The notes under the pieces are model-generated. The model saw only the letters and a program-made list of their open reading frames with translations, ran no database searches and was not told where the DNA came from. 64,000 nt of DNA from Candidatus Desulfofervidus auxilii (lineage in GTDB: Bacteria > Desulfobacterota > Desulfofervidia > Desulfofervidales > Desulfofervidaceae): positions 1 to 64,000 of the forward strand of contig JAJSZS010000009.1 in NCBI GenBank assembly GCA_030262725.1. Direction: 5' to 3'. This document shows positions 1 to 64,000 of this stretch, piece by piece. Position numbers and translations under genes: made by a program. Position 1 is the first letter of the stretch, and every line of letters starts with the position of its first letter.

Positions 1-341
1 CTAACTGCGTATTGATAGTAAACAGAACCTGCTGGGTGGAAACCAATTGAGTCAAATGCTGTTTGAGTACTTCCCCAAGCTTGCTTAGAAGCTCCGGGAG
101 CAGTAGTAGGTCTGGCCGCGCAAAGTAAATAATTATCTGTTTCAGCAGCATACGATTCTTCTGCTGTTTTTATTGCATCTATATTTGCCTTTGCCTCGGA
201 AGTTTTTGCTTTATACTGAAACTTCCTATACTGCGGTATAGCAATTGCTGCCAGAATAGCAATGATTGCCACAACAATCATCAATTCAATGAGCGTAAAA
301 CCTTTGTTTTTCTTTCTTAATTCATGCCATTTTCTAAACAT
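1..341 (-). CDS. Type IV pilin / pseudopilin, major-pilin-like (partial)
   Basis: The 113 visible codons begin with a short charged leader ending at Gly14, followed by the class III prepilin signature [20 protein letters not shown]. Prepilin peptidase would cut after Gly14 and leave an N-methylated Phe with Glu at mature position 5. The hydrophobic helix runs to about residue 36 and is followed by a polar region with alternating Lys and Ala ([21 protein letters not shown] is typical of the helix end of small pilins). The start is fixed by an excellent ribosome binding site, AAAGGAGGTG, at 347-356. The C-terminal part lies outside the window, so pilin and type II pseudopilin cannot be separated by the C-terminus. 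A sigma-54 promoter lies about 110 bp upstream, which favours PilA. Confidence 0.93.
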
Positions 342-388
342 CTTAACACCTCCTTTAATTTTTTTATTTTTATTTATTTTATTTTCTT

Positions 389-402
389 ATCACCTCCTTT
401 CT
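389..402 (-). promoter_or_regulatory. Second extended Shine-Dalgarno copy in the pilin leader
   Basis: Read on the minus strand this is AGAAAGGAGGTGAT, fully complementary to the usual bacterial 16S rRNA 3' end. It lies about 35 bases upstream of the functional pilin Shine-Dalgarno (345-356) and has no start codon at a suitable distance. It could be a ribosome standby site, a relic of a leader duplication, or chance. The match to this organism's own 16S rRNA is assumed. Confidence 0.4.
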
Positions 403-450
403 TTTGTTTTTCATCTCGTCTTTTTCATCTTGTTTGTCCATTTTTTAAAT

Positions 451-467
451 AAGCAAGTTTTGTGCCA
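451..467 (-). promoter_or_regulatory. Sigma-54 promoter of the pilin gene
   Basis: The minus strand reads TGGCACAAAACTTGCTT, which matches the RpoN consensus TGGCAC-N5-TTGC(A/T) with GG and GC exactly 10 bp apart (-24/-12). Transcription would start near 440 and give a leader of about 100 nt before the pilin ATG at 341. Sigma-54 with PilR control is the usual arrangement for pilA in Gram-negative bacteria. No activator site was identified. Confidence 0.8.
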
Positions 468-518
468 TTTTTTATTTTAGATTTTTAGTGGATTTTTGAG
501 AAAGCAAATGGACTAAAT

Positions 519-577
519 TGACAAAATTTGTCACTTTTTTGGCAAGCCTTGTCAAAGACTTTGATTGTGTATATAGA
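519..577 (+). promoter_or_regulatory. skp promoter with two upstream palindromes
   Basis: TTGTCA (549-554), 17 bp, then TATAGA (572-577) forms a sigma-70-type promoter about 30 bp before skp. Two short perfect inverted repeats lie at it: TGACAAA-A-TTTGTCA (519-533), just upstream of the -35, and TCAAAG-A-CTTTGA (552-564), overlapping the -35. Their position suits an operator, but no regulator can be named. The rest of 342-607 is AT-rich pilin leader and promoter DNA with no further gene. Confidence 0.45.
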
Positions 578-607
578 AAAGGTTAAATTTTTGTAAGGAG
601 GAAAACA

Positions 608-1141
608 ATGAGAAAGGCTTTGTTTTTTGTGATTTCATTTGTATTTTTAAGTTTCAATTTGAATGCGGCTTCTTTTAAAATAGCTATTGTGGATCTGCAA
701 AAGGCATTAAATCTTTGTGAGGCAGGAAAAGCGGCTAAAGCAAAATTGGCTAAAAAATTTGAGGCTATGAGGAGAGAGCTTGAGGCAAAACAAAAAGAGT
801 TAGAAGAATTAAAAAAAGAATTAGAAAAACAAAGCTTGATGCTAAGTCTTGAGGCAAAAAGGGATAAGGAAAGGGAATATGAAAGAAAATTAAGAGATTT
901 TAGAGATTTATATGAGGATTATAAAGAAGAGATGAATATAGCTGAGCTTGAAGCAGTAAAACCTATTTTAAATGATTTAAAGGAGACAGCTGAAGAGATT
1001 AGGAAAAAAGAAGGATATGTAATTGTTCTTGAAAAGAATACAGCTGGAATTATCTGTTATGAAAAAGAGGTAGATATTACTGATAAAGTTATTAAGCTTT
1101 ATAACAAAAAATGGAAAGCAAGACAGAAAGGGGAAAAATAA
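608..1141 (+). CDS. skp: OmpH/Skp family periplasmic chaperone
   Basis: 177 residues. A signal peptide (about residues 1-20, basic start, Phe/Val/Leu-rich core, cut near LNA) is followed by the family start [14 protein letters not shown] long Lys/Glu-rich coiled coil (about 45-115) makes the tentacle helices typical of Skp, which holds unfolded outer-membrane proteins in the periplasm. The start is set by GTAAGGAGG a few bases upstream. Its stop codon overlaps the lpxD start by one base (TAATG). Skp next to lpxD-fabZ-lpxA is the classic order in Gram-negative genomes. The upstream neighbour bamA, often present in that order, is absent here. Confidence 0.9.
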
Positions 1142-2193
1142 TGAAGTTGAAAGAAATTGCTGATTTCCTTCAAGCAGAACTTATCGGGGATGGTGATTTA
1201 GAAATTAGTGGTTTAGCTCCAATTGAAGAAGCAAAGGAAGGAGATATTACTTTTGTTGCTAATCCTAAATATAAAAAATACTTGGTAACGACAAAGGCTA
1301 GTGCTGCTATTGTATCTTTGGATGTAAAAAAAGCACCTATAGCATTAATTAGAACAAAAAATCCTTATTTAGCCTATGCCTTAATCGCACAGTTGTTTTA
1401 TAAATGGCCATATGGATTTAAAGGTATAAGTCATCAAGCATTTATTGCAGAAGATGTATATTTGGGAAAGGATGTAACTGTTTATCCCTTTGTTTGTATT
1501 GAAAGTGGGGTAGAAATTGGTGATGAAACAATAATTTTTTCAGGTGTTTATATTGGGCCAGATGTAAAAATTGGAAAAAAAACTATTATTTATCCTAATG
1601 TAGTTATTATGGCCGCTTGTGAGATTGGCAACCATGTGATTATTCATAGTGGAGCAGTGATTGGTAGTGATGGTTTTGGGTTTGCTCCTGATGATAAAGG
1701 AAGATATGTAAAGATTCCTCAGTTAGGAAAGGTTAAAATTGAAGATGATGTGGAAATTGGTGCTAATACTACAATTGATAGGGCGGCTATAGGAGAGACA
1801 GTAATTAAAAGGGGGACAAAGATTGATAATCTTGTTCAGATTGCTCATAATGTGCAAATTGGTGAAGATAGCATTATTGTAGCTCAGGTAGGTATTGCAG
1901 GTAGTACAAAAGTAGGCAATAAAGTAACACTTGCTGGTCAAGTTGGTATTGTTGGTCATATAGAGATTGGTAATGGGGTGACAATAGGTGCAAAAAGTGG
2001 AGTGCCTAGGTCTGTTCCACCTGGTGTGGTTGTGGCTTCTGGTGTGCCAGCTATGCCATATCGGACATATCTTAAAACTATGTCAATTTTGCCTAAGTTG
2101 CCAGAAGTTGCGGCCAAATTAAAGAAAATAGAGAAAGAATTGGATGTTTTAAAAAATAAGGTTGGGGTGAAAGATGAAGAAGAGAACTCTTGA
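1141..2193 (+). CDS. lpxD: UDP-3-O-acylglucosamine N-acyltransferase LpxD
   Basis: 350 residues when started at the ATG overlapping the skp stop, with AAAGGGG at the right distance. An upstream in-frame ATG at 1111 lies inside skp and lacks this spacing. The N-terminal LpxD domain (about 1-100) is followed by a left-handed beta-helix of hexapeptide repeats (about 105-320) containing the catalytic-His segment QIAHNVQIG and the glycine-rich region [14 protein letters not shown]. The C-terminal helix ([17 protein letters not shown]) is typical. The enzyme adds the second acyl chain to the UDP-glucosamine lipid A precursor in the cytoplasm. Its last 20 bases overlap fabZ. Confidence 0.95.
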
Positions 2194-2614
2194 TGTTATG
2201 GAGATTCAAAAATATTTACCCCATAGATATCCTTTTTTATTAGTTGACCGTATATTAGAGATAGAGCCAGGTAAAAGGATTGTTGGTTTAAAGAATGTTA
2301 CATTTAATGAACCATTTTTCCAAGGTCATTTTCCTCAATCTCCAATCATGCCTGGTGTTTTAGTAATAGAGGCAATGGCTCAAGTAGGTGGTGTCTTAGC
2401 CTATCAATCTGCCCCAGAGGCAAAGGGTAAGTTGATTTATTTTGCTGCTTTGGACAAAGTAAGGTTTCGCCGTCCTGTAGTACCTGGTGATCAGCTAATC
2501 TTAGAGTTAGAGATGTTAAGGCAGGGTTCAAAGGTATGTAAGATGCGTGGAAAGGCTTTGGTAGATGGTCAAGTTGTAGCTGAAGGGGAATTGACTGCTA
2601 TTTTAGCTGAATAA
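2174..2614 (+). CDS. fabZ: 3-hydroxyacyl-[acyl-carrier-protein] dehydratase FabZ
   Basis: 146 residues, the usual length. The hot-dog fold is recognisable from [13 protein letters not shown] (catalytic His in HRYPF) and [14 protein letters not shown] (catalytic Glu). FabZ dehydrates 3-hydroxyacyl-ACP and so competes with LpxA/LpxD for the same acyl donor, which explains its place between lpxD and lpxA. The ATG lies within the lpxD end, behind GGGGTGAAAG; a second in-frame ATG eight codons later is possible but less well spaced. Confidence 0.96.
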
Positions 2615-2615
2615 A

Positions 2616-3410
2616 ATGAAAAAGATTCATTCTACTGCCATCATTGATAAATCAGCAGAGATTGCTGATAATGTAACTATTGGGCCATATTGTATTATTG
2701 GGCCAAAGGTAATTGTTGGTGAAGGTACGGTTTTAGGTTCTCATGTAGTAATCCATTCCCATACAAGAATCGGAAAATATTGTCAAATATATTCATTTTC
2801 CTCAATTGGTGCTCCACCTCAGGACTTAAAATATAAGGGTGAAGAAAGCTGGGTAGAGATTGGGGATTACAATATCATTAGAGAATATGTTACTATTAAT
2901 CGAGGGACAGTTGCTGGTGGAGGAATAACCTCTGTTGGCAATTATAATTTAATTATGGCTTATGTACATATAGCCCATGATTGTAAGATTGGTAATCATG
3001 TAATTTTAGCCAATGTAGCTACTCTTGGTGGTCATGTTGAAATAGAGGATTATGCTATTGTAGGAGGTATTGTTGCTGTTCATCAATTTGTAAAAATAGG
3101 TGCTTATTCTATTATAGGTGGTGCATCAGCTACTGTAAAAGATATTCCTCCTTATGTTATGGCTTCAGGAAATCGAGTAAAATTATATGGTTTAAATGTT
3201 ATAGGTTTAAAACGTCATGGATTTAAGTTGGAAGTGATTAATGCCCTTAAAAAGGCATATAAAATCTTAATTCATGCTCCAATTACCCTTAAAGAAGCTA
3301 TTAAAAGAATTAAAGAAGATAATATTTTTTCTCTTCCTGAAGTTGCTCATTTTGTCAAATTTATTGAAAATTCTAAAAGAGGAGTTCCAAGACGGTGGGA
3401 GAAAAAATAG
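2616..3410 (+). CDS. lpxA: UDP-N-acetylglucosamine acyltransferase LpxA
   Basis: 264 residues with a hexapeptide-repeat beta-helix (about 1-190) and a C-terminal helical domain. The catalytic base lies in YVHIAHDCKIGNH, and the segment IGAPPQDLKYKGE is characteristic of LpxA. It carries out the first step of lipid A synthesis by transferring 3-hydroxyacyl from ACP to the UDP sugar. The gene begins one base after the fabZ stop, and its 3' end overlaps lpxI. Whether the sugar is UDP-GlcNAc or the 3-amino analogue cannot be read from the sequence, but the nearby Gfo/Idh gene raises the question. Confidence 0.96.
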   Translation: MKKIHSTAIIDKSAEIADNVTIGPYCIIGPKVIVGEGTVLGSHVVIHSHTRIGKYCQIYSFSSIGAPPQDLKYKGEESWVEIGDYNIIREYVTINRGTVAGGGITSVGNYNLIMAYVHIAHDCKIGNHVILANVATLGGHVEIEDYAIVGGIVAVHQFVKIGAYSIIGGASATVKDIPPYVMASGNRVKLYGLNVIGLKRHGFKLEVINALKKAYKILIHAPITLKEAIKRIKEDNIFSLPEVAHFVKFIENSKRGVPRRWEKK

Positions 3411-4207
3411 GTTTAATTGCAGGTAATGGTCAATTTCCTATTTTATTTGCTAAATCAGCCAAGGAAAATGGTTATAAAGTAATAGCTGTTGCTCATATTG
3501 GTGAGACAGAGCCTATTTTAAAGGATTATGTAGAGCAGATAGAGTGGATTAAGGTAGGTCAATTGGGAAAATTGATAAAGATTTTTAAAAAAGCAGGAAT
3601 AAAAAAATTGGTATTGGCAGGAGGGATTAGTAAAAGGCGGCTTTTTACAGAAATTTTTCCTGATTTAAAGGCATTGAGTCTTTTAGCTCGTTTAAGACAT
3701 AAGCATGATGATGCTGCATTAAGGGCAGTAGCTGAAGAGTTGGAGAAAGAAGGTTTTGTTGTATGTCCATCCACATTGTTTGTTCCCTCTTTATTAGCAA
3801 AAGAAGGTTGTTTAACAAAGAAAAAACCAACAAAAGAAGAAAAAAAGGATATTGAGTTTGGTTGGAAAATGGCAAAAGCTATTGGTGAATTGGATATTGG
3901 TCAATGTGTGGTTGTAAAAAGGCAAGTAGTAGTAGCAGTTGAAGCTGTTGAAGGGACTGATGAGACTATAAAAAGGGGAGGAAAATTGGCTAAAGAAGGG
4001 GCAGTAGTAGTTAAGGTAAGTAAGCCTCATCAAGATTTACGGTTTGATGTGCCAGCTGTTGGAAAGAAAACTATAGAGACAATGGCATCAGTAAAGGCAA
4101 AGGTGCTTGCTATAGAGGCAGAAAAGACTTTAATTTTTGATAAAGAAGAGATGATTTCAACAGCTAATAAATCAGGGATTAGTATTGTTAGTTTAAGAGA
4201 ACTATAA
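3395..4207 (+). CDS. lpxI: UDP-2,3-diacylglucosamine pyrophosphatase LpxI
   Basis: 270 residues of the LpxI (DUF1009) family: KIGLIAGNGQFPILFAKSAKENGY at the start, KKLVLAGGISK in the middle and a C-terminal domain with VVVKVSKPHQDLRFDVPAVG. LpxI hydrolyses UDP-diacylglucosamine to lipid X and replaces LpxH in many non-gamma lineages. The start is GTG at 3395, 16 bases inside lpxA, supported by AGAGGAG about 10 bases upstream. It lies exactly where the pathway needs it, between lpxA and lpxB. Confidence 0.93.
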   Translation: MGEKIGLIAGNGQFPILFAKSAKENGYKVIAVAHIGETEPILKDYVEQIEWIKVGQLGKLIKIFKKAGIKKLVLAGGISKRRLFTEIFPDLKALSLLARLRHKHDDAALRAVAEELEKEGFVVCPSTLFVPSLLAKEGCLTKKKPTKEEKKDIEFGWKMAKAIGELDIGQCVVVKRQVVVAVEAVEGTDETIKRGGKLAKEGAVVVKVSKPHQDLRFDVPAVGKKTIETMASVKAKVLAIEAEKTLIFDKEEMISTANKSGISIVSLREL

Positions 4208-5128
4208 ATGCTAAAAGTAGGTGTTATTGGTGTAGGTTATTTAGGGCAATTTCATGCAGAAAAATATGCTCAATTGCCAGATGTAAAATTAGTTGGTGTA
4301 ATGGATATAAAAAAGGAGAGGGCAAAGGAAGTAGCTAATCGTTTTCAATGTATTGCTTTTGATTCCCTTGAATCTCTTTTAAAAGAAATAGAGGCAGTAA
4401 GTGTAGTAGTACCAACAAAATCTCATTATGAAGTAGCAAGCATTTGTTTAAATAAAGGAAAGCATGTGCTTCTTGAAAAACCAATGACAGAAACACTTAA
4501 ACAGGCAGATGATCTTATTGCCCTTGCCCAAAAAAAAGGAGTGGTTTTTCAAATCGGACATTTGGAAAGATTTAATCCTGCTGTAATTGCCCTTTTTAAA
4601 TATTTAAAAAACCCTTTATTTATTGAATCTCATCGTTTAGGTTTTTCTTTAGAAAGAGGAATAGATGTAGATGTTATTTTGGATTTAATGATTCATGATT
4701 TGGATATTGTTTTAACTGCTGTAAATGCAAATGTTGTAGAAATTAGAGCAGTTGGAGTACCAGTAGTGTCTGAAAAAATAGATATTGCTAATGTGCGTTT
4801 AGAGTTTGAAAATGGCTGTGTAGCCAATTTAACAGCCAGTCGTATTTCTGGAAAGGATATGCGTAAAATTAGATTTTTTCAAAAAGATGCATATTTTTCC
4901 CTTGATTATATTAAAAAAGAATTAGTTATTGTTAGACGACAACAAGGTTTTTTACCATTTTCTTATAAATGTTTACATTTTGAAGGTGATCAATTAAAGG
5001 AAGAAATAATTAGCTTTATTAAAGCCATTAAAGATAATAAACCACCTGTAGTTTCTGCTCAGGATGGTCGTAGGGCACTTGCCTTAGCCCTAGATATTAA
5101 TCAGCATATTCAAAAAAGGTTAAAATAA
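4208..5128 (+). CDS. Gfo/Idh/MocA family NAD(P)-dependent oxidoreductase
   Basis: 306 residues. The Rossmann start is VGVIGVGYLGQFHAEKYAQL; the EKPMTET motif (Lys-Pro of the catalytic region) follows near residue 90, and GHLERFNPAV near 120. The C-terminal alpha/beta domain contains the conserved MIHDLDIVL. The ATG directly follows the lpxI stop, and the TAATG junction overlaps lpxB, so it belongs to the lipid A operon. In Acidithiobacillus a member of this family, GnnA, sits between lpxA and lpxB and oxidises the UDP-GlcNAc 3-hydroxyl before amination by GnnB. A GnnA-like role is an inference, and no GnnB aminotransferase lies nearby. Confidence 0.85.
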   Translation: MLKVGVIGVGYLGQFHAEKYAQLPDVKLVGVMDIKKERAKEVANRFQCIAFDSLESLLKEIEAVSVVVPTKSHYEVASICLNKGKHVLLEKPMTETLKQADDLIALAQKKGVVFQIGHLERFNPAVIALFKYLKNPLFIESHRLGFSLERGIDVDVILDLMIHDLDIVLTAVNANVVEIRAVGVPVVSEKIDIANVRLEFENGCVANLTASRISGKDMRKIRFFQKDAYFSLDYIKKELVIVRRQQGFLPFSYKCLHFEGDQLKEEIISFIKAIKDNKPPVVSAQDGRRALALALDINQHIQKRLK

Positions 5129-6237
5129 TGGGAAATTGCATTTTTATGGTAGCAGGAGAAGCATCTGGTGATTTGTATGGGGCGCGTTTGATTGAGGCAT
5201 TAAAAAAAGAATTGCCTGATATAGAGATTCGAGGAATAGGTGGGCCATGTATGCGTTCAGTAGGTCTTTATCCTGTTTATGAGGCAGAAAAACTTACAGT
5301 AGTTGGTATGACAGAAGTATTTTATCATCTAAAACATATCTATCTTGCATGGCAAAGGGCAAAAAAAGATTTTTTAAGCCATTCATTTAAAATTTTTGTT
5401 CCTATTGATTATCCAGACTTTAACTTGCGTTTGGCTTCATATGCAAAAAAATTAAATATTCCAGTGTTTTATTACATTAGTCCTCAAATTTGGGCATGGC
5501 GTAAAAATCGAGCTAAAAAGATTGCCTCTTTAGTAAAAGAAATGGCTGTTATTTTGCCATTTGAAGAAGCATTTTATCGCCCATTTGGAGTAAGGGCAGT
5601 TTTTGTTGGTCATCCCTTGCTTGATATCATGCCTCTTTCAGAAGTTAAAGATGAAAAAATAATTGGTATTTTGCCAGGAAGTAGACCAAGTGAAATAAGA
5701 TATATTTTGCCAATTATGCTTGCTGCTGCTTGTTTAATTTATAAGAAGCGACCAGAATTTAAATTTATTTTACCAATAGCTCCAACTTTAAAAAAAGATT
5801 ATTTGTATAATATTATTAAGAATGAGAAATTAAATGTTCCCATCGATTTAGTAAAAGATGAAAATTATAAATTAAGAAGGCGTTGTTGTTTTCTTATTGT
5901 TGCCTCTGGTACAGCCACACTAGAAACTGCCATTCTTTTAAAACCTTTTGTAATTGTTTACCGACTTTCATCTATAAGTTATATTTTAGGTAAAAGGCTT
6001 GTAAAAATTCCATATATTGGACTTGTAAATTGGGTGGCAGGCAAGAAGATAGTCCCAGAATTTGTTCAATATCAGGCAAAACCAGAATTAATAGCAAAAA
6101 TGGTTCTTGATTATTTAGCTCATCCAGAAAAAATAAAAAAAATGAAAGAAGAATTGAAAAAATTACGTGCTTGCTTAGGTACACCTGGTGTTGCTGAACG
6201 AGTAGCAAAAAGGATAAAAAGGTTTTTAATAACATGA
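5128..6237 (+). CDS. lpxB: Lipid-A-disaccharide synthase LpxB
   Basis: 369 residues, normal for the family. Landmarks are MVAGEASGDLYGARLIEAL at the start, GIGGPCMRSVG, the PIDYPDFNLRLA segment, YYISPQIWAWRKNRAKKI, and the glycosyltransferase core GILPGSRPSEIRYILP with a later SGTATLETA. LpxB condenses lipid X with UDP-diacylglucosamine at the inner face of the cytoplasmic membrane. The ATGA overlap with msbA indicates translational coupling. Confidence 0.95.
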   Translation: MGNCIFMVAGEASGDLYGARLIEALKKELPDIEIRGIGGPCMRSVGLYPVYEAEKLTVVGMTEVFYHLKHIYLAWQRAKKDFLSHSFKIFVPIDYPDFNLRLASYAKKLNIPVFYYISPQIWAWRKNRAKKIASLVKEMAVILPFEEAFYRPFGVRAVFVGHPLLDIMPLSEVKDEKIIGILPGSRPSEIRYILPIMLAAACLIYKKRPEFKFILPIAPTLKKDYLYNIIKNEKLNVPIDLVKDENYKLRRRCCFLIVASGTATLETAILLKPFVIVYRLSSISYILGKRLVKIPYIGLVNWVAGKKIVPEFVQYQAKPELIAKMVLDYLAHPEKIKKMKEELKKLRACLGTPGVAERVAKRIKRFLIT

Positions 6238-7961
6238 TTCAGGTTTATTCTCGACTTTTAAAATGGGTCAAACCTTATTGGTTCTATCTCTTAATAGCTA
6301 TGTTTTGTATGTTAATAGTGGCAGGAGCAACTGCAGCTACTGCCTATTTAGTTAAACCAGTACTTGATAAAATTTTTTTTGAAAAAAATTTAAAAATGCT
6401 TACTTTTCTTCCTCCTTTAATTGTTTTGCTCTATGCCATTAAAGGTATTTTTTGGTATTTACAGACTTATCTTATGAATTATGTTGGGCAAAGAGTTGTT
6501 TGTAATTTAAGGGAAAAACTTTATACCCATATACTTGAATTGCCACTCTCTTATTTCCAACATCATCATACTGGTTCACTTATGAGTCGTATTCTAAATG
6601 ATGTTACTTTAATTCAAGGAGCAGTTTCTGGGGCAGTAACACGACTTTTTTGCGATACTTTTACTATTATTGGTCTTATTGGTGTAGTATTTTATCGAGA
6701 TTTTATACTTGCTACTATTACTATGATTGTATTTCCCTTAGCTATTATGCCTGTTTTGCGGATTGGAAGAAAGATAAGGAAAATCAGCACTTCTTCTCAA
6801 GAGGAAATGGGAGAACTTTCTTCTCTTTTAAATGAAACATTTTCAGGAGCAAGGATTGTTAAGGCATTTGGTATGGAAGATTATGAAAAAAAACGATTTC
6901 AAAAAATTAATAATAAACTCTTTCGTTGGTATATGCGGGCTATAAGTATGCAGGCTATAAGTTCACCTCTTATGGAATTTTTGGGAAGTATTGGGATTGC
7001 TACAGTTATAGGTTATGGTGGCTATCAGGTAATTAAAGGGGTTTCTACTCCTGGAAATTTCTTTTCCTTTATTGCTGGTGTGATGATGCTTTATCGACCA
7101 ATAAAGGGATTAAGCAATGTTTATAATACAGTTCAACAAGGAGTAGCAGCTGCTATTAGAGTTTTTGAAGTCCTTGATACGGAAAAGGAAAAAAAGGATG
7201 ATGCAGGAATAGAATTACCTCGTTTTAAAGATTCAATTATATATAAACAAGTTTGGTTTAAGTATCCTGGAGAAGAAGAATGGGTATTAAAAAACCTCAA
7301 TCTTGTTATTAAAAAAGGCGAAAAAGTAGCTTTAGTAGGGCCAAGTGGGGCAGGCAAGACAACAATTGTCAATCTATTACCTAGATTTTTTGATACAGAT
7401 AAAGGAAGGATTATCATTGATGGTCATGATATTAAAGCAGTAAATTTACGTTCTTTAAGGTCTCAAATTGCTATTGTCAGTCAAGATACTATTCTCTTTA
7501 ATGATACAGTTAAAAATAATATTCGTTATGGACGTCCTGATGCTACAGATGAAGAAATCATAGCTGCTGCTAAAGCAGCATATGCTTATGATTTCATTAA
7601 AAAACTTCCTCAGGGATTTGATACTATCATAGGAGAAAAAGGTATTAGGCTTTCAGGTGGAGAGCAACAGCGGATTTGCATTGCTAGAGCAATTTTAAAA
7701 AATGCCCCAATTTTAATTTTAGATGAAGCTACTTCTTTTCTAGATACAGAATCTGAAGCAATGGTGCAAAAAGCTTTAGAAAATCTATTAACAGACCGCA
7801 CTGCTTTAATCATTGCTCATCGTCTTTCCACCATTGTCAATGCAGATAAGATTGCTGTAGTCAATAATGGTCATATTGTTGAAGAAGGAAAGCATAAAGA
7901 GCTTTTAGCCAAAAATGGATTTTATGCAAAGCTTTATAAGATACAGTTTAAAAAGGAATGA
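6234..7961 (+). CDS. msbA: Lipid A export ABC transporter MsbA
   Basis: 575 residues. An N-terminal six-helix ABC exporter domain (about 1-320, with the segment LPLSYFQHHHTGSLMSRILNDV) is fused to an ATPase domain containing Walker A GPSGAGKTT, signature LSGGEQQRICIARAI, Walker B LILDEATSFLD and the H-loop in IIAHRLST. The length and the position directly after lpxB identify it as the lipid A/core flippase rather than a drug exporter. It overlaps both neighbours by ATGA. Confidence 0.93.
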   Translation: MIQVYSRLLKWVKPYWFYLLIAMFCMLIVAGATAATAYLVKPVLDKIFFEKNLKMLTFLPPLIVLLYAIKGIFWYLQTYLMNYVGQRVVCNLREKLYTHILELPLSYFQHHHTGSLMSRILNDVTLIQGAVSGAVTRLFCDTFTIIGLIGVVFYRDFILATITMIVFPLAIMPVLRIGRKIRKISTSSQEEMGELSSLLNETFSGARIVKAFGMEDYEKKRFQKINNKLFRWYMRAISMQAISSPLMEFLGSIGIATVIGYGGYQVIKGVSTPGNFFSFIAGVMMLYRPIKGLSNVYNTVQQGVAAAIRVFEVLDTEKEKKDDAGIELPRFKDSIIYKQVWFKYPGEEEWVLKNLNLVIKKGEKVALVGPSGAGKTTIVNLLPRFFDTDKGRIIIDGHDIKAVNLRSLRSQIAIVSQDTILFNDTVKNNIRYGRPDATDEEIIAAAKAAYAYDFIKKLPQGFDTIIGEKGIRLSGGEQQRICIARAILKNAPILILDEATSFLDTESEAMVQKALENLLTDRTALIIAHRLSTIVNADKIAVVNNGHIVEEGKHKELLAKNGFYAKLYKIQFKKE

Positions 7962-9193
7962 AAAAAGATTTTTTAATTACCAAATCGCCTCAAGAATTAT
8001 TCAAGTTATATTCTTTATTTCCTCAAATGGAAAAAGAAACTGTCTTTTTAGAAGAGGCATTGGGTCGTGTATTAGCTGAAGATACATCAGCCTCTGAAGA
8101 TTTGCCAGGTTTTAAAAGGGCAACAATGGATGGATATGCAGTGAAAGCTAAAGATACATTTGGTGCTTCAGAGAGTGCTCCTATTTGGTTAAAAGTGATT
8201 GGTGAAGTAAAGATGGGTGAGATACCTGAATATAAATTAAATAGAGGAGAGGCAGTAAAAATATATACAGGAGGTATGTTACCAGAAGGGGCAGATGCTG
8301 TTTTAATGTTAGAATATACTCAAATTATTGATGAGGAGACAATAGAAGTCTTAAAGCCTGTTGCTCCTCTTGAAAATATTATATTAGCAGATGAAGACTT
8401 TAAAAAAGGAGAATTGATATTAAAAAAAGGTCATAGATTAAGACCTCAAGATATTGGAGTGTTTGCAGCATTTGGTCTAAACTATGTTCCAGTTTATAAA
8501 AAGCCTACTGTAGCTATCATTTCAACAGGGGATGAAGTAGTACCTATAACAAAAAAACCTAAATTGGGAGAAGTGCGAGATGTAAATACATATACACTTT
8601 CTGCTTTAGTAAAAGAAAGTGGAGGGATACCTTTACCAATGGGTTTAGTAAAAGATGATTTAAATCTTTTAAAAAAAATTTGTAAAAAAGCTATTGAAAG
8701 TGCAGATGTAGTATTGCTTTCAGGAGGAAGTTCTATTGGGATAAGAGATTTTACTTTAGAAGTAATTTCCTCTTTTCCTGATAATGAAATTTTATGTCAT
8801 GGGGTGGCTATTAGTCCTGGTAAACCTACAATATTTGCAAGAGTAAAGCAAAAGGCTATATGGGGATTACCTGGTCAGATAACTTCAGCTATTATTGTTT
8901 TTATGGTTTTAGTAAAAAAATTTCTTCAATGGATAAGTGGTGAGACAGAGATAATTTTAAAAGAATTTAAGACAATAAAAGCAAAAATGGAAGTAAATAT
9001 AGCCTCAGCACAGGGTAGGGAAGATTACATAAGGGTAAGAGTATTTAAAAAAAATGGTATTTATTTTGCCAAACCAATATTAGGAAAATCAGGTCTTATT
9101 AACACTTTGATAAAAGCAGATGGATTAATAAAGATTGATTTAAATGCAGAAGGTTTGGATAAGGGAGAGGAAGTGGAGGTGATTTTGTTTTGA
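7958..9193 (+). CDS. moeA: Molybdopterin molybdotransferase MoeA (first copy)
   Basis: 411 residues, full length for MoeA. Domain order is typical: the substrate loop RATMDGYAVKAKDTFGAS, KIYTGGMLPEGADAVLMLE, the MoCF-binding domain with TGDEVVP and LLSGGSSIGIRDFT, GVAISPGKPT, and the C-terminal barrel. The usual GNPVS loop reads GLPGQITSA here. MoeA inserts molybdate or tungstate into adenylylated molybdopterin. The gene overlaps msbA by ATGA and the second moeA by TTGA, an unexpected link to lipid A genes. The cofactor is needed by AOR-type proteins such as those encoded at 46357-53945. Confidence 0.92.
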   Translation: MKKDFLITKSPQELFKLYSLFPQMEKETVFLEEALGRVLAEDTSASEDLPGFKRATMDGYAVKAKDTFGASESAPIWLKVIGEVKMGEIPEYKLNRGEAVKIYTGGMLPEGADAVLMLEYTQIIDEETIEVLKPVAPLENIILADEDFKKGELILKKGHRLRPQDIGVFAAFGLNYVPVYKKPTVAIISTGDEVVPITKKPKLGEVRDVNTYTLSALVKESGGIPLPMGLVKDDLNLLKKICKKAIESADVVLLSGGSSIGIRDFTLEVISSFPDNEILCHGVAISPGKPTIFARVKQKAIWGLPGQITSAIIVFMVLVKKFLQWISGETEIILKEFKTIKAKMEVNIASAQGREDYIRVRVFKKNGIYFAKPILGKSGLINTLIKADGLIKIDLNAEGLDKGEEVEVILF

Positions 9194-11109
9194 AACGCCA
9201 CATTTATCTTAAAATGAAACCTTTAAAAGAAGCACAAAATCTATTTTTTTCTGCCTTTAATTTTGATAACTATCTAAAAAAAGAAATTATTCCGACAAAA
9301 GAAGCATTGGGAAGGGTAACAGCAGAGCCTATTTTTGCCAGATTTTCTTCTCCTAATTTTCATTGTGCTGCCATGGATGGTTATGCTGTAAATGCTTCTA
9401 TGACTTTTGGTGCTACTTTAGAACATCCAAAAAGACTTTTAATAAATAAAGAAGCATTTCCAATAAACACAGGTTATCCTTTACCAGAAGGGACAAATGC
9501 TGTCATTATGATAGAGGATATTGTTGAGGATGGTGAAGAGATAGAAATAAAAAAGGCAGTTTATCCCTGGCAAAATGTAAGAAAAGTAGGAGAAGATATT
9601 GTAGCTACTGAGCTTATTTTACCTCCCTTTCATCGTATTACTCCTTATGATATTGGTGCCCTTTTAGAAGCAGGTATTTTTGAAGTTTCTGTTAAAGAGA
9701 AACCAAAAGTGATTATCATTCCAACTGGCAATGAGATTGTCCCTATTGAAGTTGTAATGAATAGGGGAATCAAAAAAGGAGAGGTAATAGAATCAAATTC
9801 TTGGATGCTTAAGGCATTACTAGAAAGTGTTGGGGCTTTGTGTGAAATATGGCCAATAGTGCCAGATGATTATGAAATGCTAAAAGAAGCAATAAAGAAA
9901 TCAGTTGATTCTAAAGCTCATATAATTGTTATTTTGGCAGGCTCATCAGCAGGTAGTAAGGATTTTACAGCTACAGTGCTAGAAGAACTGGGTGAGGTAT
10001 TAGTGCATGGTGTAGCAATGATGCCAGGAAAACCTACTATTTTGGCTAAAATAAATGAAAAACCTGTTATTGGGAATCCTGGTTATTCTGTCTCTTCAAT
10101 AATTTCTTTTGAAAAATTTGTTTTACCTTTACTTTCTATTATGCAGGGTTTTTTTTATGAAAAAAGACCCCAAATAAAGGTATTTTTAAGTAAATCTGTA
10201 CCTTCAAAATTAGGGATAGAGGAATTTTTGCGTGTAAAAATAGGAAAAGTTAATGATAAAATTATAGCTACTCCTTTACCTCGTATGGCAGGCTCAATTA
10301 CTACCCTTACAAAAGCTCATGGCATTATTCAAATCCCTGCCCAAGCTGAAGGTATTAATGAAGATAAAGAGATAGAAGCAGAACTGCTTGTGCCAGAGGA
10401 AGAAATTTTAAACACTATTGTTATTATTGGAAGTCATGATTTGACTATAGACCTTTTAGCTACAGAATTAAAAAAGAAAAATCCTTTTTTAAACATATCT
10501 TCTAGCAATGTGGGTAGTCTTGGTGGATTGATAGCTTTAAAAAAAGACAAGGCTCATCTTGCCACTTCTCATCTTTTTGACCCAGAAACAGGTATTTATA
10601 ATTTAACTTATATTGATCGTTACTTAAAAGATATACCAGTAAAAGTAATAAACTTAGTTATTCGTCATCAAGGGCTTATTGTCAAAAAGGGTAATCCTAA
10701 AGGTATAAAGGGGATTGAAGACCTTACTCGATCTGACATTGTATTTGTCAATAGGCAGAAAGGAGCAGGCACACGCATTTTATTAGATTATAAACTGGCT
10801 CAATTGGGTATTAATCCTAATCAGATTAAAGGCTATGAACATGAAGAATTTACCCATATGGCTGTAGCAGTAGATGTTTTAAGTGGTCGAGCAGATGTAG
10901 GATTGGGTATATATGCAGCAGCAAAGGCATTAGATTTAGATTTTATTCCAATTGCCATTGAGGAATATGATTTAGTCATTCCAGAAAAATTTTTTCATTT
11001 AAAAAAGATTCAAACTCTATTAGAAATAATTAATTCAAAGTCCTTTAAACAAGAAGTAGAAAAAATGGGGGGATATGAGACAAAAAAAACAGGGATGATA
11101 AAGAATTAA
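9190..11109 (+). CDS. MoeA fused to a periplasmic-binding-protein-like domain
   Basis: 639 residues. The first about 405 form a second MoeA (HCAAMDGYAVNASMTFG, PTGNEIVP, LAGSSAGSKDFT, GVAMMPGKPT, GNPGYSVSS). The remaining about 230 form a PBP-like substrate-binding domain (IIGSHDLTIDLLATEL, then SNVGSLGGLIALKKDKAHLA, and a C-terminal lobe with NRQKGAGTRILLDYKL) as in ModE/LysR-type molybdate-binding modules. This fusion is known in archaea and strict anaerobes and is thought to select or deliver the metal oxyanion. The TTG start at 9190 is preferred because GTGGAGGTG lies eight bases upstream; an internal ATG at 9214 is the alternative. A tandem pair may separate Mo from W use, which is inference. 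Confidence 0.88.
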   Translation: MKRHIYLKMKPLKEAQNLFFSAFNFDNYLKKEIIPTKEALGRVTAEPIFARFSSPNFHCAAMDGYAVNASMTFGATLEHPKRLLINKEAFPINTGYPLPEGTNAVIMIEDIVEDGEEIEIKKAVYPWQNVRKVGEDIVATELILPPFHRITPYDIGALLEAGIFEVSVKEKPKVIIIPTGNEIVPIEVVMNRGIKKGEVIESNSWMLKALLESVGALCEIWPIVPDDYEMLKEAIKKSVDSKAHIIVILAGSSAGSKDFTATVLEELGEVLVHGVAMMPGKPTILAKINEKPVIGNPGYSVSSIISFEKFVLPLLSIMQGFFYEKRPQIKVFLSKSVPSKLGIEEFLRVKIGKVNDKIIATPLPRMAGSITTLTKAHGIIQIPAQAEGINEDKEIEAELLVPEEEILNTIVIIGSHDLTIDLLATELKKKNPFLNISSSNVGSLGGLIALKKDKAHLATSHLFDPETGIYNLTYIDRYLKDIPVKVINLVIRHQGLIVKKGNPKGIKGIEDLTRSDIVFVNRQKGAGTRILLDYKLAQLGINPNQIKGYEHEEFTHMAVAVDVLSGRADVGLGIYAAAKALDLDFIPIAIEEYDLVIPEKFFHLKKIQTLLEIINSKSFKQEVEKMGGYETKKTGMIKN

Positions 11110-11988
11110 ATGGAATTAGATATTAAAAAAATTAAACAATCACTTTGGCATCATTTATATAAATTAGCTGAAGAGATTGGAGAAAGAAGCATTTATAAAT
11201 ATTCCAAATTAAAAGAAACAGCCAATTATATTATTTCCTGCTTTAAGGAATTGGATTATCAAGTTGAGACTCAACAATATGATTTTATGGGAAAGATACT
11301 AACAAACATAATTGCTATGCCAAGATGCTTAATAAAAAATTACATAATTTGTGCACATTATGATAGTGTAGCAGGCTCGCCTGGTGCAGATGATAATGCT
11401 AGTGGTATTGCTGTTATATTAGAGCTTGCCAGGCTTATAAGAGAGATTGATTTAAAAGAAGTGCCTGTTAAATTTATTGCCTTTACTGCTGAAGAACCAC
11501 CTCTTTTTGGTACACATTATATGGGAAGTTATGTTTATGCAGAAAGGGCAAAGGCTAATAAAGAGAAAATAGATGGAGTAATTTGTTTGGAAATGGTTGG
11601 CTATTTTACTAATAAAGAAAAAAGCCAAAAGTTTCCTTTTCCATTACAATTTTTTGGCTATCCAAGGATTGGAAACTTTATTGCTGTAATTGGAAATAGG
11701 CGTTCTAAAGAACTTGTAGAAAAAATTGTTTCTGCTTTTAAACTAAATCCTGCGTTACCTGTAGAATCATTAACTGTACCAGGTAATGGCTACATTCTCT
11801 ATCCTGTTCGTCTAAGCGATCATGCCAATTTTTGGGATAAAGGTTATAAGGCAATTATGCTTACTGACACTGCCTTTTATCGAAATCCAAATTACCATAC
11901 TAAATATGATAAACTTGAAACATTAAATTTAGATATGATGACAGAATTAGTAAAAAGTTTGATGTATTTTATTTTAAAAGTCCAATGA
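11110..11988 (+). CDS. M28 family zinc aminopeptidase-like protein
   Basis: 292 residues, no signal peptide. The dizinc ligands of family M28 can be followed in order: His and Asp in CAHYDS, Asp in GADDNASGIAVILELAR, the Glu pair in AFTAEEPPLFGTHYMGS, Glu in ICLEMVGY, and His in NPNYHTKYDKLETL. It probably hydrolyses N-terminal residues of peptides in the cytoplasm. The ATG directly follows the moeA stop. Its substrate and its link to the neighbouring genes are unknown. Confidence 0.87.
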   Translation: MELDIKKIKQSLWHHLYKLAEEIGERSIYKYSKLKETANYIISCFKELDYQVETQQYDFMGKILTNIIAMPRCLIKNYIICAHYDSVAGSPGADDNASGIAVILELARLIREIDLKEVPVKFIAFTAEEPPLFGTHYMGSYVYAERAKANKEKIDGVICLEMVGYFTNKEKSQKFPFPLQFFGYPRIGNFIAVIGNRRSKELVEKIVSAFKLNPALPVESLTVPGNGYILYPVRLSDHANFWDKGYKAIMLTDTAFYRNPNYHTKYDKLETLNLDMMTELVKSLMYFILKVQ

Positions 11989-11995
11989 ATGTTTC

Positions 11996-12023
11996 TTGAC
12001 AATTAAAAGCGCTGTGTTATTTT
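11996..12023 (+). promoter_or_regulatory. Promoter of the ileS-lspA-lgt segment
   Basis: A perfect TTGACA (11996-12001) is followed after 16 bp by TATTTT (12018-12023). This is the only clear promoter between skp and lgt in this long run. The predicted start near 12030 leaves a leader of about 24 nt with AGAGG before ileS. Confidence 0.55.
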
Positions 12024-12053
12024 TGGGCAGCTAATTCAGATAGAGGTTTAAAA

Positions 12054-14873
12054 ATGGAGAAAATTGATTATAAGGCAACACTTAATTTACCTAAAACTTC
12101 CTTTCCAATGAAGGCTAATCTTAAACAAAGAGAACCTGAATTTTTAAAAAAATGGGAAAAAATAAATATTTATCAAATGATAAGGAAGGCTTCAAAAAAT
12201 AGACCTCTTTTTATCTTGCATGATGGCCCTCCTTATGCAAATGGTCATATTCATATGGGTACAGCTTTAAATAAAGTATTAAAGGATTTTATTGTTAAGT
12301 CTAGACAGATGCTTGGTTTTGATTGTCCTTTTATTCCAGGTTGGGATTGTCATGGTTTACCTATTGAACATAAAGTTGATCAAGAACTTGGAGAAAAAAA
12401 GAAAGATATGACTCCTTTAGAAATCAGAAAACGTTGTCGTGCATATGCAGAAAAATATATCAATATTCAACGTGAGGAGTTTAAACGGCTTGGTGTGTTT
12501 GGTGAGTGGGGAAAACCTTATATTACTATGGATTTTAAATATCAAGCAACAATTGTGAGAGAATTTGGTAAATTTTTAAAAAGTGGAAATGTTTACAGGA
12601 GCAAAAAGCCTGTTTATTGGTGTGCACATTGTCAAACAGCCCTTGCTGAAGCAGAAGTAGAATATTATGATGAAAAGAGTCCTTCTATATTTGTTAAGTT
12701 TCCACTTGTTTCTGATATAAGTAGAATTTATCCAGAATTAAAAGGAAAACCTATTTCAATTCTTATTTGGACAACTACTCCCTGGACATTGCTGGCAAAC
12801 TTAGCTATTGCTTTAAATCCTCAAGCAGATTATGCAGCAGTGGAAGTGAATGGAGAAGTTATGATCTTAGCTGAAAGGCTTGTTCCTTTATGTTTTGAAG
12901 AGTTTGGAATAAAAGATTATAAAATTTTAACAAGACTCTCTCCTTTAGAATTAGAAAAAAAAGAGGCAAAACATCCTTTTTTAAATAGACATTCTATTTT
13001 AATTCTAGCAGATTACGTTACTTTAGACACAGGTACAGGTTGCGTACATATTGCTCCTGGTCATGGTCAAGAAGACTATGAAAGTGGTTTAAAATATGGT
13101 CTTGAGATTTATGCTCCAGTAGATGAAAAAGGTTGTTTTACAAAAGATGTACCGTTTTTTGCTGGTCAATTCGTGTTTGATGCCAATCCTCTTATTAATA
13201 AAAAATTAAAAGAAATTGGGGCACTAGTTTATGAAGATGAATTAATTCACAGTTATCCACATTGTTGGCGCTGTAAAAAGCCTGTAATCTTTCGAGCTAC
13301 TGAGCAATGGTTTATCTCTGTAGAAAAAAATCAATTACGGGAAAAGGCACTTTCTGCCATTGATAAGGTGAAATGGATTCCAAAATGGGGAAAAAATCGT
13401 ATTCGTTCTATGGTAGAGGTAAGACCTGATTGGTGTATTTCTAGACAAAGAGTTTGGGGAGTGCCTATTACTGTTTTTTATTGTAAAAATTGTGGAGAGA
13501 TATTAAAAGACGAAAAAGTTATTGAACATATTGCTAAAATATTTGAAAAAGAAGGGGCAGATGCCTGGTTTAAGTATGAAGAAAAGGATTTATTGCCATC
13601 TGAAACTAAATGTCCTATCTGTGGTTATGAAGAATTTAAAAAAGAAATAGATATCTTAGATGTTTGGTTTGATTCAGGCATAAGTCATGTGGCTGTATTA
13701 GATGAGCATCATTATTGGCCAGAACAGCGCTGGCCAGCAGATTTATATCTTGAAGGTAGTGATCAACATCGTGGTTGGTTTCAATCTTCCCTTCTTACTT
13801 CTGTTGGTACACGTAATGCACCTCCTTATAAAGCAGTTTTAACTCATGGTTTTGTCGTAGATGGAGAAGGAAGAAAGATGTCTAAATCTTTGGGAAATGT
13901 TATTTATCCAGAAGAAATCATTAATCAATATGGTGCTGAGATTTTACGCATGTGGGTAGCTGCTTCTGATTATCAAGATGATATTCGTCTTTCACAAGAT
14001 ATTTTAAAACAATTGGCTGAGGCCTATCGACGTATTCGTAACACTGCTCGCTTTTTATTAGGAAATCTTTATGACTTTTCTCCAGAAAAAAATTTTATAC
14101 CATATCAACAAAGACTTGAATTAGACAAATGGATATTACATCGTTTACAATGGCTTATTGAAAGATTGCGACGTGCTTATGAAAATTATCAATTTCACAT
14201 AATTTATCATAGTTTGCATAGTTTTTGTGTCAATGATTTGAGTGCTTTTTATTTAGATGTTTTAAAAGATAGGCTTTATTGTTCTTTTCCAGATTCTTTA
14301 GAAAGACGTTCAGCTCAAAGTACTCTCTGGGAAATCCTTGAAGTTATTGTGCGTTTGATGGCACCGGTTTTAAGTTTTACTGCTGAAGAAATTTGGCAGC
14401 ATTTACCATCTATAAGAAATCGCAAAGAAAGTGTATTTTTAACCACATTTCCTGAAGTAAGACAGGAATATCAAGATGAAGCATTGATTGAAAGATGGGA
14501 AAAATTGCTTTCTGTAAGAAATGAGGTTTTAAAGGCTTTAGAAATAGCTAGAAAAGAAAAATTAATAGGTCATTCTTTAGATGCAGAGGTTTCAATAGTT
14601 GTTCCAAATAACTTAAAAGCTTTAATGGAAAAATATTTGGAAGAATTACCTACTATTTTCATAGTTTCACAGGTGAAATTAGTAAATGAATTAGAAACAG
14701 TTACCTTTAAAAGCGAAGAAATGCCTGGATTAAATATTATGGTGAAAGCTTGCAATTATTCAAAGTGTGAACGCTGCTGGCAAAGGAAGGAAAGTGTTGG
14801 TAAAGATAAAACATATCCTGAATTATGTGAAAGATGCATACAAGTAATGAAAAGATTAAAAAATGAATATTAA
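12054..14873 (+). CDS. ileS: Isoleucyl-tRNA synthetase
   Basis: 939 residues, type-1 bacterial form. The HIGH motif is present as PYANGHIHMG (near residue 60), the editing domain lies at about 200-390 (TTTPWTLLANLAIALNP), DQHRGWFQSSLL is followed by KMSKS in GRKMSKSLGN, and the C-terminal zinc finger has CERCW with ELCERC. The enzyme charges tRNA-Ile and hydrolyses mischarged Val. ileS next to lspA is a conserved bacterial pair; the last 11 bases overlap lspA. Confidence 0.97.
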   Translation: MEKIDYKATLNLPKTSFPMKANLKQREPEFLKKWEKINIYQMIRKASKNRPLFILHDGPPYANGHIHMGTALNKVLKDFIVKSRQMLGFDCPFIPGWDCHGLPIEHKVDQELGEKKKDMTPLEIRKRCRAYAEKYINIQREEFKRLGVFGEWGKPYITMDFKYQATIVREFGKFLKSGNVYRSKKPVYWCAHCQTALAEAEVEYYDEKSPSIFVKFPLVSDISRIYPELKGKPISILIWTTTPWTLLANLAIALNPQADYAAVEVNGEVMILAERLVPLCFEEFGIKDYKILTRLSPLELEKKEAKHPFLNRHSILILADYVTLDTGTGCVHIAPGHGQEDYESGLKYGLEIYAPVDEKGCFTKDVPFFAGQFVFDANPLINKKLKEIGALVYEDELIHSYPHCWRCKKPVIFRATEQWFISVEKNQLREKALSAIDKVKWIPKWGKNRIRSMVEVRPDWCISRQRVWGVPITVFYCKNCGEILKDEKVIEHIAKIFEKEGADAWFKYEEKDLLPSETKCPICGYEEFKKEIDILDVWFDSGISHVAVLDEHHYWPEQRWPADLYLEGSDQHRGWFQSSLLTSVGTRNAPPYKAVLTHGFVVDGEGRKMSKSLGNVIYPEEIINQYGAEILRMWVAASDYQDDIRLSQDILKQLAEAYRRIRNTARFLLGNLYDFSPEKNFIPYQQRLELDKWILHRLQWLIERLRRAYENYQFHIIYHSLHSFCVNDLSAFYLDVLKDRLYCSFPDSLERRSAQSTLWEILEVIVRLMAPVLSFTAEEIWQHLPSIRNRKESVFLTTFPEVRQEYQDEALIERWEKLLSVRNEVLKALEIARKEKLIGHSLDAEVSIVVPNNLKALMEKYLEELPTIFIVSQVKLVNELETVTFKSEEMPGLNIMVKACNYSKCERCWQRKESVGKDKTYPELCERCIQVMKRLKNEY

Positions 14874-15327
14874 AATGTTTTTTATTATAATTGGTGCTAC
14901 ATTATGCCTTGACCAAATAACAAAATGGCTTGTTATAAATAATATTCAACCTTACAAAGAAATAATAAAAATTAATTCATTTTTAAATCTAGTACATATT
15001 CGCAATACAGGTATGGCTTTTGGTCTTTTTTCTGGAAAGGGAGACCTTGTTCAAGTTTTTTTTATTATATCTAGCTTAATAGCTGTAATAGCCCTTTCCT
15101 ATTATCACTTTACTTCAAAAATTTTTTTTCTTAAGACAGTTGCCTGTAGTCTTATTATTGGAGGCGCTTTAGGTAATCTTATAGACAGATTATTTTATGG
15201 CAATGTAATTGACTTTATTGATTTTCATATCGGAAAATACCATTGGCCAGCTTTTAATATAGCTGATAGTGTCATTTCTATAGGTGTATTTTTGCTTTTT
15301 CTTTGTTTTTATCGTGAGAGGGATTAA
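14863..15327 (+). CDS. lspA: Lipoprotein signal peptidase (signal peptidase II)
   Basis: 154 residues with four predicted membrane helices. The conserved blocks are DQITKWLV, RNTGMAFGLFSG, GGALGNLIDRLFYGNVIDFIDF (first catalytic Asp) and AFNIADSVISIG (second catalytic Asp). It removes the signal peptide of diacylglyceryl-prolipoproteins at the inner membrane. It lies immediately upstream of lgt, which makes its substrate. Confidence 0.95.
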   Translation: MNIKMFFIIIGATLCLDQITKWLVINNIQPYKEIIKINSFLNLVHIRNTGMAFGLFSGKGDLVQVFFIISSLIAVIALSYYHFTSKIFFLKTVACSLIIGGALGNLIDRLFYGNVIDFIDFHIGKYHWPAFNIADSVISIGVFLLFLCFYRERD

Positions 15328-15329
15328 TA

Positions 15330-16103
15330 ATGCATCCAATTTTTTTTCGTTTAGGACCAATTACTATTTATACTTATGGTATTTTTGTGGCAATTGGTTT
15401 TTTAGCTGCTTTTACTTTGATTTTAAAAGAAGCAAAAAAAGAAAGTCTTTCCTCTAATCTTATTTCTGATTTAGTTTTTTGGATGGTTATTTCTGGGATT
15501 ATAGGGGCAAGACTATTATATGTTATTTATGAATTTCCTTCTTTTTTAAAAAAACCTTTGACAATATTTGCACTTTGGAAGGGGGGATTGGTTTTTATAG
15601 GAGGGATAGTGGGAGGACTTTTAACTATGATAATTTATGTTAAGCGTAAAAAATTAGATTTTTGGCAATTAGTTGATATATTTGCACCAGGATTAGCTTT
15701 AGGAGAGGCATTTGGGCGAATTGGCTGTTTTTTTGCTGGTTGCTGATATGGAAAACTGGCCCACGTGCCTTGGGCTGTTGTTTTTAAGGATCCAAATTCT
15801 TTAGCCCCTCTTAATATTCCTCTTCATCCTACTCAACTTTATCATAGTTTTTCTTGTTTTTTAATTACAATTATCTTAATTTGGCAAAAACATCGCCAAT
15901 TTAATATTCATCTTTTTAACCCAGATAAACCTTATGGTCAAATCTTTGCTCTTTATCTTATCCTTCATAGTATCCATAGAATCATTGTTGAGTTTTTCAG
16001 AGGTGACTATCGTCCTCTCCTTTTTACTGGATTTTCATTTACTCAAGGATTATCTGTATTACTTATCATTACTGGCCTTTTAATCTATATTAAAAAAAGA
16101 TGA
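15330..16103 (+). CDS. lgt: Prolipoprotein diacylglyceryl transferase with in-frame UGA, probable selenoprotein
   Basis: Reading through one UGA (codon 139, 15744-15746) gives a complete 257-residue Lgt: an N-terminal start on a short periplasmic stretch, several membrane helices, WKGGLVFIGGIVGG, the signature GRIGCFFAGC-[UGA]-YGK, VPWAVVF, HPTQLY and VEFFRGDYRP. Many Lgt proteins have GCCYGK at this point, so UGA stands exactly at the second Cys. Both parts are in one frame, with no other lesion and no loss of conservation after the UGA, and a SECIS-like hairpin follows. Lgt adds diacylglyceryl to the lipobox Cys of prolipoproteins. The alternatives are a recent nonsense mutation or sequencing error. 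RBS GAGAGGGAT supports the ATG. The 3' end overlaps the next gene by ATGA. Confidence 0.85.
15744..15783 (+). promoter_or_regulatory. Candidate bacterial SECIS element in lgt
   Basis: Directly after the UGA (15744-15746) is a hairpin: TGGCCCA (15757-15763) pairs with TGGGCTG (15771-15777), five Watson-Crick plus two wobble pairs, around the seven-base loop CGTGCCT (15764-15770). The loop begins 17 nt after the UGA, and its second base is G. Both agree with the known bSECIS rules (loop about 16-37 nt after UGA, G in the first two loop positions). SelB would bind here. Confidence 0.65.
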
Positions 16104-17089
16104 AAGCATTAGCTTTATTTTCTGGTGGATTGGATAGTATGCTTTCTGTTTTAATCTTGCGAAAACAGGATATTTTTGTAGAAGGTGTATATTTTGAGAC
16201 ACCTTTTTTCACAGCAGAACGAGCTATAAAAAGTGCAAGAAGGATAGATTTACCTTTACGAATCATAGATATTACTGATGAAATGCTTAAAATTATTAAG
16301 GTTCCTAAATTTGGTTATGGTCAAGGCTTAAATCCATGTCTTGATTGTCACCTTTTTATGTGCAAAAAGGCATGTGAAATAAAAGAAAAAGAAAGCTATG
16401 ATTTTATTGTCACTGGTGAAGTATTAGGACAACGTCCATTAACACAAACAAAACAAGCCCTTTTAATAATTAGTAAAAATTGTCCCTGTAGTGATTATAT
16501 AATTAGACCATTAAGTGCAAAGGTTTTGCCTTTAACTATTCCTGAAATAATGGGTTGGGTAGATCGGGATAAATTTTTTGGTATAAAAGGACGTTCTAGG
16601 AAAGAACAAATAAGACTTGCAAATGAATTTGGTCTTAAGGACTATCCTTCACCAGCAGGTGGTTGTCTTTTAACAGATAAAAATTTTTCAAAAAGATTAA
16701 AAGATTTGTTTGAATATCAAGAAAATATTTCCCGCAGGGATTTGGAATTGTTAAAAATTGGTAGGCATTTTCGTTTAAATTCTAAAACAAAGGCTATTGT
16801 AGGACGTAATCAAAAAGAGAATAAAACTATTATTTCTTTAAGTCTCCCTAAAGATACAATTATTCAAGTTACTGGTTATCCAGGTCCAGTAGTTTTATTG
16901 CCAAATGGAGGAGATGAAGAAGGAGAATTAATTGCTAAATTATTAGCAGCAACTTATAGCGATGCTCCAGAAGGGAAAGATGTTAAAGTAAGAATAAAAA
17001 AAGAAATGAATATAAAAATAGAAACTGCTCAATCTTTATCAAAAAATGTTTTACGTAAATACCTTATTGGTCATCTTGACATTGAATAG
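16100..17089 (+). CDS. PP-loop ATPase, tRNA thiolation-like (MnmA/ThiI-related, DUF814 C-terminus)
   Basis: 329 residues. The N-terminal PP-loop ALFSGGLDSMLSV binds ATP for adenylation. Cys residues in LNPCLDCHLFMC and later SPAGGCLLTD resemble the paired Cys of tRNA sulfur-transfer enzymes. The C-terminal part (about 200-329: LLKIGRHFRL, TGYPGPVVLLPNGG) resembles the NFACT-R/DUF814 module found with this family. A role in tRNA 4-thiouridine or 2-thiouridine formation is inferred from relatives; the exact base is unknown. It overlaps lgt by ATGA and is followed closely by two tRNA genes. Confidence 0.75.
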   Translation: MKALALFSGGLDSMLSVLILRKQDIFVEGVYFETPFFTAERAIKSARRIDLPLRIIDITDEMLKIIKVPKFGYGQGLNPCLDCHLFMCKKACEIKEKESYDFIVTGEVLGQRPLTQTKQALLIISKNCPCSDYIIRPLSAKVLPLTIPEIMGWVDRDKFFGIKGRSRKEQIRLANEFGLKDYPSPAGGCLLTDKNFSKRLKDLFEYQENISRRDLELLKIGRHFRLNSKTKAIVGRNQKENKTIISLSLPKDTIIQVTGYPGPVVLLPNGGDEEGELIAKLLAATYSDAPEGKDVKVRIKKEMNIKIETAQSLSKNVLRKYLIGHLDIE

Positions 17090-17112
17090 TAAAAATGTTA
17101 ATTTTTGAATGT

Positions 17113-17188
17113 GGGCCGTTAACTCAGTTGGTAGAGTATCGGCCTTTTAAGCCGAGAGTCGCAGGTTCGAGTCCTGCACGGCCCACCA
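17113..17188 (+). tRNA. tRNA-Lys(UUU), CCA encoded
   Basis: The full cloverleaf is visible: acceptor GGGCCGT/ACGGCCC, anticodon stem TCGGC/GCCGA around loop CTTTTAA (anticodon TTT), T-arm GCAGG-TTCGAGT-CCTGC, discriminator A and encoded CCA (17186-17188). One base separates it from tRNA-Glu. Confidence 0.97.
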
Positions 17189-17189
17189 T

Positions 17190-17267
17190 GTCCCCATCGT
17201 CTAGCCAGGTCCAGGACACCGGCCTTTCACGCCGGCAACAGGGGTTCAAATCCCCTTGGGGACGCCA
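17190..17267 (+). tRNA. tRNA-Glu(UUC), CCA encoded
   Basis: Acceptor GTCCCCA pairs with TGGGGAC, anticodon stem CCGGC/GCCGG encloses CTTTCAC (anticodon TTC), and the T-arm is AGGGG-TTCAAAT-CCCCT. Discriminator G and an encoded CCA end at 17267. It was probably processed from the same transcript as tRNA-Lys. Confidence 0.96.
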
Positions 17268-17334
17268 TTTTCTTCCCTCCTTGACAATAAATAAATGCTG
17301 TGGTTTTGTGAAGAATAATGGGGTAAAATTTTTT

Positions 17335-17883
17335 ATGTTCTCTAAGTTTTGGCAATGGTTATTGTTAATTCTTGCCACATACAATATAAGTTTTGCTAGT
17401 AATGCAATTCTTAAAGATATTATTGTTACTACCTCTCATAAAGAATTGTTAGTTTATTTTACTGTTGAAGGCTGTTTTACTCGTAAAATGGAAGAAGCTA
17501 TCTTAAATGGTATTCCTATAACCTTTACCTTTGATATTGTATTAGAAGAAAGAAAAACATTTTGGCCAGATAAAAAAATTGTTGATTTTAAGATTTATCA
17601 TACCATTAAATATGATCAACTAAAAGGTGTTTTTATAATAGAACGTTCGGAAAAATTGGGAGAAATTACTTCTAGAGATTTTATTTGGGCAAAAAAATTA
17701 ATGGCTGAAGTTGAAACAGCAGTGGCTCCTTTGTCTTCCCTTAAAAAAGGACATAAATATAAATTAAGCCTTAAAGCAAAATTAAAAAAAGTAAAATTGC
17801 CCCTTTATCTCCATTATATTTTCTTTTTTACTTCTATGTGGAATTTTGAAACAGATTGGTATAAAGTAAATTTTGTTTATTAG
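17335..17883 (+). CDS. DUF4390 domain secreted protein
   Basis: 182 residues. A signal-like N-terminus (MFSKFWQWLLLILATYNISFAS) is followed by a beta-rich DUF4390 domain (ILKDIIVTTSHKELLVYFTVEG, then GIPITFTFDIVLEE and TFWPDKKI). Function is unknown; in Desulfobacterota and relatives this family sits directly upstream of the NtrY-like kinase, as here. The open frame extends upstream across both tRNA genes, which cannot be coding. ATG 17335 gives the best signal peptide, with GGGG about 11 bases before it; GTG 17308 is an alternative. Both ends are tight: the stop is directly followed by the next ATG. Confidence 0.8.
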   Translation: MFSKFWQWLLLILATYNISFASNAILKDIIVTTSHKELLVYFTVEGCFTRKMEEAILNGIPITFTFDIVLEERKTFWPDKKIVDFKIYHTIKYDQLKGVFIIERSEKLGEITSRDFIWAKKLMAEVETAVAPLSSLKKGHKYKLSLKAKLKKVKLPLYLHYIFFFTSMWNFETDWYKVNFVY

Positions 17884-20007
17884 ATGAATATAAAAGAATT
17901 AAAAAAGCGTAAAAGAGAAGGAATTCTTATCCTTTTTCTGATCCCATTAATTGGATTTTTGATCTATATTGAAGGAAGGCTTTTTAGTTTAGATTTTGAA
18001 GTTAGTTCTAGTAGTATCCTTTTTTTTATATTAGTTAATATCAACATCATTCTTCTTCTATTATTAGTCTTTCTTGTATTTAGAAATCTTGTAAAGTTAA
18101 TTGCTGAACGAAAAAGGGGCATTATTGGTAGTAAAATTAGGACAAAACTTGTATTGATTTTTGTCAGTTTTTCTCTTTTACCTACCATTATTATCTTTGG
18201 TATTGCTGTTAAATTTGTATTTTCTGCTTTTAATTATTGGTTTGATAAAAGAATTGAACAAGCTATTACAAAGGCTCTTGAAGTAGGTCATTTCTACTAT
18301 CAACAAACAACAGAAAACATTTTAAATTATGCCAAATTTCTAGAAAAAGAAATTCTAAAAGAAGGAAACTTTGATTTTGATACAGAAGAAATCAGAAAAA
18401 AACTAGAAGAGTATGATTTAAATCTTTTTCAACTTTATGATAGTGAACAAAAATCTATTTTCATATTATTACGAAATCCCCTTCAAGGAAATTTTGATTT
18501 TAAAACTGAAATAGAACAAATGTTAAAGGAAAATAAACCTCTTACTTTAATTAAATCCTTACCTCAAGGTGAGCTTGTTTATGGAATTATTCCTCTTTTT
18601 CTTGAAAATCGACAGATTGGAACGTTGGTTATAGGTAAATGTCTCCCTCTATCATTGGTAAATAAGCTTGAAACAGTAAGAAAAAGTCTTGGTGATTATA
18701 AACAATTAGCTTTAGTGGTTGCTCCTTTAAAGATTAGTCTTCTTACCATATTTTCCATTGTTACTTTATTATTATTCTTTATTGCAACTTGGGTAGGTTT
18801 TCATTTAGCCAAAGCAATAACTACTCCAATACAGGCATTAGTAGCAGCTACACAAAAAGTAGCTCAAGGAAATTTAGATGTACGCGTTGAAACAAAAGCT
18901 AAGGATGAAATAGGGATGCTAGTCAGCTCTTTTAATACAATGATGGATGATTTAAAAGCTGCTTATTTGGAAATAGAAAGACGTCATAAATACACTGAAA
19001 CTATACTAAAAAATATAAAGACTGGTGTTATTTCAACAGATGCTTCAGGTCGCATTACTACAGTAAATTTGGCAGCAGAAGCCATTTTAGGCATAAAAAC
19101 AGATAAAATAATAGGGAAAAATTTTGAAGAATTAACAGTAAGATTTCCTGAATTAGGTGAGATAATTGAAGCAATAATCAATAGAGAGAAAGAAAGAATA
19201 GAGAAACAAATAAGACTAAAAATAAAAGATCAAGTTCTTACTTTATTAATAAGTGCTACTCTATTACGGGATAAGGAAGGCAGACCTTTAGGTATAGTTT
19301 TTGTATTTGATGATATTACTCAATTGGAAAAGATGCAGCGAATGGCTGCTTGGAGAGAGGTAGCTAGACGTATTGCGCATGAGATTAAAAATCCACTTAC
19401 TCCTATTCAGCTTTCTGCCCAAAGATTACGTCGTCGTTATGCTGAAAGATTGGGTGAAGAAAGTATATTTAATGAATGTACAAGAATGATTGTAAAACAA
19501 GTAGAAGAAATAAAAAGAATGGTAAATGAGTTTTCTAATTTTGCTAGATTACCAGAAGTTACACCTACTTTAAATGACCTTACAGAGGTGATTGAAGAAG
19601 CAATAAGTGTCTATCGCACTGCTCATCCTCACATTGTTTTTAAATTTGAAAAAATTAATAAATTGCCTGTTTTTCTTTTTGATCGAGAACAGATGAAAAG
19701 GGCATTGCTCAATTTGCTTGATAATGCTGTTGCCTCTATTAAAGATCGAGGTCAGATAGATATTGTTACATTTTATGATGCTGGACTTAAAATGGTTAAA
19801 ATAGAGATAAAAGATACAGGCGAGGGCATCCCTTCAGAGTTAAAAAATCGTTTATTTGAACCCTATTTTTCAACAAAAAAGACAGGAACAGGGCTTGGTT
19901 TGACGATTGTACATACTATTATTTCTGATCATCATGGTTTTATCCGTGTAAGAGATAATGAGCCTAAAGGTACTGTATTTGTCATTGAACTTCCAGTAAG
20001 GAGATGA
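17884..20007 (+). CDS. ntrY: NtrY-like membrane sensor histidine kinase
   Basis: 707 residues. Three N-terminal membrane helices (within about 15-115), an extracytoplasmic region (about 120-275), another helix (about 280-305), HAMP (TTPIQALVAATQKVAQGNLDVRV), PAS (about 365-480, TGVISTDASGRITTVNLAAE), the HisKA box with phospho-His in RRIAHEIKNPLTPIQLSAQR, and HATPase_c (LLNLLDNAVASI, DTGEGIP, GTGLGLTIVHTII). This layout matches NtrY, which pairs with NtrX in nitrogen and redox sensing. The partner lies directly downstream. The signal sensed here is unknown. Confidence 0.9.
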   Translation: MNIKELKKRKREGILILFLIPLIGFLIYIEGRLFSLDFEVSSSSILFFILVNINIILLLLLVFLVFRNLVKLIAERKRGIIGSKIRTKLVLIFVSFSLLPTIIIFGIAVKFVFSAFNYWFDKRIEQAITKALEVGHFYYQQTTENILNYAKFLEKEILKEGNFDFDTEEIRKKLEEYDLNLFQLYDSEQKSIFILLRNPLQGNFDFKTEIEQMLKENKPLTLIKSLPQGELVYGIIPLFLENRQIGTLVIGKCLPLSLVNKLETVRKSLGDYKQLALVVAPLKISLLTIFSIVTLLLFFIATWVGFHLAKAITTPIQALVAATQKVAQGNLDVRVETKAKDEIGMLVSSFNTMMDDLKAAYLEIERRHKYTETILKNIKTGVISTDASGRITTVNLAAEAILGIKTDKIIGKNFEELTVRFPELGEIIEAIINREKERIEKQIRLKIKDQVLTLLISATLLRDKEGRPLGIVFVFDDITQLEKMQRMAAWREVARRIAHEIKNPLTPIQLSAQRLRRRYAERLGEESIFNECTRMIVKQVEEIKRMVNEFSNFARLPEVTPTLNDLTEVIEEAISVYRTAHPHIVFKFEKINKLPVFLFDREQMKRALLNLLDNAVASIKDRGQIDIVTFYDAGLKMVKIEIKDTGEGIPSELKNRLFEPYFSTKKTGTGLGLTIVHTIISDHHGFIRVRDNEPKGTVFVIELPVRR

Positions 20008-20023
20008 TAATATAAAAATCAAG

Positions 20024-21364
20024 ATGGCTTATCTTGTACTTGTTGTAGATGACGAGAAAAGTATTTGTGAGGCATTGACAGGGATCCTTTCTGATGAAGG
20101 TTATGAAGTCATTACCGCTTTTAATGCTGCTGAAGCGTTTAAAAAAGTAGAAGAAGAGATTCCAGATATTGTTCTGTTAGATATCTGGTTACCAGATATA
20201 GATGGGCTTGAAGTTTTACGTCGTCTAAAAAAAGACTATCCTTATCTTCCAGTAATTATGATTTCTGGCCATGGTAATGTAGAAATAGCAGTTAAGGCGA
20301 TGAAGCTTGGTGCTTACGATTTTATTGAAAAACCTCTATCATGGGAAAATACTATTCCACCAGTAATGAATGCTTTAAAGATGTCTTCTCTGCGAGAGGA
20401 AAATATTGCTTTAAAAGGAAAAGCATTAAAATGTGAACTTATTGGCGAAAGTGAAGCAATTAAAAAAGTAAAGGAATTGATCAAAAAAGTAGCACCAACT
20501 AATGCGTCAGTACTTATTAGAGGAGAAAATGGTACAGGTAAAGAGTTGGTAGCACGGGCTATCCATTATTATAGTCGTCGTGCTCATGGGCCATTTGTGC
20601 CAGTAAATTGTGCAGCTATACCAGAAGAATTAATAGAAAGCGAATTATTTGGTCATGAAAAAGGTGCTTTTACTGGCGCTCATACTCGAAAAAAAGGTAA
20701 ATTTGATTTAGCTCATGGTGGCACCCTTTTTTTAGACGAAATTGGTGATATGAGTTTGAAGACACAGGCAAAGGTGTTGAGGGTGATTGAAGAGCAGAGG
20801 TTTGAGCGTGTAGGAGGTACAAAGACTATAGAAGTGGATGTGCGTATTGTAGCAGCAACAAATAAAAAATTGGAAGAAGAAATCAACGCAGGAAATTTTA
20901 GAGCAGACCTTTATTATCGTCTTAATGTTGTACCAATAGAAATTCCACCACTGCGTGAGAGAAAAGAAGATATTCCTTTGTTAGTTGAAGAATTTTTAAA
21001 AGAATTTGCGACTGAAAGTCATTTAGGTTTAAAGGAAATTGAGCCAGAGGCTTTAGAATTACTTAAACAATATGATTGGCCAGGCAATGTAAGAGAATTA
21101 AGAAATATTATTGAACGGTTAGTGATTATGACACCAGGTGCTGTTATTACAGCAAAGGATATTCCAGAAAGTATAATTCAACGAAAAAATAATCTGGATC
21201 TTTTCTCTTTAAACAATTTTAAAGAGGCAAAAGCACTTTTTGAACGTGAATTTTTGCGCAAAAAACTTCAAGAGTTTAAAGGTAATATAACACTCACAGC
21301 CCAAGCTATTGGGCTTGAAAGGAGTTATCTTCATAAAAAATTAAAATTTTATGGATTACAATAA
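20024..21364 (+). CDS. ntrX: NtrX-like sigma-54-dependent response regulator
   Basis: 446 residues: a receiver domain (about 1-120, phospho-Asp in VLLDIWLPDIDGL), an AAA+ central domain with Walker A GENGTGKE, the sigma-54 contact loop GAFTGA, Walker B GGTLFLDEIGDM, and a Fis-type HTH at the C-terminus (NITLTAQAIGLERSYLHKKL). It activates RpoN promoters when phosphorylated by the NtrY-like kinase; the pilin promoter at 451-467 shows that RpoN is used in this genome, though no link is shown. The last 9 bases overlap the convergent Mut7-C gene. Confidence 0.92.
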   Translation: MAYLVLVVDDEKSICEALTGILSDEGYEVITAFNAAEAFKKVEEEIPDIVLLDIWLPDIDGLEVLRRLKKDYPYLPVIMISGHGNVEIAVKAMKLGAYDFIEKPLSWENTIPPVMNALKMSSLREENIALKGKALKCELIGESEAIKKVKELIKKVAPTNASVLIRGENGTGKELVARAIHYYSRRAHGPFVPVNCAAIPEELIESELFGHEKGAFTGAHTRKKGKFDLAHGGTLFLDEIGDMSLKTQAKVLRVIEEQRFERVGGTKTIEVDVRIVAATNKKLEEEINAGNFRADLYYRLNVVPIEIPPLRERKEDIPLLVEEFLKEFATESHLGLKEIEPEALELLKQYDWPGNVRELRNIIERLVIMTPGAVITAKDIPESIIQRKNNLDLFSLNNFKEAKALFEREFLRKKLQEFKGNITLTAQAIGLERSYLHKKLKFYGLQ

Positions 21365-21829
21365 TATCCAATTTTCACCAAATATTTCTTTTAATTTTTC
21401 TCTCATTCTTTTTTGATGAGTGCCAGGCCAATAAATGCGTTTACATTTGGGACAGAATTTAAATTGAGAAAAGCTATGAGCAACATATTCAGGAATAGTT
21501 AATAATAATTCATTTTTTTCCTTTTTAACAAGTGGAGTATTGCAAACAATACATCGGGAAAATAAATAATAAGGTTTTAAATTATATTTGTTTACAATCT
21601 CTTTTAATTGTTCTGGCCATTTATCTGATTGTACAAAATAAACTGCTTTTCCTTTTAGATGTCGGCAATTTTTCCATTGACCTCGACGTGTCAAAAAGAT
21701 ATAACCATTTTCTAAATAATAAAAAAGGATATGAATTTCTTTTATGTTGGCATAAATTGCATCATAACCTAAAATACGAAGCCAGCGAGCAAGTTTACCG
21801 AGCATAATATCTACTAAAAATTTTTCCAT
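21356..21829 (-). CDS. Mut7-C RNase domain protein with zinc ribbon
   Basis: 157 residues. The PIN-like Mut7-C fold begins FLVDIMLGKLARWLRILGYDAIYA, with an acidic D in LVD. The C-terminal zinc ribbon has CIVCNTPL and CPKCKRIYWPGTHQKRM, which is diagnostic of the family (COG1656). A predicted ribonuclease; substrate not established. Its 3' end overlaps the ntrX end. Confidence 0.85.
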   Translation of the reverse strand: MEKFLVDIMLGKLARWLRILGYDAIYANIKEIHILFYYLENGYIFLTRRGQWKNCRHLKGKAVYFVQSDKWPEQLKEIVNKYNLKPYYLFSRCIVCNTPLVKKEKNELLLTIPEYVAHSFSQFKFCPKCKRIYWPGTHQKRMREKLKEIFGENWILL

Positions 21830-21872
21830 GCTAAAATTTTTACTATAATCGAATAATTCTGCAAATTGTTAT

Positions 21873-21901
21873 TTGACATTTAATTCAAAAATTGCTAATG
21901 G
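21873..21901 (+). promoter_or_regulatory. Promoter of the 21908 gene, likely leaderless
   Basis: TTGACA (21873-21878), 17 bp, then TAATGG (21896-21901) preceded by TGC as an extended -10. The expected transcription start, about seven bases on, falls on the ATG at 21908, and no Shine-Dalgarno is present. Confidence 0.5.
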
Positions 21902-21907
21902 TTGAAT

Positions 21908-23263
21908 ATGGCAAAAAGAAAAGTTCAGATTTTAAGAATTGAAAATTTTCCAAACAATCAATTTTTTGAGCATCTTTTAAAAGGTACACAGTTTTTCCAT
22001 AATCAAAATTATGAAAGGGCGATAGAGGAGTGGTCTGCTGCTATAAAATTACGTTATCTTGAGCCAATAAATTTAGAAAAAATTGAAGGGAGAAGAATTT
22101 TTGGCAGTACTTTAGAAATTTTACCTTTTATTTATTTTCTTTATGCTATCCATAGCAATTTCCTTACAGGAATAGGAATAGTGAAGGGTGAGGATATTAC
22201 AAAAAAACTTATTTTTAGAGAGGGTGCTTTAGTATTTGCCAGTAGTTCTAAAAAAGAGGAGAGGATAGGAACTTTTATTCTTAAGAAAAAGATGGTTTCA
22301 CCAGAGCAATTAGAAACATTGGCTAAAGAGGCAAAAATACGTGGTAAAAGATTGGGAGGTTATTTAGTAGAAAAGAATTTCATTTCTATAAAAGTATTAG
22401 AAGAAGTTTTAACACTTCAGATTCAAGAGATTGTAAGTGATATTTTCTCTTGGGGAAAAGGGCAGTTCTATTTTGCTGAAGGTTTTATAAATGAAGAGCC
22501 TATTGTGCATTATGCTCCATTAGAAATTGCTTTAATTGCAGCAAGAAGGTGTCTTAGTTTTAACCGTTTTCGTGAACAAATTCCTAATAATAAAGTAATT
22601 TTTCGTCTTTCCCCTTATGTTGAAGAAGAAAGAGAAAAAATTATGCAGCAATTAGATGCAAATGAGCAATTTATTTTTTCTTTAATAGATGGAACAAGAA
22701 ACATAGATCAATTGATTAAATTTAGTGGGGGTGATGAAGTATCTGTAATAAATATTTTATATCGTTTTTTAGTTAGGGGTTGGATAAGAAAGACTAGAGA
22801 AGTAGGAGAGTATGAAGATAAAGAATTTGCTGAATTATTAAAGGTTTTAGAAACATTGTTTGATATTTTTAAAGTTATAAATCAGTCTCTTACTAATGAA
22901 ATGGGAATAAAGGCTCAGGAGGTGATAAGAAGAGCAAGGAAGTTATTAGAACCGGATCATCAAAAAATTTTTTTCGACCTTTCACTTGAAGAACCCGATA
23001 AATTAAATATGAGAATTATATTTAAAAATATTGCTACACATTTTCCTGCTCCACAACAAAGGTTGATATTTATAGATGCCTTTCAAGAGCTTTATTTAAA
23101 AATTTTAGAGGAGGCTGAAAAATTTTTAGGTAGAAGAATTATTCAAGAAATCGTTCGAGAGATTCAAAAAACAAAAGAAGATATTGAGAAATTTTATATA
23201 CATACTGCTTTGAAGTCCCGTATATTAGGTGTTTTAGATACAATCGTAAAAAAATTTTTCTAA
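21908..23263 (+). CDS. DUF4388 (PATAN-like) domain protein
   Basis: 451 residues. A short TPR-like start (FEHLLKGTQFFHNQNYERAIEEWSAAIKL) is followed by a DUF4388 module (about 80-190: LPFIYFLYAIHSNFLTGIGIVKG, KLIFREGALVFASS, RIGTFILKKKMVSPEQLETL, GGYLVEKNFIS), then winged-helix-like and helical segments. DUF4388 proteins occur with gliding, polarity and two-component systems; the specific role here is unknown. The ATG at 21908 is chosen because the promoter spacing would make the mRNA leaderless; a TTG two codons upstream is possible. The relationship to the second DUF4388 gene at 23574 suggests a shared pathway. Confidence 0.7.
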   Translation: MAKRKVQILRIENFPNNQFFEHLLKGTQFFHNQNYERAIEEWSAAIKLRYLEPINLEKIEGRRIFGSTLEILPFIYFLYAIHSNFLTGIGIVKGEDITKKLIFREGALVFASSSKKEERIGTFILKKKMVSPEQLETLAKEAKIRGKRLGGYLVEKNFISIKVLEEVLTLQIQEIVSDIFSWGKGQFYFAEGFINEEPIVHYAPLEIALIAARRCLSFNRFREQIPNNKVIFRLSPYVEEEREKIMQQLDANEQFIFSLIDGTRNIDQLIKFSGGDEVSVINILYRFLVRGWIRKTREVGEYEDKEFAELLKVLETLFDIFKVINQSLTNEMGIKAQEVIRRARKLLEPDHQKIFFDLSLEEPDKLNMRIIFKNIATHFPAPQQRLIFIDAFQELYLKILEEAEKFLGRRIIQEIVREIQKTKEDIEKFYIHTALKSRILGVLDTIVKKFF

Positions 23264-23278
23264 TATTGGAGGCATTTT

Positions 23279-23572
23279 ATGAAACTTGCATCTGATATTT
23301 CCCAAATTGTTCTTTTACTTTCTTTAACATTAACTGTCTATTTAGTTATTCTTATAGTTTTTTATTATGCTAGAGGGAAATATAAAGGGGGGATAATTGA
23401 GAGTGTTATTAATCTTATTATTGCTACTATAGGATTTTTGCTTGTTTCTGATACAGCTCTCTTTCTTGCATCAACTTATGATTTTGTTACAAGCTATACA
23501 ATTCATGTCATTTTTAAAATTGTGGCTATGACCTGTTTGGCAGTCGGTGGATTGAAATTTTTTGTTAAATAA
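23279..23572 (+). CDS. Small three-helix membrane protein
   Basis: 97 residues with three hydrophobic segments (about 10-32, 43-63, 70-93) and almost no loops. Not recognised. TTGGAGG eight bases before the ATG is a strong ribosome binding site, so it is a real gene. It follows the DUF4388 gene by 15 bp and ends one base from the convergent second DUF4388 gene, so it may be a membrane partner of these proteins. Confidence 0.65.
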   Translation: MKLASDISQIVLLLSLTLTVYLVILIVFYYARGKYKGGIIESVINLIIATIGFLLVSDTALFLASTYDFVTSYTIHVIFKIVAMTCLAVGGLKFFVK

Positions 23573-23573
23573 G

Positions 23574-24188
23574 CTATTCAGGTTGTATTCTAAAAACATT
23601 AAAAATAGCACCTTTTCTTTGTGCCTCTTCTACAATACGTAGATTTGTAGGTCTTAATTCAATATGCATTTCTTCTTTAACACCAATTTTTGACTCTTCA
23701 GAAAGAATGGCTTTGATTAATCCTTTTTCTAAAAGAATTATTCCTTGTTTTTTATCTTGAGGAAATTGCACTTCTATATAACCTGTAAATTTTTCATCTT
23801 TTAATTTAGCAATAAGCATCCCTAAATGGGAAAATTCAGCAGATAAATTTTTGTAAATTAATTTTACTGGATGAGAAAATACTTTTGTGAGAAGATTTAC
23901 TGTTTCAGGAGGCAGTTTATATACAGTAATATATCCATTTGGATTTTTACGAGCAAGTGCTAAGATTTCTTTTACTGCTTTTTGTCCACTATATCTTTCT
24001 CCTTTAATCTCTTCTGCTCCACTGACAACATCTCCTTCCATTAAAAAGATTACACATTCTGCATTTGGGAAGATAAAATGAATTTGTCCAGTAAATTCAT
24101 CCCTTTTAAGACTGAATAAAAATTTATCTATATCAATAAAAAAAGTCTTTAAATTTTTATAAACTATTTCACCTTTAGGTAATATCAT
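23574..24188 (-). CDS. Second DUF4388 domain protein
   Basis: 204 residues from the ATG at 24188. It contains two repeats of one pattern: DKFLFSLKRDEFTGQIHFIFPNAECVIFLMEGDVV and, about 90 residues later, LGMLIAKLKDEKFTGYIEVQF with GIILLEKGLIKAILSEE. The pattern is that of DUF4388 effector domains. The TTG at 24212 would add eight codons, but a good promoter lies across that region, which makes the leaderless ATG more likely. Function unknown. Confidence 0.65.
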   Translation of the reverse strand: MILPKGEIVYKNLKTFFIDIDKFLFSLKRDEFTGQIHFIFPNAECVIFLMEGDVVSGAEEIKGERYSGQKAVKEILALARKNPNGYITVYKLPPETVNLLTKVFSHPVKLIYKNLSAEFSHLGMLIAKLKDEKFTGYIEVQFPQDKKQGIILLEKGLIKAILSEESKIGVKEEMHIELRPTNLRIVEEAQRKGAIFNVFRIQPE

Positions 24189-24197
24189 TTGAAAAAA

Positions 24198-24225
24198 ATT
24201 ATCATACTTCAAAATAATATGTCAA
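24198..24225 (-). promoter_or_regulatory. Promoter of the second DUF4388 gene, likely leaderless
   Basis: On the minus strand TTGACA (24225-24220), 16 bp, then GATAAT (24203-24198). The start would fall near 24191, three bases before the ATG at 24188. The -35 overlaps the stop of the upstream DUF72 gene. Confidence 0.45.
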
Positions 24226-24971
24226 TGCAATCTTTTAAGACATTGTTTCAACTCTAAAGCATTTTTAACTGCATAACCAAAAGCATCGTTATTGAAGTAA
24301 ATAAATACATCTTTGCCCTGTTTTAGACAATTTTTGATAAATATAGCATCAGCTTTAATCTCTTCTATAGTATAACAACCTGTATAAAGTCTTTGAGTAG
24401 GTGGGCCATGGCGCCTTATATAAATAAAGGGGAAGTCTATAGGTGGAGTGACTTTAAGCCCTGGCCAATCAGCATGACATATGGTCATTTTAAATTTTTT
24501 TAAAATTTCATAAACTTCAGTACAAAACCAAGAAAGGTGTCTAAATTCAAAGGCATGATATAAATTTTTATATGCATTAAGTTGTTTAAGAAAATACTTT
24601 AGTCTTTCTAAATCACATTTAAATCCTGGTGGCAACTGCCATAATATTACACCTAATTTTTCTTTCAAAAAAACTACTCTTTCAAAAAATTGGGACAATG
24701 GCTGTTCTATATCTTTTAATCTTTTAATATGAGTGATAAATCGACTTCCTTTAACAGCAAAAATAAAATGTTCAGGTGTACGATTATACCAGCTTAAAAA
24801 TGCTTTTATCTGTGGTAATCGATAAAATGTAACATTTAATTCAACTGTATCAAAAAATTGACTATAATATTTAAGCTCTTGACTCTGTGGTAATTTGGCT
24901 GGATAAAATACTCCTTTACGCCAGTGAGCATAATGATAACCACTTGTTCCAATAAATAATTTACCTACCAA
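24222..24971 (-). CDS. DUF72 family protein (COG1801)
   Basis: 249 residues with the family start KLFIGTSGYHYAHWRKGVFYP, TVELNVTFYRLP, FAVKGSRFITH, GVILWQLPPGFK and the C-terminal IYFNNDAFGYAVKNALEL. The predicted fold is a TIM barrel; no enzymatic role is established. The start is TTG at 24971, because no ATG is available and the conserved N-terminus begins there. AAGGGA lies about 10 bases upstream. It overlaps lptD by 11 bp. Confidence 0.85.
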   Translation of the reverse strand: MVGKLFIGTSGYHYAHWRKGVFYPAKLPQSQELKYYSQFFDTVELNVTFYRLPQIKAFLSWYNRTPEHFIFAVKGSRFITHIKRLKDIEQPLSQFFERVVFLKEKLGVILWQLPPGFKCDLERLKYFLKQLNAYKNLYHAFEFRHLSWFCTEVYEILKKFKMTICHADWPGLKVTPPIDFPFIYIRRHGPPTQRLYTGCYTIEEIKADAIFIKNCLKQGKDVFIYFNNDAFGYAVKNALELKQCLKRLH

Positions 24972-27024
24972 AACTAATTCCCTTTATCTCACCAATTCCA
25001 GTTAAACTAAATATAATCATAAACTTTTTATCATTGTAAATATCACTATAAGCAAATTCTATTCCCCAACATTGAGCTTCATAACGTAAGGAAAAGCGAG
25101 TTTCAATATCACGGTTATAATAAAAAGAATGACTATTATAAAAATGCATAGACCAATTTTTTATTAATTGCAAAAATATCTCTGTTCCCAAATCCTGTGT
25201 TTCATTAATCCGATATTGATAGTTAAACTTGATAAAATCACCTCGCTTTGTTATAAAGCGAAAGTGTGTATTAGTTTCTTTAACACCTTTACCATAAGGT
25301 GAAATAGTTACTTCTGTATCTAAATAAATTTCCCAAAAAGGTTTTAATTGAAGTTCTATTAAAATATCTTTAAAAGGACGACGTTTTTCTTTTGGGATGT
25401 CCTTTCTACGAGCTTCTTTGAAATCATATGTCTGACTAACAGAAAGACGCATCAATTCTTGCAATTGTCCTTTTCTTTCTATGAGTAAATATTGAGTGAG
25501 GCTATAAGTCACTTCATTATGTTTTAAAAGACGATCAATACCGTCAAAATAAGGTAAATCACTCTGGTCAACATCTGGTCTAAACCTATAAATTATTTTA
25601 GGCTCTAAATGATGAATAAATGAGCCTAGATAATAACGCCATAAATCTGTTTTTACTTCTATTGATGTTTCATAAAGAAAACGACTTAAATGTTCTTCTT
25701 TTAAAAAATAATTTGTCCTCATTAAACTAAGTTTAGGTAATATTTCAAAATATTTTGTTTTAAGAGGAAGGGAAAAAGTTGGAGCAAAATGGATTCTATG
25801 TCCTTTTATACCTCTTTGTCGCCAAAAATGTGTATAAATAGTGTCCCATTTAAGAAAAAAAGGTGTTTTCCATAATTTAGTATCCTGCCGTTTAAAGGAT
25901 ATTTGGGGTAAACGTTGTAATGTAAATTCATCCTGGCTTTTATCAAGATTTTGAGTATAATGAGCTTCAGCAATAATGCTATATTGTCCCCAGTTTTTTG
26001 TAAGACTTAAATTTGACTCTCTTATCAAGGCTGTTTCTTCAGTGCTTAAACCTCGATGAAAATATCGAAAAAATTCTTTGTCACAATAGCGATAGTTATT
26101 AAGACCTTCTGTAAACTCTTTGAGATAATCTTTATCGCTTACTAAATCTATATCTAATTGAGCATAAATTCCTCCAGGTAACATTTGATCTTGTTTTGAA
26201 CGAAGCCACCAGCGATTTTTAGAAAAAAGCCTATCATGTAAATAATCAAAATAAAAAAAGCCTTTATCAGTTTCATTTAAAATATAACGAAATTCTATTC
26301 CTTGGAACCACCCCCGATTGCTTAAATAGCGTTGATAAAAAGTTGCATCTATATTAGGTTTTATATCCCAAAAAAAGGGTAGGGTAATATCAAAGCCATC
26401 ACGTTCTGAATAACCAAAATAAGGGAAAAGGAAGCCTGATTGACGTTTTGTTTTAGCTGGAAGGATTAAATAAGGCATATAAGCAAGAGGGATACCTTTT
26501 GTCCAAAAACTGAGATGAGAAACTGTAGCCCAACCTTCAACAGTAACTCTCATCTTTTTGGCACGAAAACACCAAACTGGCTTTTCTCCATCACATGTTG
26601 TGATCTGGGCATTTTCAACAACATAAGTGCGTTTTCCTGTTTTTTTAATTTCTTTCCCCCTAATATAAATATGATTTTCACTCATAAAGGCTTCTGCCTG
26701 ATAAAGGGTTCCTTGATAAGTATTAAGGTCAAATGTGCCAGATTCTGCTTTAAACCAATCTTTGCCTGTTTTAAAAAATACATTGCCTTCAAACACAGCT
26801 TTATTTTTATTCATATCAACAATAACTTTTTCTGCTTCTATCAATTTATCTCCTTGTTTTAAAACTACATTACCATAAGCTTCATAAACATTTTTAAGAC
26901 GGTCATAAACAATTTTTTTAGCCTTTACAAAAACAGGTAAAGAAGTTTTTTTAAAGGTTTTAGCTAAAGTTGCAGAGGCTAAAATAAAAACTATTGAAAT
27001 AGAGATTATTATTCTGGAATACAT
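24961..27024 (-). CDS. lptD: LPS-assembly protein LptD
   Basis: 687 residues. A signal peptide (MYSRIIISISIVFILASATLA) is followed by the periplasmic OstA/LptA-like jellyroll (about 30-170: KKIVYDRLKNVYEAYGNVVLKQGD, VIVDMNKNKAVFEGNV) and a long beta-barrel (about 200-687) rich in alternating aromatic strands. LptD inserts LPS into the outer leaflet of the outer membrane with LptE. It matches the lipid A genes at the left of the window. It overlaps folC by 16 bp. Confidence 0.9.
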   Translation of the reverse strand: MYSRIIISISIVFILASATLAKTFKKTSLPVFVKAKKIVYDRLKNVYEAYGNVVLKQGDKLIEAEKVIVDMNKNKAVFEGNVFFKTGKDWFKAESGTFDLNTYQGTLYQAEAFMSENHIYIRGKEIKKTGKRTYVVENAQITTCDGEKPVWCFRAKKMRVTVEGWATVSHLSFWTKGIPLAYMPYLILPAKTKRQSGFLFPYFGYSERDGFDITLPFFWDIKPNIDATFYQRYLSNRGWFQGIEFRYILNETDKGFFYFDYLHDRLFSKNRWWLRSKQDQMLPGGIYAQLDIDLVSDKDYLKEFTEGLNNYRYCDKEFFRYFHRGLSTEETALIRESNLSLTKNWGQYSIIAEAHYTQNLDKSQDEFTLQRLPQISFKRQDTKLWKTPFFLKWDTIYTHFWRQRGIKGHRIHFAPTFSLPLKTKYFEILPKLSLMRTNYFLKEEHLSRFLYETSIEVKTDLWRYYLGSFIHHLEPKIIYRFRPDVDQSDLPYFDGIDRLLKHNEVTYSLTQYLLIERKGQLQELMRLSVSQTYDFKEARRKDIPKEKRRPFKDILIELQLKPFWEIYLDTEVTISPYGKGVKETNTHFRFITKRGDFIKFNYQYRINETQDLGTEIFLQLIKNWSMHFYNSHSFYYNRDIETRFSLRYEAQCWGIEFAYSDIYNDKKFMIIFSLTGIGEIKGISFGR

Positions 27025-28280
27025 TTAATAAAAACCTCTCTCGCTTCGGCCACAGTATACAGGGAGCCTGTAATGAGAACAAGGTCATCTGGGTATGCGA
27101 TGGAAAGGGCTATTTTTATAGCCTTTGGAATAGAAGGAATAGTTTTAATTTCTATTTTTTGATTATATTTTTGGACTATTTTTTTTAAAGATTCAGGCTC
27201 TGCTGCACGTTCTATTTTAGGAGCAGTTAAAATTAAAATATTTGCCAAAGGAAACAATATTTTTATCATTTTTTTTATATTTTTATCTTTCATAATACCT
27301 AAAATAAGAATCAAATTGTTAAATTGATAAAGAGAAAGCGTTTTTTTTAATGCTGATATTCCAGCAGGATTGTGAGCGCCATCCAAAACAACTTTTGGTT
27401 TTTCGTTTACTACTTCCCACCTTCCTGGCCAAGTAACTGTTTTTAAAGCAATTCTTATGGCTTTTTCTTCTATTAAAAAACCTTGATTTTCTAAAAGTTC
27501 TATTGCTCCCAGAGCTAAAGTAGCATTTTTTATTTGATGTGGCCCAAACAGATTGAGAGAAAGAGAAGGAATATATTTTTTAATACCAAGATAATTAAAT
27601 CCTATTTTTGTTTTATAATGCTTTATGTCTTTACCTAATCGATAAATTGGGGCTTTCTTCATCTGACAAATCTTTGAGAATAAAGAAATAAGATGTTTTT
27701 GTGTTACGCCAGTAATAAGAGGTTTTTTTGATTTGATAATACCAGCTTTTTCAAAAGCAATCTTTTCTAATGAATATCCAAGCCAACGCTGATGTTCAAG
27801 GGCAATATTCGTAATAATACTTACCTTTGGCAATAAAAGATTAGTAGCATCAAGTCTTCCTCCCATTCCAGTTTCTATTACTGCTAAATCTACTTTATTT
27901 TCAGCAAAATAGATAAAACAAAGAAGGGTGAGGAATTCAAAATAAGTAAGCTCATTATTAGATAGATATTTCTTTATTTCTTTAACAAAAAAAGAAAATT
28001 CTTCCTTTGAAATAAGTTTACTATTTATTTGAATGCGCTCTCTTACAGAATGTAAATGAGGAGAAGTAAAAAGCCCTACTTTATAGCCTGCTGTTTCTAA
28101 AATCTTTGCTAAAATAACAGCAGTAGAGCCTTTACCATTTGTACCAGCAATATGAATAGCAGAAAAATGTAATTGAGGCTGACCAAAGTAAGAAAGTGCT
28201 AAAGCAATATTGTCTAATCTTGGTTTTATTCCCTTTGCCTGAAGTTTGTTAATAAAATTGATTGCTTCTTTATAATACAT
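27009..28280 (-). CDS. folC: Dihydrofolate/folylpolyglutamate synthase FolC
   Basis: 423 residues of the Mur-ligase superfamily. Walker A is IHIAGTNGKGSTAVILAKIL; SPHLHSVRERIQIN and VIETGMGGRLDATN are typical of FolC, and the C-terminal domain begins PGRWEVVNEKPKVVLDGAHNPAG. It adds glutamate to dihydropteroate and folates. First gene of the minus-strand group folC-lptD-DUF72-DUF4388. No clear Shine-Dalgarno. Confidence 0.93.
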   Translation of the reverse strand: MYYKEAINFINKLQAKGIKPRLDNIALALSYFGQPQLHFSAIHIAGTNGKGSTAVILAKILETAGYKVGLFTSPHLHSVRERIQINSKLISKEEFSFFVKEIKKYLSNNELTYFEFLTLLCFIYFAENKVDLAVIETGMGGRLDATNLLLPKVSIITNIALEHQRWLGYSLEKIAFEKAGIIKSKKPLITGVTQKHLISLFSKICQMKKAPIYRLGKDIKHYKTKIGFNYLGIKKYIPSLSLNLFGPHQIKNATLALGAIELLENQGFLIEEKAIRIALKTVTWPGRWEVVNEKPKVVLDGAHNPAGISALKKTLSLYQFNNLILILGIMKDKNIKKMIKILFPLANILILTAPKIERAAEPESLKKIVQKYNQKIEIKTIPSIPKAIKIALSIAYPDDLVLITGSLYTVAEAREVFIKCIPE

Positions 28281-28340
28281 AAAGATTGAAATAAATATTA
28301 CACTCTTTCCATTTTTGCAAGCGAGAGCTATATATTATAT

Positions 28341-28838
28341 ATGGAAAGGGACGAATATTTTATGAGATTAGCTATTAAAGAAGCCCTTAAAGCAGAGGCA
28401 GAAAATGAAGTGCCAGTAGGTGCTGTTTTGGTTAAAGGAGAAGAAATTTTAGCTATGGCGCATAATCAAGTGATTCAGAAAGCGGATCCTACAGCACATG
28501 CTGAAATATTAGTTTTGAGAGAAGCAGCATTAAAGCTAAAAAATTATCGCTTGCTAGATACAGAACTTTATGTTACCATTGAACCGTGTATGATGTGCGG
28601 TGGGGCTATTATTCAGGCAAGGATAAAGCGACTTATATTTGGTGCATTTGAGCCTAAAATGGGTGTATTCGGTTCACTCTATGATTTAAGTCAAGATAAA
28701 AGGATTAATCATCGTTTAGAAGTTAAAGCTGGGATTTTAGCAGAAGAAATCCAAACTATTATGCAACAATTTTTTAAAAAGCGGAGAGGTACCGAAGAGG
28801 TCATAACGGGGGCGACTCGAAATCGCCTTGCCCCTTAA
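28341..28838 (+). CDS. tadA: tRNA adenosine(34) deaminase TadA
   Basis: 165 residues. The cytidine-deaminase fold has the zinc-binding HAEILVLREAA (His and catalytic Glu) and PCMMCGGAI (two Cys), and GAFEPKMGVFGSLYDL is TadA-specific. TadA makes inosine at position 34 of tRNA-Arg(ACG). The natural end should be near the basic FFKKRRG; the last about 18 codons run through the first half of the tRNA-Ser gene, and the stop codon is inside that tRNA. No Shine-Dalgarno is visible, and AT-only promoter-like DNA lies just upstream. Confidence 0.93.
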   Translation: MERDEYFMRLAIKEALKAEAENEVPVGAVLVKGEEILAMAHNQVIQKADPTAHAEILVLREAALKLKNYRLLDTELYVTIEPCMMCGGAIIQARIKRLIFGAFEPKMGVFGSLYDLSQDKRINHRLEVKAGILAEEIQTIMQQFFKKRRGTEEVITGATRNRLAP

Positions 28839-28874
28839 AGGGGCACGTGGGTTCGAATCCCACCCTCTCCGCCA
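28783..28874 (+). tRNA. tRNA-Ser(CGA), CCA encoded
   Basis: Acceptor GGAGAGG/CCTCTCC, anticodon stem GGCGA/TCGCC with loop CTCGAAA (anticodon CGA), a long variable arm (CCCCTTAAAGGGG) as required for class II tRNA, T-arm GTGGG-TTCGAAT-CCCAC, discriminator G and CCA. Its 5' 56 bases lie within the tadA reading frame. Confidence 0.96.
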
Positions 28875-28877
28875 GGC

Positions 28878-28971
28878 GGAGAGATGCCCGAGTGGCCGAA
28901 GGGGCACGACTGGAAATCGTGTGTGCGTCTAAAAAGGCGCACCGTGGGTTCGAATCCCACTCTCTCCGCCA
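28878..28971 (+). tRNA. tRNA-Ser(GGA), CCA encoded
   Basis: Acceptor GGAGAGA/TCTCTCC, anticodon loop CTGGAAA (anticodon GGA) in stem CACGA/TCGTG, a long variable arm (TGTGCGTCTAAAAAGGCGCA), T-arm GTGGG-TTCGAAT-CCCAC, discriminator G and CCA. Three bases separate it from the first tRNA-Ser. Confidence 0.96.
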
Positions 28972-28987
28972 TGAATTGGAATAAATT

Positions 28988-29089
28988 GGTAGCCGGGCCC
29001 TGTACGACGGAATCCCATGAACCCCGCCAGGCCCGGAAGGGAGCAACGGTAAGTGGGTAATTCCGTGTGTTGCAGGTAGCCTGGCTGCC
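28988..29089 (+). ncRNA. ffs: 4.5S signal recognition particle RNA, small bacterial form
   Basis: The universal SRP domain IV core is present: GCCAGGCCCGGAAGGGAGCA with GCAACGGTAAGTG (symmetric and asymmetric loops). The ends GGTAGCC and GGCTGCC pair with one wobble, which bounds the molecule at about 102 nt. It binds Ffh for co-translational membrane targeting. It lies between tRNA-Ser and dnaX, as in several other bacteria. Confidence 0.93.
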
Positions 29090-29123
29090 ATAACACTAAC
29101 AGCCAATCCGTTTCTTATTTGTT

Positions 29124-30650
29124 ATGTCTTATTTAGTATTAGCTAGAAAATGGCGTCCACAGAGTTTTGAAGAAGTTGTAGGTCAACTGCATGTTACTCA
29201 AACCCTTCAAAATGCCATTAAAGCAAATAGGGTACCTCATGCTCTTTTATTTTGTGGGCCTAGAGGTGTAGGTAAAACAACTGTTGCTCGCATCTTAGCA
29301 AAGGCTCTTAATTGTGAAAAAGGCCCTCTTCCTGAACCTTGTAATCAATGTGTTATTTGTCAGGAGATTGCCTCAGGTACATCAGTAGATGTGCATGAGA
29401 TAGATGCTGCTTCTAATCGTGGGATTGATGAGATTAGGGAAATTAGAGAAAATGTAAAATACCTTCCTTCTAGAGGGCGATATAAGGTTTATATTATTGA
29501 TGAAGTTCATATGCTTACAAAAGAGGCTTTTAATGCTTTACTTAAAACTTTAGAAGAACCACCTTCACATGTAGTTTTCATCTTTGCTACTACTGAACCT
29601 CATAAAATTCCAGCTACTATCCTTTCTCGCTGCCAACGTTTTCCCTTTAGACGTGTAAGTACACGACTTATTTATGAAAGAATTAAAAAAATTGCTTTAG
29701 AAGAAAAAATAGAAATCAAAGAGGCAGCTATCTGGTTGATAGCAAGGGTAGCAGCTGGAAGTTTAAGAGATGCCTTAAGCTTACTTGATCAAGTAATTTC
29801 TTTTACTCATCCTCCAATTGACATTAAACATGTGCAAGCTATTTTAGGTATATTTGACAATTCTTTTATTTTTGAAATTATTAAGGCTATCCTTAATCAA
29901 GATGTAAAAAAAGTTATGGAAATTATAGCAAGAATTTCTGAAGAAGGTGAAGATTTAAGAGAATTTTATTATCAATTAGTTTCTTATTGGCGTAATATGT
30001 TAATGCTCAAAATTAATCCAGAGACTTCATTGGTAGATTTACCTGATGATGAATTGATTGTTTTAAAAAATATGTCCAATCACATTTCACTTTCTCAATT
30101 AGAACAACTTTTTATGATGCTTTTAACAGAGGAAAATATGTTACGTTTTACTACACAACCTCGTTTTGTCCTTGAAGGTTTGCTTCTTAAAATGGCAGAA
30201 TTTAGCCGTATTGTGCCTATTGAGACGATTATTGAGAAATTGGCTATGCCTTCTCTTGAAAAGAAAGTAGCTGAAGTAAAAGAAATTGAGGAAAAACCAA
30301 TTGAACCTACATTTAAAGATGCACTTTTAAAAATCTTAAAAAGAGAGAGTCCAATACTAGCTATTATAGTAGAAAATGCTCAATTTAGTTTAAAAGATTC
30401 AATTTTAAATGTAAGTCTTTCTGATGCTCATGCTAAGTTATTAAAAGAGGAAGGTTTTTTAAAAATATTTAAAAAGGCATGTAATCAAGTGTTAAAAAAA
30501 GATTATGAATTAGTGATTGGAACAAATGATGGTGAAGAAAGATTGATTATAAAAAATCAACAAAAGGATTTTGATCTTTTAAAAGAAGTGTTAAAAATCT
30601 TTGGTGGGGAAGTTGTAAGAAATAAAAATGAGGTAAAAAATGAATATTAA
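29124..30650 (+). CDS. dnaX: DNA polymerase III subunits gamma/tau
   Basis: 508 residues. Typical start YLVLARKWRPQSFEEVVGQ, Walker A GPRGVGKTT (about 45-53), a zinc module with Cys in NCEKGPLPEPCNQCVICQE, Walker B with VYIIDEVHMLT, sensor FATTEPHKIPATILSRCQRF, and a C-terminal tau-like part with an alpha-binding region. It is the ATPase of the clamp loader. No Shine-Dalgarno is evident. Whether a shorter gamma form arises by frameshifting was not determined. Its end overlaps ybaB by 11 bp. Confidence 0.95.
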   Translation: MSYLVLARKWRPQSFEEVVGQLHVTQTLQNAIKANRVPHALLFCGPRGVGKTTVARILAKALNCEKGPLPEPCNQCVICQEIASGTSVDVHEIDAASNRGIDEIREIRENVKYLPSRGRYKVYIIDEVHMLTKEAFNALLKTLEEPPSHVVFIFATTEPHKIPATILSRCQRFPFRRVSTRLIYERIKKIALEEKIEIKEAAIWLIARVAAGSLRDALSLLDQVISFTHPPIDIKHVQAILGIFDNSFIFEIIKAILNQDVKKVMEIIARISEEGEDLREFYYQLVSYWRNMLMLKINPETSLVDLPDDELIVLKNMSNHISLSQLEQLFMMLLTEENMLRFTTQPRFVLEGLLLKMAEFSRIVPIETIIEKLAMPSLEKKVAEVKEIEEKPIEPTFKDALLKILKRESPILAIIVENAQFSLKDSILNVSLSDAHAKLLKEEGFLKIFKKACNQVLKKDYELVIGTNDGEERLIIKNQQKDFDLLKEVLKIFGGEVVRNKNEVKNEY

Positions 30651-30948
30651 TCAATTGATGAAACAGGCAAAAAAGATTCAAGCAAAGATAGCTGAATTAC
30701 AAGAAGAGATGGCAAAAAAGACTGTTGAGGCCTCAGTTGGTGGGGGAATGGTGAAAGTGGTAGCTAATGGTCGTCAAGAAATTGTTTCTATCAGTATTGA
30801 TCCAGAGGTAGTTAATCCAGATGATGTGGAGATGCTTCAAGATTTAATATTAGCAGCAGTAAATGAAGCATTAAAGCGCTCTCAAGAAATGGTGGCAGAA
30901 GAAATGAGCAAACTTACTGGAGGATTACGCATTCCAGGATTATTTTAA
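30640..30948 (+). CDS. ybaB: YbaB/EbfC family nucleoid-associated protein
   Basis: 102 residues: an amphipathic N-terminal helix (MNINQLMKQAKKIQAKIAELQEEM), then VEASVGGGMVKVVANGRQEIVSISIDPE, and a C-terminal helix ending GLRIPGLF. It binds DNA as a dimer. The ATG is inside the dnaX end behind GAGGT. The dnaX-ybaB pair is conserved; the usual third gene recR is replaced by ligA. Confidence 0.94.
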   Translation: MNINQLMKQAKKIQAKIAELQEEMAKKTVEASVGGGMVKVVANGRQEIVSISIDPEVVNPDDVEMLQDLILAAVNEALKRSQEMVAEEMSKLTGGLRIPGLF

Positions 30949-30953
30949 AATAA

Positions 30954-33125
<2,172 letters not shown>

Positions 33126-33135
33126 CTGATAAAAT

Positions 33136-33792
33136 TTAAATTTTTCTTGGACCAAATATTTTTGTACCTATCCGAATAAGGTTTGCCCCTTCTTCAATAG
33201 CAATCTTATAAGAATCACTCATCCCCATAGATAAATAGCGCATCTCTACATTTGGAATATTTAATCTTTTTATCTCTTCAAATAATTCCTTTGTTAATCG
33301 GAAATAAGGGCGTAATTTTTCTGCATCATCTAACCAAGGCCCCATAGTCATTAAGCCCATAATTTTAATATTATTTAAAGGAGAAATACGTTTAATTAAA
33401 TTTATCACTTCCTCTGGCATTACACCTGCCTTTTGTGGCTCTTTAGCACTATTAACCTCAATCAATATAGGCATTATCTTATTTATCTTTTTACATCTTT
33501 TATCAATCTCCTTTGCTAATTCATAACTATCTACTGTTTCAATCATATCAAATATCTCTACTGCCTTTTTTACTTTGTTTTTCTGTAAGTGACCAATCAT
33601 ATGCCATTTTGCCACTAAATTTACCTTTTCTTTTGCCTTCATTGCCTCCTGCACATAATTTTCCCCAATAATTTTAATGCCTGCCCTAATGGCTTCTTCT
33701 ATCTCTTCTGGACTACGAGTCTTTGCTGCTGCCTCAAGTATTACCCCTTCTGGCAATTCTTCTAAAATAGCCTTTACATTCTCCCTAATCAT
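33136..33792 (-). CDS. PLP homeostasis protein (YggS/PLPBP family)
   Basis: 218 residues. PLP-binding Lys in LEAAAKTRSPEEIEEAI, then GIKIIGENYVQEAMKAK, WHMIGHLQKNKVKKAV, MGLMTMGPW and the phosphate site YLSMGMSDSYKIAIEEGANLIRIGTKIFG. The family has no known enzymatic activity and buffers pyridoxal phosphate. The stop lies 10 bp from the convergent ligA stop. Confidence 0.9.
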   Translation of the reverse strand: MIRENVKAILEELPEGVILEAAAKTRSPEEIEEAIRAGIKIIGENYVQEAMKAKEKVNLVAKWHMIGHLQKNKVKKAVEIFDMIETVDSYELAKEIDKRCKKINKIMPILIEVNSAKEPQKAGVMPEEVINLIKRISPLNNIKIMGLMTMGPWLDDAEKLRPYFRLTKELFEEIKRLNIPNVEMRYLSMGMSDSYKIAIEEGANLIRIGTKIFGPRKI

Positions 33793-33827
33793 TTTATACC
33801 TTTATAAGCTCTATAGACTGTATATTT

Positions 33828-34146
33828 TTAAAATTTTGGTCTCATAATAATTAATATCAGAGCATCATTTCCAAAAATTCCATATTTTTGCATAATATTG
33901 GGCAATTTTAACAGATCATTTTTTGTAATTTCCTTTATTTTTAAATTAAGACCATTCAAAAAAGTTATTATTAATTTTATATCCTCTGCAAGTTTTTTAA
34001 CTTTTTCTTTATTAAAAGTATTTTATGAAATACCTCATCTATCACTCGTGTTTTATTTGTCCAAGTTCATTAAGTTTAAATACTTCCTTACTCATTCCAT
34101 ATAGATGATATATGAAGGCATTTGCATCAACAAATACAGCTTTTAT
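33828..34146 (-). pseudogene. Decayed PIN-domain (VapC-like) toxin
   Basis: Reading the minus strand from 34146, the peptide IKAVFVDANAFIYHLYGMSKEV is a PIN-domain N-terminus with the first catalytic Asp, but there is no start codon (upstream codons include TGA and TAA), and a TGA stops it at 34042. In another frame, from about 34016 to 33828, comes a recognisable PIN C-terminal half (KLAEDIKLIITFLNG, then LPNIMQKYGIFGNDALILIIMRP), with an acidic NDA motif like the last catalytic Asp. At least one stop and one frameshift separate the halves. Plus-strand frames across this stretch are not coding. Confidence 0.65.
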
Positions 34147-34465
34147 CTTCTGTTATTTTTCTCACATATTCTTTATTTTTTGTTCTAAAAATACCAAAAA
34201 ACTTTTCTGAATTTGTTTTTAAAGTATCTTGGTAGATCTCAAAAGCTTTTTTTTGTATCTCTTTATATGAAGGAATTTCTCCCTTTTTTTCGTCCATTAG
34301 CATTTTTATAGCCTTCTTTATGTATTCTTTTAATCCTAAAGGCACTTGAACTTTTCTTTGTTTTCCTTCTCTATTCCAAGCCTTACGAACAGGCAGATTT
34401 AATTCTTCCTTGACCTGAGCTATATAACAGGTCTTAAATGTTGCTGGAGAATTAATCATTTTCAT
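34127..34465 (-). CDS. Unrecognised small protein, probable antitoxin partner of the decayed PIN gene
   Basis: 112 residues, basic and predicted mostly helical (KEYIKKAIKMLMDEKKG, SYKEIQKKAFEIYQDTL). AAGGGGAT lies five bases before ATG 34465, a good ribosome binding site. Its 3' end overlaps the start of the PIN remnant by 20 bp, an overlap typical of antitoxin-toxin pairs. I do not recognise the family from the sequence; antitoxin is an inference from context. It is divergent from bioF. Confidence 0.5.
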   Translation of the reverse strand: MKMINSPATFKTCYIAQVKEELNLPVRKAWNREGKQRKVQVPLGLKEYIKKAIKMLMDEKKGEIPSYKEIQKKAFEIYQDTLKTNSEKFFGIFRTKNKEYVRKITEDKSCIC

Positions 34466-34568
34466 AAAATCCCCTTCTTTTAAATACAGTTTCTTAAATT
34501 AGAGTATTTTAATATAGACTATTTTAAATTTATTTCAAGTAGTTAAAATTTTAATAAATCCACATAAC

Positions 34569-34606
34569 TTGACAGCATCGTTAACTTATTATTATTTAAG
34601 GTTAAC
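34569..34606 (+). promoter_or_regulatory. Biotin operon promoter with BirA-like operator
   Basis: TTGACA (34569-34574), 18 bp, TATTTA (34593-34598). Two GTTAAC half-sites (34580-34585 and 34601-34606) lie 15 bp apart and enclose the -10 box; the second is directly joined to the bioF ATG. GTTAAC cores in this layout are the hallmark of BirA repressor sites, but the gap is about one base shorter than the usual consensus, and the outer bases match poorly on the left. Confidence 0.5.
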
Positions 34607-36392
<1,786 letters not shown>

Positions 36393-37748
36393 ATGAAAGA
36401 GATTGAACATTTAAGATACATAGATACACATATTATTTGGCATCCATTTACACAGATGAAGGAGTATGAGAATGAGAATGCACCTATTATTGTAGCAGGT
36501 GAAGGAAATTATTTAATTGATATTGAGGGGAGACGTTATTTGGATGGTGTTTCTTCTTTATGGGTAAATATTCATGGACATAGGGTAAAGGAGATAGATG
36601 AGGCAATAAAGAGACAGCTTGATAAGATTGCCCATTCCACCCTTTTAGGTATTGGTAATGTGCCTTCCATTCAATTGGCAGAAAAGCTTATAAAGATTAC
36701 ACCAAAATGTCTTACCAAAATATTTTTTTCAGACAATGGTTCTACTGGAGTAGAGATTGCCTTAAAGATGGCATTCCAATACTTTCAAAATATTGGAAAG
36801 AAAGAAAAAAAGAGGTTTCTTTCCTTTTATAATGCATATCATGGAGACACTTTAGGAGCAGTTGGTGTAGGGGGTATCTCCCTTTTTCATCAAATTTATG
36901 GAGATATTGTTATTTCATCTATAAAGGTACCTTCTCCCTATTGTTATCGCTGTCCTTATAAGAAAGAGCCATTAAATTGTAATAAAGAATGTTTTAAAGA
37001 TTTAGAAGAAAATATAAGAAAATATGCATCTTCTTTAGCTGCTGTTATTATTGAGCCCATTATTCAGGCAGCAGCAGGTATGATTGTTTTTCCTAAAGGA
37101 TATTTAAGGTTTTTAAGAGAACTATGTAATCATTATGAAATACTGCTTATCTGCGATGAAGTAGCAACTGGTTTTGGCAGAACAGGTAAGATGTTTGCCT
37201 GTGAACATGAGGATGTTTGCCCTGATTTTATGGTCTTAAGCAAAGGGATTACAGGTGGATATCTACCTTTAGCAGCGACATTAACAACAGAAGAGGTCTA
37301 TCAGGCATTTTATGATGATTATGAAAAGTTAAAGACATTCTTTCATGGTCATTCTTATACAGGCAATCCTTTAGGATGTGCAGCTGCTATAGCAAATATA
37401 GAACTATTTGAAAAAAATAAAGTAATAGAAAGACTTTCTCCTAAAATTGATTTGCTCAAAAAGGAGCTTGAAAGATTTTTTGAGCTTAAGCATGTAGGGG
37501 ACATAAGGCAGGCAGGTTTCATGGTTGGGATAGAGCTTGTAAAGGAAAAAAGAAAAAAAACTCCTTTTCCTTTAAAGGAGCGTATAGGGCATAAAGTCAT
37601 TAGAGCAGCAAGAAAAAGGGGATTAATTATAAGACCACTTGGTGATGTGATTGTTATCCTTCCACCATTAAGTATTAGTGAAGAAGAATTAAAGTTTCTT
37701 TGTCATGTAGTTTATGAAAGTATAAAGGAAGTAACAGATGGAATGTAA
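36393..37748 (+). CDS. bioA: Adenosylmethionine-8-amino-7-oxononanoate aminotransferase BioA
   Basis: 451 residues of class III aminotransferase. Landmarks: IIWHPFTQMKEY at the start (SAM-binding side), FSDNGSTGVEIALKMA, YHGDTLGAVGVGG, LICDEVATGFGRTG, PLP-Lys in LSKGITGGYLPLAAT and FFHGHSYTGNPLGCAAA. It follows bioD directly and overlaps the hydrolase gene by 11 bp. Confidence 0.95.
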   Translation: MKEIEHLRYIDTHIIWHPFTQMKEYENENAPIIVAGEGNYLIDIEGRRYLDGVSSLWVNIHGHRVKEIDEAIKRQLDKIAHSTLLGIGNVPSIQLAEKLIKITPKCLTKIFFSDNGSTGVEIALKMAFQYFQNIGKKEKKRFLSFYNAYHGDTLGAVGVGGISLFHQIYGDIVISSIKVPSPYCYRCPYKKEPLNCNKECFKDLEENIRKYASSLAAVIIEPIIQAAAGMIVFPKGYLRFLRELCNHYEILLICDEVATGFGRTGKMFACEHEDVCPDFMVLSKGITGGYLPLAATLTTEEVYQAFYDDYEKLKTFFHGHSYTGNPLGCAAAIANIELFEKNKVIERLSPKIDLLKKELERFFELKHVGDIRQAGFMVGIELVKEKRKKTPFPLKERIGHKVIRAARKRGLIIRPLGDVIVILPPLSISEEELKFLCHVVYESIKEVTDGM

Positions 37749-38388
37749 GATATTTTTAAAAAATGTTTTAGATACACCCACCTATTTTTTATCTCCTCCT
37801 TCTGCCAAAGATAATGCCATTGTTTTACATGGTTATGGAAGTAATAAAGAGGAGATAATTGGTTGTGCCTTAACAATAGCAAGGGCAAATTTTAATGTAT
37901 ATGTGCCTGACTTACCAGGTCATGGAGAAAATAAAGAAACATTTAATTTAAAGACATTAAAAAAATTTGTTGAAGGACTTAAAAGATTTGAATTTAAATT
38001 AGCTCTTGGTCATAGCCTTGGGGCAAGGATTGTCTTTCAGCTTCCTTGTGAAAGGATTATCTTAATTTCCCCTCCTTTAGAAGCTATATTTGATGGGACA
38101 AAAAAAGAACTTTTAACTATTTTAAGAGCAAGAAGGGTAAAAGAAGAAAAATATTATGAAGGTTTAAGAGATGCCTTGAAATCATTGCCAATAACTTTTA
38201 AAGCATTTAAGGAAATTTTGTTTATTTATGCAAAAAATGATCTTTTAACTGTCAAAGAGGCAGCAAAAAGGGCAAGGGTATTAAATATAAAAATAGAAAT
38301 TATCCCTGATGCAAATCACAATGATGTTATTTCATCTCAAATTACTTTTAAAAGGATAAAAGAATGGTTATCCCATTCTCTTTATTAG
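37738..38388 (+). CDS. Alpha/beta hydrolase, likely pimeloyl-ACP methyl ester esterase
   Basis: 216 residues. LHGYGSNKEEII carries the oxyanion-hole HG, GHSLGA is the nucleophile elbow with Ser, and a late Asp (YAKNDLLT) and His (DANHNDV) complete the triad. Position in the operon, between bioA and bioC, matches the step that needs removal of the methyl ester added by BioC (performed by BioH, BioG, BioK, BioJ or BioV in different bacteria). It is shorter than BioH and has no obvious lid insertion, so I give no symbol. Overlaps both neighbours. Confidence 0.72.
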   Translation: MECKIFLKNVLDTPTYFLSPPSAKDNAIVLHGYGSNKEEIIGCALTIARANFNVYVPDLPGHGENKETFNLKTLKKFVEGLKRFEFKLALGHSLGARIVFQLPCERIILISPPLEAIFDGTKKELLTILRARRVKEEKYYEGLRDALKSLPITFKAFKEILFIYAKNDLLTVKEAAKRARVLNIKIEIIPDANHNDVISSQITFKRIKEWLSHSLY

Positions 38389-39113
38389 CTGATTTATATG
38401 AAAATAAAATAAATTTTTGGTTTTATTATTATATTGCAGATGCCTTATGTAAATTAATAAAAGATTTTTCTTTCAAAAATATTTTAGAGCTTGGAGCAGG
38501 TACAGGTATCTCTACGCAGGTTTTAAAAAGATACTTTCCTAAGGCAAAGATTTTTGCTACTGATCCATGTATAGAGATGTTGAGATTAGCAAAAAATAAG
38601 AATTTAAATAATGTAGATTATCTTGTTTTAAAAGCAGAGGATGTTATTTCTCTTAAAGAAAAATATGACCTTATCTTTGGTAACTTTTGTTATCATTGGT
38701 TTGAAAATGGTACAGCAATTAGATTAAAAAAATGTCTTAAAAAAGATGGTGTTTTAGCCTTTTCTATACCAATCAATTGTGCAGATGGTCTTTTAGGAAA
38801 TAAGTTACTTTTAAATGTTTATCGCAATTTAAAAAAACATTATCATTTTTCTCATAGACCTTCATTGAGGTTTAAAGAGATATTAAAAGAGTTTAAGGAC
38901 TTTAAATTATCTTACCATTTTCTCTCTTTTTCTGAATCTTATTCTGCTAATGAATGGTTTAAAATCTTATATAGTCGTGGTTCATGGCATTATCTTTTTA
39001 AAGGATATATAAAAGAGGCAAAAGATTTTTGGTTAAAATATGAAAATAAAAAAGAAATACCTTTAAGATGGCATATTTTACTTTTAATTGGGATTAATAA
39101 TGGAAAATCTTAA
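38364..39113 (+). CDS. bioC: Malonyl-ACP O-methyltransferase BioC
   Basis: 249 residues with the SAM-binding motif I ILELGAGTGISTQVL, acidic motif FATDP and YDLIFGNFCYHWF, as in BioC. It methylates malonyl-ACP to prime pimelate synthesis by the fatty acid system. The start overlaps the hydrolase, and the end overlaps bioB. The family is weakly conserved, so the operon position carries part of the assignment. Confidence 0.85.
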   Translation: MVIPFSLLADLYENKINFWFYYYIADALCKLIKDFSFKNILELGAGTGISTQVLKRYFPKAKIFATDPCIEMLRLAKNKNLNNVDYLVLKAEDVISLKEKYDLIFGNFCYHWFENGTAIRLKKCLKKDGVLAFSIPINCADGLLGNKLLLNVYRNLKKHYHFSHRPSLRFKEILKEFKDFKLSYHFLSFSESYSANEWFKILYSRGSWHYLFKGYIKEAKDFWLKYENKKEIPLRWHILLLIGINNGKS

Positions 39114-40077
39114 ACTTATTGAAGAAATAGCAAAAAGGATATTAAAAGGTAAAGATATCTCCTTTGATGATGCTTATTATTTAATGAAAATAAAAGGGGC
39201 AGATATTTATCATCTTCTTGCTTGGGCAAATCAGATAAGGGAGAAATTTAAAGGTAAAATAATAAATTTTTGTGGTATTATCAATGCAAAGTCAGGAAAA
39301 TGCAGTGAAGATTGTGCCTTTTGTGCCCAATCAATTTATCATAAAACAAAAATAAGAGTTTATCCTTTAATGAGTGTTAAGGAGATTGTTTCTGAGGCAA
39401 AAGAGAGGATAAAACAAGGGGCAAAAAGAATAAGTATTGTAACAAGTGGACGAAAAGTAAATAATGAAGAATTAAAGATAATCTGTGAGGCAATAAGATA
39501 TATAAAAGATATGGGGGTATTTAGCTGTGTATCTTTAGGGTTACTTGATAAAGAAGCACTTTTAAAATTAAAAGAAGCAGGTTTAAATCGTTATCATCAC
39601 AATCTTCAAACATCAGAGGATTTTTATCCAAAGATATGTACAACTCATAGTTATGAAGAAAAAATAAATACTATAAAAGATGCAAAAGAAATAGGGCTTT
39701 CTGTTTGTTGTGGTGGCATTATGGGGATGGGAGAAAAAGAAGAGGATCAAATAAAATTAGCATTTTTATTAAAAAAATTAAATGTAGATGCAATACCAAT
39801 AAACTTTCTTCATCCAATTGCTGGAACAAGATTGGAACATTTAAAACTTTTAACTCCACTTAATTGCTTAAAGATTATTGCCATTTATCGTTTTATTTTG
39901 CCAGATAAAGAGATTATTATCTGTGGTGGAAGGGAATTAAATTTAAGGCAATTACAAAACTTTATGTTTGTTGCTGGAGCAACTGGCACTATTGTTGGAA
40001 ACTATCTCACTACAAAAGGACGCACCCCAGAGGCAGATATAGAATTGGCAGAGGATATGGAGTTAAAAATTAAATAA
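39100..40077 (+). CDS. bioB: Biotin synthase BioB
   Basis: 325 residues from the ATG at 39100, which has GGGAT at proper distance; a TTG four codons earlier is less likely. Radical SAM motif GKCSEDCAFCAQS, YHHNLQTS, GGIMGMGEK and INFLHPIAGTRLE are BioB signatures. It inserts sulfur into dethiobiotin using a 4Fe-4S and a 2Fe-2S cluster, and closes the operon. Its last 15 bp overlap the convergent aroA. Confidence 0.95.
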   Translation: MENLKLIEEIAKRILKGKDISFDDAYYLMKIKGADIYHLLAWANQIREKFKGKIINFCGIINAKSGKCSEDCAFCAQSIYHKTKIRVYPLMSVKEIVSEAKERIKQGAKRISIVTSGRKVNNEELKIICEAIRYIKDMGVFSCVSLGLLDKEALLKLKEAGLNRYHHNLQTSEDFYPKICTTHSYEEKINTIKDAKEIGLSVCCGGIMGMGEKEEDQIKLAFLLKKLNVDAIPINFLHPIAGTRLEHLKLLTPLNCLKIIAIYRFILPDKEIIICGGRELNLRQLQNFMFVAGATGTIVGNYLTTKGRTPEADIELAEDMELKIK

Positions 40078-41322
40078 CTCTGTTTCCCAAAATCCTGGGA
40101 AGGATTTTTTTACACAATCTGGATTTATGATTTCAATCTCTGGTACTTTAAGTCCAGCAATAGCAAAACTCATAGCAATACGATGGTCATTATACGTTTC
40201 AATAATGGTTCCATGTGGTTTTCCACCCTCAATAATAAGACCATCCTTTTTTTCTTCTACATTTATACCTATCTTTTTTAACTCATTAGCTAAAGCATGG
40301 AGACGGTCACATTCTTTATAACGTAAATGGGCAACATTTTTTATTTCTGTAACACCTTTTGCAAATGCAGCTACTATAGCTAAAGTAGGTACTACATCAG
40401 GCATATTGTTCATATCAACACTGATCCCTTTTAAATCTTTACCTATTACTTTTATTCCATTTTCTTTTATTTCAACCTTACAGCCCATTTTTTCTAAGAT
40501 CCAAACAAATCCTATATCTGCTTGAGCAGAATCAGCATTAATTGGGCTTACTGTAATTTCACCTTTTAAAATAGCAGCTGCTGCCCAAAAATAAGATGCA
40601 GTTGAACAATCACCCTCAATGATATAATCTCTTGCCTTATAATTACCCTTTGGCACAAAAAAATATTGATAATCTTTATTTTCTACTTGGATACCAAAAT
40701 CCTTCATTACTTTAAGAGTTAAATCTACATATGGTTTTGAAGAAAGTTTTCCTTTTACTTCAATAATACAATCATTTTCTGCATAGGGGGCAGCTAATAA
40801 AAGACCTGAAACAAATTGGCTACTAATAGATGCATCTATCTGTGTTTTTCCACCTTTAATACCATCTGCCTTAATAATCACTGGAGGACAACCATTGTCT
40901 TTTTCTGTATAAGCATCTACTTTCCATATCTTTAATGCATCAATTAAAGGTTGAATTGGTCTTTGTTGCATGCGTTCATTGCCTGTCAAGATAAATTGCC
41001 CTTTTCCTAAAGCACAAATGGCTGTTAAAAGACGCATTGATGTACCTGAGTTTCCTAAATAAATTGGATTTTTAGGAGAAGATATCTTTCCATTCTTACC
41101 ATATATTTTAGCTGTATTATTTAAGGTTTCTATTTTAATACCCATTTGCTTTAAAGCAGATATGGTCAATAAGGTATCTTCAGCTAAAAGCAAATTTTTA
41201 AGTAAAGATTCACCTTCTGCCAAAGCAGCAACAATCAATGCCCTATGTGTTAAACTCTTTGAACCAGGAACATTGATATCTAATTTTATCCCTTCATTTA
41301 AGGGAAGGATTTTTCTTTTCAT
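40063..41322 (-). CDS. aroA: 3-phosphoshikimate 1-carboxyvinyltransferase (EPSP synthase)
   Basis: 419 residues. PGSKSLTHRALIVAALAEG, LGNSGTSMRLLTAICAL, RMQQRPIQPLIDAL, DCSTASYFWAAAAIL, DMNNMPDVVPTLAIVAAFA and YNDHRIAMSFAIAGL show a complete two-domain EPSP synthase. It joins shikimate 3-phosphate and PEP. Last gene of the minus-strand shikimate operon; it overlaps aroE by 29 bp. Confidence 0.95.
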   Translation of the reverse strand: MKRKILPLNEGIKLDINVPGSKSLTHRALIVAALAEGESLLKNLLLAEDTLLTISALKQMGIKIETLNNTAKIYGKNGKISSPKNPIYLGNSGTSMRLLTAICALGKGQFILTGNERMQQRPIQPLIDALKIWKVDAYTEKDNGCPPVIIKADGIKGGKTQIDASISSQFVSGLLLAAPYAENDCIIEVKGKLSSKPYVDLTLKVMKDFGIQVENKDYQYFFVPKGNYKARDYIIEGDCSTASYFWAAAAILKGEITVSPINADSAQADIGFVWILEKMGCKVEIKENGIKVIGKDLKGISVDMNNMPDVVPTLAIVAAFAKGVTEIKNVAHLRYKECDRLHALANELKKIGINVEEKKDGLIIEGGKPHGTIIETYNDHRIAMSFAIAGLKVPEIEIINPDCVKKSFPGFWETELFNF

Positions 41323-42130
41323 TTTTCAATACTTCTTTTGCTACTTTAAACATCTCTTCTACTGGTGCCTCCTTTCCTGTCCACAATCTAAATTGTTCTG
41401 CCCCTTGATAAACCAGCATCTTTAACCCTATTACTGTTTGACAACCCATTTCCTCTGCTTCTCTTAAAAGTCTTGTTTTTAAAGGATGATAAACAATATC
41501 CATAACTAAAGAAAAATTTTTAAGGATATCCTTTTTTAAAGGAGTATCTTCTATCTTTGGCCACATACCTACTGGTGTAGTATTGATTAATCCATAAGCC
41601 TTTATTTCTGAAGCCTTTTCTAAAGGTAATGCCTTTACCTTAAATTCATTTGCTAAGGCTAGCCCTTTTTCATAAGTCCTATTTAAAATAATTATTTCAG
41701 CTCCTTCCTTTTTAAGTCCATAAACTACTGCCCTAGCTGCTCCACCAGCACCAAGGACAATAAATCTTTTCTTTGAAATTTCTCCTTTTTCTTTTAAGGA
41801 AAGGATAACACCTAACCAGTCAGTATTAAAACCAAAAAGCTTTCCATCTTTATTTACCACTGTATTTACTGCCCCAATCTCTTTTGCTGTTTCATCTATT
41901 TTATCTAAAAAAGACATAATTTCTACTTTATGTGGTATAGTCACACTTAGCCCTTTAATGCCAAGTGCCCTTACTCCCTTTATAGCTGATGCTAAATCAT
42001 TTACTTCAAATGCTACATAAATAGCATTAAGATTATAATAATTAAATGCTATGTTTTGGATGATAGGACTTAAACTATGCCTTACTGGATAACCAATTAC
42101 AGCATAAACATCTGTTTCTGCATTAATCAT
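41294..42130 (-). CDS. aroE: Shikimate 5-dehydrogenase
   Basis: 278 residues. Substrate site GYPVRHSLSPIIQN and SVTIPHK with catalytic Lys, TDWLGV, NADP Rossmann motif VLGAGGAARAVVYGL with NRTYEK, and INTTPVGMWP. The C-terminus has VYQGAEQFRLWTG. It reduces 3-dehydroshikimate. It overlaps the upstream aroB'-type gene by ATGA and aroA at the other end. Confidence 0.95.
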   Translation of the reverse strand: MINAETDVYAVIGYPVRHSLSPIIQNIAFNYYNLNAIYVAFEVNDLASAIKGVRALGIKGLSVTIPHKVEIMSFLDKIDETAKEIGAVNTVVNKDGKLFGFNTDWLGVILSLKEKGEISKKRFIVLGAGGAARAVVYGLKKEGAEIIILNRTYEKGLALANEFKVKALPLEKASEIKAYGLINTTPVGMWPKIEDTPLKKDILKNFSLVMDIVYHPLKTRLLREAEEMGCQTVIGLKMLVYQGAEQFRLWTGKEAPVEEMFKVAKEVLKNEKKNPSLK

Positions 42131-43119
42131 TTTTCCATAATAGTCTCTTCTACTTTAATGCCAAAATGGCGACCTGCCTTTTCTATCGCTACAACTACTT
42201 CATCACCTGGTTTTAACTGCACTACAGAAATAGGTTTACCTTTAGGGGTGGTAAGACGGATTGTCTCAGCATTTTGCAATATAGTAGAAATTGTTTCCCC
42301 TTCTACCTCTGCCTCAACTAATAAAAGTGGACGCCTTTCTACCTTTACCCTACCTACTACACCAGGTCTAGTTTCACCTTGATGATTCACAATTAATACT
42401 TCATCTCCTGCCTTTAATTCAGAAAGATACTTTGTCTTCCCACCTATTACTCTGATATAGGCATGTACTGGACCTGCATTTACCCTAAATGGTCTTGGAG
42501 TAACATAAGGATTCTCTACATTTTCTGCATGGACAAGGAATAATCCACCACTGCTATTTCCCACAAGCATACCTTCTCCAATAGCCATTAAATCACATGT
42601 ATCTACACAAACACGATAACCCATCCCCAGTTGTTTAATATTTTTTACTTTAGCCACTTTAACTTCTATCTTCTCTGACCACCTTTTTACTAAATCCAAA
42701 ATCTTTTTTACCTCACTAATATCCTTTGTATTTACTACTACTCCATCTACACCTCTTTCTAATATTCCAAGTAAAGTTCTAGCTTCTTCTGCAGTGCTTG
42801 CCTCAGCAAAGAGATTTGTTGTTTGGGCAACAAGGTTTTCTAATGGAATAATCTTCCAATCTTTAGCTGTGACAACAACAATCTTTTCCTTTGTTAATTT
42901 TAAAATCTTTTCTTCATCTTCTTTACTTTTTATCTCATAAAAAACCACATCTTTATCAATCTTTATATCTCCATCTGCTGCTACTGTTTTCATCCTTCCC
43001 AAAGCCTTTACTGCTTCAGTCTTTCCTTCTTCTACTACAATGGCATCTGCCCCACCCTCAATAGCGGTAGTAACTAATTTTTTCTGCCAAGGTATAACTT
43101 TTACCCATACTTTTTTCAT
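42127..43119 (-). CDS. 3-dehydroquinate synthase II (archaeal type)
   Basis: 330 residues of the MJ1249 family, unrelated to classical AroB. The N-terminal half is barrel-like (KKVWVKVIPWQKKLVTTAIEGG), and the C-terminal half has GMGYRVCVDTCDLMAIGEGMLVGN, NAGPVHAYIR and KYLSELKAGDEV. It oxidatively deaminates and cyclises ADTH to 3-dehydroquinate with NAD. Preceded by its partner enzyme gene, one base after that stop. Confidence 0.92.
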   Translation of the reverse strand: MKKVWVKVIPWQKKLVTTAIEGGADAIVVEEGKTEAVKALGRMKTVAADGDIKIDKDVVFYEIKSKEDEEKILKLTKEKIVVVTAKDWKIIPLENLVAQTTNLFAEASTAEEARTLLGILERGVDGVVVNTKDISEVKKILDLVKRWSEKIEVKVAKVKNIKQLGMGYRVCVDTCDLMAIGEGMLVGNSSGGLFLVHAENVENPYVTPRPFRVNAGPVHAYIRVIGGKTKYLSELKAGDEVLIVNHQGETRPGVVGRVKVERRPLLLVEAEVEGETISTILQNAETIRLTTPKGKPISVVQLKPGDEVVVAIEKAGRHFGIKVEETIMEK

Positions 43120-43120
43120 C

Positions 43121-43939
43121 TTAATCCTCCAATTCTTTCATAGCTTCCTCAACACTTATATTTTCATGGACTATCCTAGCGATAGCCCTTACTATCTTTC
43201 TTGGATCTTTATGTTGGAAGGCATTCCTTCCAATAGAAACACCTGCACCACCTGCTTCTATTGCCCCCTTTACCATTTCTAAAACTGCTTTATCTGAATC
43301 CATTTTTGGCCCGCCAGCAATCACTACTGGCACTGGACAGCCTTCAACTACCTTTCTAAATGTCTCTGATGAACCTGTATAAGATACTTTTACTACATCT
43401 GCCCCCAATTCTGCCCCTAATCTTGCACAATGGGCAATAATATCTGGATCATAACTATCTTTAATCTTTGGCCCTCTTGGATAAACCATGGCTAATAAAG
43501 GCATACCCCATTCTAAAGCCTTCTGTGCAACTTCACCAAAATCCCTTAACATTTCCCTTTCATTCTCATCACCAAGATTAACATGGATAGATACACCATC
43601 TGCTCCTAATTTTATCGCCTCTTCTACTGTACAAACAAGTGTCTTTGTATTTGGATGTGGAGATAAAGAAGTGCTACCAGAAAGATGAATAATTAAACCT
43701 ACATCAGGGCCTCCACCTCTATGACCTGCTGTTACAATTCCTTTATGAATAACAATGGCATTTGCTCCCCCAAGCGCTACTTCATTGATTATTGTCTTCA
43801 TATCTGTTAAACCTAAAATAGGACCAACAGTAACACCATGATCCATAGGTATGATTACAGTCTTTCCTGTTTCTCGATTAAAGATCCTTTCTAACCGTAT
43901 CCTTTTTCCAATCTGTTTCCCTGCTAAAGCAATTCCCAT
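43121..43939 (-). CDS. 2-amino-3,7-dideoxy-D-threo-hept-6-ulosonate synthase (ADTH synthase)
   Basis: 272 residues, class I aldolase-like barrel of the MJ0400 family. [46 protein letters not shown] (Schiff-base Lys) and [17 protein letters not shown] are typical. It makes the first committed compound of the archaeal-type dehydroquinate route. The ATG at 43939 is chosen because AGGAGGT ends five bases before it; a TTG at 43945 lies inside the ribosome site. It is the first structural gene behind the attenuator. Confidence 0.92.
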
Positions 43940-43966
43940 TTTCAACCTCCTTTTCTATTTTAAAAT

Positions 43967-44000
43967 AAAAAAGCCGTGAAGGTTCACTCCACGGCTTTTC
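43967..44000 (-). terminator. Rho-independent attenuator terminator of the shikimate operon
   Basis: On the minus strand AAAAGCCGTG (5' arm, 43999-43990) pairs with CACGGCTTTT (3' arm, 43978-43969), with loop GAGTGAACCTT, and runs into TTTTTT (43972-43967) and TATTTT. It stands 22-30 bp before the first structural gene, inside the 5' leader, so it can only be regulatory. Confidence 0.88.
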
Positions 44001-44083
44001 TATTTCAGCCGTGGGCGCCTGTTTGGTCTGCCCACGGCCTTTCTCCTTTTTATAGTTTCAAAAGACAGTGGGCAGACCCCACT
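44001..44083 (-). promoter_or_regulatory. Antiterminator/alternative pairing segments of the aromatic attenuator
   Basis: Minus-strand segments in transcript order. A is GGTCTGCCCAC (44078-44068), within the leader peptide codons. B is GCCGTGGGC extended to GTGGGCAGACC (44038-44025). C is GCCCACGGCT (44016-44007). D is the terminator's 5' arm AGCCGTGG (43996-43989). A pairs perfectly with B over 11 bp, B with C over 9 bp, and C with D over 8 bp. A:B frees C to block the terminator; B:C frees D to form it. Confidence 0.8.
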
Positions 44084-44126
44084 TATAATAATAAAAATAA
44101 CCGTATTTTAAACCTACCTTCTTCAT
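44058..44126 (-). CDS. Aromatic leader peptide of the shikimate operon
   Basis: A 22-residue ORF reads MKKVGLKYGYFYYYKW and then GLPTVF: five Tyr, two Phe and one Trp, with YGYFYYYKW clustered. It starts about 12 nt after the predicted transcription start and ends with TGA. The Tyr/Trp codons lie immediately 5' to pairing segment A, so a ribosome stalled on uncharged tRNA-Tyr (or Phe/Trp) leaves A free, while a ribosome that reaches the stop covers A. The nearby upstream AAAAAGAG is a weak ribosome binding site. Too short to have been called by ordinary gene finding. This is a sequence-based inference with strong internal logic. Confidence 0.85.
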   Translation of the reverse strand: MKKVGLKYGYFYYYKWGLPTVF

Positions 44127-44144
44127 CTCTTTTTCAATCCGAGT

Positions 44145-44173
44145 CTATTAACATGCAAAAAAAATGTTGTCAA
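44145..44173 (-). promoter_or_regulatory. Promoter of the shikimate operon
   Basis: Minus strand TTGACA (44173-44168), 17 bp, TAATAG (44150-44145), with an upstream TGT giving an extended -10. The predicted start is near 44138. Its -35 overlaps that of the divergent promoter. Confidence 0.75.
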
Positions 44174-44195
44174 TACCATTTTTTTCTTTTATAAA
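44167..44195 (+). promoter_or_regulatory. Divergent promoter of the zinc-ribbon/aldo-keto reductase genes
   Basis: TTGTCA (44167-44172), 17 bp, TATAAA (44190-44195). The expected start, about 44202, leaves only a few bases before ATG 44206. The two divergent -35 boxes share the same bases on opposite strands, so the promoters may compete for polymerase. Confidence 0.65.
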
Positions 44196-44205
44196 ATCTA
44201 AAATA

Positions 44206-44436
44206 ATGTTAATTGTAAAATGTGCTAAATGTAAAAGAAAAATATTTAAATATTTAAAAATCGGAAAGGGGCGTTTATTACGTTGCTGGAAGGAACGGAT
44301 AATTAAAAATTATAGTGTGCAAGAAGGTATTAAAGTTAAATGTCAATGTGGTAATGTGATTGGCATTGATAAAGGAAGATGGATAAAAATGAAACAAAAT
44401 GCTTTTATTTATTCAGGTACAGTAATAAGGAAATAG
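44206..44436 (+). CDS. Small zinc-ribbon protein
   Basis: 76 residues beginning MLIVKCAKCKRKIFKY, with CxxC, an isolated Cys (LLRCWKERII) and a second CxC (VKCQCGNVIGID); these can form a zinc ribbon. Rich in Lys, as for nucleic acid binding. No function known. An ATG 14 codons upstream would place the start inside the promoter, so ATG 44206 is chosen; there is no Shine-Dalgarno, and the promoter geometry predicts a leaderless or near-leaderless mRNA. Confidence 0.6.
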   Translation: MLIVKCAKCKRKIFKYLKIGKGRLLRCWKERIIKNYSVQEGIKVKCQCGNVIGIDKGRWIKMKQNAFIYSGTVIRK

Positions 44437-44446
44437 GAGTAGTGAG

Positions 44447-45427
44447 ATGTATTATAGGATGTTAAAAGGAACAAATTTAAAAGTATCTGAAATTGGTTTA
44501 GGAACGTGGGTTTTAGGAGGTTGGCTTTGGAGTGGAATAGATGAAAAAGAAGCTATAAATACAGTAAAAGAAGCAATAGAATCAGGTATAAATCTTATAG
44601 ATACTGCTCCTGTTTATGGATTTGGTAAATCAGAAGAAATTGTAGGCAAAGGAATAAAAGGTTTTGATAGAGAGAAGATAATCATTGCTACAAAAGTAGG
44701 GCTTGAATGGGATGAAAATGAGAGAATTAAAAGGAATTCTTCAAGAAAAAGGATACTTAAAGAAATAGAAGATTCTTTAAAAAGATTAGATATTGAATAT
44801 ATTGATATTTACCAAATTCATTGGCCTGACAAAAAGACTCCTTTTAAAGAAACAATGGAAACCATGATGGAGTTAAAAGAAAAGGGACTTATAAAATATA
44901 TTGGAGTAAGCAATTTTTCTGTTGAACAGATGGAAGAATGTAAAAAATATGGAGAATTTAATATCTTACAGCCACCTTATAATTTCTTTGAAAGAGAGAT
45001 ACAGAATGAAATTTTGCCCTATTGTATTAGAAATAATATAGGCATTTTAGCTTATGGCGCACTTTGTCGAGGTCTTTTAACTGGCAAATTTAAAGGGGAT
45101 GAAACATTTGGGGAAAATGATATAAGGCATTTTGACCCAAAATTTCAAGGAGGTACATTTAAAAAATATGCAGAATTGGTTAAAAAGCTTGATGAAATTG
45201 CGCAATCTATAGGAAAGAGAGTGAGCCATTTAGCAATAAGATGGCTTTTGCAACAAAACGGTGTAGATGTAGCTTTAGTAGGAATGCGGAATAGAAAACA
45301 ACTTAAAGAGAATCTTAAAGCTACAGATTTTGTTTTAGAAAAATCTATTATAGAAAAGATGGAAAAAATATTTAAAGAATCAAATGTGCCTATATTAAGC
45401 CCAAAATTTATGGCACCGCCAGATTAA
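44447..45427 (+). CDS. Aldo/keto reductase
   Basis: 326 residues of the AKR barrel: LGTWVLGGWLWSG, the active-site DTAPVYGFGKSEEIVG (Asp and Tyr), KVGLEWDEN with Lys, IDIYQIHWPD with His, SNFSVEQM, and the C-terminal NADPH site with LVGMRNRKQLKENL. RBS TAGGAGTAG. It reduces aldehydes or ketones with NADPH; substrate unknown. It follows the zinc-ribbon gene by 10 bp and ends one base from the convergent ExeA-like gene. Confidence 0.88.
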   Translation: MYYRMLKGTNLKVSEIGLGTWVLGGWLWSGIDEKEAINTVKEAIESGINLIDTAPVYGFGKSEEIVGKGIKGFDREKIIIATKVGLEWDENERIKRNSSRKRILKEIEDSLKRLDIEYIDIYQIHWPDKKTPFKETMETMMELKEKGLIKYIGVSNFSVEQMEECKKYGEFNILQPPYNFFEREIQNEILPYCIRNNIGILAYGALCRGLLTGKFKGDETFGENDIRHFDPKFQGGTFKKYAELVKKLDEIAQSIGKRVSHLAIRWLLQQNGVDVALVGMRNRKQLKENLKATDFVLEKSIIEKMEKIFKESNVPILSPKFMAPPD

Positions 45428-45428
45428 A

Positions 45429-46241
45429 TTATAACAAATCGCGGATTGCCATGTCTTTAACAACTTGCTCAATTATATCTGCTCCAATAATCTTTTTGTC
45501 AGTTGCATAGCCTTCGATTAAGGCATGATCACAAATAATGTTTATTATCCTTGGTATACCTTTGGAATAAGTATAAATTCTGTCAATTGCTTGTGCATTA
45601 AATATATTGCTTTTCCCACCAGCTTTGATAAGTCTGGTTTTGATATAATTTTCAGTTTCTTTTCGATTAAGTGGATTAAGGATAAATCTTAAGGCTATAC
45701 GTTGACGCAGTTGTCTCAATTTTGGTGTATTTAATTTTTCCCAAAGCTCAGGTTGACCACAGAGGACAATTTGAAGAAGTTTTTGATTATTTGTCTCTAA
45801 ATTAAGTAAAAGTCTGATTTCCTCTAAAAGGAGTGGACTTAAATTATGCGCTTCATCAACAACAATGACTACTGCTTTTTGTTCTTCTAAACATTGAGTT
45901 AAAAATTTATTTAAGGATATAAGAAAATCTGCTTTATTATTAGGTCTAGATAATCCTAGTCCTTCACAAACCAAATGAAAGAATTCAATTGGTTCTAAAA
46001 TAGAATTAAAAATAAAAGCAGAAAGACCTCCAGTATGTTTTAGATAATTTAAAAATGACTTTAAAATTGTAGTTTTCCCAACACCTACTTCACCGGTAAG
46101 AAGAATAAGCCCTTTTTTCCCTCTTACACCATAAATCAATTGAGCTAATGCTTCACGATAAGATTCTGTAAGATAAAGAAAATCAGGGTCAGGCGTAAGA
46201 TTAAATGGGTCTTTAGTAAAACCATAAAAATGCTTGTACAT
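45429..46241 (-). CDS. ExeA/GspA-like AAA ATPase
   Basis: 270 residues. MYKHFYGFTKDPFNLTPDPDFLYLT is the family start, followed by Walker A GEVGVGKTT, Walker B AVVIVVDEAHNL, LLNLETNNQKLLQIVLCGQPEL and Arg-rich LRQRIALRFILNPL. The family powers assembly of type II secretion or MSHA-type pilus systems, or binds peptidoglycan when fused to a C-terminal domain; only the ATPase part is present here. Alone on the minus strand between two plus-strand operons. Confidence 0.87.
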   Translation of the reverse strand: MYKHFYGFTKDPFNLTPDPDFLYLTESYREALAQLIYGVRGKKGLILLTGEVGVGKTTILKSFLNYLKHTGGLSAFIFNSILEPIEFFHLVCEGLGLSRPNNKADFLISLNKFLTQCLEEQKAVVIVVDEAHNLSPLLLEEIRLLLNLETNNQKLLQIVLCGQPELWEKLNTPKLRQLRQRIALRFILNPLNRKETENYIKTRLIKAGGKSNIFNAQAIDRIYTYSKGIPRIINIICDHALIEGYATDKKIIGADIIEQVVKDMAIRDLL

Positions 46242-46296
46242 TTATAAGCATTTTTTCGAATATTTGTTGTATTGTCAAGCTTTTATTTTGTACCTG

Positions 46297-46325
46297 TTGA
46301 CAAAAAAAAGGTTTGAGGTTATAAG
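46297..46325 (+). promoter_or_regulatory. Promoter of the AOR-Hdr-POR cluster
   Basis: TTGACA (46297-46302), 17 bp, TATAAG (46320-46325): near-consensus. The start would be near 46332, giving a leader of about 25 nt with AGAGG before ATG 46357. It is the only clear promoter before the whole 11-kb cluster. Confidence 0.7.
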
Positions 46326-46356
46326 CTCGCTATGTTCTAAAGGAATAGAGGTTAAG

Positions 46357-47991
46357 ATGTTTGGCTGGCAAGGTAAATTATTACGTATTGATTTAGAAAC
46401 AAAAAAGATTTCAATAGAGGATTTAAAAACAGAAGATCTGTTAGACTTTCTTGGAGGTAGAGGTTTAGGAGTAAAATTTTTTACTAATGAAGTAAATGCA
46501 GATATAGATCCATTTGCTCCAGAAAATAAAATTGTTATTGCTGTTGGTCCTCTTACTGGCACAGGAGCAAGCAGTGCATCACTTTGTTCAATTGTCACTA
46601 AATCTCCTTTAACAAATACCATTATTAGTGCACAAGTAAAACTTTATTTTGGGGCAGAATTAAAGGCTGCAGGTTATGATGTTGTTATTATTGAAGGTAA
46701 AGCACTTTCTCCTACTTTAATATCTATTAAAGATGATGATGTATCTCTTTTACCAGCTGATTTTTTATTTGATAGACCTACAGATGAAGCTTTGTCTCTT
46801 TTTCAAATTTCCTTTAATGATCCTTGGGTAGCTAGAGAGACAAGATTTTTACATATTGGACCAGCTGGACAAAAACATTTGCCATTAGCAAATTTAATAA
46901 CTGATGGTCTTCCTGTTGCTAATAGTGTTGGTATTGGGGCTGTTTTTGGCAGTAAGAATTTAATAGGTATTGCAGTAAGAGGTACAAAAGATATTTTGCT
47001 TTATGATGGGGAAGTCTTTTTTAAAACCGTTTTTAAAGATCTTGAAAATCTTTCTGAAAATTTAAAAAGTTTTTCAGATTTATCCACTTATTTAGTCTTT
47101 GAAGATTTTATAGAACATAACATATTAGCCTGTTGTTATTTTATACAACCATTTGCTAGTGAAGTAACACTTTCTCAAATAAAGGAAATTTGGAAAAGAC
47201 ATCGTGGTTGTTTTTCTTGTCCTATAGCATGCTTAAAAACAACATTAAGAGGGGATTTCCTACCAGAAATAGATGCTTTTATGTCTCTTGGGCCTCTTTG
47301 TGGCATTTATGATGTGAAAAGTATTTCAAAGATATACGCACTTTGTATAAAATTGGGATTAGACCCAGTTGAGACAGGGCTTAGTATTTCTTGTGCTATG
47401 GCTATGAAAGAAAAAGGTTTATTTGATGATGAATCTGTGCCTTTTTTTGGTGATAAAAAAGCTATTTTAGAGCTTATTCCAAAAATTGCCAAAAAAGAAA
47501 GTCCCTTGGCCAATGGTGCTTTTAAATTATGTCAAGAACTTAATAATCCTGATTTATTTTTGGGAGTGAAAGGAAGAAGTATAGTTTTTGACGTAAGAAA
47601 TCACCATTATTTAGGTTTAGTTTATGCTACATCAAATTGTGGTGCTACTCACCTTAATGGGTTTGTTTTTACTAAAGAAAATTATGATGAGATTCCTCAA
47701 AAGGTTAAATTAATGCAAGATAAAATTGCTGTTTTGGAAAGTTTAGGAATATGTCCTTATATTTTAAAAGGAATTTCTTTAGAGAATTTATTAACTGTTT
47801 TTCAAGCAACTACTGGAGTTACCTTAACTAAAGAGGAATTTCTTAAAAAAGGTGAAGAAATTTATCAAATTGAGCATAATTTTAATGAAAAGGCAGGAAT
47901 AAAGCGTGATGCTGATATGCTTCCAGTAAAATTTTCTTTCCCTGAATTTGAGAAAATACTTGAGTCTTATTATAAATTAAGAGGGTGGTAA
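46357..47991 (+). CDS. Aldehyde:ferredoxin oxidoreductase family protein, catalytic copy
   Basis: 544 residues. N-terminal domain WQGKLLRIDLETKKISIEDL, GGRGLGVKFF, AVGPLTGTGASSAS and FGAELKAAGYDVVIIEGKA follow the tungstopterin-binding domain of AOR. CFSCPIACL (C-x2-C-x3-C), GLDPVETGLS (pterin-binding DxxxxG), a late LGIC for the fourth Cys, and YATSNCGATH (substrate-side His) are retained. The family oxidises aldehydes to acids, passing electrons to ferredoxin, or works as BamB-type reductases. Upstream in-frame ATG at 46234 would cross the promoter, so 46357 is used. First gene of the cluster. Confidence 0.85.
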   Translation: MFGWQGKLLRIDLETKKISIEDLKTEDLLDFLGGRGLGVKFFTNEVNADIDPFAPENKIVIAVGPLTGTGASSASLCSIVTKSPLTNTIISAQVKLYFGAELKAAGYDVVIIEGKALSPTLISIKDDDVSLLPADFLFDRPTDEALSLFQISFNDPWVARETRFLHIGPAGQKHLPLANLITDGLPVANSVGIGAVFGSKNLIGIAVRGTKDILLYDGEVFFKTVFKDLENLSENLKSFSDLSTYLVFEDFIEHNILACCYFIQPFASEVTLSQIKEIWKRHRGCFSCPIACLKTTLRGDFLPEIDAFMSLGPLCGIYDVKSISKIYALCIKLGLDPVETGLSISCAMAMKEKGLFDDESVPFFGDKKAILELIPKIAKKESPLANGAFKLCQELNNPDLFLGVKGRSIVFDVRNHHYLGLVYATSNCGATHLNGFVFTKENYDEIPQKVKLMQDKIAVLESLGICPYILKGISLENLLTVFQATTGVTLTKEEFLKKGEEIYQIEHNFNEKAGIKRDADMLPVKFSFPEFEKILESYYKLRGW

Positions 47992-48381
47992 ATGGAAAGA
48001 ATTCGTATAGATCATACAAAGTGTACTGGTTGTCGTTATTGTGAATTAGCTTGTTCTCTTAATCATCTATCAACTGCTTTTAATCCAAAAAAAGCAAGGA
48101 TTCGAGTATTGAAAGAAGGTAAAAGATTCTTCCCAGTAATTTCTGGTCCTCACACTGAAGCAGCTTGTAATATTAAAGTAGACTTAGTAATTGGTGAAAA
48201 AGTTTATGATTTTTGTGATCTCTGTCGTGCTGCTTGTCCTTATAAAGGGGTGTTTAAAGACCCAGTAACAGAGATTCCATTACAATGTGATTTTTGTGGA
48301 ATAGATGCCCCTGGGCCTGCTTGTGTAAAGTGGTGTCCCAGTGGGGCATTAACATTAGTAGAAGTTCCATCTTATTATTAA
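47992..48381 (+). CDS. Ferredoxin-like 4Fe-4S electron transfer protein (first copy)
   Basis: 129 residues. Four Cys groups: CTGCRYCELAC, a middle CDLCRAACPY, CDFCG and CVKWCPSGAL suggest three to four 4Fe-4S clusters, as in the HycB/BamC-like subfamily. It begins directly after the AOR stop. It probably carries electrons between AOR and the HdrA subunit. A second, related copy follows the second AOR. Confidence 0.85.
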   Translation: MERIRIDHTKCTGCRYCELACSLNHLSTAFNPKKARIRVLKEGKRFFPVISGPHTEAACNIKVDLVIGEKVYDFCDLCRAACPYKGVFKDPVTEIPLQCDFCGIDAPGPACVKWCPSGALTLVEVPSYY

Positions 48382-48395
48382 AGGAAATTTAAAAA

Positions 48396-51300
48396 ATGAG
48401 TTTAAACAGTTATATGCCTCCAATAGGGGCAGTAATGATTATTGGAGGTGGTATTGCTGGTATTCAAGCGTCACTTGATTTAGCAGAGGCGGGTTTTAAA
48501 GTATATCTAGTGGAGAAGAGTCCTTCCATTGGGGGAAAAATGGCTCAGTTGGATAAGACTTTTCCTACAAATGATTGTTCTATGTGTATTCTATCACCAA
48601 AACTTTCAGAATGTGGTCGTCATATAAATATTGAAATTATCACATTAGCAACAGTAAAAGCTATTTCTGGAGGCCCTGGACATTTTAATGTTGTTCTTCA
48701 TAAGGAGCCACGCTATATAGATGAAACTTTATGTACCAATTGCGGTTTATGTATTCAATATTGTCCTACATTAGTACCTGATAAATATAATGAAAGTTTT
48801 TCCTATACTAAATGTATCCATTTGCCTTTTACTCAAGCTATTCCTGCAGTGCCTGTGATTGAGCCAGATTATTGTCTTTTTCTTAAAGATCAAATGTGTC
48901 AAATTTGCACACTTGTTTGCACTTATAAGGCTATTGATTTTAAACAAAAACCAGAAGATAAAGAGATTGAAGTAGGGGCTATTATCCTTGCTTCAGGTTA
49001 TGAAATATTTGATGCAAGAATAAGAGGAGAATTTGGTTATGGTCGTTATTCAAATGTGATTACTGCCCTTGAATTTGAACGTTTGATTTCTGCCAGTGGC
49101 CCTTATTTTGGTCATCTTAAAAGACCATCAGATAGAAAGATACCAAAAAGAATTGCTTGGATTCAGTGTGTTGGTTCAAGAGATAGGGCATTAAATCGTG
49201 GTTATTGTTCTTCAGTATGTTGTATGTATGCTACAAAAGAAGCCATATTAGCAAAGGAACATATTCCTGAATTAAAAGCAACTATCTTTTTTATTGATAT
49301 TCGTGCCTTTGGTAAAGGCTATGAACAATATTATGAAAGGGCTAAAAAACAATATGGAATAAATTATGTAAAAAGTCATATTTCTACTATAAAGGAAGAT
49401 CCTCGAACAAAAAATCTTTTAATTACTTATCTTAATGAAGAAGGGCAAAGAAAAGAAGAAGAGTTTGATTTAGTAGTGCTTTCTGTTGGCTTAGGGACAT
49501 CATCAGAAATTAAAAGATTGGCTAAAGTTTTAGGAATTAATTTAAACCATTATTGTTTTTGCTCTACTAATCCATTTACACCAGTTGAAACAAATCGTCC
49601 AGGTATTTATGTATGTGGTGTTGTTAGTGCTCCTAAAGATATTCCTGAAACAGTAATGGAAGCAAGTGGAGCAGCAGCAGCTGCAGAAGCACTATTAGCA
49701 AAAGCTCGTTATAGTCTAACTTGTAAAAAAGAAATAGTGCCAGAAAAAGATGTTTCTCAAGAGGAACCAAAAGTTGGTGTATTTGTCTGTCACTGTGGTA
49801 CAAATATTGCTGGAGTACTTAATATATCAAAATTGGTAGAATTTGCAAAAACATTACCTTATGTAGTTTATTCTACTGATCTCCTTTATGCTTGTGCTAT
49901 AGATGCTCAAGCAAAGATAAAAGCAGCTATTACTGAACATGATTTAAACCGTATAGTAATATGTGCCTGTACCCCCCGTTCTCATCTTCCTCTTTTTCAA
50001 GAAGTAGCACAAGAGGCTGGGCTTAATCCTTATCTTGTAGAAATGGCTAATATTAGAGAACATAATAGTTGGGTACATAGTCGAGCTGGTGAGTTAGCAA
50101 TGGAGAAGGCAAAAGCTGCTATTTATATGGCTGTGGTAAAAGCAATTAGATTAAAACCTTATAAAGCTCAAGAATATTCAGTAAATAAATCAGCATTAGT
50201 AGTTGGCGGTGGCATTTCTGGAATGACAGTTGCTTTAGAATTGGCTGCCCAAGGCTTTAATGTATATCTTGTAGAAAAAACAAATCAACTTGGAGGGGTA
50301 GCAATAACAAAATATAAAACTATTGAAGGAGAGAATGTCCAAAATTTTTTAAAAAATTTAATTGAAAAAATAAAAAATGAAGAAAAAATTAAAATTTATT
50401 TAAATAGTGAAGTAATAAAAAGTGAAGGGTTTATTGGAAACTTCTTGACGCAAGTCAAAGATCATGTTACGGGCGAAATAAAAGAAATTAAACATGGGGT
50501 GACGATTATAGCTACTGGAGCACAGGAATTTAAACCCTATGGTTTTTATTGTTATGGAAAACATAAATGTATCCTTACTGCAAGAGAATTAGAAGAAGAA
50601 ATAGCAAAAAATAAAGAACAATTTAAAAAAGTAAAAGAAGTTGTCATGATTCAATGTGTAGGGTCAAGAGATGAAGAAAGACCTTATTGCTCACGAGTTT
50701 GTTGTACATTAGCTATTCAAAATGCTCTTAATTTAAAAGCCATAAATCCTAATATTGAGATTTATATCCTTTATAGAGACATTCGCACTTATGGTTTTAA
50801 AGAGGATTATTATGCTAAGGCACGTCAATTTAATGTTAAATTTATTCGATTTGAAAAGGAAAGACCACCATTGGTTTCTGTTGAAAACAACCAAATAAAA
50901 GTGCAAGTATATGAACCTGCTCTTAAAGAAGAAATAGAATTGAATCCGGATTTTCTTATTTTGAGTGCAGCTATTACACCAAATCCTGATAATGAAAAAC
51001 TTTCTCAAATTTTTAAAATTTCTCTTACACAAGATAAGTTTTTTCTAGAAGCCCATATGAAATTGCGTCCAGTGGATTTTGCTACAGATGGGATATTCTT
51101 ATGTGGATTAGCCCATGGCCCTAAATTTATTAGTGAAAGCATTGCTCAAGCAAAGGCAGCTGCTAGTCGAGCAGCTACAATATTGACAAAACCTGTATTA
51201 AAAGGTGAAGCACTTATTGCTGAAGTATATGATGAGAAATGTGATGGATGTGCTTATTGTGTAGAAGTATGTCCTGCTAAAGCAATAAAATTGCTTGAAT

Positions 51301-51467
51301 ATATTCATAAAAATGAGGTAAAAAAAGTGGTGGAGGTTAATGCCTCTTTATGTAAAGGATGTGGTAATTGTATGGCTACTTGTCCAAAACAAGGTATCAT
51401 GGTAAGAAATTTTACTTTAGATATTTTCTCAGCCATGATCGAGGCTGCTTTAACTCCACCAACCTAA
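48396..51467 (+). CDS. Double HdrA-type flavoprotein subunit (two HdrA modules fused)
   Basis: 1023 residues with two HdrA modules. Residues about 1-470 begin with FAD motif VMIIGGGIAGIQASLDLAEAG, then CSMCILSPKLSECG and a ferredoxin insert (CTNCGLCIQYCP), WIQCVGSRD and YCSSVCCMYATKEA. A second module from about 475 begins VGVFVCHCGTNIAGV, has another FAD motif ALVVGGGISGMTVALELA, MIQCVGSRD and YCSRVCCTLAIQNA, and ends with two 4Fe-4S sites (CDGCAYCVEVCPA, CKGCGNCMATCPK). Two FADs could allow bifurcation or confurcation. The family role is electron distribution in Hdr complexes. RBS AAAGGAAA. Confidence 0.9.
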   Translation: MSLNSYMPPIGAVMIIGGGIAGIQASLDLAEAGFKVYLVEKSPSIGGKMAQLDKTFPTNDCSMCILSPKLSECGRHINIEIITLATVKAISGGPGHFNVVLHKEPRYIDETLCTNCGLCIQYCPTLVPDKYNESFSYTKCIHLPFTQAIPAVPVIEPDYCLFLKDQMCQICTLVCTYKAIDFKQKPEDKEIEVGAIILASGYEIFDARIRGEFGYGRYSNVITALEFERLISASGPYFGHLKRPSDRKIPKRIAWIQCVGSRDRALNRGYCSSVCCMYATKEAILAKEHIPELKATIFFIDIRAFGKGYEQYYERAKKQYGINYVKSHISTIKEDPRTKNLLITYLNEEGQRKEEEFDLVVLSVGLGTSSEIKRLAKVLGINLNHYCFCSTNPFTPVETNRPGIYVCGVVSAPKDIPETVMEASGAAAAAEALLAKARYSLTCKKEIVPEKDVSQEEPKVGVFVCHCGTNIAGVLNISKLVEFAKTLPYVVYSTDLLYACAIDAQAKIKAAITEHDLNRIVICACTPRSHLPLFQEVAQEAGLNPYLVEMANIREHNSWVHSRAGELAMEKAKAAIYMAVVKAIRLKPYKAQEYSVNKSALVVGGGISGMTVALELAAQGFNVYLVEKTNQLGGVAITKYKTIEGENVQNFLKNLIEKIKNEEKIKIYLNSEVIKSEGFIGNFLTQVKDHVTGEIKEIKHGVTIIATGAQEFKPYGFYCYGKHKCILTARELEEEIAKNKEQFKKVKEVVMIQCVGSRDEERPYCSRVCCTLAIQNALNLKAINPNIEIYILYRDIRTYGFKEDYYAKARQFNVKFIRFEKERPPLVSVENNQIKVQVYEPALKEEIELNPDFLILSAAITPNPDNEKLSQIFKISLTQDKFFLEAHMKLRPVDFATDGIFLCGLAHGPKFISESIAQAKAAASRAATILTKPVLKGEALIAEVYDEKCDGCAYCVEVCPAKAIKLLEYIHKNEVKKVVEVNASLCKGCGNCMATCPKQGIMVRNFTLDIFSAMIEAALTPPT

Positions 51468-51480
51468 AAGGAGGGAATAA

Positions 51481-52659
51481 ATGCCAAAACGGGTTGGTAT
51501 AGAAGTATCAATTGCTGTAGCAGAGGCAGTTAAATTATGTAATGCAGATATTATTTGTGCTTATCCCATTACTCCACAAACTCATATTGTAGAGCATCTT
51601 TCAGAATTAGTAGCAAATGGTGAAATTGATGCGGAATTCATCCCAGTTGAGTCTGAACACAGTGCAATGAGTGTTGGCATTGGTGCTTCTGCTGTAGGTG
51701 CAAGAGTATATACAGCTACAAGTGCTCAAGGATTAGCTTTAATGCATGAGCTTCTTTATATCGCTTCATCTATGCGGCTTCCTATTGTTATGACTGTTGT
51801 TAATCGTGCACTTTCTGCCCCAATAAGTATCTGGAATGACCACAGTGATATTATGGCAGAAAGAGATATAGGATGGATTCAAACATTTGCTGTTAATGGA
51901 CAAGAGGCTTATGATCTTACTTTTCATGCATTTAAAGTGTCAGAAGATGAAAGAGTACTATTGCCTGTTGTTGTAAATTTGGATGGTTTTATTTTAAGTC
52001 ATATGATTGAGCCTATTGAACTAGCGGAAAAAGAAATGGTAGATAAATATTTGCCTCCTCGTAAACCAGTTCTAACTTTACATCCTGATAAACCTATTAC
52101 TATGGGGCCAGTGGGTATTCCAGAGATTTATTCAGAGGCGAGAAAACAATTAGAAGTAGCATTATTAAATTCAAAGCCTGTAATTATTGAAGCATGGCAA
52201 GAATTTGCTCGTATATTTGGAAGGAAATATCAGCCTATTGAGACTTATAGAATAGAAGATGCAGAGGTAATTTTAATTACTATGGGTTCATTAACCGAAA
52301 CAGCTATGTTAGCTGTAGATGAATTAAGAGATAAAGGAGAAAAAGTGGGTCTTGTTTACATCCGTCTATGGCGTCCATTCCCTCATGAAGAATTTTGGGA
52401 AGCAGTAAAGAATGCAAAAATATTGGCTATATTAGATAGAGCTATTGTTTATGGAACTAACAGTGGCCCAGTTTATACAGAGATTAGATCATCTCTTTAT
52501 GATGTAAAAGAAAAACCTTTTATTCAAGGATTTGTTGCTGGATTGGGAGGACGAGATGTGCCAGTAGAAAGGTTTTTTGAGATGGTGGAAATAGCAAGAA
52601 AGGCAGCTAAAGAAGGGAAAGGGCCACAATATATTCATTTAGATGTTAGGGAAGAATAA
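51481..52659 (+). CDS. porA: 2-oxoacid:ferredoxin oxidoreductase alpha subunit (PorA-like)
   Basis: 392 residues. KRVGIEVSIAVAEAVKLC, YPITPQTHIVEHLSEL, FIPVESEHSAMSVGIGAS, SAQGLALMHELL, MTVVNRALSAPISIWNDHSD and, at the C-terminus, YGTNSGPVYTEI are shared by four-subunit pyruvate and 2-ketoisovalerate:ferredoxin oxidoreductases. Its partner subunits lie 3 kb downstream, separated by AOR, ferredoxin and HdrC/HdrB genes. RBS AAGGAGG. TAATG overlaps the second AOR gene. Confidence 0.9.
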   Translation: MPKRVGIEVSIAVAEAVKLCNADIICAYPITPQTHIVEHLSELVANGEIDAEFIPVESEHSAMSVGIGASAVGARVYTATSAQGLALMHELLYIASSMRLPIVMTVVNRALSAPISIWNDHSDIMAERDIGWIQTFAVNGQEAYDLTFHAFKVSEDERVLLPVVVNLDGFILSHMIEPIELAEKEMVDKYLPPRKPVLTLHPDKPITMGPVGIPEIYSEARKQLEVALLNSKPVIIEAWQEFARIFGRKYQPIETYRIEDAEVILITMGSLTETAMLAVDELRDKGEKVGLVYIRLWRPFPHEEFWEAVKNAKILAILDRAIVYGTNSGPVYTEIRSSLYDVKEKPFIQGFVAGLGGRDVPVERFFEMVEIARKAAKEGKGPQYIHLDVREE

Positions 52660-53945
52660 TGACTGGCTGGCAAGGTAAACTTTTAAGGATAAATTTAGGT
52701 AGTGGTTTAATAGAAACAGAGCTTCTTGCTGAAGATCTTTTAGAAAGTTATCCAGGTGGTTGTGCATTAGCAAGAAAATTAGCTCAGCTTGAAAATATTT
52801 CAACAGAAAATAACAAAATAATTATTGCAGCAGGTGCCCTTAATGGTACTGGTGCGCCAGCAGCTGCTTTTTGTGGAATAGCTGGTTATGTTGACGATGT
52901 AGTATGTGTTTCATTACCTTTGCATTTTGGTGCAGAGATAAAATTTTGCGGTTATGATGTTTTAATAATTGAAGGTAAAGCAGATGGATGGAGTTATGTT
53001 TTAATAGGTGAAGATGTAAAAATCTTACCTATTGAAGAATTAGCAGATTTAAATCCTTTAGAAATAGAATCCATTATTCGTTCTGCTTTTGATCAATGGC
53101 GAGCAAGTGAGACAAAGATAATAAGTATTGGAGATGCAGAAAAATTTTCTCCTTTATTAGGGCTTGTAACTGATGGTTTTGTTGTTAATTATACTGCTAA
53201 ATTAGCAAGTGTTTTTGCTGAAAAACATCTTAAAGCCATTGCATTGCGAGGAATATTTGATCTTAAATTGGCAAGACCTTCAGAGTTTAATCAATTAATA
53301 ACTGAAGCAATAAAAGATTTTCGAGATAAACAAAAAAATTTTGAAGAAAAATTTTATAATATATTCCAAAAAGTAAATATACCTCTTTTTTCTCGAATTT
53401 ATGCAAATGAAGCAGAAAAGATAGCTTGTTTTGGTTGTCCGATTGCCTGTTTGCGCAAGAAAAAAGAAAAATTTTTACCTGATTTTATAGCTATTTATTG
53501 TCTTAATAGAATGATGGGGATTAATTCTATACAAGAAGCTTTAAGTCTTTATGATTTTTGTACCCAAGAAGGTATTGATCCTGTGGCACTTGGTCTTTCT
53601 GCTCGTATTCTTATTGAATTAGGAAGGAGTGGTAAGTTTGAAACACCTCCTTTAAGAGCTGGTGATAAAAAACACATTTTGCATCTATTAAAAGATAAAG
53701 ATTCTCTTTTACATAAGAAAGCTAATTTGCTTGCTAAAGAATACGAAATGGAATCAGAATTTAAAGAATTAGAAGATAGTTTAAAACGGATAGAAAAAAT
53801 TATTTTTTCTGATATTGATGGATATGATAATAAAATAAAAGTAATTGATGCATTAGGTTTTTGCCCTTATATTTTGTATTTATTTCCTTATGAATTATTA
53901 GTTGAAATGTATCAAGCAGCTACTGGAAAGTTATTAAAGGAGTAA
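52659..53945 (+). CDS. Truncated AOR-family paralog, probably non-catalytic
   Basis: 428 residues, about 115 shorter than the catalytic copy. It keeps GWQGKLLRINLGSG, LHFGAEIKFCGYDVLIIEGKA, CFGCPIACL (C-x2-C-x3-C), GIDPVALGLSA and ALGFCPYILYLFPYELL (fourth Cys), but the GG-R-G loop is replaced (SYPGGCALARKL), and the segment holding YATSN-His in the first copy is absent. Loss of this substrate-side region suggests a structural or electron-transfer role in a heterodimer with the first copy; this is inference. It ends two bases before a ferredoxin-like gene, the same order as the first copy. Confidence 0.8.
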   Translation: MTGWQGKLLRINLGSGLIETELLAEDLLESYPGGCALARKLAQLENISTENNKIIIAAGALNGTGAPAAAFCGIAGYVDDVVCVSLPLHFGAEIKFCGYDVLIIEGKADGWSYVLIGEDVKILPIEELADLNPLEIESIIRSAFDQWRASETKIISIGDAEKFSPLLGLVTDGFVVNYTAKLASVFAEKHLKAIALRGIFDLKLARPSEFNQLITEAIKDFRDKQKNFEEKFYNIFQKVNIPLFSRIYANEAEKIACFGCPIACLRKKKEKFLPDFIAIYCLNRMMGINSIQEALSLYDFCTQEGIDPVALGLSARILIELGRSGKFETPPLRAGDKKHILHLLKDKDSLLHKKANLLAKEYEMESEFKELEDSLKRIEKIIFSDIDGYDNKIKVIDALGFCPYILYLFPYELLVEMYQAATGKLLKE

Positions 53946-53947
53946 AT

Positions 53948-54355
53948 ATGGATCCCAGAATTTATCGAATGCGTGTAGATACAAATAAATGTACTGGCTG
54001 TAGGCATTGCGAGATAGCCTGTTCTATTGTTCATACTGGAGAAAAAGCAAATTATCATCGATCAAGGATTCGAATCATTGCTTTACAAGATAGATTTTTA
54101 CCTTTAATAGCTGGTCCTTATGTAGATGTGACAGAAGAATGTGCTTCAAAAAAACTGGTAGTTATAAATGGAATGCTTTATGATCAATGTATTATCTGCC
54201 GTGCCTCTTGTCCTAATAAATCTATTTTTAAGGAACCTGATAGTGGATTTCCTTTAAAATGTGATTTTTGTGGTTTTAGACAAGAAGGGCCGGCTTGTGT
54301 TCAAGCTTGTGCTACTGGTGCATTGAGTCTAGTGAAGGTTAGAGAAGGGGAGTAA
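53948..54355 (+). CDS. Ferredoxin-like 4Fe-4S electron transfer protein (second copy)
   Basis: 135 residues, homologous to the 129-residue copy: CTGCRHCEIACSIVHTG, CIICRASCPN, CDFCG and CVQACATGALSL keep the same four Cys groups. It follows the truncated AOR by two bases. The AOR-plus-ferredoxin unit therefore appears twice in this cluster, which suggests an old tandem duplication later split by insertion of hdrA and porA. Confidence 0.85.
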   Translation: MDPRIYRMRVDTNKCTGCRHCEIACSIVHTGEKANYHRSRIRIIALQDRFLPLIAGPYVDVTEECASKKLVVINGMLYDQCIICRASCPNKSIFKEPDSGFPLKCDFCGFRQEGPACVQACATGALSLVKVREGE

Positions 54356-54356
54356 T

Positions 54357-54884
54357 GTGAGTTCTTTTTTAGAAGAAGTAAATCGCCGTAGTGGAGAAGA
54401 AGTGCAGCTTTGTTTTCAATGTTTTAAGTGTACTCTAGGTTGTCCAGTAGCATTTGCTATGGATTATTCACCTCATCAAATCATGCGATTAATACAGATG
54501 GGATTTAGGGAAAAGGTTTTAAATAGTCATAGTATTTGGATATGTGCAGCTTGTGAAACTTGTACTACCCGTTGTCCAAATGGTATAGATATTGCGCGGG
54601 TAATAGATACATTGCGGCAGATCTCTTTAGAAGAGAATAAAGTGGCAGAAAAGGATATTGTAGTATTTCATAAATCTTTTTTAGAAACAATACGTCGTCA
54701 TGGTCGTTTATATGAACCTGAATTCATGATGTGGTATAAAATTAGGACAAAACATTTTTTTGATGATATGCAGTTAGCATCTGAAATGTTTAAAAGGAAA
54801 AAGATTTCTTTTAAAATTAATCGGGTGAAAGATTTAGAAGAAATAAAAAAAATCTTTAGAAGGGCAAACTTGTGGAGAGGATAG
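54357..54884 (+). CDS. hdrC: Heterodisulfide reductase subunit C-like protein
   Basis: 175 residues. Two 4Fe-4S sites: LCFQCFKCTLGCPVA and ICAACETCTTRCPNGI, with the conserved DYSPHQIMRLIQMG between them, mark HdrC. Start is GTG at 54357, one base after the ferredoxin stop (TAATGTG), with AAGGGGAG upstream. It links HdrA to HdrB. Overlaps hdrB by 13 bp. Confidence 0.9.
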   Translation: MSSFLEEVNRRSGEEVQLCFQCFKCTLGCPVAFAMDYSPHQIMRLIQMGFREKVLNSHSIWICAACETCTTRCPNGIDIARVIDTLRQISLEENKVAEKDIVVFHKSFLETIRRHGRLYEPEFMMWYKIRTKHFFDDMQLASEMFKRKKISFKINRVKDLEEIKKIFRRANLWRG

Positions 54885-55711
54885 CTTATTATCCTGGATG
54901 TACTTTAGAGACTACAGCTAAAGAATTTGATATAACAAGCCGGGCAGTTTGTCATCATTTAGGTATAGAATTAATAGAAATACCTGATTGGAATTGTTGT
55001 GGTGCTTCTTCAGCACATGAGACTAATAATTATCTTGCTATTGCGTTACCTGCTCGTAATTTATTAAAAGCTGAAGAATTAGGTCTTAATGTAGTAATCC
55101 CTTGTGCAGCTTGTTTTAATCGATTAAAAATGGCTGAAAAAGCTCTTAAAAATAATTATTTAGAATTTTCTTATCAAGGAAAAATTGAAATTTTTGATTT
55201 ATTACGTTTTTTAGCTCAATCAAAGTATTTAAAATATTTAAAACAAAAAGTAATAAAACCATTAAAAGGATTAAAAGCAGTAGCATATTATGGCTGTTTA
55301 ATTTCAAGACCACCAAAAATTACAGATCACCCTCAGCCAGAAAATCCTATGGAAATGGAAAAAATTTTAGAAGCTATTGGTGTGGATTGTCTTGAGTGGT
55401 CATATAAGACAGATTGTTGTGGGGCAAGTCTTGTTTTAGGCCGAATAGATATTATTTATCAATTAGTTAAAAAACTTTATGAAAAGGCGTTAGAAGTAGG
55501 TGCTTCATGTATAGTAACAGCTTGTCCCTTATGTCATGCAAATCTTGATTTACGTCAAAGGGAAATTAATGAAAAATTTCATGAAAATTATTATCTTCCA
55601 ATATTTTATTTTACTGAACTTATGGCCTTAGCCTTAGGGCTTAAAGGCAAGGAAATATGGTTTAGAGGACATTTGGTAGACCCAATGCCTTTATTAACAA
55701 AGTACTTGTGA
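54872..55711 (+). CDS. hdrB: Heterodisulfide reductase subunit B-like protein
   Basis: 279 residues. Two CCG-type motifs: PGCTLE, WNCCGASSAH, CAACFNRL and then YYGCLIS, TDCCGASLVL, ACPLCHANLDLR, which bind the pair of non-cubane 4Fe-4S clusters that reduce disulfides. Start GTG at 54872 with AGAAGG upstream. The true acceptor may not be CoM-S-S-CoB in a bacterium; a thiol-disulfide or other acceptor is likely. Confidence 0.9.
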   Translation: MERIAYYPGCTLETTAKEFDITSRAVCHHLGIELIEIPDWNCCGASSAHETNNYLAIALPARNLLKAEELGLNVVIPCAACFNRLKMAEKALKNNYLEFSYQGKIEIFDLLRFLAQSKYLKYLKQKVIKPLKGLKAVAYYGCLISRPPKITDHPQPENPMEMEKILEAIGVDCLEWSYKTDCCGASLVLGRIDIIYQLVKKLYEKALEVGASCIVTACPLCHANLDLRQREINEKFHENYYLPIFYFTELMALALGLKGKEIWFRGHLVDPMPLLTKYL

Positions 55712-55721
55712 GGTTAGAACT

Positions 55722-56270
55722 ATGCTTGAGATAAGAGTTCATGGAAGAGGAGGGCAAGGTGCGGTAACTTGCACAGAATTAATAGCTAAAGCAGCTATTG
55801 CTGAAGGTAAATATGCACAAGCATTTCCCAGTTTTGGGCCAGAAAGGAGAGGGGCACCAGTAATGGCCTTTATACGAGTTTCTGATGTGCCAATCCGAGT
55901 AAGACAGCGAATATACAAACCAGATGTAATAGTTGTACTTGATGATTCTCTATTAGGATTGCCTGGAGTGATAGATGGTTTAAAAGAAAATGGAGTTATT
56001 GTTGTTAATTCTCCTAAATCTCCTGAAGAATTAAAAAAAGAATATAAATTTAAACAAAAGGTGGCTACAGTAGATGCTACTAAAATTGCTTTAGATACTT
56101 TGCGTGTTCCTATTACTAATACAACTATGCTTGGTGCTTTAGTAAAAGCAACAGATGTAGTAAGTATAGAAGCATTAGCTGAGACACTAAAAGAAAGATT
56201 TGGTCGTTTAGCTCAAAGAAATCAAGAAGCTATGGAAAGAGCATTTAATGAAACAAAAATAATGGAGTAG
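55722..56270 (+). CDS. porC: 2-oxoacid:ferredoxin oxidoreductase gamma subunit (PorC-like)
   Basis: 182 residues. EIRVHGRGGQGAVTCTELIAKAA is the gamma-domain signature, followed by GKYAQAFPSFGPERRGAPVMAF and the C-terminal NTTMLGALVKAT. The domain contacts the CoA-binding side of the oxidoreductase. It is the first of the grouped por genes (C, D, B). Confidence 0.92.
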   Translation: MLEIRVHGRGGQGAVTCTELIAKAAIAEGKYAQAFPSFGPERRGAPVMAFIRVSDVPIRVRQRIYKPDVIVVLDDSLLGLPGVIDGLKENGVIVVNSPKSPEELKKEYKFKQKVATVDATKIALDTLRVPITNTTMLGALVKATDVVSIEALAETLKERFGRLAQRNQEAMERAFNETKIME

Positions 56271-56274
56271 GCCT

Positions 56275-56547
56275 ATGATAAGTTGGCAGAAATTAAATTT
56301 AGGGGCAGCTATTACTGAACCAGGAAGTGCTCGCCAATTCCTTACAGGAGACTGGCGTACACAGCGACCTATTCTTGATAAAGATGCTTGTATTAAATGT
56401 GGTAGATGCTGGGTTTATTGTCCTGAAGCTGCTTATGAAACAGATGAAGAAGGCTATTTTAAGTGCAATCTTGATTATTGTAAAGGTTGTGGTATCTGTG
56501 CACAAGAATGTCCAGTAGGAGCTATTACTATGGTTTTAGAAGAATAA
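56275..56547 (+). CDS. porD: 2-oxoacid:ferredoxin oxidoreductase delta subunit (PorD-like)
   Basis: 90 residues. An N-terminal extension typical of PorD ([26 protein letters not shown] with the GDW segment) precedes a two-cluster ferredoxin: [16 protein letters not shown] and [16 protein letters not shown]. It passes electrons from the TPP site outward. Confidence 0.92.
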
Positions 56548-56563
56548 TTTTAAGGAGATAGAT

Positions 56564-57529
56564 ATGGCAGTAGCAAAGGATTTTACAGGTTTTAAGGCTA
56601 GAGAATTGCCTAAAGAAGAATATTTTAGTCCTGGACATAGAGCTTGTCAGGGATGTGCAGGTGCACTAGCTGTAAGATTGATTCTAAAAGCAGTAGGTAA
56701 TAGAGTTATTGTAACTAGTGCTACAGGATGTATGGAGATTATCTCTTCACCTTTTCCACAAACAGCTTGGGAAGTACCTTGGATACATGTAGCTTTTGAA
56801 AATGCTGCAGCTGTTGCTTCTGGCATAGAAGCTGGGCTTAAAGTGCTCATGCGTAAAGGTAGATTGAAAGAGGAAAAAATATTTGTATTAGCGATTGCAG
56901 GTGATGGTGGAACAGCAGATATTGGTTTACAGGCACTTTCAGGTGCTTTAGAAAGAGGGCATGATTTTGTCTATATCTGTATTGATAATGAAGCCTATAT
57001 GAATACTGGTATTCAAAGGTCTTCTTCTACTCCTTATGGTGCACGTACAACCACATCTCCGGCTGGCAGAAAAAGCATTGGCCAGATGACTTGGAAAAAG
57101 AATGTAGCTGAAATTGCAGTTGCACATCATATTCCCTATGTTGCTACAGTATGTCCTAGTTATTATCTTGACTTGATGAATAAGGTAAAAAAAGCTGCTC
57201 TTACACCAGGCCCAGCTTATATACATTGCTTAGCTCCTTGTCCTACTGGTTGGCGTTGTGCTCCTAATTTAGCTATTGAAATTGGTCGTTTGGCAGTAGA
57301 AACAGGGGTTTTCCCTCTTTATGAAGTAATAAATGGAGAGTATAAAATTCAGTATCCTCATCGTCGGTTAAAACCTGTGCGTGAATATCTTCAATTGCAA
57401 GGGCGCTTTCGCCATTTAACAGATGAATACATTGAAATAATACAAAAAAGAGTTACAGAAGATATGGCTAAACTTAGAGCATTGGAAAAATTTGGTAGTT
57501 TTTATAAAAATGTGATAGCCAATCTGTAG
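56564..57529 (+). CDS. porB: 2-oxoacid:ferredoxin oxidoreductase beta subunit (PorB-like)
   Basis: 321 residues. TPP-binding domain: [84 protein letters not shown] and [19 protein letters not shown], as in PorB of pyruvate:ferredoxin oxidoreductases. Cys pairs near the start and end help bind a 4Fe-4S cluster. RBS TAAGGAG. It makes acetyl-CoA (or another acyl-CoA), CO2 and reduced ferredoxin. Confidence 0.92.
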
Positions 57530-57530
57530 T

Positions 57531-58487
57531 ATGCCTTTTTCTAATCTTAATTCTATTTTATCTGCTATTGAAAAAGAAATAGATATTCATCTCCATGCTC
57601 AAACTCCACTTGCAAAAAAAATAAGTGAATATGTTTTAAAAAGTGGAGGTAAAAGACTTAGACCTTTATTGTTTGTAATTTCTGCCAGATTGTGTGGTTA
57701 TGAAACTGGTTTTGAAATAAAACTTTCACCTATCTTTGAATACTTACATGTAGCTACTTTAGTACATGATGATGTAATTGATAATGCTCATTTACGTCGA
57801 GGAAAACCAGCAGCCAATGTGATTTGGGGAAATACAATTGCTATTTTAACAGGAGATTTTTTACTAGCTAGTGCTTTAGAACTAGCAGCTTCTTCAGGCA
57901 ACTTAAAGATAGTTAAAATACTTTCACAAACAACAAGCCTTCTTGCTCAAGGAGAAATTTTAGAGATTGTAAAAAGTAATTCTTTAGATTTAACAGAAGA
58001 AGAATATTTAGAAATTATTACAGGAAAAACTGCTGTACTTATAGCTGCTGCTTGTCGTTTAGGGGCAGTTTTGGCTGGAGCAGATAAAGAGAAAGAAAAA
58101 GCACTTGAAACTTATGGTCACAATTTAGGGTTGGCATTTCAAATTATTGATGATGTTTTAGATTATATAGGAAGTGAAAAGGAGTTTGGTAAACCAGTAG
58201 GTCATGATTTAAAAGAAGGAAAAGTAACTTTACCTTTGATTTATGCCCTAAATCAAGCAAGCTTTCAAGAAAAACAAAAGATAAAAGAACTTTTTGATCG
58301 GCGAAAAGAAGATGATATTGCTGCTTTAATAGCATTTGTGAAAGAAAAACAAGGAGATGATTTGGCTGTTAAAAAAGCGCATAGTTTTATTGAAAAGGCT
58401 AAATGTGCCCTTGAAGTATTTCCTGATGAGTCTCAAAAGCAAATTTTGATGGAAATCGCCGATTTTGTTATTAAACGGCGGTTTTGA
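57531..58487 (+). CDS. ispB: Polyprenyl diphosphate synthase (octaprenyl type)
   Basis: 318 residues. First aspartate-rich motif LVHDDVIDNAHLRRGKP and second QIIDDVLDYIGSEKEFGKP; SGGKRLRPLLF at the start. The family makes all-trans C35-C50 chains for respiratory quinones such as menaquinone. The ATG follows the porB stop by one base, so it is likely co-transcribed with the redox cluster. Chain length cannot be told reliably from the sequence. Confidence 0.88.
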   Translation: MPFSNLNSILSAIEKEIDIHLHAQTPLAKKISEYVLKSGGKRLRPLLFVISARLCGYETGFEIKLSPIFEYLHVATLVHDDVIDNAHLRRGKPAANVIWGNTIAILTGDFLLASALELAASSGNLKIVKILSQTTSLLAQGEILEIVKSNSLDLTEEEYLEIITGKTAVLIAAACRLGAVLAGADKEKEKALETYGHNLGLAFQIIDDVLDYIGSEKEFGKPVGHDLKEGKVTLPLIYALNQASFQEKQKIKELFDRRKEDDIAALIAFVKEKQGDDLAVKKAHSFIEKAKCALEVFPDESQKQILMEIADFVIKRRF

Positions 58488-59470
58488 TGGATTCTTTATC
58501 TTTTCTTTGGTTTCAATTTTTTTTATGCAGTATTTTAATTCTTTTAGCTGGCACAAAACTTTCATATAATGCAGATATCATTGCTGAAAAAACAGGATTA
58601 GGGAAAAACTGGATTGGTATATTATTACTTGCTCCTGTTACCTCTTTACCTGAGCTTTTTAATGGTTTAAGTGCTGTTTTATTTGTTAAATCGCCAGACA
58701 TTGCAGTAGGAGGAATTTTAGGAAGCTGTGTCTTTAATCTCTTTATCTTAGGCTTATTAGATATTTCATGTGGAAGATCCTCTTTAATCAGTGGAATAAA
58801 ATCAAATCATTTTATCTCTGCTCAATTTGGCATACTTATGCTTATAATTGTAACTATTGATAAAGCTTTTTCTAAACATTTTATTTTAGGTTGGATAAGT
58901 GGATTAAATTTAATTTTAATATGCATTTATCTTTTATCTATATATTTAATTTATGGAACAGAATCTAAAAAAGAAATAAGGCAAAAATATAAAGAAATTT
59001 CTTTAAATAAAGCTCTCTATAGTTTTTTATTTAATAGCTTAATTATTTTTATAGCTGCTAGTTGGCTACCAAAAGTAGGTGAAAGATTAGCAACAATTAC
59101 AGGGTTAGGTCAAACATTTATGGGTAGTTTTTTCATTGCCTTTTCTACTTCTTTACCAGAAGTGGTAGTCTCCTTTTCTGCTTTAAAGATTGATAGTGCG
59201 GATATGGCTATAGGGAATTTGTTAGGTAGCAATCTTATAAATCTCTGCTTTTTGCCTATTTATGATATATTTTTTTTAAAAGGGCCACTGCTTATGTTTG
59301 TAACAAATCTGCAATTATTAAATATTTTTTCATCTATTATTATGACAATTATCTTTATTTTTGAATTAAAATTTAAATCAAAAAAAAGATTATGTTTTGG
59401 ACGATTAAATCTTGGTTTGATTTTTATATATTTTTTAAATTTTATAATCATGTTTTATTTACGGAAATAA
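58487..59470 (+). CDS. Sodium/calcium exchanger family membrane protein
   Basis: 327 residues with about ten membrane helices and two inverted repeats: WIGILLLAPVTSLPELFNGLSAV and MGSFFIAFSTSLPEVVVSFSAL, both with the alpha-repeat S-L-P-E-(L/V). It likely exchanges Ca or another cation for Na or H. TTGATG junction: ATG 58487 overlaps the ispB stop; TTG 58484 is a possible start one codon before. Its end overlaps radA by 12 bp. Confidence 0.85.
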   Translation: MDSLSFLWFQFFLCSILILLAGTKLSYNADIIAEKTGLGKNWIGILLLAPVTSLPELFNGLSAVLFVKSPDIAVGGILGSCVFNLFILGLLDISCGRSSLISGIKSNHFISAQFGILMLIIVTIDKAFSKHFILGWISGLNLILICIYLLSIYLIYGTESKKEIRQKYKEISLNKALYSFLFNSLIIFIAASWLPKVGERLATITGLGQTFMGSFFIAFSTSLPEVVVSFSALKIDSADMAIGNLLGSNLINLCFLPIYDIFFLKGPLLMFVTNLQLLNIFSSIIMTIIFIFELKFKSKKRLCFGRLNLGLIFIYFLNFIIMFYLRK

Positions 59471-60805
59471 AATATTAAAGGCTTCTTCTAATTGACTAAT
59501 ACCAATAATTTCAATTGGTAAATTTTTTAAATGTTTTAGATTTGTTTTTGGTAAAAAACATTTTTTAAATCCTAATTTTTTTGCTTCAATAAGTCTTATT
59601 TCTGGTTGTGTAATAGCCCTTACTTCACCTGTAAGCCCCACTTCTCCTAAAAAAACCAATTCTGGAGTAATAACTTTATTTAAAAAACTAGAAGCTATTG
59701 CGGTAAGTATGCCCAAATCTGCTGCCGGCTCATCTACTTTTATACCACCTACTACATTAAAAAAAATATCTTGTTGACTTAAATTTAAACCTAATTTTTT
59801 TTCTAAAATTGCCACTAAAAGACTAAGCCGATATGGATCAATACCAAGACAGGTGCGTCTAGGCATAGCTAAAAAACTTGGTGTAACCAAAGCTTGGAAT
59901 TCTACTAAAATAGGTCTTGTACCTTCCAATATAGGTACTACTACAGAACCAGGTGTATTAAATGACCTTTCAGCCAAAAATAATTCTGATGGATTTTTTA
60001 CCTCTTCAAGACCTTTTTCCCTCATTTCAAATACACCAATCTCATTTGTAGAACCAAAACGATTTTTTACTGCTCGCAACATTCGATAAGGATGTCCCTT
60101 TTCACCCTCAAAATATAAAACAGTGTCTACCATATGTTCTAAAAGCCGTGGACCTGCAATAGCCCCTTCCTTTGTAACATGACCAATGATAATAATTGTT
60201 ATTTCATCACTTTTTGCTAAACGTACTAAGTGTCCAGTAACTTCTCTGATTTGAGAAACACTTCCAGGGGCTGAAGTAAGGTTGTGTGAAAACATAGTTT
60301 GAATAGAATCAATTACCAAAATTTTTGCTTCAATTTTTTTTATAGCCTTTAAAATATGCTCTAAACTGTTTTCAGTTAGCAGATAAAGACAAGAATAATT
60401 AATATTTAGTCTTTCTGCGCGTAATTTAATTTGACTAGCTGATTCTTCTCCTGATACATAAAGAGTAATAAGACCTTCCTTTGCCAAATTTGCTAGGATT
60501 TGGAGAGCAAGAGTGGATTTTCCAATGCCTGGTGCTCCACCAATCAATATAACTGCTCCTGGAACTAATCCACCTCCTAATACTCGATCAAATTCAGAAA
60601 GACCAGTTTTTAGCCGGAATAATTTAACTGTATTTACTTCTGTAATAGATATAGGTTCTACTGATGTTTGAGGGACAGAAAATTCTTTTTCAGAAATGCT
60701 TTCTTCTACAAATGTATTCCAACCACCACAATCTGGACATTTTCCTAACCATTTAGGAGAACAATAACCACATTTTTGACAAATAAATTGTGTCTGCTTT
60801 TTCAT
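59459..60805 (-). CDS. radA: DNA repair protein RadA
   Basis: 448 residues. N-terminal zinc ribbon FICQKCGYCSPKWLGKCPDCGGW, Walker A GGAPGIGKSTLALQ, RadA-specific KNRFGSTNEIGVFEM and a C-terminal Lon-protease-like domain (FFNVVGGIKVDEPAADLGIL, VFLGEVGLTGEVRAI). It aids branch migration in recombination. The ATG at 60805 fits AGG about 8 bases upstream and the usual family start better than the ATG two codons before (60811). Confidence 0.94.
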   Translation of the reverse strand: MKKQTQFICQKCGYCSPKWLGKCPDCGGWNTFVEESISEKEFSVPQTSVEPISITEVNTVKLFRLKTGLSEFDRVLGGGLVPGAVILIGGAPGIGKSTLALQILANLAKEGLITLYVSGEESASQIKLRAERLNINYSCLYLLTENSLEHILKAIKKIEAKILVIDSIQTMFSHNLTSAPGSVSQIREVTGHLVRLAKSDEITIIIIGHVTKEGAIAGPRLLEHMVDTVLYFEGEKGHPYRMLRAVKNRFGSTNEIGVFEMREKGLEEVKNPSELFLAERSFNTPGSVVVPILEGTRPILVEFQALVTPSFLAMPRRTCLGIDPYRLSLLVAILEKKLGLNLSQQDIFFNVVGGIKVDEPAADLGILTAIASSFLNKVITPELVFLGEVGLTGEVRAITQPEIRLIEAKKLGFKKCFLPKTNLKHLKNLPIEIIGISQLEEAFNILFP

Positions 60806-60950
60806 ACTCATAACCTAACATATCTTTATCATAAAAAAAAGTTTTAACATAATATGCCTTAAATTTAAGTTTTTTTAAAAGAAAGGTTGCATTTTTTAAA
60901 AAATTTGTTAAAGTAAAAAAAATGTCAATTTTAAAATTTTAAAAGATAAG

Positions 60951-62045
60951 ATGAAAATTAAATTTATAACTAAACTTGATGAAATAAAAGAATTAACTGA
61001 ACAAGAGCGTTTTAAACTAAAAGAAGTAGTAAAAACATTTCTTTTTTATACTAATGAATATTATTTATCTCTTATTGACTGGAATAATCCTGCTGATCCT
61101 ATTAAGCAAGTAATTATTCCACATCCTGGAGAATTGGAAGAACATGGTTCTTTAGACCCTTCTAATGAAAAGGATTATACGATTTTTCCAGGTTTACAAC
61201 ATAAGTACCGAACTACTGCTGTTTTTTTAATAAGTAATAACTGCTTTGGCTTTTGCCGTTATTGTTTTCGTAAACGTATTTTTAAAAAAGAACATATAGA
61301 AATCCTTCAAGACTTATCTGAGGCATTAAATTATGTTAAAAATCATAAAGAAATAACTAATATACTTCTTACTGGAGGTGATGCTTTAGCCCTTTCAACA
61401 TCAAAGCTTGAAAATATTATTAAACAGCTCCGTAAAATTGAGCATATTCAAATTATTCGTCTTGGTACAAGGGCTTTAAGTTATTATCCACACCGTGTAA
61501 TTAATGACCCTTCTTTATTAGAGATATTAAAAAAATATAGTACTGATGGAAAAAAAATTTATGTAATGACTCATTTTGTTCACCCTAGAGAAATTACTCC
61601 TCTTGCTATTGAAGCGATAAATCAATTGCTTAAAGCAGGGGTAATATTAACAAATCAAGCACCTTTACTCAATGGTATAAATGATGATCCTGAAATTTTA
61701 GCTGAGCTTTTTAGAAAACTTTCTTTTATTGGTGTTCCTCCTTATTATATCTTTCAATGTCGTCCAGCAGTGGGCAATAAACCATACACTGTTCCATTAG
61801 AAAAAGGTTATGAAATATTTGAGCAGGCAAAAGCAAAGGTTTCAGGGCTTGCCAAACGCGCTCGTTTTGTTATGTCTCATGCTAGTGGAAAAATAGAAAT
61901 TGTTGGTAAAACAAAAGAACATGTTTATTTTAAATACTTACAAGCAGCCAATGATGCAGATTATGGTCGTTTTTTGGTCTTTAAAAGAAATCCAAATGCC
62001 TATTGGTTTGACCATTATAATGAAATGGTAGCAGCACACCCCTAA
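60951..62045 (+). CDS. KamA family radical SAM protein (lysine 2,3-aminomutase-like)
   Basis: 364 residues. Radical SAM motif CFGFCRYCFRKRIF, GGDALALSTSKLENIIKQL, RLGTRALSYYPHRV, and MTHFVHPREITPLA, with FQCRPAVGNK. These occur in KamA and EF-P beta-lysylation enzymes (EpmB), but the protein is shorter than canonical KamA (about 416), and no EF-P, GenX or kam genes are adjacent. Substrate therefore undecided. No strong Shine-Dalgarno. Confidence 0.85.
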   Translation: MKIKFITKLDEIKELTEQERFKLKEVVKTFLFYTNEYYLSLIDWNNPADPIKQVIIPHPGELEEHGSLDPSNEKDYTIFPGLQHKYRTTAVFLISNNCFGFCRYCFRKRIFKKEHIEILQDLSEALNYVKNHKEITNILLTGGDALALSTSKLENIIKQLRKIEHIQIIRLGTRALSYYPHRVINDPSLLEILKKYSTDGKKIYVMTHFVHPREITPLAIEAINQLLKAGVILTNQAPLLNGINDDPEILAELFRKLSFIGVPPYYIFQCRPAVGNKPYTVPLEKGYEIFEQAKAKVSGLAKRARFVMSHASGKIEIVGKTKEHVYFKYLQAANDADYGRFLVFKRNPNAYWFDHYNEMVAAHP

Positions 62046-62077
62046 ACACTCTTGTCAAATTCTGTTAAATTAATCTT

Positions 62078-64000
62078 GTGGATATAAAAAAGTTACTCAA
62101 AGATAATTTAAATCCTGCACAATATGAGGCAGTTACAACTATTGATGGTCCGATTCTTGTTGTTGCAGGGGCAGGTACAGGGAAAACAAGGGTTATAGAA
62201 TATCGGGTTTTATATCTTGTTTCAAAAGGGATTCCCCCTCAATCAATTCTTTTACTTACTTTTACTCGTCGTGCAGCTAGAGAAATGCTTTCAAGGGCAG
62301 CTAGACATAATAAATTATGTGAATATATTTATGGAGGTACATTTCATTCTTTTGGTTTCTCAATAATAAGTGAATTTGCGACTGCTCTTGGATACAAGAG
62401 ACCTATATCCTTTTTAGATGAAACAGATAGTGAGGAAATAATATATAGATTAGCAATAAAACTTGGTTATACAGAAAAAAAGAAAAGATTTCCAACAAAA
62501 ACAACACTTAAATCTGTTATAAGTGCTTCATTTAATCGTGGAGAATCAATTGAGAATGTTTTGTTAAAAGATTATCCTCATTTTTTACATCTTGCTAAAA
62601 ATATTGAACATTTAAAAGAAGAGTATGTGAAATATAAAATTAATCATAATCTTCTTGATTATGATGATTTGCTCATTTATCTCAGACTTCTCCTTCTCAA
62701 AGAGCCTATTAGAAAGAGACTCTCAGAAAGATTTCGTTATATTATGGTAGATGAATTTCAAGATACAAATAAAATTCAGGCAGAAATAGTTTATCTTTTA
62801 GGCAAAGAACATAAAAATGTAATGGCAGTTGGCGATGATGCTCAAAGTATCTATGGATTTAGAGGAGCCAGATATGAAAATATGTTTGAATTTCTTGATA
62901 TTTTCCCTAAAGCAAAAATTATAAAACTTGAAGAAAATTACCGTAGTACTCAACCAATTCTAAATTTAGCTAATGCAGTAATAGAAAGAGCAAAGAAAAA
63001 ATACACAAAAGTACTTGTAGCAAAAAGAGAAGAGAAAGAAAAACCAAAACTTTTTATCTTTAAAGACCCACAAAGTGAAGCAGAATGGGTAGCTGAAAAG
63101 ATAATTGAATTGAGAAATGAAGGCATACCGCTCCATCATATTGGCGTGCTCTTTAGAAGCCTCTATCTTGGAAGACCACTTGAAATAGCATTATCAAAAA
63201 GACTTATTCCATATAAAGTATATGGTGGTATAAGATTTATTGAAACTGCCCATATAAAAGATTTAATTAGTCATATAAAAATAATTGCCAATCCTTTAGA
63301 TGAACTTGCTTGGCAAAGGGTTTTAATGTTAATTGAGGGTATAGGACCTAAAACTGCTGATAAAATTATAAATGAAATAATAAAAAATGGAAATTTTAAA
63401 GAAGTTTTGTTTTCTTTTAGTAAAAATCCACGTTATGGAATAGGTATAAAAAAATTATTTGAAGCACTTAAAGAAGCCTCTATAGAAAAATTATCAGTTG
63501 CAGAAATAGTTTCAATACTTTCTGATTATTATATGCCTATTCTTGAAAGAAAATATGACGATTATCAAAGGAGGGCATCTGATATAGAATCATTAAAACA
63601 GATTGCTATGGGTTATAAATCTATTGAGACCTTTTTAGTAGAGCTTATAGCCATTGAACCAGCAGAGAAAAGTATTGATGATATAACAACACTTTATGAA
63701 GATGAGCAACCTGTAATACTTTCTACAATCCATTCAGCTAAAGGGCTTGAATGGGATATTGTTTTTATTATTGGACTTGCAGATGGCCATTTCCCTGTTT
63801 CACATAATGTTATGTCTGAGGAAGAGCTTGAAGAGGAAAGAAGACTTTTTTATGTAGCTATTACAAGGGCAAAAACAAAACTTTATTTAAGTGTACCGCA
63901 TCGGGGATATCGGGGTGGTATTACTATATTTAATCGTCTTTGCCGATTTCTTGATGATGGAGAAATACTAAAACTGCTTGATGTTTCAGAAAAAGATTAT
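62078..64000 (+). CDS. UvrD/PcrA-type superfamily 1 DNA helicase (partial at the right edge)
   Basis: 641 codons are visible from GTG 62078 to the window end, with no stop. Motifs in order: Q-motif NPAQYEAV, Walker A AGAGTGKTRV, motif Ia TFTRRAAREML, DEFQDTN (motif II), VGDDAQSIYGFRGA (motif III), EENYRST (motif IV), HSAKGLEWDIVFIIGL (motif V) and VAITRAK (motif VI). The order and spacing indicate a 3'-5' SF1A helicase. The C-terminus lies outside. No Shine-Dalgarno is evident before the GTG. Confidence 0.9.
   Translation, partial: MDIKKLLKDNLNPAQYEAVTTIDGPILVVAGAGTGKTRVIEYRVLYLVSKGIPPQSILLLTFTRRAAREMLSRAARHNKLCEYIYGGTFHSFGFSIISEFATALGYKRPISFLDETDSEEIIYRLAIKLGYTEKKKRFPTKTTLKSVISASFNRGESIENVLLKDYPHFLHLAKNIEHLKEEYVKYKINHNLLDYDDLLIYLRLLLLKEPIRKRLSERFRYIMVDEFQDTNKIQAEIVYLLGKEHKNVMAVGDDAQSIYGFRGARYENMFEFLDIFPKAKIIKLEENYRSTQPILNLANAVIERAKKKYTKVLVAKREEKEKPKLFIFKDPQSEAEWVAEKIIELRNEGIPLHHIGVLFRSLYLGRPLEIALSKRLIPYKVYGGIRFIETAHIKDLISHIKIIANPLDELAWQRVLMLIEGIGPKTADKIINEIIKNGNFKEVLFSFSKNPRYGIGIKKLFEALKEASIEKLSVAEIVSILSDYYMPILERKYDDYQRRASDIESLKQIAMGYKSIETFLVELIAIEPAEKSIDDITTLYEDEQPVILSTIHSAKGLEWDIVFIIGLADGHFPVSHNVMSEEELEEERRLFYVAITRAKTKLYLSVPHRGYRGGITIFNRLCRFLDDGEILKLLDVSEKDY

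Follow-up and report, generated by a model that had tools for sequence, protein, structure and literature searches.

What regulates the archaeal-type entry into aromatic amino acid synthesis in Candidatus Desulfofervidus auxilii? The question is raised by a short leader on the minus strand of the window analysed here, a stretch of 64,000 nucleotides (positions 1 to 64,000 of contig JAJSZS010000009.1, assembly GCA_030262725.1). The leader precedes an operon for 2-amino-3,7-dideoxy-D-threo-hept-6-ulosonate (ADTH) synthase, 3-dehydroquinate (DHQ) synthase II, shikimate dehydrogenase and EPSP synthase. Judged from its sequence, it is very probably a ribosome-mediated transcription attenuator that would raise expression of ADTH synthase, DHQ synthase II, aroE and aroA under a shortage of charged tRNA-Tyr or tRNA-Phe. 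If this is true, it fills the gap in how the archaeal-type (ADTH) aromatic entry is regulated in sulfate-reducing and syntrophic bacteria, which are largely uncultured.

The leader and its operon

Profile matches for all four genes bear out the archaeal-type shikimate operon proposed in the initial annotation (Table 1). The ADTH synthase gene begins with an ATG at 43939 that is preceded by GGAGG, and the closest relatives of its product (86–92% identity) come from Candidatus Desulfofervidaceae, a family placed in the phylum Thermodesulfobacteriota, and from one deltaproteobacterial MAG. At the far end of the operon, the 3' end of aroA overlaps by 15 bases (40063-40077) with that of a biotin-synthase-like radical SAM gene on the plus strand, ahead of which a biotin gene cluster apparently lies (35736-40077). 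A small cysteine-rich zinc-ribbon-like ORF (44206-44436, plus strand) diverges from the attenuator promoter.

The promoter, the 22-codon leader ORF, the three alternative pairings A:B, B:C and C:D, and the terminator whose 5' arm is segment D all lie where the initial annotation had placed them. Helices A:B, B:C and C:D are mutually exclusive, and the series ends in the intrinsic terminator D:E. Folding of the window leader is far more stable than that of dinucleotide shuffles (z = -7.4, with none of 200 shuffles as good). TTGACA also occurs at a comparable position in relatives (loci L003, L004, L006, L008 and L086).

Table 1 Features of the leader and operon in the window, with the second attenuator copy of the same genome
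Feature	Position	Strand	Basis or remark
-35 box TTGACA	44173-44168	minus	read directly
-10 box TAATAG	44150-44145	minus	17 nt spacer to -35 box; read directly
Leader ORF MKKVGLKYGYFYYYKWGLPTVF, then stop	44126-44058	minus	22 codons, 8/22 aromatic
Predicted sensing codons 10-14, UAU UUU UAU UAU UAU (Tyr Phe Tyr Tyr Tyr)	44085..44099	minus	masked folding; robust for 10-13
Trp codon 16, predicted unsensed	44079..44081	minus	masked folding
Segment A GGUCUGCCCAC, within leader ORF	44068..44078	minus	pairs with B; covariation, 93 sequences
Segment B GGCCGUGGGCAGACC	44025..44039	minus	partner of A or C
Segment C GCCCACGGCU	44007..44016	minus	partner of B or D
Segment D AGCCGUGGA, terminator 5' arm	43988..43996	minus	partner of C or E
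Segment E CUUCACGGC, terminator 3' arm	43973..43981	minus	pairs with D
Terminator U6 run	43967-43972	minus	read directly
Helix A:B	44078-44068/44035-44025	minus	11 bp, no mismatch, no G-U
Helix B:C	44039-44030/44016-44007	minus	9 bp; 10 bp counting one G-U
Helix C:D	44014-44007/43996-43989	minus	8 bp
Terminator helix D:E	43995-43987/43981-43973	minus	9 bp; stem extendable to 21 bp using A-rich flank
ADTH synthase	43121..43939	minus	TIGR01949, 387.8 bits, cut-off 299
3-Dehydroquinate synthase II	42127..43119	minus	NF002627, 489 bits, cut-off 392; PF01959
Shikimate dehydrogenase aroE	41294..42130	minus	TIGR00507, 286.6 bits, cut-off 200
EPSP synthase aroA	40063..41322	minus	TIGR01356, 478.7 bits, cut-off 287
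trpE attenuator copy, leader MMGMMLNYWWWLLRTAME	L118 1490-1650; contig C10 ~27300-27460	minus	identical segment order

In the window (44083-44067) and in leaders L003, L004 and L006, a stretch lying further upstream pairs either with A or with the end of the leader. It corresponds to the Shine-Dalgarno region in L003 and L006, to the codons preceding the aromatic run in L008, and to a small AGUGGG/CCCACU hairpin in the window. This upstream stretch is a possible sixth segment.

Ribosome position and the predicted choice of hairpins

In the proposed mechanism, a ribosome paused at codons 10-13 would leave A unoccupied, and free A would capture B ahead of the synthesis of C. C would then capture D ahead of the synthesis of E, so that no terminator would form and the operon would be transcribed. 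The leader stop sits at the end of A, and a terminating ribosome would therefore cover A; B:C would form, D would be left for E, and transcription would end near 43967.

Folding of the window RNA with the ribosome masked, using an assumed ribosome footprint, reproduced both states as they had been proposed, with A:B and C:D on stalling and B:C and D:E at the stop. The first pair was obtained when the mask was placed at codons 10-13, with footprints between +11 and +17 nt, and the second with the ribosomal A site at Trp16, Phe22 or the stop, in the case of Trp16 at all footprints tried. The outcome at codon 14 (Tyr14) varied with the footprint, and a stall at Tyr8 allowed A:B to form, yet D:E beat C:D at equilibrium. 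Results at 37 °C and at 55 °C, chosen as closer to the growth temperature, were concordant save for a weaker A:B on early stalling at 55 °C. By this model the window copy should sense Tyr and Phe and not Trp, because a ribosome stalled at Trp16 covers A and so terminates transcription. Folded with no ribosome at all, the model RNA adopts A:B and C:D, and an untranslated leader is predicted to give read-through.

The relatives were folded in the same manner at 88 loci, with RNA that stopped at the end of B; once C is included, B:C prevails at equilibrium in most loci. A:B exceeded 0.5 at 79 loci when the ribosome was stalled at the first aromatic codon, at 73 for the middle one, at 63 for the last and at 10 for the stop; these 10 are relatives in which, under the assumed footprint, A can still pair with B while the ribosome sits at the stop. 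With that footprint, the model thus has the geometry of an attenuator, in which a stall at cognate codons frees A and a stop at the end of the ORF covers it. In most relatives equilibrium folding by itself fails to split the two states, and the model depends on the order of folding.

Searches of the window genome for other regulators detected neither a Trp repressor nor a match to PF02081 for TRAP (the B. subtilis control was positive), and no T-box (RF00230) scored above the gathering cut-off while controls were positive. Control by a riboswitch, TRAP, a T-box or a DNA repressor was thus unsupported by the genome searches.

Conservation, leader codons and genes

The same kind of leader precedes the ADTH synthase gene in all five Desulfofervidaceae genomes, each time with a different aromatic-rich peptide (VNFYYFYFWYY, NYYFYFWYYWF, SYFYYFWYYWF and GFYYFSYF in those other than the window). 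For the wider search we built a covariance model, R1, from ten leaders with B:C as its sole paired helix, segment D included and segment E excluded. At E ≤ 0.01 it matched at least 163 of 395 sampled genomes of the phylum, mostly metagenome bins and counted irrespective of shared descent; the figure is a lower bound because ten candidates were scored per genome. There was no match in 40 other genomes bearing an ADTH synthase gene, mostly from other phyla. An aromatic leader ORF, defined as the best short ORF ending near A with at least five aromatic residues per eight codons, stands with its codon run just upstream of segment A in 87% of 95 loci; the corresponding figures are 2.2% for dinucleotide shuffles and 0.5% for other positions in these loci. 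This criterion is independent of R1, which is blind to ORF content, and the ORF taken was the most aromatic candidate in loci and controls alike. The leader stop lies 15–41 nt past the start of A in all loci except one. Conservation of leader ORF and arms among relatives had been set beforehand as a test by which the initial annotation could be refuted, and both proved to be conserved.

The arms were compared in an alignment of 93 sequences fitted to B:C, in which A:B and C:D played no part in the fitting. Pairing is 90.5% for A:B, where nine of the 11 pairs show compensatory changes, 94% for C:D, with such changes in five of seven pairs, and 98% for B:C, with four of eight. The covariation scores were attained by none of 500 shuffles, and pairing fell to 32–49% when the partner was shifted by one to three columns. 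For instance, changes of GCCGUGG to GCCGCAG, GCCAUGG or GCCGCGG are mirrored jointly across several arms. The core of segment A, GUCUGCC, stays constant while the leader reading frame varies (..GLP.. or ..VCP..), and as its sequence is kept across reading frames, the RNA rather than the peptide end is conserved at A. Because the arms recur with compensatory changes, and aromatic leaders at 87% against 0.5–2%, the element lies beyond chance. Watson-Crick pairing is higher for C:D (88%) than for D:E (81%) or B:E (77%), with the caveat that the search model included D and lacked E; this ranking is expected if C must capture D ahead of the synthesis of E. Leader codons of close relatives have a modest third-position excess (162 vs. 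119 and 123), weak as main evidence.

Genes behind the element were classed from the best 95 matches, which leaves out weaker, more diverged members. They encode ADTH synthase (31), DAHP synthases of two kinds (23 and 8), periplasmic binding proteins (8), TrpB2 (6), TrpE (5), shikimate kinase (2) and the indolepyruvate oxidoreductase alpha subunit (1). Leaders that precede trpE, trpB2 or iorA have a Trp majority in 12 of 12 cases, compared with 1 of 72 others (Fisher p ~1e-13, uncorrected for descent). The sole exception, with leader NWCWWWAW, precedes a DAHP synthase gene (L171, 535-1721, minus strand) whose product is possibly a Trp-specific isoenzyme. All eight binding-protein leaders carry a run of Phe or Tyr without Trp, which suggests that these proteins are Phe or Tyr transporters. 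The genes concerned are of the Peripla_BP_6 kind and follow Phe-only or Tyr-rich leaders (L102, L105, L144, L151, L155, L173, L175 and L199). Leaders with Trp runs occur in L108, L161 and L186 (WWWWW, WGWWWW and WWWW), the first of which (1-1600, minus strand) stands ahead of an indolepyruvate ferredoxin oxidoreductase alpha gene. Three aromatic leaders (L100, L170 and L191) precede genes for GNAT-domain, PAS/sensor-kinase-like and GAF-domain proteins, which are not obviously genes of aromatic metabolism. The window genome itself holds a second copy ahead of trpE (Table 1), and related copies preceding trpE occur in genomes G002 (L119) and G003 (L124). Since leader codons indicate which amino acid is important to the cell, the element predicts gene specificities: if the reading is true, periplasmic binding proteins whose leaders carry Phe or Tyr only are assigned to Phe or Tyr uptake, and the DAHP synthase of L171 to Trp supply.

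In 80 of the 93 copies a U-run directly follows C, so that B:C serves as a first terminator upstream of D:E. This run is missing from the aro leaders of all five Desulfofervidaceae, where B:C can therefore act only by withholding C from D. Compared in this way, the five-segment form of the Desulfofervidaceae looks derived from a two-terminator switch through loss of the U-run. We give roughly even chances to a wider reading, in which a single ancestral module, copied from gene to gene, controls much of the phylum's aromatic supply. It would cover the two kinds of first enzyme together with shikimate kinase, trpE, trpB2, iorA and a periplasmic binding protein gene, as one switch with two terminators, re-addressed to Phe, Tyr or Trp by exchange of leader codons. 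In the Desulfofervidaceae it would have been reduced to a relay of five segments that reads through by default when the leader is not translated. About 100 natural attenuator variants, in which one segment pairs with two partners, would offer a test bed for the evolution of switches.

Several other explanations can be weighed against this evidence. The initial annotation had proposed that the leader senses Trp together with Tyr and Phe; Tyr and Phe sensing stands through the stall at codons 10-13, whereas the Trp part fails in the masked folding. An attenuator for all three amino acids could draw on Trp codon 16 behind the Tyr run, and on Trp codons within the run in several relatives (e.g., L090 and L106), but the stall at Trp16 in the window copy leads to the terminator, and the same genome has a separate Trp leader ahead of trpE, which makes Trp-inclusive sensing unlikely. 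We consider it highly improbable that an aromatic amino acid or an RNA-binding protein chooses directly between A:B and B:C, as in a riboswitch or protein-bound leader, and that the ORF is incidental. In favour of this, the GUCUGCC core of A is unusually constant across families, perhaps beyond the needs of pairing. However, codon runs that match the gene are set at a narrow spacing from A, the leader stop almost always falls right behind A, searches of the window genome detected no TRAP, Trp repressor or T-box, and no relevant Rfam family reached its cut-off in the window or in 20 homologous loci.

The least probable account sees in the element tandem intrinsic terminators that arose by hairpin duplication and act as a fixed filter or insulator, with the leader ORF and the C:D complementarity devoid of function. 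D does resemble B, and E resembles C, so that some C:D complementarity could stem from duplication of a terminator hairpin; the U-run behind B:C in most relatives fits as well. Against it, A covaries with B over nine pairs although A lies outside any terminator, and the aromatic leaders carry codons matched to their genes. C:D also surpasses D:E and B:E in Watson-Crick pairing, subject to the ascertainment caveat given above, and B:C is kept in the Desulfofervidaceae, where no U-run follows it. The ribosome-mediated attenuator thus remains the preferred reading.

Relation to known attenuators

With the enteric trp and pheA attenuators the window element shares a leader peptide rich in cognate codons, exclusive hairpins selected by stalling, and an intrinsic terminator. 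It differs in having five segments, with A:B and C:D rather than a single antiterminator in the stalled state, and in that read-through is the outcome predicted for its leader when untranslated, whereas untranslated leaders of E. coli trp terminate. The initial annotation had set the five segments against the four of trp; the five-segment logic holds, but more than four segments are not unprecedented, as the his leader of E. coli is described as having six. There, too, the outcome of one early choice is relayed through more than four segments to the terminator. The element differs from that leader in its aromatic codons and, in most relatives, its two serial terminators.

Among Rfam families, Trp_leader (RF00513) gave no hit above the gathering cut-off in 59 genomes, and one weak match in the window genome lies 3' of an ATP-synthase gene. 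The trpB motif (RF04312) of Firmicutes and Fusobacteria likewise precedes aromatic and transport genes and has a terminator at its end (PMC11109978). For this family the window scored 21 bits against a cut-off of 59, and none of 20 homologous loci, trpB2 loci included, reached the cut-off. An Rfam 15 scan of the window and 20 homologous loci at gathering level returned nothing relevant, and permissive scans returned low-scoring unrelated families alone.

Trp attenuators of Corynebacterium and Streptomyces have conserved complementary triples in several helices and classical leader peptides (PMC1262725), and thus share multi-helix complementary segments and leader peptides with the window element. 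They belong to Actinobacteria and to Trp genes, and no tandem-terminator relay is described for them in the part of that source considered here. Within the literature covered, which leaves subscription papers largely aside so that an earlier description is possible, an aromatic attenuation mechanism in the phylum is undescribed. In 2009, elements 5' of Geobacter aroG-2 (Gmet_R0069/GSUR082) and iorAB (Gmet_P1827/GSU1739.1) were reported (PMC2700814, Table 2) as a predicted short RNA element or conserved sequence, and neither a leader peptide nor a mechanism was described for them. These elements precede DAHP synthase and indolepyruvate oxidoreductase genes, kinds that carry the element here, and they are probably members of the family. 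Overall, the proposed mechanism is the classic one of trp, phe and his, and the putative phylum-wide regulon that uses it is little-described.
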